DNA from: a virus
Direction: 5' to 3' (one strand)
Virus record (IMG/VR): IMGVR_UViG_3300010885_036068
Coordinates: 1 to 30,299 of that record
DNA: 30,299 bases
How positions within the stretch are numbered: position 1 is the first letter of the stretch; each line of letters begins with the position of its first letter. This document shows, piece by piece, positions 1 to 30,299 of this stretch. The notes below the pieces were generated by a model that did no database searches, had not been told where the DNA came from, and worked only from the letters and a program-made list of their open reading frames with translations. The position numbers and the translations under genes are program-made.

Positions 1-1062
1 ACCATTAAGGAAACTGCTATCGCGAATGCAAAAGCTGCTCTTGAAGAAGCGTTTACTCCACAACTTACAGCAATGTTTGCTGAAAGATTGAACGAGGACG
101 AAGACGAAGAGCAAAATGAAAACTACGGCATGGAAGAAGAAGGATTAGAGGAAAACTTTAATCTAGATGAAATCCTAGCTGAGTTATCAGAAACTGATGA
201 CGCTAATGAAGCAATGTCAGACGACACAACTGAAGGTATTGATGAAGATCTAATGCTTGAAGAAATGTCAGATGAAGAAATTGAAGAATTAGTAATGAAA
301 GTTATTGATGACATGATCGAAACTGGTAAGCTTATGCCTGGAGAAGGTGAAGAAGAAGATGAAGACATCGAAGACTTAGAAGACGTTGAAGACCTAGATA
401 GTGGAGAAGACGTTGAAATCGAAGACGAAGAAGATGTTGAATTAGAAGAACTTCTAAACGAACTTTTAGGTGAAGAAAAAGAAGAAGACGTAAAAGAAGA
501 AATGGTAAACGAAGTATCTGAGAATGTTTTAGCTATAATGGGCGCTTTATCTGCTTTAGGACTAGTTCCAATAGCAATGGCTACAGCTAAAGGACATGCA
601 ATGGCTAAAGCTGGTAAATTCGGAGAAAAAGTAAAAGCAGCTGTTGAAAAATTTGAAAAAATTACTATGGGCTCAAGTGCCGGATCTACTGGAGGTGGTG
701 ATTTACCTGAAGCTAAAGAAATGGAAGACACTATCAACGAGTTAAGAAATGAACTTAATGAAGTTAATCTATTAAATGCTAAGTTACTTTACACTAACAA
801 AATCTTCAAAGCAAAGAATCTTACCGAATCAGAAAAAATAAAAGTTTTAAACACGTTTGACAAAGCAGAAACTGTAAAAGAAGTTAAATTAGTATTCGAA
901 ACATTGACTGAATCTTTCAAAGCAACAGCTAAAAAAGCACCAATTAAAGAATCACTAGGATCAGCTTCAAGAAGTATCGCTCCTGCACAAACAAAACAAC
1001 CAATTATTGAAGTAAACGATGCATTTGCTCGTATGCAAAGATTAGCTGGTTTAAAAAAATAA
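1..1062 (+). CDS. Prohead core scaffold protein (gp22-like), 5' partial
   Basis: The frame is open from base 1, so the N-terminus lies outside the window; 353 residues are visible and the first internal ATG is at 73. The protein is extremely acidic over its first half, with long runs of Glu and Asp, as expected for a T4-type prohead core that is degraded during maturation. A hydrophobic Ala/Gly-rich stretch follows at about 525-625, then a Lys-rich helix. The C-terminal region (about 720-930) is a predicted coiled coil including NLLNAKLLYTNKIFKAKNL, which I associate with core scaffold proteins of T4-like aquatic phages. It sits directly before the major capsid gene, the T4 gene 22/23 order. 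The terminator after gene 23 suggests the two are co-transcribed. A fused protease domain upstream of the window cannot be excluded. Confidence 0.72.
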   Translation, partial: TIKETAIANAKAALEEAFTPQLTAMFAERLNEDEDEEQNENYGMEEEGLEENFNLDEILAELSETDDANEAMSDDTTEGIDEDLMLEEMSDEEIEELVMKVIDDMIETGKLMPGEGEEEDEDIEDLEDVEDLDSGEDVEIEDEEDVELEELLNELLGEEKEEDVKEEMVNEVSENVLAIMGALSALGLVPIAMATAKGHAMAKAGKFGEKVKAAVEKFEKITMGSSAGSTGGGDLPEAKEMEDTINELRNELNEVNLLNAKLLYTNKIFKAKNLTESEKIKVLNTFDKAETVKEVKLVFETLTESFKATAKKAPIKESLGSASRSIAPAQTKQPIIEVNDAFARMQRLAGLKK

Positions 1063-1094
1063 AAATTAATACAAACAAAAACCCGATTTAAACA

Positions 1095-2792
1095 ATGAAC
1101 ACAATTCAATCATTAGTCGAGTCTGCAAATCCATGGAAGTCACTTCAAGGTGACGCTGCTAGATTAGCAAACAAATGGAACAAAACCGGCCTTTTGGAAG
1201 GTTTAGGCGAAGACGTAAACAAAAACAACATGGCTTTGATGTTGGAAAACCAAGCAAAGCAATTAGTAATTGAGAGTTCTCAAACTAGCAATGGATCTTT
1301 TTTCACTTCAGGAACTTCTGGTGAAAACTGGGCTGGTATTGCATTACCATTAGTACGTAAGGTATTTGGTCAAATTGCAGCGAAAGAATTCGTTAGCGTT
1401 CAACCAATGAACTTACCTTCTGGTCTTGTATTTTTCTTAGATTTCCAATATGGTAATACTAAGACTCCATTCGGTCAAGGTAACTCTTTATATGGTCAAC
1501 GTAATGCATCTGGAACATATCCATTCTCTACTACAGCTGTGTCTGGTGGATTATATGGAGGTGGTCGTTTTGCTTACTCTACTAACCAATTCTCAGCTTC
1601 AAATGGTGCTTTAGCTACCGCTTCTGCTCAGTATTTTTCAGCATCTACTGCTGGTCAAAAACAAGCACAGTGGGCTGCTTTAGGATATGATTCTGATTTA
1701 TCAGCTTCTGTAAACGCAGGACAAATTTACACTTTAACTTTATCTACTTTAGGTGCTATCTCAGCTTCTTTTGATACAGATGCAGTTAGAGCGTTCTCAG
1801 TTTCTGCTTCTACTACTACAAACATAATCCCACAAAACGTGTTGTCTAACTACACTTCTTTTGATGGTACAAGTATCATATTCTACATAACTGGTAGTAC
1901 TGCAGAAACTGCTGGTGCTGCTGGAGCCTTTACTCCAATATTGTTCTTCAACAAGAAAACTACTGATCAATATCGTGGTGATTTTGAAGATGGATCTACT
2001 TACGCTGTTCCAAACAATATTAGCGCTTCTGCAATTGCTATCCCAGAAATCAATATCTCTATGCAATCTCAAGCGATCACAGCTAAAACTAAAAAGTTAA
2101 AAGCTGCATGGACGCCTGAATTCGCTCAAGATTTGAATGCTTACCAAAACTTGGATGCTGAAGCTGAATTAACTAACATTATGAGTGAGTATATCTCTTT
2201 AGAGATTGATCTTGAAATCTTAGACATGTTAATTGAAGATGTTCCTTCAAGCAATGTTGAGTGGTGGTCAGCAGTTAACAACGTTACTGCTAACGGATCT
2301 ACTTCACCTACAGCTAGCTTAGGTTTCTTCAATACTCAAGGTGCTTGGTTCCAAACTTTAGGAACTAAAATCAACAAATTGAGCAACAAAATTCACCAAT
2401 TAACCCTTCGTGGTGGTGCAAACTTCATGGTGGTATCTCCAACCATTTCAACTATCTTAGAATCAATCCCAGGATTTGCTGCAAATGCTAATGGTGCTGA
2501 AGATATGGAATATGCATTTGGTGTACAAAAAGCTGGTCAATTTAACAGCCGCTACACTGTTTATAAGAATCCTTACATGACTGAAAACACTATCTTAGTT
2601 GGTTTCCGTGGTAAGCAATTCCTAGAAGCAGGTGCTGTATTCGCTCCATACATTCCGTTGATCATGACTCCTCTTATCTACGATCCACAAACCTTCACTC
2701 CACGTAAAGGGTTGTTGACTCGCTTCGCTAAGAAGATGTTACGTTCTGAATTCTATGGTAAGATCTATGTAGCTGGTTTGAACACCCTATAA
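1095..2792 (+). CDS. Major capsid protein, gp23-like
   Basis: 565 residues, close to the usual gp23 size (about 520 in T4). It should form the hexameric capsid lattice. The N-terminal part (residues about 1-60) is polar and helical and could be the propeptide removed by the prohead protease. The region around residues 80-115 (IALPLVRKVFG, then VQPMNLPSGLVFFLDFQYG) matches the family signature in which T4 has VQPMNSPTGQVFALRAVYG. The middle is a Ser/Ala/Thr-rich insertion, and the C-terminal half carries the conserved capsid core, ending in FYGKIYVAGLNTL. The start at 1095 has an A-rich leader and no Shine-Dalgarno sequence. A strong terminator follows at 2821. A possible cleavage point after Glu60 (LVIE) is only a guess from the T4 position. 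Family assignment is secure. Confidence 0.93.
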   Translation: MNTIQSLVESANPWKSLQGDAARLANKWNKTGLLEGLGEDVNKNNMALMLENQAKQLVIESSQTSNGSFFTSGTSGENWAGIALPLVRKVFGQIAAKEFVSVQPMNLPSGLVFFLDFQYGNTKTPFGQGNSLYGQRNASGTYPFSTTAVSGGLYGGGRFAYSTNQFSASNGALATASAQYFSASTAGQKQAQWAALGYDSDLSASVNAGQIYTLTLSTLGAISASFDTDAVRAFSVSASTTTNIIPQNVLSNYTSFDGTSIIFYITGSTAETAGAAGAFTPILFFNKKTTDQYRGDFEDGSTYAVPNNISASAIAIPEINISMQSQAITAKTKKLKAAWTPEFAQDLNAYQNLDAEAELTNIMSEYISLEIDLEILDMLIEDVPSSNVEWWSAVNNVTANGSTSPTASLGFFNTQGAWFQTLGTKINKLSNKIHQLTLRGGANFMVVSPTISTILESIPGFAANANGAEDMEYAFGVQKAGQFNSRYTVYKNPYMTENTILVGFRGKQFLEAGAVFAPYIPLIMTPLIYDPQTFTPRKGLLTRFAKKMLRSEFYGKIYVAGLNTL

Positions 2793-2820
2793 GCTAACCT
2801 TAGATAATATCTAACAATTG

Positions 2821-2845
2821 AGCCCAGAGTAATCTGGGCTTTTTT
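2821..2845 (+). terminator. Intrinsic terminator after the major capsid gene
   Basis: A perfect 8-bp stem (AGCCCAGA / TCTGGGCT) with a GTAA loop is followed directly by five or more T residues. It lies 28 nt after the capsid stop codon and just before the ATATTTATA element of the next gene, so it should insulate capsid expression from phoH. Confidence 0.9.
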
Positions 2846-2849
2846 GTTG

Positions 2850-2858
2850 ATATTTATA
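2850..2858 (+). promoter_or_regulatory. ATATTTATA element upstream of the PhoH gene
   Basis: Copy 1 of a recurring intergenic motif. It lies between the capsid terminator and the PhoH start at 2874, with an A-rich spacer. Its placement straight after a terminator supports a promoter role; this is inference from recurrence. Confidence 0.5.
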
Positions 2859-2873
2859 CACAAATAATAAGTC

Positions 2874-3569
2874 ATGACAGATTTCAACCGAAGTGAAGAG
2901 GCAAAAAATATCTTCAAAGAAAAGAGGAAGCCTAAAAATCCGATTAGTTTTAAAATACAACTAAACGAGGAACAGAAAGAAGCAAAACAAGTCATCTTAG
3001 ACAACCCAGTTACATTATTAAAAGGTATGGCTGGATCAGGTAAAACATTAGTTGCCTGTCAAGTGGCTTTAGATTTAATGTTTAGAAAAGACATTGAACG
3101 AATTATCATTACCCGACCTACAGTAGCGAAAGAAGAAATAGGTTTCCTACCAGGTGACTTAAAAGAAAAAATGGATCCATGGTTGGCTCCTATATATGCT
3201 AACTTACATATGCTGTATGATAAGACTAAAATAGAAAAAATGGTAGCAGATGGACAAATTGAAATTGTACCATTTGCATTTATGAGAGGTAGAACATTCC
3301 CAGATGCTGTAGTAATAGTAGATGAATGTCAAAATATTACTCATGGTCAAACAGAAATGATATTAGGTCGCCTTGGTAAAGGTGGTAAAATGATATTCTG
3401 TGGAGACATCACTCAAACAGACTTAAAACAAAAGAAAGATAGTGGTATTGGATTTTTTACTCGTTTAGAGGCATCAATTAAAGGAGTAAAAGTAGTAACA
3501 TTAAAAACAAACCATCGCCACGAGATAGTAGAACCTATACTTGGATTATATGCTGAGTACAGAGACTAG
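2874..3569 (+). CDS. phoH: PhoH-like ATPase
   Basis: 231 residues, the short form typical of phages (E. coli PhoH is about 350). A Walker A motif GMAGSGKT lies at residues 51-58 and a Walker B motif VVIVDECQN has its Asp/Glu at residues 150-151; a conserved arginine-rich segment (TRPTVAKEE) follows Walker A. PhoH proteins are P-loop ATPases related to helicase and RNA-metabolism domains. They are very common in marine and freshwater phages, where their role remains unsettled. Here the gene is enclosed by structural genes and has its own motif copy and an upstream terminator, so it is probably expressed late as a short unit. It ends with TAG, one of only two genes in the window to do so. Confidence 0.93.
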   Translation: MTDFNRSEEAKNIFKEKRKPKNPISFKIQLNEEQKEAKQVILDNPVTLLKGMAGSGKTLVACQVALDLMFRKDIERIIITRPTVAKEEIGFLPGDLKEKMDPWLAPIYANLHMLYDKTKIEKMVADGQIEIVPFAFMRGRTFPDAVVIVDECQNITHGQTEMILGRLGKGGKMIFCGDITQTDLKQKKDSGIGFFTRLEASIKGVKVVTLKTNHRHEIVEPILGLYAEYRD

Positions 3570-3578
3570 ATATTTATA
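3570..3578 (+). promoter_or_regulatory. ATATTTATA element upstream of the neck operon
   Basis: Copy 2. It begins one base after the phoH stop codon and lies 22 nt before the start at 3592. It would drive the three genes joined by stop/start overlaps that follow. Confidence 0.5.
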
Positions 3579-3591
3579 ATTAAAACACAAC

Positions 3592-4770
3592 ATGAATATT
3601 CCTATATATCCTGGTTCAAGTTCATTTTTTCCTGGTTTAACACCCTTTGTATTTTATGACTATGACTATCAATTTCAAACTGACGCTGATAAAGTAGTTA
3701 CATTTTGTGCTCGTCGATTAGGATATCCTATTATGGAAGTTGAGTTACAAGACTTAAACTTTTATGCTGCATTTGAAGAAGCAATTACTACTTATAGTAA
3801 CGAAATCTACGCTTATCAAGCGGTAGATAATATGTTAACACTAGAGGGTGCACCTGCGGGTACAAGTGTAAATAACGCGCTTATTACGCCTAATCTTGCC
3901 ACAGTAGTACGTTTGTCTCAACAGTATGCTGAAGAAGCTGGTGCGGGTGGAAATGTAACTTATCATAGTGGAGCATTAGCCCTAATTCCAGGACAACAAG
4001 AATATGATTTAGGAGCATGGGCTGTAAGCCAAAGCATATCGGGCGGGATTGAAATTAAATCTGTATTTTACCAAAACTTACCAGCTGTAAGCCAAATGTA
4101 CGCTCCATTTGGTGGATTTGGAGGATTAGGAGGAGTACCAGCCGCTGGTTTATATGGTGGAATGTATGGTGGAGGATATGGTGGTGGATACTTAATGATG
4201 CCCGTAGCATATGACGCTGCTGTAGTTCAAGGTATTGAACTAAGTAATACAATCCGTTTATCTGCTTACACTTTTAATATCATAAATAATAAAATAAAAG
4301 TATTCCCTGTACCTTCATTTAATGATGTTAGAGATGGATTTTTATGGTTTGAATATATTAAAGTACAAGATAGAATAAATAACAGTATTACTCAACCTGG
4401 TGGAAGCACAAGCAACCCAGATTACTTAGTAACTAATCCTTCCAACACTCCATATACAAACCCAACATATAGTTTAATTAATTCTATTGGACGTCAATGG
4501 ATATTTGAATATTGTTTAGCGTTATGTAAAGAAATGTTAGGATATGTTAGAGGTAAATATTCTACAGTTCCTATTCCTGAGCAGAATATGACTTTAAATC
4601 AATCTGATTTATTAGCTTCCGCAACTGCAGATAAAGTAGCTTTATTAGAAAGATTAAGAGCATATTTAGGAGATATGTCTAAACAATCACAATTAGAAAG
4701 AAGAGCGCAAGAAAGTGATTTTAGAAGACAAGAAATTAACAATGTACCAATGACTATATTTATTGGATAA
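3592..4770 (+). CDS. Neck (head completion) protein, gp13-like
   Basis: 392 residues. The C-terminal third carries the pattern I associate with T4 gp13-type neck proteins: SIGRQWIFEYCLALCKEMLG, then VRGKYSTVPIPEQNMTLNQS and a Leu-rich helix (residues about 300-365). In T4, gp13 and gp14 seal the filled head and connect it to the tail. The central part has a Gly/Tyr-rich low-complexity stretch (about residues 172-202, with GGMYGGGYGGGY), likely a flexible surface loop. The stop codon overlaps the next ATG by one base (TAATG), implying coupled translation. The order gp13-gp14-gp15 seen here is the T4 order. The N-terminal region has no feature I recognise. Confidence 0.75.
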   Translation: MNIPIYPGSSSFFPGLTPFVFYDYDYQFQTDADKVVTFCARRLGYPIMEVELQDLNFYAAFEEAITTYSNEIYAYQAVDNMLTLEGAPAGTSVNNALITPNLATVVRLSQQYAEEAGAGGNVTYHSGALALIPGQQEYDLGAWAVSQSISGGIEIKSVFYQNLPAVSQMYAPFGGFGGLGGVPAAGLYGGMYGGGYGGGYLMMPVAYDAAVVQGIELSNTIRLSAYTFNIINNKIKVFPVPSFNDVRDGFLWFEYIKVQDRINNSITQPGGSTSNPDYLVTNPSNTPYTNPTYSLINSIGRQWIFEYCLALCKEMLGYVRGKYSTVPIPEQNMTLNQSDLLASATADKVALLERLRAYLGDMSKQSQLERRAQESDFRRQEINNVPMTIFIG

Positions 4771-5279
4771 TGGCAATATTTGGCTCGGCTAGAGATATAT
4801 CAATGTTTAGAAAAATCAACCGTGAGTTGATGGGAGATGTTATTACTCAACAAATTGCTTTTTACAAATATGTTTTAGATAAAACTAAAGTAAACATGTA
4901 TGGAGAAGCATCTGGTGGTAAATTCTTTGATGGTCCTGTATTATTAAATGCTTTAATTACTGTAGGTGATAATACAAGCCCTACAAATGAATTTGGTGTT
5001 GATTTTGACTGGAGTATTAGAGCGGCTTTCTTAAGAGATGACTTAGTAGATACTAATGTTCATCCTGAAGTAGGAGACGTATTATTATATCAAGAATCAT
5101 ATTTTGAAATTGATAATACAAACATCAAACAATTCTTTGCGGGTAAAGATCCTGATTATCCATATGCTCAAAATCCATTAAACCCAGGTTTAGAAAACTT
5201 TGGTTATAATGTTAGTGTAGTATGTGAAACCCACTATATACCAGCAGATCGTGTTAATATTATTAAACAGAGATTATAA
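4770..5279 (+). CDS. Neck protein, gp14-like
   Basis: 169 residues. The segment KVNMYGEASGGKFFDGPVLL, the later VGDVLLYQESYFEIDNTN and the FAG(K)-D-PY end match the pattern of gp14-type neck proteins, which bind gp13 to complete the portal neck. T4 gp14 is larger (about 256 residues); this is the compact form. The start ATG overlaps the previous stop by one base and its own stop overlaps the following start in the same way (TAATGG), so the three neck/tail-completion genes form one translationally coupled unit. The assignment rests on these patterns and on gene order. Confidence 0.72.
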   Translation: MAIFGSARDISMFRKINRELMGDVITQQIAFYKYVLDKTKVNMYGEASGGKFFDGPVLLNALITVGDNTSPTNEFGVDFDWSIRAAFLRDDLVDTNVHPEVGDVLLYQESYFEIDNTNIKQFFAGKDPDYPYAQNPLNPGLENFGYNVSVVCETHYIPADRVNIIKQRL

Positions 5280-6160
5280 TGGCTAACCAAAGAAAAGTAA
5301 CACCAAAAACACAAAGAGAAATAAGTGAGTCTTTACAAGAACCACTTACACCTGGTGGACCTGGTTTTTCTCCTACTGGTAATCCTAATGATGCTAATAA
5401 ACCTAATAGGGCAGAACAAGTATCATTTAAGGATGATACTGTAAAACCTTTTTCTATTGGTTTAGAAGATTTAGATTGGGCTATAATGTATTATTTTCAA
5501 AATGTTATTAAACCAACTGTTAAACAAAATGGAGAGTTAATCCCTGTACCTATTATATACGGTTCACCTGAAAAATGGAAATCATTTCAAAAAGATGGGT
5601 ATTATAGAGATTTAAATGGTAAAATAATGGCTCCATTATTAATGTTTAAAAGAAATAGCATTGATAAAAATAGAAGTGTAACTAATAAATTAGATGCTAA
5701 TGACCCTCATAATATAACTGTATCTGGTAAAAAGTATAGTCAACAAAATGCTTATAGTAAATTTAATATCCTTAATGGGATTAAACCTGAGCAAACCTTA
5801 TACGCTACAGTTGTACCTGATTATTTAACAGTAACATATGAATGTGTTGTATTCACTTACTATAATGACCAATTAAATAAAATAATTGAAGCAGTTGAAT
5901 ATGCTTCTGATGCTTACTGGGGAGACCCAGAACGTTTTAAATTTAAAACGAATATTGATTCATTTACGTCAACTATAGAACTATCAGATAATGGAGAAAG
6001 AGCAGTAAAAAGTTCATTTACTCTTAAAATGTATGGTTATATTATACCTGATACAATACAAAAAGATTTAACATTAATAGGTAAATTTTCAAATCGGAAT
6101 AAACTTACTGTATTCGCAGAAACAGTAGTAGATATTAATAATTTACCAACACCTTCGTAA
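5279..6160 (+). CDS. Tail sheath stabiliser / tail completion protein, gp15-like
   Basis: 293 residues. After a Pro/Gly-rich N-terminal arm (residues 1-50) comes DLDWAIMYYFQNVIKPTV, then VPIIYGSPEKWKSFQKDGYY and IMAPLLMFKR, the characteristic run of gp15-type proteins that cap the tail tube and sheath and dock them to the neck. The C-terminal half (YECVVFTYYNDQLNKIIEAV, then SSFTLKMYGYIIP) is β-rich and fits the same family. Length is close to T4 gp15 (272). It is the last gene of the coupled neck unit; a new motif copy begins at its stop codon. Confidence 0.78.
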   Translation: MANQRKVTPKTQREISESLQEPLTPGGPGFSPTGNPNDANKPNRAEQVSFKDDTVKPFSIGLEDLDWAIMYYFQNVIKPTVKQNGELIPVPIIYGSPEKWKSFQKDGYYRDLNGKIMAPLLMFKRNSIDKNRSVTNKLDANDPHNITVSGKKYSQQNAYSKFNILNGIKPEQTLYATVVPDYLTVTYECVVFTYYNDQLNKIIEAVEYASDAYWGDPERFKFKTNIDSFTSTIELSDNGERAVKSSFTLKMYGYIIPDTIQKDLTLIGKFSNRNKLTVFAETVVDINNLPTPS

Positions 6161-6168
6161 TATTTATA
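6160..6168 (+). promoter_or_regulatory. ATATTTATA element upstream of the coiled-coil gene
   Basis: Copy 3. It starts on the last base of the gp15-like stop codon and lies only 15 nt before the ATG at 6175. If it is a -10 element, the leader would be a few bases at most. Confidence 0.45.
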
Positions 6169-6174
6169 ATAAAA

Positions 6175-6426
6175 ATGGAAAATAAAGTTTTAACACAAGA
6201 AGAAATTCAATCTTTAAAATCAATTCAACAAAACCAACTAAACTTGGTTCAAGCATTAGGAACAGTAGAGTATCGTATTCAACTTTTAGAATTAGATAAA
6301 CAAACTCTTAAATCACAACTTCAAAAACAAATTGAAGATGAAACCACAATAGCTGAGGAACTTCAAAAAAAGTATGGTGATGGAAATATTGATTTGGAAA
6401 AAGGAGAGTTTATCCCGGTCTCATGA
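6175..6426 (+). CDS. Small coiled-coil protein of unknown function
   Basis: 83 residues, nearly all predicted helix with heptad-like hydrophobic spacing (LNLVQALGTVEYRIQLLELD) and an acidic C-terminus ending DLEKGEFIPVS. It lies between the gp15-like gene and the sheath gene and has its own upstream motif. I cannot assign a function; a chaperone or tail accessory role is a guess from position. It ends in TGA, followed one codon later by a second TGA. If TGA were read as Trp the frame would run to the TAA at 6466-6468 and through the next ATATTTATC element, which makes termination at 6426 more natural here. Confidence 0.7.
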   Translation: MENKVLTQEEIQSLKSIQQNQLNLVQALGTVEYRIQLLELDKQTLKSQLQKQIEDETTIAEELQKKYGDGNIDLEKGEFIPVS

Positions 6427-6443
6427 TTTTGACATTCTTTAAG

Positions 6444-6452
6444 ATATTTATC
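6444..6452 (+). promoter_or_regulatory. ATATTTATC element upstream of the sheath gene
   Basis: Copy 4, with C instead of A at the last position. It lies 37 nt before the sheath start at 6481, and the spacer is rich in AAC/AAA. Confidence 0.45.
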
Positions 6453-6480
6453 AACAAACAAACATTAATTTAAAAACAAC

Positions 6481-8685
6481 ATGGCAGAAACTTTAGTATC
6501 ACCAGGTGTATTAGCAAGAGAGAATGACAGTTCATTCGTATCTCAAGGCCCAATAACCGCAGGAGCAGTTATTATAGGTCCAACAGTAAAAGGACCAGTA
6601 GAATTACCTACAGCTGTTACTTCATACTCACAGTTTGAGCAAATATTTGGTTCATCATTTCAAAGTGGTAGTCCTGCTCAAACATATTCTTATTTTACCT
6701 CAATAGCAGCTTACAACTATTTTAATAATGGTGGAACATCATTATTAGTAGCCCGTGTAGTATCAGGATCTTACACCTCAGCTACATCTAGTATCGGAAA
6801 TGGTATAGGTGGTGCCGGAGGTGCTTTTTCTTCAGCTTCATTTACAGTACTAAGTGCTTATACAGCTTCTGGAGCTGGACAAACTTTTGGTGGAACAATT
6901 AAAATAAGTGTACCAACAAATATTTCTGGTGAAACTGTTAATTATTGGTTGCAACCATCATGGGGTGGATGGCAAGAATATGATGCTGGTTCTAATACTG
7001 GATATGTTAGTATGTCATTAACTCCAACAATAGATGAGTGGGGTGCTAAAATGGCAGCATTTATTAATAGTTCTTCTATTAATAGTGTTACAAACGAACT
7101 ATATCCTTATTTCTCAGCTTCATATAATGCTTCAACAGATCTTCTTACTATACGAAGTAGAGAATCAAGTTCAGCCCCAGCATTAAATGGTACTGAAATT
7201 AGATTTGGATATAATGTTAATAGCTATATTTACGCTGGAGCTTCTAATAATGCTTTCTTAACAAGCTCAAGTTTAGGAGGTGGTTCAGTTGGAATATTAT
7301 CAACTGCTTTTACTTTATCAACACTTTCTGAAGGTATTATAATGAACAGCGACAGTTCTCAAGACTCAGCTGGAGCATTACCAAGTGGATCAACAGATAA
7401 TATTCGTTATCAAATTACTAGCGCTAATACATCTTCTGGAACATTTGATTTATTAATTCGCAAAGGTGATGACACTACTTTAGAACCAACTGTTTTAGAA
7501 ACTTGGACTAATTTATCTTTAGATCCATTTTCATCAAACTATGTATCTAAAGTGATAGGTGATCAGTATTATACTTTACAAACTGATTCAAGCACTGGAA
7601 CAAAATATTTACAATTAACTGGTAATTACGTAAACAAATCAAAATATGTAAGAGTAAGTGCTGTTAATTATACAACTCCAAATTATTTTGATAATAATGG
7701 ATCATTTAAACCAGCATATACCGCTTCTTTACCTATTAATGCTAGTGGTGCATTTGGTGGAGCTGTTGGAACTATAATGGGTGGAGCTAATTTTTATAAT
7801 AGTATTAATGGAAGTAATACTCAAGGTTTAGTAGGATCTAATTATAATGATATGATCGCTTTATTAGCTAACCAAGATGATTACAAATATAATGTGATAT
7901 TAACTCCTGGTTTATATGATGCTGGCTATACTTCTCAAGTAACTCAAATTATAACCAATACTCAAAACAGAGGAGATGCTATTTACGTTATTGACCCAGT
8001 AGCTTATGGAGCAGGAAGTGTTACAACAGTTACAACTCAAGCCGCTACTAGAAATACATCATATGCTGCTGAATACTGGCCATGGTGTCAAGTTCAAGAC
8101 CCAGCTACAGGACAAAACGTTTGGGTACCAGCTTCAACTGTAATAGGTGGAGTATACGCTTACAATGATAGTGTTTCTGAACCATGGTTTGCACCTGCGG
8201 GTATAAACAGAGGTGGATTGTCTCAAGTGATTAGAGCTGAAAGACGCTTACCACAAGGTGATAGAGATGTATTATACCAAGGAAAAGTAAATCCAATTGC
8301 TACATTCCCTGGAACTGGAGTAGTAGTATACGGACAAAAAACATTACAAACTCAAGCATCAGCTTTAGATCGTGTAAATGTTCGCCGTTTGTTAATTTCT
8401 CTTAAGAGCTATATTTCTCAAGTTGCTAATAACTTAGTATTTGAACAAAATACAAACGCTACAAGAAATCAATTCTTAAGCCAAGTTAACCCATACTTAG
8501 AAAGTGTTCAACAAAGACAAGGATTGTATGCGTTTAAAGTAATAATGGATGATAGCAATAACACACCAGCTGTAATTGATAGAAACCAATTAGTAGGACA
8601 AATTTATTTACAACCTACTAAAACTGCTGAATTTATTTACTTAGATTTCAATGTTACACCAACAGGAGCAACTTTCCCAGCATAA
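6481..8685 (+). CDS. Contractile tail sheath protein, gp18-like
   Basis: 734 residues, slightly longer than T4 gp18 (659). The N-terminus (LVSPGVLARENDSSF, then GAVIIGPTVKGPV) and the C-terminal domain (IATFPGTGVVVYGQKTL, then LDRVNVRRLLISLKSYI and the final IYLQPTKTAEFIYLDFNVTP) are hallmarks of phage sheath proteins. The sheath polymerises around the tail tube and contracts to drive it through the envelope. The middle (residues about 90-420) is a Ser/Gly/Thr-rich variable region probably exposed on the outer surface. It has its own upstream motif copy and is followed by the tube gene, as in T4 (18 then 19). Confidence 0.96.
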   Translation: MAETLVSPGVLARENDSSFVSQGPITAGAVIIGPTVKGPVELPTAVTSYSQFEQIFGSSFQSGSPAQTYSYFTSIAAYNYFNNGGTSLLVARVVSGSYTSATSSIGNGIGGAGGAFSSASFTVLSAYTASGAGQTFGGTIKISVPTNISGETVNYWLQPSWGGWQEYDAGSNTGYVSMSLTPTIDEWGAKMAAFINSSSINSVTNELYPYFSASYNASTDLLTIRSRESSSAPALNGTEIRFGYNVNSYIYAGASNNAFLTSSSLGGGSVGILSTAFTLSTLSEGIIMNSDSSQDSAGALPSGSTDNIRYQITSANTSSGTFDLLIRKGDDTTLEPTVLETWTNLSLDPFSSNYVSKVIGDQYYTLQTDSSTGTKYLQLTGNYVNKSKYVRVSAVNYTTPNYFDNNGSFKPAYTASLPINASGAFGGAVGTIMGGANFYNSINGSNTQGLVGSNYNDMIALLANQDDYKYNVILTPGLYDAGYTSQVTQIITNTQNRGDAIYVIDPVAYGAGSVTTVTTQAATRNTSYAAEYWPWCQVQDPATGQNVWVPASTVIGGVYAYNDSVSEPWFAPAGINRGGLSQVIRAERRLPQGDRDVLYQGKVNPIATFPGTGVVVYGQKTLQTQASALDRVNVRRLLISLKSYISQVANNLVFEQNTNATRNQFLSQVNPYLESVQQRQGLYAFKVIMDDSNNTPAVIDRNQLVGQIYLQPTKTAEFIYLDFNVTPTGATFPA

Positions 8686-8700
8686 AAATCAATTATATAG

Positions 8701-8709
8701 ATATTTATA
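8701..8709 (+). promoter_or_regulatory. ATATTTATA element upstream of the tube gene
   Basis: Copy 5, 23 nt before the tube start at 8724, in the fullest form of the motif (ATATTTATAATAAA). It gives the tube its own possible start between sheath and terminator. Confidence 0.5.
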
Positions 8710-8723
8710 ATAAATAAAAAGAC

Positions 8724-9212
8724 ATGGCAATACTAGACGCAAACGAAATATTTTTCACAGCATTTGAACCAAAACAAGCTAACAGATTCATCCTTTATAT
8801 GGATGGTGTTCCTAGTTACTTAATTAAAGGAGTAAACGCTGTAACATTAACTCAAGGTGAAGTAACATTAAACCATATTAACGTATATAGAAAAGTTAAA
8901 GGTAAAACTACTTGGGGTAATATACAAATGACATTATTTGACCCGATTACACCTTCAGGTGCTCAGTCAGTAATGGAATGGGTTCGCTTACACCATGAAT
9001 CAGTAACTGGTAGAGATGGATATTCTGATTTCTATAAAAAGGACTTAGTAATAGACGTTTTAGGACCAGTTGGAGATATTGTAGGAGAATGGATTCTTAA
9101 AGGCGCATTTATAACAGAAGCTAACTTCGGTGATTACAACTGGGATACAGAAAACCAAGCGGTAAACCTTACAATGACTGTAGCTGTTGATTACTGCGTA
9201 TTAAACTTCTAA
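8724..9212 (+). CDS. Tail tube protein, gp19-like
   Basis: 162 residues, matching T4 gp19 (163). EPKQANRFILYMDGVPSYLI near the N-terminus, followed by the β-strand region with NVYRKVKGKTTWGNIQMTLF, and the C-terminal NWDTENQAVNLTMTVAVDYC are typical of the gp19 family. It stacks as hexameric rings to make the inner tube inside the sheath. It lies directly after the sheath gene and is closed by an intrinsic terminator at 9234, as expected for a protein needed in very high copy. Confidence 0.95.
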   Translation: MAILDANEIFFTAFEPKQANRFILYMDGVPSYLIKGVNAVTLTQGEVTLNHINVYRKVKGKTTWGNIQMTLFDPITPSGAQSVMEWVRLHHESVTGRDGYSDFYKKDLVIDVLGPVGDIVGEWILKGAFITEANFGDYNWDTENQAVNLTMTVAVDYCVLNF

Positions 9213-9233
9213 TCCAGAAATTACATTTTAAAA

Positions 9234-9263
9234 GAGCTCGCAAGTTTTGCGAGCTTCTTTTTT
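9234..9263 (+). terminator. Intrinsic terminator after the tail tube gene
   Basis: The stem GCTCGCAA / TTGCGAGC (9236-9243 with 9247-9254) has a 3-nt loop, is extended by one A-T and one G-T pair, and is followed by a T-rich tail (CTTTTTT). It ends the sheath/tube unit before the next ATATTTATA copy. Confidence 0.88.
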
Positions 9264-9269
9264 CTTTAT

Positions 9270-9278
9270 ATATTTATA
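9270..9278 (+). promoter_or_regulatory. ATATTTATA element upstream of the gp26-like gene
   Basis: Copy 6, just past the tube terminator and 40 nt before the start at 9310. The terminator-then-motif arrangement is the same as at 2821-2858. Confidence 0.5.
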
Positions 9279-9309
9279 TATGACATTAAAGTTATAACAA
9301 ATAAAAGAT

Positions 9310-10041
9310 ATGGAAAATAAATTTTCAACCCCAACAGAAACTGTTGACTTACCTTCACAAGGTTTAATCTATTCTGAATCATCTCCTTTATCAAGTGGTA
9401 AAATTGAAATGAAGTATATGACTGCTCGTGAAGAAGACATACTAACTAACCAAAACTACATTAGTAAAGGTACGGTATTAGATGAGTTAATTAAATCACT
9501 TATTGTATCTGACGTAAGTTATGAGGACCTAATAGTAGGCGATAAAAACGCCTTATTAGTAGCAGCTCGCATACTAGGATATGGTAAAGATTATAAATTT
9601 GAATGGGATGGTGAGGAATATAATATTGACTTAACTACTATTGAAAATAAACTTATTAACCCAAAACTATTTAAAAAAGGTGTAAATGAATTTAATTTTA
9701 CTTTACCATCAACAGGAACTGAAATAACATTTAAATTATTAACAGGTGCTGATGAGAAGAAAATTAATGCTGAGTTAGAAGGGTTAAAGAAAATAAACAG
9801 AAACGCTTCACCGGAAATATCTACTCGATTAAAATATCTTATTACATCAGTTGGTGGAAATAGAGATCCTAAAGATATTAGAAGTTTTGTTGACCAACAA
9901 TTGTTGGCTCGTGACTCCAGAGCATTAAAGGAGTATATAAAGGAGGTGCAACCAGACGTAGATCTGACCTTTTTTCCAGAAGGAAGCGATGAGAAAGTCT
10001 CAATTCCAGTTGGACTTAGCTTTTTTTGGCCTGACATCTGA
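9310..10041 (+). CDS. gp26-like baseplate hub / tail assembly protein
   Basis: 243 residues. The N-terminal ETVDLPSQGLIY and KYMTAREEDILTNQNYI segments and the C-terminal FFWPDI end are typical of the T4 gp26 family as annotated in many T4-like phages. Its position between tube and tape measure, with a second gene overlapping its 3' end in another frame, is the classical place for tail-assembly chaperones that bind the tape measure. T4 nomenclature calls gp26 a baseplate hub component; which role applies here is inference. Inside the 3' end are a perfect Shine-Dalgarno-like AAGGAGGT (9940-9947) and two T-runs. The stop is TGA; reading it as Trp would add only a few residues before TAG at 10057. 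Confidence 0.75.
   Translation: MENKFSTPTETVDLPSQGLIYSESSPLSSGKIEMKYMTAREEDILTNQNYISKGTVLDELIKSLIVSDVSYEDLIVGDKNALLVAARILGYGKDYKFEWDGEEYNIDLTTIENKLINPKLFKKGVNEFNFTLPSTGTEITFKLLTGADEKKINAELEGLKKINRNASPEISTRLKYLITSVGGNRDPKDIRSFVDQQLLARDSRALKEYIKEVQPDVDLTFFPEGSDEKVSIPVGLSFFWPDI
9940..9949 (+). promoter_or_regulatory. Internal Shine-Dalgarno-like AAGGAGGTGC
   Basis: A full anti-Shine-Dalgarno match lies inside the gp26-like gene, where other genes of this phage have none. It is about 40 nt before the ATG at 9989 and 22 nt before the T6 run at 9970. It may help initiation of the overlapping gene or a ribosomal frameshift, or it may simply encode Lys-Glu-Val. Confidence 0.35.
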
Positions 10042-10306
10042 GATAATCCCAATAGTTAGATCTAATTTATTTACTCAAATTCATGAAATAGTTTTTCATG
10101 GCCAAGGTGGTTATGACTGAGCTACAGTCTATAACATGCCTTCTTGGCTTCGCAAATTTACTTTCCATAAGTTAAAAGAACACTATGAAAAACAAAATGA
10201 ATCACAAAATGAAGATTTAGGTTCTCAAACTAGTGGTATTAAAGAAGGAAAAGTTGAACTACCATCACACTTTAAAGGTAAACTAGGTAAAGCACCTAAA
10301 TATTAA
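9989..10306 (+). CDS. Overlapping tail-assembly partner gene with internal TGA
   Basis: The reading frame, +1 relative to the gp26-like gene, starts at ATG 9989 and overlaps that gene by 53 nt. It encodes 105 residues if the TGA at 10118-10120 is read as an amino acid. Before the TGA: LDLAFFGLTSEIIPIVRSNL and FTQIHEIVFHGQGGYD. After it: ATVYNMPSWLRKFTFHKLKE and a polar Lys-rich tail. The two halves read as one continuous protein of a kind found between gp26-like and tape-measure genes of T4-like phages, in which an aromatic residue fits the interrupted position (GYD-x-ATVYNMP). Translation may start at 9989 or enter from the upstream frame by slippage on T6 (9970-9975) or T7 (10021-10027). 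A truncated 43-residue product plus re-initiation at 10135 is the alternative. Confidence 0.7.
10118..10120 (+). other. In-frame TGA codon in the tail-assembly gene
   Basis: TGA sits between GAC (Asp) and GCT (Ala) at codon 44, inside an otherwise continuous protein. Trp is the best-fitting residue and needs a single G-to-A change from TGG. The context GAY-TGA-G is shared with the TGA at 17314. Confidence 0.65.
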
Positions 10307-10321
10307 TTCTTTATTTATTTA

Positions 10322-10330
10322 ATATTTATC
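10322..10330 (+). promoter_or_regulatory. ATATTTATC element upstream of the tape measure gene
   Basis: Copy 7, with C in the last position, 24 nt before the tape measure start at 10346. Confidence 0.45.
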
Positions 10331-10345
10331 ATATATACCTAAATT

Positions 10346-13270
10346 ATGGCATTATCTAAAGAAGAAGCAAAAGAATTAGCAGAACAACTGAAAGTAATAG
10401 AAAAACTATCAGCTAGTCTTAATAAAAATATTAACACTACTAATTTAAAAGATTTAGAAAAAAATGCTGGTGTTATTAAACATTTATTTGAATCTTTAAA
10501 TGAAGAATGGGATGAAATTACAGCCGATATTTCAGCCGCGGCTATTGGTTTTAAACAAATAACCCAAGAAGTTACTAATCAAAATATTGGTATTAGAGAC
10601 TCTGTAAAAGGCTATAATAAATTATCATCTATTTCAGAAAAAATCCAATTCCATCAAAGAGGAATATCTGATTTATCTACTAAAGAAATAAAAAAGTTAA
10701 CTGAACAAGTAAAAAAAGAAAAAGTAAGACTTGAGAATGCTCAAGAATTATTAAAAACTAAAGCAAAAGATTTTGAAGCAGATAGAATTAGTAATCTTAG
10801 TCTCCAAAATAATTTAAAAGCTCAAATTGATAAGTTAAATAAAAAGAAAGATATAACTGAAAAAGATCTTAAATTAGCTGATGAACTTGATGCAAAATTA
10901 AAAAAATCTTTAAAAGCTTACGAAAAAATTAATGAAAACATCAGTAAAAACGCAGCGGCATTAACCCAAAATGCAGCTATAATAGCTGATGAAGATGAGT
11001 TATTTAAAGGTTTAGTACTTACATTACAAAGAGTAGGAGACGAAGTAGCAGAAATTGATAGTCTTCTTGGTTTAGGTGGAGCAGCAGCCCAAGGTTTAAG
11101 CTCAGCTTTAAGTGGATTAGGATTTTCAGAATTAGCTACTAAACTTGGTATAGATGAGGCTAATGAAAAAATGAAAGAATTAGCTGAAGAAATTAGAAAA
11201 GCTGATGGAGATACTAATACATTCGCTAATAAATTTAAAGTATTAAAAGCAGGGATTGGTTCAATGGGTAAATCACTCATGGAAAATTTAAAAGATCCAT
11301 TAGCTGTTAGTACATTTTTTGTTGATCAACTTATAAGTGCATTTACAGTTTTAGACGACTCAGCGGGTAAATTAGCTAAAAACTTTGGTATATCATATAA
11401 ATCTGCTTTAGGAATATCAGACTCATTAAACACAGCTGCTAATAAATCTTATTTATTAAATGTTACCACTGCGGGTTTAACAGAAGCTTTCATTGAATTA
11501 AATAATCAATTTGGAACATTTGCTAATATAAGTGAAGAAGCATTAACCTCATACACTCGATTAACACAGGAAGCAGGTGTTACTTCTGAAGCTGCTAAGG
11601 CTTTATTTAGCACTACAGTACTAACTGGAAAAGAAGTTGAAGCATCTACCTCAGAATTCCTAGGTCAAGCAGCTGCTTTAGCAGCCTCTAAAGGTTTAGC
11701 TTTAAATGAAAAACAAATATTAGAAGATATACAACATATATCTAAAGCTACTTTACTAACATTAGGTGGACAACCTGAAGAACTAGCTAAAGCAGTTGTT
11801 GAATCTAAAGCATTAGGTGTTAGTTTAGAAAAAGTTGAAGCTATAGCTGGTTCACTACTCCAATTTGAAGACAGCATATCAGCTGAATTAGAAGCTGAAT
11901 TATTAACAGGCAAAGAACTTAATTTAGAAAAAGCTAGACTAGCTGCTTTAAATGGAGACATAGCTACAGTAGCTTCAGAAATAGCTAAACAAACAGGAAC
12001 AGCAGCAGACTTTACTAAAATGAATGTTATTCAACAAGAAGCATTAGCTAAATCTGTTGGAATGACTCGAGAAGATTTAGCTCAATCTTTATTAGAAAGA
12101 GAAGCAATGGCTAGATTATCTGGAGTAGAAGGTAAAAGTGCTAAAGAAAAATTTGATAATTTAGTTAAAGAAGTAGGATTAGAAGAAGCTAAAAAACGTT
12201 TAGGAGACGAAAATTTAGCTAATTTATACTCAGGCCAGAATATACAAGAAAGATTTGCTGCTTCTATGGAGAAATTAAAAGAAGTATTTGTATCATTAGC
12301 AGAACCATTAATGCCTGTTTTAGATGTATTCATGGGGATATTTGATGTAATAGCTCCAATAGTTGGGGTATTAGGACAAATGGTTAAATGGACTGTACAA
12401 TTAGGTAAATACTTATTGCCTATATATGGTATATATAAAGGTATTCAAATAATACAAACATCTACTTTAGCTGTAAATAGAGCAAATTATGCTCTTAAAG
12501 CTTTACAATTAGGTCAAGAATCTTTTATTTCACGTGAAAAAAAGGTTCAAGGAATAATGGAAAAACAAAGTCTTGGAACTAGAGTAGTATACAACGCGCA
12601 ATTATTATTAAGTTTAATAAAAGAACAAGGAATAACTGGTCTTAAAACTTATGCTTTAACATTAGATGAAAAGAGTTTAGCTAAAAAAGTAATAATGGCT
12701 AGCTTTAGTGCTGCTGAATTTGTTAGAGAAAAAATAACATTAGGATGGAAGAGAACAAGAAACTTATTAGAGGTTGGATACAATGCTCTTAAATTACAAG
12801 GAGCAACAATATCTAAAACAGAATTAATTAGAAATATAGGTACAGCAGCTATGTCAGCTATATCATCCCTTTCTAAAATCCCAGTTATTGGTTGGGCTTT
12901 AGGTTTAGCAGCAGCAGGTGTTTCTGTAGCTTTAGGTTATAAATTCTTAAAAGGTAATGACGTTATGTCTGCTGGTAAAGGATCAAATGGATATGGTAAA
13001 CGTACTTTGTTAGCACCTGAAGGAGCAATAGCGTTAAATGATAAAGATACTGTTATAGCAGGAACTGACTTAGAAGGTAAAGGTAAAGGTAAAGGTAAAC
13101 AACAAGCACAACAATCTTCTTCACCATCTATTAATTTACAACCTATGATAGACAAACTATCAGCTGTAGAGAATGTACTTAATCAAATACTAAATAAAAA
13201 TAGTGATGTATATATGGATTCTACAAAAGTAGGAACAGCACTAAACATAGGTTCTGTTCAGATTCAATAA
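10346..13270 (+). CDS. Tail tape measure protein
   Basis: 974 residues, identified by position (after tube and chaperone-like genes), size and architecture rather than by clear similarity to T4 gp29. The N-terminal quarter is rich in charged coiled-coil helix (for example KLNKKKDITEKDLKLADELD). The centre is Ala/Leu/Glu-rich helix with phage tape-measure character (FFVDQLISAFTVLDDSAGKL). Two hydrophobic stretches lie at residues about 651-705 and 833-867 and could insert in the host inner membrane at DNA ejection. A Gly-Lys repeat (GKGKGKGK, near residue 910) precedes a short C-terminal helix. At about 1.5 Å per residue the helical length would give a tail of very roughly 130-145 nm, longer than T4; this is inference. 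It has its own upstream motif copy. Confidence 0.86.
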   Translation: MALSKEEAKELAEQLKVIEKLSASLNKNINTTNLKDLEKNAGVIKHLFESLNEEWDEITADISAAAIGFKQITQEVTNQNIGIRDSVKGYNKLSSISEKIQFHQRGISDLSTKEIKKLTEQVKKEKVRLENAQELLKTKAKDFEADRISNLSLQNNLKAQIDKLNKKKDITEKDLKLADELDAKLKKSLKAYEKINENISKNAAALTQNAAIIADEDELFKGLVLTLQRVGDEVAEIDSLLGLGGAAAQGLSSALSGLGFSELATKLGIDEANEKMKELAEEIRKADGDTNTFANKFKVLKAGIGSMGKSLMENLKDPLAVSTFFVDQLISAFTVLDDSAGKLAKNFGISYKSALGISDSLNTAANKSYLLNVTTAGLTEAFIELNNQFGTFANISEEALTSYTRLTQEAGVTSEAAKALFSTTVLTGKEVEASTSEFLGQAAALAASKGLALNEKQILEDIQHISKATLLTLGGQPEELAKAVVESKALGVSLEKVEAIAGSLLQFEDSISAELEAELLTGKELNLEKARLAALNGDIATVASEIAKQTGTAADFTKMNVIQQEALAKSVGMTREDLAQSLLEREAMARLSGVEGKSAKEKFDNLVKEVGLEEAKKRLGDENLANLYSGQNIQERFAASMEKLKEVFVSLAEPLMPVLDVFMGIFDVIAPIVGVLGQMVKWTVQLGKYLLPIYGIYKGIQIIQTSTLAVNRANYALKALQLGQESFISREKKVQGIMEKQSLGTRVVYNAQLLLSLIKEQGITGLKTYALTLDEKSLAKKVIMASFSAAEFVREKITLGWKRTRNLLEVGYNALKLQGATISKTELIRNIGTAAMSAISSLSKIPVIGWALGLAAAGVSVALGYKFLKGNDVMSAGKGSNGYGKRTLLAPEGAIALNDKDTVIAGTDLEGKGKGKGKQQAQQSSSPSINLQPMIDKLSAVENVLNQILNKNSDVYMDSTKVGTALNIGSVQIQ

Positions 13271-13276
13271 TAGCTA

Positions 13277-13285
13277 ATATTTATA
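13277..13285 (+). promoter_or_regulatory. ATATTTATA element upstream of the 58-residue gene
   Basis: Copy 8 (ATATTTATAATAAA form), 33 nt before the small gene at 13310. It is the only motif copy before the run of baseplate and hub genes that ends near 21436. Confidence 0.5.
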
Positions 13286-13309
13286 ATAAACCTTTAAAAC
13301 ATAAAAATC

Positions 13310-13486
13310 ATGGGACTACTAGACATACTAACAACACAAGGATCACTACTAACAAATACTGATGGTCAAACTCCAACTGCATACAACCAACAAGTATCAG
13401 TTTTAGACCCAGCATCATTAGTAGGATCTCAATTAGATTTAGACGGTCAAACTCCTCCAAAATATATTGATAACTTACCAGGATAA
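13310..13486 (+). CDS. Small 58-residue protein, unknown function
   Basis: A short gene that begins MGLLDILTTQGSLL and ends KYIDNLPG. Support comes from the motif copy 33 nt upstream, an A-rich leader (ACATAAAAATC), and the stop codon sharing one base with the next ATG (TAATG at 13484-13488), the same junction used between the neck genes. The short phrase DGQTP occurs twice, at about residues 18-22 and 45-49. The N-terminus MGLLD resembles that of the next protein (MGLID), so the two may share an N-terminal docking peptide. No family is recognised; given its position, a small baseplate or tape-measure-associated component is a reasonable inference. Confidence 0.68.
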   Translation: MGLLDILTTQGSLLTNTDGQTPTAYNQQVSVLDPASLVGSQLDLDGQTPPKYIDNLPG

Positions 13487-15915
13487 TGGGATTAATTGAT
13501 TTAAGAACTGATCTTAAATCTCTCAGATATGGTAATGATCAAAGAGGAGGTGGTTCAAGTAACCAACCTTACATTACCACTCCCATACCTGAGGGTTTTG
13601 CTCCAACGTCAGCAGATTTTCTACTACGTAATGGATACTTAAACCCTGTTAGCTCTTTCCAGGATGTAAAAAGATTATCTAAGTTCTTTACTGATACAAA
13701 AACTCCTAGTGGGGTATTGTTTACTATTAAACAACAATTATTAGAAAGACAAAATCCTAAATTAGTTAACATTAATAGAATTTATAATCCATTAGGAACA
13801 TTAGCCCAAGCTGGTTTAAATTCTTTAGGTTTTCATTTTAATAAACAAGGATTAAACCCAGTAGAACCATCATATTTTAATGGTGGTACTTATGGTTATT
13901 ATTATGCTACTAAAGGATTAGGAGTAAATCCACAATCTCAATTCTTACAAGGTGAAGGATATGAAAATAGATTAACTTTAGCATATACTGCTAAAGTAGA
14001 AAAAAAACCATTAGGTTCTTTATCTATTAATCCTTTTGGTATATCAAATTTTGCAGGTGAAGGTATATTATTATCATATCCTGGTGGCCCAAACTCCCCA
14101 TTAGGATTAGGGGTAACTAATATTAGAATTCAAAATCCTACTCGCACAGTAGATTTACCTAAAGATAGAACAATATTTGGCCTTAAATATGGTGGTACAG
14201 ATATAGCTAATAAAAATTATTTAACATATCTTGGTACTCCAACTGTTAATTGGGTCTATGATCCTTCATATAGTAACGGAGTATCTAATACAACTATATC
14301 GGAATTAGACTTAGAAGGATACTCAGACGCATTCTACCCTAATAATAGTGTAGACGCTGTATTAAACCGAGATACCTCAACTAATATACCACCTAACTCA
14401 GGTAGAGGTGACAAGAGTAAGTTTAATTTAAATAATGGGTTATTAAAAACAGATCTTAATTACTTAAGACCAACAGGCGTAACATCAGCTAATGTTAATT
14501 GGATATACGATTCTAAAAGAATTGACTCTGGATCAGCTGTGTTAAATAGAGATGTAACTGTTAATAAACCTGAAGATAGAACAGCTAATAAATTTAATTT
14601 AAATGATGGACTACTAAAACTTAGCCCAGATTATTTAAGACCAACAGGCGTAACATCAGCTAATGTTAATTGGGTATACCAACCTATTAAACAATTAATG
14701 ACTGATGCTAGACAAAGATTAGAGTCTAACGCTAAAATAGTTAGTAACATATCAGAAGAAGATGCTAAAATTGTTTCTGATGCATTGTTAACTAGAAAGG
14801 GAGCAGGTGGAAAAGATGCTCCTAAAACACTTATCCCTTCAAAAACAATATTAGAGCATAAAAGATCTGATGGAATTATTGATTCTAATAAATTAACAGA
14901 AGCATCTGATAAGTATGCAAAAGAAACTAATGTTCAACTTCCAAGTACTATAAGTAAAAATCTTTCTAAAAAAGCACCAAAACCAGAACGTTTCTCAGAT
15001 GCAGCTATAATTGATAATGGTGGAACAACTCTTTTAGAATCATTAAATCCATACTACAAAATCAATACAGTTCCGGATCCTCAAAATCCATCTGAAGGTG
15101 GAACATTAGTCCCTGCCCCATATCCTAATATAGCTGAATTTAATAGAGAAACAACATATGGAACATCAGTTACATCATTTTATACAGATAGACCTCAATT
15201 AAATAATGACTCTATAAACTCAGATTACATACAACAACAATATGTTCTAACAACTGATAAAGATGGAGATGCTATAAATGATTTAAAAGATAAAGACTTA
15301 ATTAGATTTTTCTTTGAAATTAATAATAATGATGCTGTTCAAGATGAGCAAAACTTTTGGTTATTCTTTAGAGCTTATTTGAATGAATTTGGAGATGATT
15401 ACAAAGCAGAATGGACTTCTTACAAATATGTAGGAAGAGCTGAAAACTTTTATAAATACGCTGGCTTTTCTAGAACAATTTCATTATCATTCACAGTATA
15501 CGCTCATTCAAGATTAGAAATGAAACCTATTTACCGAAAATTAAATTACCTTGCTGGTGTGACTGCCCCAAATTACTCAGAAGCTGGTTATATGAGAGGT
15601 AATTTTGTTAATGTAACTGTAGGAAATTATTTAAATTCTGTACCTTGTATTATTGAAGGTGTAAGTTTAAAACCATCATTCGATGCAGGATGGGATTTAA
15701 ATAGAGATGTAAACGGAAAAATTATAAGTAGTGGTGGACAAGTAGAACAACCAAGTGGAGAAACTACTGCAGTTGAAGGAACAGATGCTGATGTAGGACA
15801 ATTACCTAGAATGATTGATGTAACTTTAAACATTACACCAGTACATGCGTTTACTCCTAGATTCCATGCCCAATTTATAAATACACCAATGAATGATCCT
15901 CAAGCTGTTATCTAA
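13486..15915 (+). CDS. Large baseplate-associated structural protein
   Basis: 809 residues with two parts. The N-terminal two thirds are Gly/Asn/Pro-rich and contain imperfect internal repeats: a phrase ending VNWVYD or VNWIYD occurs near residues 258, 337 and 394, and the second and third copies are identical at DNA level over 39 nt (14464-14502 and 14635-14673). The C-terminal third (about 590-809) is more conserved in appearance: DLIRFFFEINNNDAVQDEQN, FWLFFRAYLNEFGDDYKAEW, GRAENFYKYAGFSRTISLSF and MIDVTLNITPVHAFTPRFHA. I recognise this C-terminal pattern from virion proteins next to baseplate LysM/gp53-like genes in T4-like phages, but cannot give a T4 gene number. It starts in a one-base overlap with the preceding small gene and is followed after two bases by the LysM-like gene. 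Confidence 0.65.
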   Translation: MGLIDLRTDLKSLRYGNDQRGGGSSNQPYITTPIPEGFAPTSADFLLRNGYLNPVSSFQDVKRLSKFFTDTKTPSGVLFTIKQQLLERQNPKLVNINRIYNPLGTLAQAGLNSLGFHFNKQGLNPVEPSYFNGGTYGYYYATKGLGVNPQSQFLQGEGYENRLTLAYTAKVEKKPLGSLSINPFGISNFAGEGILLSYPGGPNSPLGLGVTNIRIQNPTRTVDLPKDRTIFGLKYGGTDIANKNYLTYLGTPTVNWVYDPSYSNGVSNTTISELDLEGYSDAFYPNNSVDAVLNRDTSTNIPPNSGRGDKSKFNLNNGLLKTDLNYLRPTGVTSANVNWIYDSKRIDSGSAVLNRDVTVNKPEDRTANKFNLNDGLLKLSPDYLRPTGVTSANVNWVYQPIKQLMTDARQRLESNAKIVSNISEEDAKIVSDALLTRKGAGGKDAPKTLIPSKTILEHKRSDGIIDSNKLTEASDKYAKETNVQLPSTISKNLSKKAPKPERFSDAAIIDNGGTTLLESLNPYYKINTVPDPQNPSEGGTLVPAPYPNIAEFNRETTYGTSVTSFYTDRPQLNNDSINSDYIQQQYVLTTDKDGDAINDLKDKDLIRFFFEINNNDAVQDEQNFWLFFRAYLNEFGDDYKAEWTSYKYVGRAENFYKYAGFSRTISLSFTVYAHSRLEMKPIYRKLNYLAGVTAPNYSEAGYMRGNFVNVTVGNYLNSVPCIIEGVSLKPSFDAGWDLNRDVNGKIISSGGQVEQPSGETTAVEGTDADVGQLPRMIDVTLNITPVHAFTPRFHAQFINTPMNDPQAVI
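14464..14673 (+). repeat. Two identical 39-nt repeats, 171 nt apart
   Basis: The copies at 14464-14502 and 14635-14673 are identical and encode LRPTGVTSANVNW in frame. The surrounding protein (LLK...YLRPTGV...VLNRD) is also duplicated, so a segment of about 57 codons was copied and the flanks have since diverged. Confidence 0.85.
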
Positions 15916-15917
15916 AA

Positions 15918-16217
15918 ATGAATAAATACCAAAACATACCAGTGATAAAGAATACTCAAGGTATTAGATACTATAGAGATAATAAATATCCTCAAGTACC
16001 TTTATCATCTACTGATATATATGTTGTAACAACTATTGGGGATAGATTCGATTTATTAGCTCAACAATATTATCAAGATTCATCATTATGGTGGATTATA
16101 TCTATTGCTAATGAAACATTACCTCAAAACTCATTATATATTCCAACCGGTACTCAAATTAGAATACCAACAAATGTATCAAACATATTAAATGCTTATA
16201 CGTTATTAAACACATAA
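15918..16217 (+). CDS. LysM-type baseplate wedge protein, gp53-like
   Basis: 99 residues. The core is a LysM-like fold: DIYVVTTIGDRFDLLAQQYY, then QDSSLWWIISIANE and a closing PTGTQIRIPTN. This is the pattern shared by T4 gp53 and the LysM tail proteins of other contractile systems, where the domain holds baseplate wedges together rather than acting as a free peptidoglycan binder. T4 gp53 is about 196 residues; this version is roughly the LysM half only. It begins 2 nt after the previous stop and ends 4 nt before the hub gene, with an A-rich leader and no Shine-Dalgarno sequence, so it is co-transcribed with both neighbours. Confidence 0.78.
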   Translation: MNKYQNIPVIKNTQGIRYYRDNKYPQVPLSSTDIYVVTTIGDRFDLLAQQYYQDSSLWWIISIANETLPQNSLYIPTGTQIRIPTNVSNILNAYTLLNT

Positions 16218-16221
16218 AGTT

Positions 16222-19200
16222 ATGCCTAGAGATATTATTGGTGAAAGTTTTAAACCCTACGTGGCTAAACAAATTGATGTTAGACAAACTGCGCTAGGTA
16301 TATATAGAGAAAGAGACCCAGATTTATTAAAATATATAAATAATAATACATCTTGGGTTAGATTATCTTCTGGAGTTAATATAACCTATGAAAAAGCAAA
16401 AGAACTAGGAGTTACTAACTTCTCAGGTAATCTTTTAGCTAAAAAATCAGTATTATTTTCAGCTAGAAAATATGAAAATTATAGTGCTGGGGCATATGAG
16501 GGAGACTTTACTCATGGTATAGGTTATACTTTACAAAACCCATCATATGGTTACACACCTGCAATTGGTTTAGCAGGAAACGATTTAACAGAAGTAGATC
16601 CTTCTAAATATGGTCTAGTACCACCACCAGGTATAATATCAGCTGATATTAAATCATTAAATAGAGGTTCATTAAGAGAAGCTACGGTTGAAATAGTATG
16701 CCATAGTTTAGCTCAATTTCGAATATTAGAAGCATTATATTTAAAACTAAAATTTAGTATGTTTCTAGAATGGGGACATACTTTATGGTATGACAACACT
16801 GGTACACTTCGTAATGATATGCCCGATTGGATACATCAAGGTTTCTTAAATGGAGATTATGACCAAGATAAAATGTTGGAAATATTAGAACAAGAAAGAG
16901 AAAAATTTTGTGGAAACTATGATGGGTACTTAGGATATGTTAAAAATTTCGATTGGGAATTAAGACAAGATGGAGGATATAATATAACATTAAAACTTAT
17001 ATCTATAGGTGATGTTATTGAATCCCTAAAACTTAATATGAATTACCCAGGCGTAAATGATAATAGTACAGCAGAAGAACAAAAAAATCTTCCACCAGTC
17101 ATGGTTAATAAAAATAAGTCTACAATAAATCAAATATTGTACGCTATTAGAAGTGAGATGGATCAACATGCTGAAGAAGGTACAATAAATGGATTTAATA
17201 ATGGAGGAACTAGCGTTAGTTTATCAGCTAGTGAGATTGTTAGGATGACAAAAAATAATTCTTATTTTGATTTAATCAAACCTAATTATTTTGATCCTAA
17301 AGAAGTAACAGATTGAGATAAAGCTAGTAATATTTTAGTATATCAAGAAGTTATAAGAAATAAATATTATAGTTTATTAACAGACAATGATGGAGAATTT
17401 ACTGAAGGTTATTTCTATTATATGAAATTAGGATCATTATTAAGAATAATAGAATCCTTTTTATTAAAATATGATACTTCTAAATCTAATGCTGATGGTG
17501 TTCATAAACCTATATTTTATATAGACCATGATTTTGATTCTAATTTATGTTTAACTATACCTAACCAAGGAAGTTCAGATCCACAAGTATGTTTACTAAA
17601 ACCATCAGACAACTCAGCTCAAGGTGGAGGTAGTGGAACTGCTTCCGCTAAACAAACATACACTAAATATACTTATCTAGTAAAATCAGACATACTTAGT
17701 GACAAATATATCCAAAGAGAAAGTTTAACACCAGGTGTTACTGCTGATGATGCTGATTTTAATAGTTTTGATGCTTATGTAATTAAATATCCCCCTAATG
17801 AAATCCAAGGAGGAGAAACTGATGGTGATAAGTTTGAAAAAATTGAATTTTACGAAGAAGGAGATAGTAGTAATACCTATCTAACAACATCAGGTAATAC
17901 AACATTTTATTTTGATGATTATTATTATCTTTACCTACCTGATGGAGATGGAATATCATATAATACTGAAGATGACATTGAAGTAGCAGAAACTTGGTGG
18001 ACTACTAGTTGGATGGAAGGAGCTTCATCTACTGTAGATAATGCTAAAAACTTATCAGGTTTAGGTGATTATTTTAGAGTTAATGGGTATCCATTCTTAG
18101 GTAAATTTATGCATATCCATGTTAATTTAGATTATATAGCCACTACATTAGCAAACAACATAGATGAAGAAGGAAAAATATCATTATATGCATTCTTATC
18201 ACAACTAATGAAAGGAATTTCAGATGCTACAGGACAAATAAATACATTTGAATTAATATATGATGATTTAACTAACTATTTTTATATAATAGATAGTAAT
18301 ACTCTCCCAGGAGCAGGTGAATACTTAGGTAAAAATACTATCCCAACAAGACTTAATGTTAATTTATTAAATGTAAATGAAGGTAGTTTTGTAAAAGAAG
18401 TATCAATTAAAAGTGAGTTAGATAATAAATTTGCAGCTACTATATCAATAGGTGCTCAAGCTAATGGTAATAAAGTAGGAGAAAACGCTACTGCCTTAAG
18501 TAAATTAAATGTTGGGTATGAAGATAGAATACTTAAAGAAAAATCTAGTATAATAGACTCTTCAACAGAAGACACAACAACAACCGATGGATCTGGTTCA
18601 ATTTCTCCTCAACAAGCATATGCTAATAACTTAGCACAATATGCTGGGCTTATTAATAAACTCCAACTGGGAACAATAACACCAGATGATATTACTAGTG
18701 GTACAGATGCTGTTGTTGATTTATTTAAATATCAATTAGGATACTATACTCAACAAGGAAACATTGGTGGTGTTGGATTTATTCCTATTAACCTTCAATT
18801 ATCAATGAAGGGACTTAGTGGACCTAGAATATATGAATCTTATACTATAAATGATGAAATACTTCCTGACAACTATAGAAATAATATCCAGTTCATAGCT
18901 AAAGGAGTATCTCATAAAATTAGTGATAATGATTGGGTTACTACTTTAGAAAGTCTTAGTGGCCCTAGACAAAGTAGTTTAAAACCATTAGGAAGTGAAA
19001 ACTTCATAACAGGTGATGGAGGTACTGGAGGAAATTATCAACCTAACCCAGATAATAACAAACCAGTAGTAAATGAAAATGCTACCCCAACAGAAAACTC
19101 AATTATAGAAGCAACACCTACTAACCCAGGAGCATGGATCATAGTTAATGGTGATAAAAGAATTGACTCTGCTTATAAATTAAGAGCACATCACTCTGAA

Positions 19201-19644
19201 AAACAAAACTGGCAAGCTGATCCTAATAATATTAGAAGTGGAGGTTGGACTAGAACATTTGGAAGTAATACTAAAGGTGCAGCAGCATATGTATATGATT
19301 TAGTCTTGTATAGAGATGAAGGAAATGGAGTAACTAATAGACCTTCAGTACCATCCCCAGTAAATGGAAAAATTGTTCAACTTAATAGAGTTAAAGATTC
19401 ATATATTACAATTGAAGAAGAAACTACAAAAGAATGGTATAGATTATTACATATGGATAACTTTACAGTTGGGGTAGGTGACACAGTCACTAGAGGTCAA
19501 TTAATTGGAAAACAAAGTGATATAATGACTGGAAAAAATAAAAATGGAAAACCATTTAAGAAAAATGTCCATTTACATGTAGAGTTTCCTAATGGAGGAG
19601 TATTAATAAATTATATACATGACTTATTTAATAATACATTCTAA
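16222..19644 (+). CDS. Tail hub/spike protein with C-terminal M23-like domain, interrupted by TGA
   Basis: The reading frame is continuous from 16222 to 19644 except for one TGA at 17314-17316; read through, it gives 1,140 residues. The part before the TGA (364 residues) has the aspect of a baseplate hub protein (FRILEALYLKLKFSMFLEWG, then GYLGYVKNFDWELRQDGGYN). The frame stays open after the TGA with sensible protein (DKASNILVYQEVIRNKYYSL) before the next ATG at 17422, so the second half is not a separate gene with a clean start. The C-terminus (about 970-1135) resembles an M23 peptidase: Asp1026, RLLHMDNF with His1077, GDTVTRGQLIGKQ, and VHLHVEF with His1117 and His1119. The first zinc-ligand position (Asp minus 4) is Ala1022, so activity is doubtful. 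A combined T4 gp27/gp5-like hub and lysin role is inferred. The alternative is two genes, 16222-17316 and 17422-19644. Confidence 0.75.
17314..17316 (+). other. In-frame TGA codon in the hub gene
   Basis: TGA lies between GAT (Asp) and GAT (Asp) at codon 365. The frame remains open for another 775 sense codons. No start codon or leader follows closely, and the 35 codons between the TGA and the next ATG look like real protein. Confidence 0.75.
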
Positions 19645-20186
19645 TGGCTTATATTCCTCAAAATAAAATACAAACTAATCTATATACATCTGGAGGTGAA
19701 TTTAAATACTTAAATTCTACTTTAATATATGTAGGTGCTTATCATAAACTTTACAACGGTAAGTACTTTACAGGTGCTACCCCTAATTTTCCTGATAAAA
19801 GAGAGATACTAGCTATACAAAATAAACAAGCATATGAACAAGCAGAAGCAGGAGGAGGAGAAGCTTCATTAGCTATACCTTATTCTCCAATATTACCTAC
19901 ACAGCAAGATTATTCTAATGGGGAATTTATACGTTATTTTAGTATTAAAAGAAATCAACCTATATTTACTGAAATAGATAAAGATACTTACAACCAATTT
20001 CAAAAACAAAGTTCTGATGTACTTTGGAAGTTATATAGAACATTTTCCTTATTTTGGAAACTAACAGGGACAATAGAAGATGTAGCTCAAGTAAATAAGA
20101 ACATAATTGAGTTAACAGAACAAAGAGAAAAAGCATTAGGACTTGGTTTATATTTAAAAGAAAATTATATTCAATACTACAAATAA
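19644..20186 (+). CDS. Conserved virion-type protein, unknown function
   Basis: 180 residues, starting in a one-base overlap with the hub stop codon (TAATGG) and ending in the same type of overlap with the next gene. The N-terminus (PQNKIQTNLYTSGGEFKYLN, then YVGAYHKLYNGKYFTGATPN) and the middle (FIRYFSIKRNQPIFTEIDKD) look like proteins that recur next to hub genes in T4-like phages of aquatic bacteria; I cannot name a T4 equivalent. The C-terminal 60 residues are helical with many aromatic residues (LWKLYRTFSLFWKLTG). Its position between hub and first fibre suggests a baseplate part or a fibre-docking protein. Function is inferred from context only. Confidence 0.65.
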   Translation: MAYIPQNKIQTNLYTSGGEFKYLNSTLIYVGAYHKLYNGKYFTGATPNFPDKREILAIQNKQAYEQAEAGGGEASLAIPYSPILPTQQDYSNGEFIRYFSIKRNQPIFTEIDKDTYNQFQKQSSDVLWKLYRTFSLFWKLTGTIEDVAQVNKNIIELTEQREKALGLGLYLKENYIQYYK

Positions 20187-21436
20187 TGTCAGAATATTTT
20201 CCATTTGATACCTCAGACATAGGATCCTATTCAGGGTCATTTTCTGGATCATTTTTTGGTGATGGAAGCGGGATTACAGGTATAAGTGCTTCTTTCTTTT
20301 CAGGAAGTGTTACAAATGCTATAAGTGCTTCTTATGCAGCTAATGGTGGAGTAACTCAATTATTAGCTGGTGCTAATATATCCCTATCACCAACTACTGG
20401 AGTTGGACAAGTTACAATTAGTTCAACAGCAGGTGGAGGAGGATTTAATACAGCAACAGGATCCTATGGATCTTTTTATGACACAACAACTCAAACTAAT
20501 GTTGCTGGTACTGCTCGCTCAATGTCTCTTAATACAACAGACATTACAAATGGTGTATCTGTTTCCGGTTCTACAAATCCTTTTAACACATATATTAAAG
20601 TAGAAAATGCCGGTGTATATAATATACAATTTTCTGCTCAAGTAGATAAAACAGATAGTGGAACTGATGAGATATGGATATGGATTAGAAAAAACGGAAC
20701 AAATTTAACAGATACAGCAACATCAATACAACTCCAAGGAAACGGAGCTCATTATGTTGCAGCGTGGAATTTCTTTGTAAATGCAGCTGCAGGTGATTAC
20801 TTTCAACTAATGTGGTATTCACCAGACGCAAATGTACGTTTACATGCTGAGCCAGCATTTGGAGTAGTGCCAGGTATTCCTTCTTTAATAGTAACTGCAA
20901 ACCGTGTAGACCAATTTTTATCAAACACAGGTTCATTCAGTGGATCATTTACAGGCTCATTATTTGGTACTGCAAGTTGGGCTACTAGTGCCGCAACAGC
21001 TTCATCAGTGAATGGTGCTACTATTAATAATACCGCTTGGACTTCATACACCCCAGTTTGGACAGCAGCATCAATAAACCCAGTTATAAATAACGGAACA
21101 ATAACAGGTCAATATAAAGTAATTGGTAAAACTTGTTTTGTAAGAGGTAATGTAGCAATGGGATCAACCACAACATTCGGCACAGGAGAATGGTACATAT
21201 CAATGCCATTTACAGCCTCACATGCAGATGCTATATTGATGACAGCAAATTTACTAGATAATGGAGCAGCGTGGTACAATGCCACAGTAAATGGAGCACG
21301 CGCTGGATTAAATTACAAAGCAGCAATACAGTATCAAGCTGTTGGAGGTACAGCTAATGACATAAACGCAACTCAACCATTTACTTGGGCTAATAGTGAT
21401 AGATTCCTTTGGAATGGAAGTTTTGAAATAGCATAA
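20186..21436 (+). CDS. Tail fibre protein with C1q-like domain
   Basis: 416 residues. The N-terminal 100 residues are Gly/Ser-rich (SGSFSGSFFGDGSGITG, then SGSVTNAISASYAANGG), the fibre-shaft motif used repeatedly in this island. Residues about 105-245 look like a C1q/TNF-type jelly roll: GSYGSFYDTTTQTN, then AGVYNIQFSAQVDK, IWIWIRKNGTN and AGDYFQLMWYS. After another GSFTGSLFGTASWA shaft motif, the C-terminal domain (WTSYTPVWTA...INNGTITGQYKVIG, GTGEWYISMPF) resembles β-sandwich tips of phage fibres. It is likely a trimeric short fibre or baseplate adhesin; receptor binding by the tip is inference. It starts in a TAATG overlap and ends before a new motif copy. Confidence 0.75.
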   Translation: MSEYFPFDTSDIGSYSGSFSGSFFGDGSGITGISASFFSGSVTNAISASYAANGGVTQLLAGANISLSPTTGVGQVTISSTAGGGGFNTATGSYGSFYDTTTQTNVAGTARSMSLNTTDITNGVSVSGSTNPFNTYIKVENAGVYNIQFSAQVDKTDSGTDEIWIWIRKNGTNLTDTATSIQLQGNGAHYVAAWNFFVNAAAGDYFQLMWYSPDANVRLHAEPAFGVVPGIPSLIVTANRVDQFLSNTGSFSGSFTGSLFGTASWATSAATASSVNGATINNTAWTSYTPVWTAASINPVINNGTITGQYKVIGKTCFVRGNVAMGSTTTFGTGEWYISMPFTASHADAILMTANLLDNGAAWYNATVNGARAGLNYKAAIQYQAVGGTANDINATQPFTWANSDRFLWNGSFEIA

Positions 21437-21450
21437 AATAATAAATAATA

Positions 21451-21459
21451 ATATTTATA
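21451..21459 (+). promoter_or_regulatory. ATATTTATA element upstream of the fibre-accessory genes
   Basis: Copy 9, 22 nt before the start at 21473, preceded by an A/T-only stretch (AATAATAAATAATA). Confidence 0.5.
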
Positions 21460-21472
21460 ACAAAACACTACT

Positions 21473-21862
21473 ATGTCAGCAGGAAGATATTCATTTACAA
21501 TAGAACAAGGAACTACATTCCAATTAGAATTAATATATAAAGATAGTAATCTAACCCCAGTTAATTTAACTGGGTATAGTGGGAGAATGCAGATTCGACC
21601 CACAGTAGATTCTAATACTGTTTATCTTACATTATCTAGTTCTTTAAATGCTGATGGTACTGGCCTAAATTTTAGCGGTAGCAGTGGAACTAACCCACCA
21701 TCATCTGGCTCCATCGGAATATATATATCTTCATGTACCTCATCATTACTTAACTTTACTAACGCTTATTACGACTTAGAAATATATTCTGGTAGTAACT
21801 GCCCTTACACTGTAAGATTAATTGAAGGTCAAGTTCAACTTTCTAAAGAAGTAACTAGATGA
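21473..21862 (+). CDS. Small β-rich virion/fibre-accessory protein
   Basis: 129 residues, with the N-terminal pattern GRYSFTIEQGTTFQLELIYK followed by NLTGYSGRMQIRPTVDSNTV. This β-sandwich-like signature is common in small proteins beside phage fibre genes and resembles the N-terminal domain type of baseplate upper (BppU-like) proteins; I do not claim that family firmly. The C-terminus ends YTVRLIEGQVQLSKEVTR. The TGA stop overlaps the following ATG (ATGA at 21859-21862), giving translational coupling. If TGA were sense here only three residues would be added before TAG, so this stop gives no information on recoding. Confidence 0.65.
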   Translation: MSAGRYSFTIEQGTTFQLELIYKDSNLTPVNLTGYSGRMQIRPTVDSNTVYLTLSSSLNADGTGLNFSGSSGTNPPSSGSIGIYISSCTSSLLNFTNAYYDLEIYSGSNCPYTVRLIEGQVQLSKEVTR

Positions 21863-22074
21863 GAGTTATAGAAGTAGTAACTCAAGGACCTGTTGGTCCT
21901 ACTGGTCCTGCGGGCCCAATATCTACTGGATCATTATCCCTATCTAATGTCTTAACTTTAATCCCACAACACCCCTTACCATCAGGAGTAGCAACAGGAT
22001 CATTTGCTGTATCATCAAGTGTACCTCCAAAACCTTATTTTTTCGATGGAACAAGTTGGAATGGACTTTATTAA
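21859..22074 (+). CDS. Small collagen-like protein
   Basis: 71 residues. It begins MRVIEVVTQ, then carries a short collagen-type Gly-x-y run (GPVGPTGPAGPI) and ends with YFFDGTSWNGLY, a short aromatic tail like those on small phage surface proteins. The start overlaps the previous stop by 4 nt (ATGA). The same N-terminal logic (a hydrophobic IIEIATV-like strand, then Gly-Pro repeats) recurs in the next gene, so the two are probably related fibre or decoration components. The Gly-x-y run is only about four triplets, too short for a long triple helix. The specific role is unknown. Confidence 0.65.
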   Translation: MRVIEVVTQGPVGPTGPAGPISTGSLSLSNVLTLIPQHPLPSGVATGSFAVSSSVPPKPYFFDGTSWNGLY

Positions 22075-22082
22075 TATTTATA
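22074..22082 (+). promoter_or_regulatory. ATATTTATA element upstream of the second collagen-like gene
   Basis: Copy 10, overlapping the last base of the preceding stop codon and 35 nt before the start at 22109. Confidence 0.45.
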
Positions 22083-22108
22083 ATAAATCTAACACGTGGT
22101 AAAGTTTT

Positions 22109-22639
22109 ATGAGTAATACAGTAAAAGATAATTCTTCATTTAATTATATAACTGTTGTTCCTGAGTCTGGGAATAACATTACTGTCACTCAACCTCTTGT
22201 TAAGATAATTGAAATAGCAACAGTAGGACCTCAAGGACCATCAGGACCTCCAGGTTCAGGAAGTAGCGGTCCATTTATAGACTTTGGATCATATTGGGCT
22301 GCGGAAGATAATTTACAAGTTACAGGTTCATTTAAAACAACTGGATCTATTTTATTTGTAAGTACTAACTCTAGTATTGTATCAAATCCTGCTTTTGCAA
22401 GTAATGATTTCTTTTTAGTAAGAAATTTAATTACAACATTTGTAATAAATGATGGAGTACAAATCACATCATCAGCAAATAATCCTATACAAGTATTAGG
22501 TACTAATAATAATAACCTACTACAAGTATCACAAAGTGGATTAGTAATATTTTCTACATCATCAGTAAATCCTTCAGGTAACGCACCTAACGGAGGTATT
22601 TTATTTACTTCAACAAACTTTTTCGTAGGATTAGAATAG
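22109..22639 (+). CDS. Collagen-like fibre/decoration protein
   Basis: 176 residues. The N-terminus (YITVVPESGNNITVTQPLVK) leads into KIIEIATVGPQGPSGPPGSG, a collagen-like Gly-x-y run similar to that of the preceding small protein. The rest is β-rich and Ser/Asn/Thr-rich (DFGSYWAAEDNLQVTGSFKT, then SNNPIQVLGTNNNN-like repeats near QITSSANNPIQVLGTNNNNL), resembling shaft segments of phage fibres, and ends GILFTSTNFFVGLE. It probably trimerises through the Gly-x-y segment. It ends in TAG and is followed by another motif copy. Whether it is a fibre subunit or a capsid or tail decoration cannot be told from sequence. Confidence 0.65.
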   Translation: MSNTVKDNSSFNYITVVPESGNNITVTQPLVKIIEIATVGPQGPSGPPGSGSSGPFIDFGSYWAAEDNLQVTGSFKTTGSILFVSTNSSIVSNPAFASNDFFLVRNLITTFVINDGVQITSSANNPIQVLGTNNNNLLQVSQSGLVIFSTSSVNPSGNAPNGGILFTSTNFFVGLE

Positions 22640-22653
22640 GTCCTAAATTACAT

Positions 22654-22662
22654 ATATTTATA
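22654..22662 (+). promoter_or_regulatory. ATATTTATA element upstream of the first long fibre
   Basis: Copy 11, 29 nt before the start at 22683, followed by ACAAAATAAAAACATAAGA. Confidence 0.5.
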
Positions 22663-22682
22663 ACAAAATAAAAACATAAGAA

Positions 22683-23957
22683 ATGGCAACTTGGAAGAAA
22701 GTCATAGTCTCCGGATCAAATGCGGAGCTTAATCAGATAACAGCTAGTGGAGGTATTAACTCTACTTTACCAAACCAACAACAATCAAACTTCGTATCTT
22801 ATAATGCCTCAACAGGTCAATTAGGATATTTTAGTACTGGTTCACTTACAGCAGCAACAGCATCGTTTGTTACTGCTTCTAATGTTTATGGACCGTTTGG
22901 ATCAAATAGTATCTTAAGCGCTTCATTTGCTGTATCATCAGCATACGCAGCTGGAGGTATAGTATCAGCTAACTTAACTCAAGGTACTGGTGTAACAGCA
23001 TTTACTTATAATGGTGGAACAGCTCAATCAGTAGCAGTAAGTGGAGCCTCAGCGTTAACTACTAATAATCTTACTAAATGGACTGGGGCAGCTTTCTCAA
23101 CTTCCAGTTTAACAGATAATGGTACAACAATTACTGGAGGTACTTCAATTCAACTTACAGGTGCCTCATCTACATTATCAGGTTCATTTAGTGGATCATT
23201 TTCAGGAACATTAACAGGAACAGCATCTTGGGCTTCTAATGCATTATCAGCCGTAAATGCTAACACAGCGTCATTTGTATTAACTGCACAAACTGCCTCT
23301 TATGTTCAAACAGCTCAAACAGCTTCATTTGTATTAACTGCACAAACCGCATCATTTGTTTTACAAGCAGTTAGTGCTTCATTTGCTACAACAGCAGCTA
23401 CTGCTACAACAGCAACCTCAGCGAACTCAGCATCAAATATTACAAACGCTATTACTGCGGGTAATACTAATAATAACATTCTTACTGCAAATGGTGATGG
23501 AACAGTTACTGGTGAATCTACTTTAACATATGATGGTTCTTTATTAACAGTAAATGGTAGTGCTAACATAACAGGTAACTTAACTGTAGCAGGAACAGCT
23601 TCCTTTACTAACACAGATAACTTAACAATTCGTGACAAGTTTATCTTAATAAATAGTGGATCATCAACACTAGCAGACTCAGGTTGGATAACACAATATA
23701 ACGCAGCAGGATCTGGATCAGCATTTTACTTAGAAGCTGGTGCAGCCGGTAACGCAGGCCCATATGGTCGTTTTGCAGTAGCATTTGATGTTATAGGTAC
23801 TACTACAACACCAACACCTAGTGAATATGTAGTAACAGCAAAAATTAATCAAGCATCTAATCCAACAGATGCTGTACCACCAACATGGGGTACAGGATCA
23901 AGCGGAGCTGGTAACATGTGGATTACAAATGCTGGAGATGTTTTTATTTACGTATAA
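22683..23957 (+). CDS. Tail fibre protein A (WKKVIVSGS N-terminus)
   Basis: 424 residues. The N-terminal tag MATWKKVIVSGSNAELNQI is shared with the fibre at 24533 and probably docks both fibres to the same virion site. The shaft contains LSGSFSGSFSGTLTGTASWA and then five 9-residue repeats of the type TASFVLTAQ (23265-23399), giving a regular Ala/Ser/Thr-rich rod. The C-terminal part (NITGNLTVAGTASF, then LTIRDKFILINSGSSTLADS and GSGSAFYLEAGAAGNAG) is a pattern I associate with fibres of cyanophages and other T4-like aquatic phages. It is likely a trimeric adhesin subunit; which fibre contacts the receptor is unknown. Confidence 0.75.
   Translation: MATWKKVIVSGSNAELNQITASGGINSTLPNQQQSNFVSYNASTGQLGYFSTGSLTAATASFVTASNVYGPFGSNSILSASFAVSSAYAAGGIVSANLTQGTGVTAFTYNGGTAQSVAVSGASALTTNNLTKWTGAAFSTSSLTDNGTTITGGTSIQLTGASSTLSGSFSGSFSGTLTGTASWASNALSAVNANTASFVLTAQTASYVQTAQTASFVLTAQTASFVLQAVSASFATTAATATTATSANSASNITNAITAGNTNNNILTANGDGTVTGESTLTYDGSLLTVNGSANITGNLTVAGTASFTNTDNLTIRDKFILINSGSSTLADSGWITQYNAAGSGSAFYLEAGAAGNAGPYGRFAVAFDVIGTTTTPTPSEYVVTAKINQASNPTDAVPPTWGTGSSGAGNMWITNAGDVFIYV
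23265..23399 (+). repeat. Five 27-bp tandem repeats in fibre A
   Basis: The units encode TASFVLTAQ, TASYVQTAQ, TASFVLTAQ, TASFVLQAV and SASFATTAA in one frame. The first and third are most alike at DNA level. The array forms part of the fibre shaft and could change length by recombination. Confidence 0.8.
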
Positions 23958-23975
23958 AATAAAATTAGAAAAGTT

Positions 23976-24179
23976 ATGTCAATGCTAGATGACCTTAGAG
24001 GCAAATTTCAATCAACTGAAAAACAAGTTGATGTTGATACTAATAAACTAAGCCAACAAGAATTAGAATACCTGCTCACCCTCTTAAAAAATGTAAGTTT
24101 AAGAGGGGAGCATGTTGAAATGTTCTACGAATTAGTTTTGAAACTCCAAAAACAATACTTAGATTATCCATCTAAATAA
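23976..24179 (+). CDS. Small helical protein, unknown function (paralogue 1)
   Basis: 67 residues, predicted almost wholly helical: KLSQQELEYLLTLLKNVSLR, then GEHVEMFYELVLKLQKQYLD. The pattern (F/L)-x-x-x-E-L-x-(Y/F)-L, V-S-(L/I)-(R/K)-G, then a second amphipathic helix, recurs in the next gene, so the two look like paralogues. It lies between two long fibre genes with an A-rich leader (AGAAAAGTT) and no motif copy, so it is probably transcribed with fibre A. A fibre-assembly or accessory role is inferred from position only. Confidence 0.6.
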   Translation: MSMLDDLRGKFQSTEKQVDVDTNKLSQQELEYLLTLLKNVSLRGEHVEMFYELVLKLQKQYLDYPSK

Positions 24180-24191
24180 TAATAAAAAGTT

Positions 24192-24440
24192 ATGAATTTA
24201 TTCGCAGTAGATTTTAGTTTTAACGAACTACAATTCCTTAGACAATCATTAGATTTAGTATCAATTAAAGGTACAGACGCTAAATTTTTAGCTAGTCTTC
24301 AAATTAAAATTGAAAATGAATTAGTAGAAATACAACAAATGCTAGCTCAACAAGAAGTTGAAAAACAAGCAGCACTTCAAGAACTTATTGAAAGAGAGGA
24401 AAAAAAGACTAAAAAACAGTCATCCAATACCCCATCGTAA
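24192..24440 (+). CDS. Small helical protein, unknown function (paralogue 2)
   Basis: 82 residues: a helical hairpin core (FNELQFLRQSLDLVSIKGTD, then AKFLASLQIKIENELVEIQQ) followed by a charged coiled-coil tail rich in Glu, Lys and Gln. The core matches the neighbouring 67-residue protein in pattern (EL-x-(Y/F)-L ... VS(L/I)(R/K)G), suggesting a duplication. The leader AATAATAAAAAGTT is A-rich. It ends exactly where the twelfth motif copy begins. No family is recognised; a small chaperone for fibre trimerisation is one possibility. Confidence 0.6.
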   Translation: MNLFAVDFSFNELQFLRQSLDLVSIKGTDAKFLASLQIKIENELVEIQQMLAQQEVEKQAALQELIEREEKKTKKQSSNTPS

Positions 24441-24448
24441 TATTTATA
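24440..24448 (+). promoter_or_regulatory. ATATTTATA element upstream of the structured leader
   Basis: Copy 12 (ATATTTATAATAAA form). Unlike the other copies it lies 93 nt before the next ATG (24533), so the transcript would carry an unusually long leader. Confidence 0.5.
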
Positions 24449-24458
24449 ATAAACATCT

Positions 24459-24518
24459 GTTGTTGGCCGAAAGGAAGTAGGCATATGCATGGCATAAATG
24501 TATGTATCTAACCGCAAC
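24459..24518 (+). ncRNA. Predicted structured RNA leader of fibre B
   Basis: The 92-nt gap before fibre B can fold into a closed, three-way-junction-like structure. The outer stem pairs GTTG (24459-24462) with CAAC (24515-24518) and GG (24465-24466) with CC (24512-24513). An inner hairpin is CC-GAAA-GG (24467-24474), with a GNRA tetraloop. A second hairpin is TATGC-ATG-GCATA (24484-24496). Between them lies AAGGAAG, 7 nt before a possible 8-residue reading frame (24485-24511). The fold was assigned by eye; no known riboswitch or ribozyme class is claimed. Confidence 0.4.
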
Positions 24519-24532
24519 ATAATAATATTACT

Positions 24533-26383
24533 ATGCCAAATTGGAAAAAAGTCATTGTATCCGGATCGGATGCAGTTTTAAACTCATTGTCGGCTTCGTC
24601 CCAAATTTCTATTGGGGCGGTAACAGCTTCATCAGAAGGAAGTATTATACTAGGTCCACCACCAGCAGGAGGAGCGGGTGAAGGTGGACAAATAATCCTC
24701 CAGTCTGGCCCTGGATATGCTTCAGGTTCACATTTAGATAACTGGCAAAACAATTTTCGCATAATGCGTGGGACTAATACTAATAGTCAAGCCGTTATTG
24801 CTCAATTTAATTTAGGTTCTCAACAAGTAACATTCCCACAATACCAAAACGTATCATCATTTCCAGGAACAGCTACAGCTAACTTAGCAGTTGACTCAGC
24901 TGGAAATATTATAACAGTATCTACAGCTGGTGGATCAGTTTTTCCATATACTGGAAACGCAGTTATAACTGGTTCTTTAACAGTAACTCAAGCTATAACA
25001 TCTAGTGGGCCTGTTGTATCTCTTGCAAATGGGGCTATGTATTTTAGAGGAGGAGATGATGCTGAATTTTGGGATATTAATGTTGTAAACACAGTTGGTA
25101 TATATGGTCAACAAGATCAAGGTATAGCGTCTGTTAAATTAGGTAATGGTGGTGGGACAATTTCTGGTAGAAGTGGCAGTATTGGAATAGGAACAATCAC
25201 CCCTAACTCAGGAGCTTTACATGTAAATGGAGGAGTATTTGCTACCTCATTTACAGGCTCATTTACTGGGTCATTAGTAGGTGCTTTAACTGGGACAGCA
25301 TCTTGGGCTGTAAGTGCTTCTCAAGCTACATCAGCATCCAACGCAGATTTTTTAGATGGTCAACATGGTTCTTATTATCAAAATGCGACTAATATTAATG
25401 CTGGTACATTAGCTAACACATACCTACCAGCAGCAATTAATGTAACAACAATAAGCGCATCAGTAGGTTTTACTGGTTCATTAACAGGTGCTTTAATAGG
25501 AACAGCATCATGGGCACAAAGTGCTTCAAATGCTATAACTGCTCAAAATGCAACATCTGCAGATTTAGCTAAAACTGTTAACACAGTATCAAGTAGTGTG
25601 AACGCTATTTTTTTTCCTACATTTGTAGATTCTAATAACGCACCAACAACAAATGAATCTTTATTTACCTCAAATGTAATAACTTTTAATCCTGGGGCAC
25701 AAGTTTTATCTTCCCGTGGAATTACAGCGCAAAATGTCCAAATATCATCTTCATTAAATGTTACAGGTAGTGCTATTTTTGCTGGAGGGATAACTGGGTC
25801 ATTATTAGGCACAGCTTCTTGGGCTACAAATGCAATTTCAGCTTCATTTTTACCATTAGCAACTTATAGTATAACTTCATCTTGGGCTACAAACGCAATT
25901 TCAGCTTCATTTTTACCATTAGCAACTTATAGTATAACTTCATCTTGGGCTGTAAGTGCTTCAAAAGCATCAACAGCTTCATTTGTTAATAACTTAAATC
26001 AAAACGTATTAATTACCGGTTCATTAACTGTAACTGGTAGTACTGTTGTAACTGGGTCAGTAAGAGGTAATGTTGTAGCTTTAACTATAACATCAAATAC
26101 AGCTTCTGTTAACTTATCAAGTGGTAACTTTTTTACCTTAAATTTAGTTGGAGGAGCTACTACTCATATTAACCCAACTAATATTAGCCCAGGTCAAACT
26201 GCTAATATAAGAATATCTCAAAGTGCTACAGGTAACGGATTAGTAAGCTTTCCAACATTTGTAGATCAACCAAGTGGTTCATTATATACTGGTTCTCAAG
26301 TCGCTAGTGCTGTGGATATTATATCATTAGTAACATTTGATTCAAATATTGTATATGTAAGTTCTGTTAGAAATTTAGTATAA
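24533..26383 (+). CDS. Tail fibre protein B (WKKVIVSGS N-terminus)
   Basis: 616 residues. MPNWKKVIVSGSDAVLNSL matches the N-terminal tag of fibre A, so both likely attach at the same place. The shaft has several GS(F/L)-(T/L)G...GTASWA segments, a fibre repeat with LDGQHGSYYQNATNINAGTL, and a perfect-register 21-residue tandem duplication (25817-25942). The C-terminus (TITSNTASVNLSSGNFFTLN, then GLVSFPTFVDQPSG...IISLVTFDSNIVYVSSVRNL) is a β-rich tip like those on many phage fibres. It begins after the structured leader and is followed 5 nt later by the propeller gene, so the two should be co-expressed. Longer than fibre A, it may be a main adhesin shaft. Confidence 0.75.
   Translation: MPNWKKVIVSGSDAVLNSLSASSQISIGAVTASSEGSIILGPPPAGGAGEGGQIILQSGPGYASGSHLDNWQNNFRIMRGTNTNSQAVIAQFNLGSQQVTFPQYQNVSSFPGTATANLAVDSAGNIITVSTAGGSVFPYTGNAVITGSLTVTQAITSSGPVVSLANGAMYFRGGDDAEFWDINVVNTVGIYGQQDQGIASVKLGNGGGTISGRSGSIGIGTITPNSGALHVNGGVFATSFTGSFTGSLVGALTGTASWAVSASQATSASNADFLDGQHGSYYQNATNINAGTLANTYLPAAINVTTISASVGFTGSLTGALIGTASWAQSASNAITAQNATSADLAKTVNTVSSSVNAIFFPTFVDSNNAPTTNESLFTSNVITFNPGAQVLSSRGITAQNVQISSSLNVTGSAIFAGGITGSLLGTASWATNAISASFLPLATYSITSSWATNAISASFLPLATYSITSSWAVSASKASTASFVNNLNQNVLITGSLTVTGSTVVTGSVRGNVVALTITSNTASVNLSSGNFFTLNLVGGATTHINPTNISPGQTANIRISQSATGNGLVSFPTFVDQPSGSLYTGSQVASAVDIISLVTFDSNIVYVSSVRNLV
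25817..25942 (+). repeat. Tandem 63-bp duplication in fibre B
   Basis: Two 63-bp units (25817-25879 and 25880-25942) differ at one silent base (AATGC versus AACGC). Each encodes 21 residues running from SWATNAISASF to PLATYSITS, and a third unit begins (SWA) before diverging. The near-identity points to a recent duplication. Confidence 0.92.
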
Positions 26384-26388
26384 AAATT

Positions 26389-28725
26389 ATGAATTTTACT
26401 CCATTTGCTTTCTTAGCACCAGTTATATCAGATATCCCAGTTGTAGCACCTCCACAAATTTCATATATATGGGTTGGTGGGAACTTTACTACATATAAAG
26501 CTAATAATATAAATAATATACTAAAAGTATTTACATCTGGTTCTATTGATAGTACTTTTAATATAGGAGAAGGGACATTTAGGCAAATTTTAGCTGTAGC
26601 TGTCCAAAATGATGGAAAAGTAATATTAGGAGGTCAATTTACTGCTTATAGTGGTTCTTCATTTACTAGAATAGTAAGAGTAAATTCTAACGGAACAGTA
26701 GATAGTACCTTTAATGGAGGGACTGGATTTAATGGTGATGTATATAGCATATTACCATCAGGTAGTAACATATATGTAGGAGGTAACTTTACTACTTACA
26801 GTGGATCAACAGCTACTAGGATAGTTAGACTTAATGCTAGTGGGACAATTGATGCTACATATAATGTAGGAGCAGGAGCATCAGGTATTGTTCAATCTAT
26901 AGCGACCCAATCTGATAATAAAATAATATTAGGAGGATCATTCGCTAACTATAGCGGATCAGCTGTTGGTAATATTGTTAGAACTAATACTGATGGAACT
27001 AGAGATACTACATATGTTACTGGAGGTGGATTAAGCACAGCTGCTACTAAAGTCTTAATCCAACCTGATGGTAAAATATTAGCTGCTGGTAATTTTACTA
27101 CTTATAGCGGATCAGGAACAAATGCTACTCGAATAGTAAGAACTAATGTTAGTGGGACTAGGGATGCTAATTTTATAGTAGGAGCAGGATTTAATCTTGT
27201 TACATACGCTTTAGCTTTAGAACCTAATGGTAAAATATTAGTAGGAGGTAATTTTACTACCTATAGTGGTTCATCATATAATCGAATAATTAGACTTAAT
27301 GCTAGTGGTTCTATAGATACTACTTTCAATCCAGGAACAGGATTTGATGCATTTAGTGGAACCCAAAATGATCTGTTAGTTAGTGGATCTTTTATATATG
27401 TAGCTTCTAATTTTTTAACATATAGTGGTTCAAATATAAGAGGTATAATTAGATTAGAATCTAGTGGTACTATAGATAATACTTTTAACTATGGAACAGC
27501 TAGTGCTAACCTTACAGGTAGAGGGGTAGGTGTAACTAACACTAACTCTGGGGTTAGGGCCATGGCATTTTCAGGATCAAATGGTTTATTTTTAGGTGGG
27601 CAATTTTCTACATACCAAGAACCAATACAGGTAAGATCAGCTATGTTAAGCTCATCAGGTGATATTTCTTCATCATATAATGGGGATGCAATTGGATTTA
27701 ATAATGGAATAGTACATTGTGCTATAACTCAATCTGATGGTAAAATACTAGTAGGTGGAAGTTTTACAGCATATGGAGCCACAACTGTTAACCAAATAGT
27801 TAGAATAAATAAAGATGGATCTAGGGATGCTGATTTTAATACTGGAGTGGGATTTAATAGTACTGTCTATGATATTTACCAACAATCTGATGGTAAAATA
27901 TTAGTAGGAGGAGCATTTACTACCTACAGTGGGTCAACAGCTAACTTTTTAACTCGTTTAAACTTAAGTGGAGCAATTGATCCTACATTTGCATCTAGTT
28001 CTAGTTTAAACAACTCAGCATACTCAATAACTCAACAATCTGATGGTAAGATATTAGTAGCTGGTAACTTTACTGCTTATAGTAGTTCTGTAACTACAAA
28101 TGCTACTCGAATAGTTAGAATTAATCTTAGTGGATCTAAAGATGACACATTAGCTACTAATACTGGTTTTGGTGTCACCATGAATAAAATTAAACAACAA
28201 TCTGATGGTAAAATATTAGTTTGTGGTGGGTCTACAACCTTTAACGGAGCATCTACATATAGATACATCTATAGATTAACAGATAGTGGAGCACTAGACA
28301 ATAGTTTTAACTCAGGCACAACACCAAACTTCCCAAATGGTGTCATATATAACTTTGACATAGCCTCAGATGGAAAAGTAGTATTAATAGGAGACTTTAC
28401 TACTTACAGTGGCTCATCATATAATCGAATAGTTAGAACAAACAATAGCGGAGCTGTAGACACTACTTTTAACCCAGGAACAGGATTTGATTCTATGATA
28501 GCAAATACCGCTCTCCCAACTTCATATGTAAGAATTGACCCTGCTGGTCCGATATATATTGGTGGTAATTTTACTTCATATAGTGGATCAAGTTTAGTTA
28601 GAAGTATAGCTAAAATAGAATCAAATGGGACTATATCTTCAGATTGGAACTATGGTACTACTCCATTATTTAATAACTCAGGATCAGGATTTAATAATTA
28701 TGTTTCAACAATAATACAAGTATAA
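26389..28725 (+). CDS. Delta-60-repeat β-propeller protein, probable distal adhesin
   Basis: 778 residues made almost entirely of about 14 repeats of 45-65 residues. Each has a GG(N/S)FTTYSGS element, then (T/N)RIVR-N-x-(S/D)G-(T/S), a D-x-(T/S)F(N) turn, and (Q/P)-x-DGKILVGG leading to the next unit. This is the delta-60 / WD40-like repeat pattern of bacterial secreted and surface proteins. Fourteen units would suit two seven-bladed propellers in one chain (inference). One unit is degenerate (GGQFSTYQEPIQVR) and another has CGGSTTFNG. The N-terminus (NFTPFAFLAPVISDIPVVAP) is the only non-repeat part and may anchor it to fibre B, encoded 5 nt upstream. The C-terminus ends in a partial unit. 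A receptor-binding role is inferred from its place at the end of the fibre island. Confidence 0.75.
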   Translation: MNFTPFAFLAPVISDIPVVAPPQISYIWVGGNFTTYKANNINNILKVFTSGSIDSTFNIGEGTFRQILAVAVQNDGKVILGGQFTAYSGSSFTRIVRVNSNGTVDSTFNGGTGFNGDVYSILPSGSNIYVGGNFTTYSGSTATRIVRLNASGTIDATYNVGAGASGIVQSIATQSDNKIILGGSFANYSGSAVGNIVRTNTDGTRDTTYVTGGGLSTAATKVLIQPDGKILAAGNFTTYSGSGTNATRIVRTNVSGTRDANFIVGAGFNLVTYALALEPNGKILVGGNFTTYSGSSYNRIIRLNASGSIDTTFNPGTGFDAFSGTQNDLLVSGSFIYVASNFLTYSGSNIRGIIRLESSGTIDNTFNYGTASANLTGRGVGVTNTNSGVRAMAFSGSNGLFLGGQFSTYQEPIQVRSAMLSSSGDISSSYNGDAIGFNNGIVHCAITQSDGKILVGGSFTAYGATTVNQIVRINKDGSRDADFNTGVGFNSTVYDIYQQSDGKILVGGAFTTYSGSTANFLTRLNLSGAIDPTFASSSSLNNSAYSITQQSDGKILVAGNFTAYSSSVTTNATRIVRINLSGSKDDTLATNTGFGVTMNKIKQQSDGKILVCGGSTTFNGASTYRYIYRLTDSGALDNSFNSGTTPNFPNGVIYNFDIASDGKVVLIGDFTTYSGSSYNRIVRTNNSGAVDTTFNPGTGFDSMIANTALPTSYVRIDPAGPIYIGGNFTSYSGSSLVRSIAKIESNGTISSDWNYGTTPLFNNSGSGFNNYVSTIIQV

Positions 28726-28729
28726 AAAT

Positions 28730-28969
28730 ATGACACTTAAAGAATTTTTATTAAACAAAACTTTAGTAGCGGTTGAATTAATTGATTTTGATTACAACCA
28801 AATAATTAATGTCTTTGTAGACAATAATATATGTTATGGATTAAACATAGATACATCAAATATACCATCTGGTATTCCTTTAGATTATCGCACAGATTTT
28901 ACTTTAGTAAATGATATTTTATCTGTAGGTGATATTTCTTTAAACACTAACGATGTAGAAATGCTTTAA
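28730..28969 (+). CDS. Hypothetical protein, 79 residues
   Basis: A small acidic protein (KEFLLNKTLVAVELIDFDYN, then GLNIDTSNIPSGIPLDYRTD) with alternating hydrophobic residues suggesting β-strands. It starts 4 nt after the propeller gene stop with an AAAAT leader, so it is the last gene of the adhesin transcript. I recognise no family. Position suggests a cap, chaperone or adhesin accessory; it could equally be unrelated to the virion. Confidence 0.55.
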   Translation: MTLKEFLLNKTLVAVELIDFDYNQIINVFVDNNICYGLNIDTSNIPSGIPLDYRTDFTLVNDILSVGDISLNTNDVEML

Positions 28970-28975
28970 TAAAAC

Positions 28976-29004
28976 TTGGCTTACAAAATCTTTATTACTA
29001 TATT
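28976..29004 (+). promoter_or_regulatory. Possible sigma70-type promoter of the polymerase gene
   Basis: TTGGCT, a 17-nt spacer and TATATT precede the polymerase ATG by 17 nt, giving a start near 29011. There is no ATATTTATA copy here, which fits an early or middle gene. Bacteroidota promoters often differ from this consensus, so confidence is low. Confidence 0.35.
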
Positions 29005-29021
29005 AATAGAAAATAAAGGTT

Positions 29022-30299
29022 ATGTATTGGCTAGTAGAAACTAAAGATCAATTAAGAGAATTTTTTAATCAAGACTATAAAGAAGTCTTTGTTGAGATTA
29101 TTCCTTACCATAATCAAATCCATCCATCCTTAAATGATGTATGTTTAGTCTATATTAGACCAACTTATGATTCTAAAGGGTATATGTTTTGTATTGACCA
29201 TAGTGAAACAATGTCACTTGGAAAAACATATGTTGAAAAACTATTAAAACATATAGACACAGTTTATGTTAGAGATAAAAAATCATTTCTATATTATTTT
29301 CAATTAAACAAAGTAACAGATATTTCTTCTATTAAGTATGTAGAAACACCATCTGAACCTGTATTTGATATCTTTTATAGGAAACATCCTAATAAAACGG
29401 ATATTAACAAAATAATTCCAATAGTTAAGCATTATGAGATTTGTGAGAATATTTATACTCAACTTCAACAAACGATATTGGAGCCAAAACCAGAATATGT
29501 TAAATTTTATAATAAAGGTGCTTTAGCATTTTTTGGAATTGAAAAGAACGGAATTAAAATTAATGAAGACAAGTTTTATAAATACTATGAACCAAATAAT
29601 AGCTTATACTCGATACGTGATAGTAGGGTGTTTACTCAATATAACCTCAATACTACAACAAGACGTCCATCTAATGCCTTTAATAGCATTAACTTCGCTG
29701 CTCTAAAGAAAGACAACCACTCAAGATCGAGCTTTATACCACAAAACAATGAATTTCTTGAAATCGATATTTCAGCATACCATCCGACTTTGGCTGGACA
29801 ACTGGTTGCTCATGAATTTGACAACCCTGATATTCATGCTGATTTTGCTAGCATGTATGGTGTAGACTATGCTAAAGCAAAAGAATTAACATTTAAACAG
29901 TTATATGGAGGAGTATTTGAAGAATACAAATCACTCCCATTCTTCCAGAAAATTCAAACATATGTTCAAGAACAGTGGAAATTGTTTAATAAACAAGGCT
30001 TTATTAACGCTCCTATATCAGGTTATATGTTTAAAAAGGATTCATTAGAAAATATGAATCCACAAAAGTTATTTAATTATATCTTACAAAACCTAGAAAC
30101 ATCTACAAACATAGGTATATTACTTAAGATTCATAAAATATTAACAGGTAAAAATACTAAAATAGTTTTATACACGTATGACTCATTTCTACTTGATTGG
30201 GATGAAGATGAAGAGCAAGAATTAGAACAGATCAAAAATATATTTAAAGAAATGAAGTTATCAATAAAAATTAATGGAGGGAAGAATTATGACTTTTAA
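29022..30299 (+). CDS. Divergent family A DNA polymerase
   Basis: 425 residues. Polymerase motifs occur in order: a TTTRRPSNAFNSINF segment like the Pol I RLSS...NLQNIP region; motif A LEIDISAYHPTL (Asp249); motif B AKAKELTFKQLYGG (Lys287, Phe291, Tyr295 in the K-x3-F-x3-Y spacing of Pol I Lys758, Phe762, Tyr766); motif C LYTYDSFLLD (Asp387). Both catalytic aspartates are present. The Pol I steric-gate Glu710 position is His254, and the HDE triad reads Tyr-Asp-Ser. The N-terminal 120 residues (VFVEIIPYHNQIHPSLNDVC, then YIRPTYDSKGYMF) look like a degenerate 3'-5' exonuclease-type fold without clear DxE metal ligands; a proofreading exonuclease may be encoded separately. T4 itself uses a family B enzyme. 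The gene ends with TAA at the last base of the window. Replicative role is inferred. Confidence 0.72.
   Translation: MYWLVETKDQLREFFNQDYKEVFVEIIPYHNQIHPSLNDVCLVYIRPTYDSKGYMFCIDHSETMSLGKTYVEKLLKHIDTVYVRDKKSFLYYFQLNKVTDISSIKYVETPSEPVFDIFYRKHPNKTDINKIIPIVKHYEICENIYTQLQQTILEPKPEYVKFYNKGALAFFGIEKNGIKINEDKFYKYYEPNNSLYSIRDSRVFTQYNLNTTTRRPSNAFNSINFAALKKDNHSRSSFIPQNNEFLEIDISAYHPTLAGQLVAHEFDNPDIHADFASMYGVDYAKAKELTFKQLYGGVFEEYKSLPFFQKIQTYVQEQWKLFNKQGFINAPISGYMFKKDSLENMNPQKLFNYILQNLETSTNIGILLKIHKILTGKNTKIVLYTYDSFLLDWDEDEEQELEQIKNIFKEMKLSIKINGGKNYDF

Follow-up and report, generated by a model that had tools for sequence, protein, structure and literature searches.

The TGA codon at 10118-10120 of this virus record is, judged by comparison with its relatives, a private nonsense change (a variant rare within the phage population) or an error in the consensus, and not a recoded codon. 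Very probably, this private G-to-A change falls in the +1 extension of an upstream chaperone gene of the gp26/gp51 family, reached through a programmed frameshift like that of lambda G/GT, the direction of the shift being probably +1. The private change, the absence of a start, and the conserved site and frames are evident at the level of sequence, and a structure model of the upstream protein has a probable chaperone-like fold. The whole record analyzed, 30,299 bases of DNA, is referred to here as the window, and its relevant features are collected in Table 1.

Table 1. Coordinates of features discussed in the text, with the observation on which each is based.
Feature	Position	Strand	Observation
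Frame-0 gene, 243 aa, ends WPDI-TGA; proposed short tail assembly chaperone (gpG-like)	9310..10041	+	PF12322, PHROG, model
Second private G>A (AGG Arg -> AAG Lys, frame 0)	9929..9929	+	G in 52/52 aligned relatives
Proposed frameshift site TTT TTT TGG CCT GAC (frame-0 codons)	10021..10035	+	Near-invariant in 91 non-redundant loci
+1-frame extension, 92 codons + TAA; gpT-like C-terminal part of proposed fusion	10028..10306	+	Conserved protein, no own start
Frame-0 stop TGA, genuine, conserved position	10039..10041	+	TGA 67, TAA 21, TAG 3 (91 loci)
Private TGA	10118..10120	+	G at 10120 in 53/53 relatives aligned at DNA level, 3 near-identical contigs included
Large gene, 974 aa, located where the tail tape measure gene is expected	10346..13270	+	Syntenic immuto gene annotated tail tape measure protein
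TGA interrupting hub-like gene 16222-19644	17314..17316	+	TGG in closest relatives

A stop codon private to one contig

The TGA lies within the +1-frame ORF 9989-10306 (105 aa with TGA read as Trp), in the context GGYD-*-ATVYNMPSWLRK of the window sequence. An earlier reading, made from the sequence alone, had described the surrounding segment as one continuous protein in which an aromatic residue fits at the TGA, and relatives agree on both points. The segment is strongly conserved, Trp is the ancestral residue, and the position is aromatic in each of 117 distinct relatives (Trp 109, Tyr 8). By codon, the 117 distinct contexts from all loci divide into TGG 109, TAT 5, TAC 3, and TGA 0; no sense TGA is thus conserved across the clade.

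When viral contigs were scanned with the read-through protein, 288 relatives were returned, and all of the best 80 of these, which were kept, have TGG at 10118-10120. Three contigs, L002 (99.952% identical to the window over 4,159 bases), L003 (99.977% over 8,804 bases), and L004 (99.963% over 8,032 bases), are by this degree of identity the same phage as the window, and each has TGG at the codon in question. Exactly two differences from the window are common to the three, at 9929 and 10120, where the window has A and the contigs have G. Against the closest contig, 8.8 kb of alignment contain just two differing sites, each a private G-to-A change of the window. The scans gave no near-identical contigs besides these three for the remaining parts of the window. 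The sequence-only reading had allowed for a G-to-A change, as is now seen from the G at 10120 of all relatives alignable at DNA level, and had named reads with TGG, together with no other sense TGA in the genome, as evidence against its own proposal of a sense codon; at the level of contigs, TGG is what other data contain. The few differences among the near-identical contigs are all G to A, two of them confined to the window and one to L004 (window position 12513).

Either the private G-to-A changes are rare real variants, or they arose from damage or low-coverage consensus errors. Some 6% of all G:C>A:T changes that could occur in the coding sequence of the window would create a stop. A handful of private G-to-A changes can therefore include one or two nonsense changes without any special cause, although two in one contig is somewhat above expectation at this rate and tells against the private-change reading.

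The second sense-like TGA, in the hub-like gene, is present where the sequence-only reading had put it. With this codon read as Trp, 16222-17316 is joined to 17422-19644 in one frame of 1140 aa, the C-terminal part of which carries an M23 peptidase domain scoring just under the Pfam cutoff. G stands at 17316 in 4/4 alignments, which represent two contigs, each fetched twice and both with TGG. The private status of the hub TGA is less certain, since these two contigs, about 75% identical at the protein level, are the only ones clearly aligned at the position. An exact-pattern scan returned no near-identical contig covering it.

The frame-0 gene and its neighborhood

The protein encoded by the frame-0 gene 9310-10041 matches PF12322 (T4_baseplate) at 28.9 bits, against a gathering cutoff of 24.5, and PHROG 150 (phrog_150, baseplate hub) at 1.6e-11. 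T4 gp26 and gp51 both match PF12322 (215.6 and 177.5 bits, respectively), as do the distant homologues L178-L180 (57-89 bits). No signal was obtained with hhalign between the frame-0 alignment and single T4 gp26/gp51 sequences, or between the extension and single T4 gp51 or gp28 sequences, so the link to the T4 gp26/gp51 family rests on Pfam and the intermediates.

An AlphaFold2 model of the frame-0 protein (pLDDT 90) has matches among predicted structures of T4-like proteins, both baseplate hub and hub-assembly chaperone. Its best PDB match is B. subtilis YqbN (Z 5.7, rmsd 4.1, 88 aligned), followed by HK97 gp13 (Z 4.7, rmsd 4.0, 91 aligned) and a phage-satellite protein (Z 3.8), with the next row at 2.4 and all Z values below 8. 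A published comparison names YqbN and HK97 gp13 as tail assembly chaperones, each giving Z 4.4-4.5 with a further member (PMC9603447); the values found here are thus what divergent chaperone members give each other. A PDB sequence search with the frame-0 protein returned no match.

The gene order of the window is T4-type, comprising the Gp23 major capsid protein, sheath, tube, 9310-10041, and 10346-13270, with the frame-0 gene and its extension directly upstream of the last. A PhoH-like ATPase, recognized by eye, is encoded at 2874-3569, just after the Gp23-like capsid gene.

The extension and its probable route of expression

The ORF 9989-10306 is in the +1 frame relative to the frame-0 gene, and this relation is conserved in relatives. 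Within the extension, amino acids are conserved and synonymous codons vary freely (Gly columns have 1.7-1.9 bits of entropy), which argues that it must be translated. The ATG at 9989, taken as the gene start in the sequence-only reading, is missing from most relatives and is replaced by ACG (9989-9991) in L007, whose DNA is 91.5% identical to the window.

Start codons were tallied across 91 non-redundant loci, i.e. loci less than 90% identical to one another. Upstream of the site in the +1 frame an ATG is found in the window and in 16/91 loci, where initiation is formally possible, and 14/91 loci have no ATG, GTG or TTG there. The first downstream ATG of the +1 frame is codon 36 in 74/91 loci, past much of the conserved segment. 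In L073, L080, L081, L104, L132, and L176 a +1-frame stop occurs directly before the T-run, and in several relatives it is within 1-3 codons of the site. With no start common to all loci, the upstream frame is the only shared route into the extension. An own start for the +1 ORF, whether ATG 9989, TTG or CTG, was considered and rejected on the evidence of the relatives.

The extension by itself is predicted to be helical, at low confidence (pLDDT 67), and this model gave no useful fold match. In the isolated Flavobacterium phage immuto (L092:5025-5273) the extension gene, immuto35A_232, is annotated from an internal ATG, leaving the conserved stretch between the shift site and that ATG unannotated. 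Disruption of the site is seen at L129:2700-3100 (IMGVR_UViG_3300007734_000912), where the extension carries an in-frame ATG of its own and an ORF resembling a homing endonuclease by eye is located directly upstream.

The proposed frameshift site

Conservation of the site is close to complete. The codon pair ahead of the A site reads TTTTTT in 89/91 loci (CTTTTT in 1, TTTCTT in 1), the codon in the A site is TGG in 89/91 (TAC in 1, TTC in 1), CCTGAC comes next in 86/91, and a frame-0 stop occupies the fourth codon after the A site in 83/91. The motif is present in 116/117 distinct contexts. Codon entropy over the 91 loci is 0 at the F, F, P, and D columns of the site, compared with 0.35-0.60 at other Phe, 0.9-1.8 at Pro, and 0.4-1.0 at Asp columns of the same gene. 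Part of the motif is required for inclusion in the 91-locus tally; nearly all loci found by protein patterns at least 28 residues beyond the site nevertheless carry it, so its conservation is not a search artefact. Coding in two frames accounts for part of the CCTGAC conservation. The third base of the first TTT is conserved beyond what a single +1 slip at the second TTT explains, a pattern that would also be compatible with a -2 shift or with slippage along the entire run.

Sites outside the window clade vary in a way that bears on direction. The immuto site is TTT-CTT-TGG-CCT-GAC, preceded by AGC, and Microcystis phage Mel-JY01 also carries the proposed frameshift arrangement. The distant Streptococcus phage GXN1 has TTC TTT CGT and the huge phage record LR756508 has TTT CTA TTC. 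Re-pairing in the P site after a +1 shift would be UUU->UUU in the window clade, CUU->UUU in immuto, and UUU->UUC in GXN1 and LR756508. The site of Listeria LIS04 is compatible with either +1 or -2. GXN1 and LIS04 are weaker cases, as the extension in each could have its own ATG. In another huge phage record, LR756511 (L181:3150-3350), the extension of the same PF12322 gene seems to be in the -1 frame, at GGT TTT TTC; frameshifts of this class are known to differ in direction from phage to phage (PMC5009743).

The alignment shows no conserved RNA structure near the site, folding of the single downstream sequence gave a z of -0.69, and no Shine-Dalgarno-like element was seen upstream by eye. 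Such an element or RNA structure occurs in many known +1 frameshifts and is not required in all. The 126 bases 3' of the site (relatives of 10028-10155) fold slightly better than dinucleotide shuffles, at a mean z of -1.6 and with no consensus structure.

Alternative explanations

Full code-4 usage had been argued against by the sequence-only reading, and correctly so. Window genes contain 87 TGG codons, TGA terminates three further genes (at 6426, 10041, and 21862), and the frame-0 TGA stop is conserved in position; code 4 is ruled out for this phage. In its place the same reading proposed rare recoding, read-through under regulation, or a suppressor that makes the change tolerable; none of these is supported, the TGA being absent from the near-identical contigs and from every relative. 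That a sense TGA arises through rare recoding, programmed read-through, or a phage or host suppressor tRNA decoding it as Trp is now scarcely credible. Such decoding would account for Trp or Tyr at the position in every relative and for two such codons in one contig, but it has to contend with TGG in all close relatives, with the abundance of TGG codons in the window, and with a TGA that serves as a genuine stop at 10039, only 79 bases upstream. The suppressor tRNA suggested earlier, which would have a UCA anticodon, was sought as well, and no tRNA gene was found in the 30-kb window, a fragment of the genome for which this result is weak. Phages that use code 4, or TGA for Trp, likewise have TGA at Trp positions, whereas the window TGA is private to the contig and TGA also acts as a stop there. 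A single comparison with near-identical contigs removes recoding and voids that finding, and it counsels caution, in that nonsense codons known from a single contig need a population check.

Two other explanations concern how the extension is reached. The sequence-only reading treated 9989-10306 as an independent overlapping gene, which could start at ATG 9989 or at a TTG, GTG or CTG near the site; the evidence favors an extension of 9310-10041 expressed by frameshifting, and an independent gene is very improbable. Its ATG in the window, and the ATG, GTG or TTG found upstream in the +1 frame of 77/91 non-redundant loci, are offset by the loss of that ATG in most relatives, by the loci with none of these codons or with a stop close to the site, and by the CTG of the site being CTA or CTT elsewhere, and an independent gene would leave the conserved T-run and frame-0 stop position unexplained. 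The frame relation of the extension demands a shift of +1 or -2. Slippage of the ribosome by -2, or of transcription on the T7 run, in place of +1 ribosomal slippage is unlikely. A -2 shift, as phage Mu employs (PMC5009743), would enter that frame too, and near-invariance extends over the final six T of the run, beyond what one +1 slip requires. Transcriptional slippage is improbable in immuto, however, where the sequence TTTCTTT has no run of more than three T. The CTT->TTT +1 shift is the known prfB slip, which the immuto site resembles, and in GXN1 and LR756508 the TTT-C would permit re-pairing after +1 but not after -2.

Proposed mechanism

The gene order, predicted frameshift, and probable fold, all resembling those of G/GT, lead to the proposal that a short and a long chaperone are made by +1 slippage; that slippage occurs, and that it goes by +1 and not by -2, is inferred, as are its efficiency and role. 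Most ribosomes would read 9310-10041 to the stop at 10039 and yield the short chaperone. A minority would slip +1 on TTT-TTT-T before TGG and add about 92 residues, giving a chaperone-extension fusion of about 331 aa. In the most likely slip, the Phe-tRNA on TTT 10024-10026 would move +1 to 10025-10027, and the extended product would depend on the slip-site sequence TTTTTTTGG. By analogy with lambda gpG/gpGT, coating of the tape measure protein may fall to the short form and recruitment of tail tube subunits to the long form, and the ratio of the two would then matter for tail assembly. From the genome with TGA the short form would be normal, and the long form would be cut after 30 extension residues, at about 269 aa. 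If the change is real, this genome is probably defective in tail assembly or dependent on a co-infecting wild type.

Relation to known systems and significance

Lambda produces gpG, which binds the tape measure protein, and through a -1 frameshift also gpGT, whose T part serves to recruit tube subunits (PMC5009743). The window resembles it in having a gene for a short, putative chaperone immediately before the tape measure gene, a proposed slippery site near the 3' end of the chaperone gene, and a C-terminal extension in another frame; the modelled fold of the short protein is probably chaperone-like as well. It differs in the shift, -1 in lambda and +1 (or -2) in the window, and in that the short protein of the window belongs to the T4 gp26/gp51 family and not to the lambda gpG family. 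A 2016 review describes wide conservation of the G-T frameshift among phages with long tails, "except T4" (PMC5009743). T4 gp26 and gp51 (baseplate hub and hub assembly chaperone) are in the same PF12322 and PHROG family as the window gene, but in the annotated T4 record they are two separate genes with no frameshift extension annotated, and gene 29 is preceded by gene 28. Phage P2 has the E/E+E' frameshift at T7G, with a shift of -1. The window is similar in placing a T-run slippery site in the tail operon of a contractile-tail phage, and dissimilar in a frame relation that needs +1 or -2. Listeria phage PSA has +1 shifts on CCC that adjoin a stop or a pseudoknot (PMC5009743), and shares with the window a +1 frameshift in a phage structural operon, whereas in the window the site is rich in U and UGG, a sense codon, occupies the A site.

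No description of this frameshift, in T4-like phages or in the gp26/gp51 family, was found in the open-access literature searched. The sequence comparisons give good support for predicting a known mechanism in a family for which it is apparently undescribed so far. A broader proposal, for which the chances appear about even, is that gp26/gp51 represents the G/GT chaperone of the T4 lineage, with a large aquatic T4-related clade making two forms from one gene by a +1 frameshift at a near-invariant site; T4 may use the paralogues 26 and 51. At the level of annotation, isolates such as immuto carry a mis-annotated gene that is missing most of the conserved part of the extension. The tail-chaperone frameshift would be extended to T4-related myoviruses, of which T4 had been described as an exception, and the findings suggest a tail-assembly-chaperone role for gp26/gp51 proteins now labelled baseplate hub.
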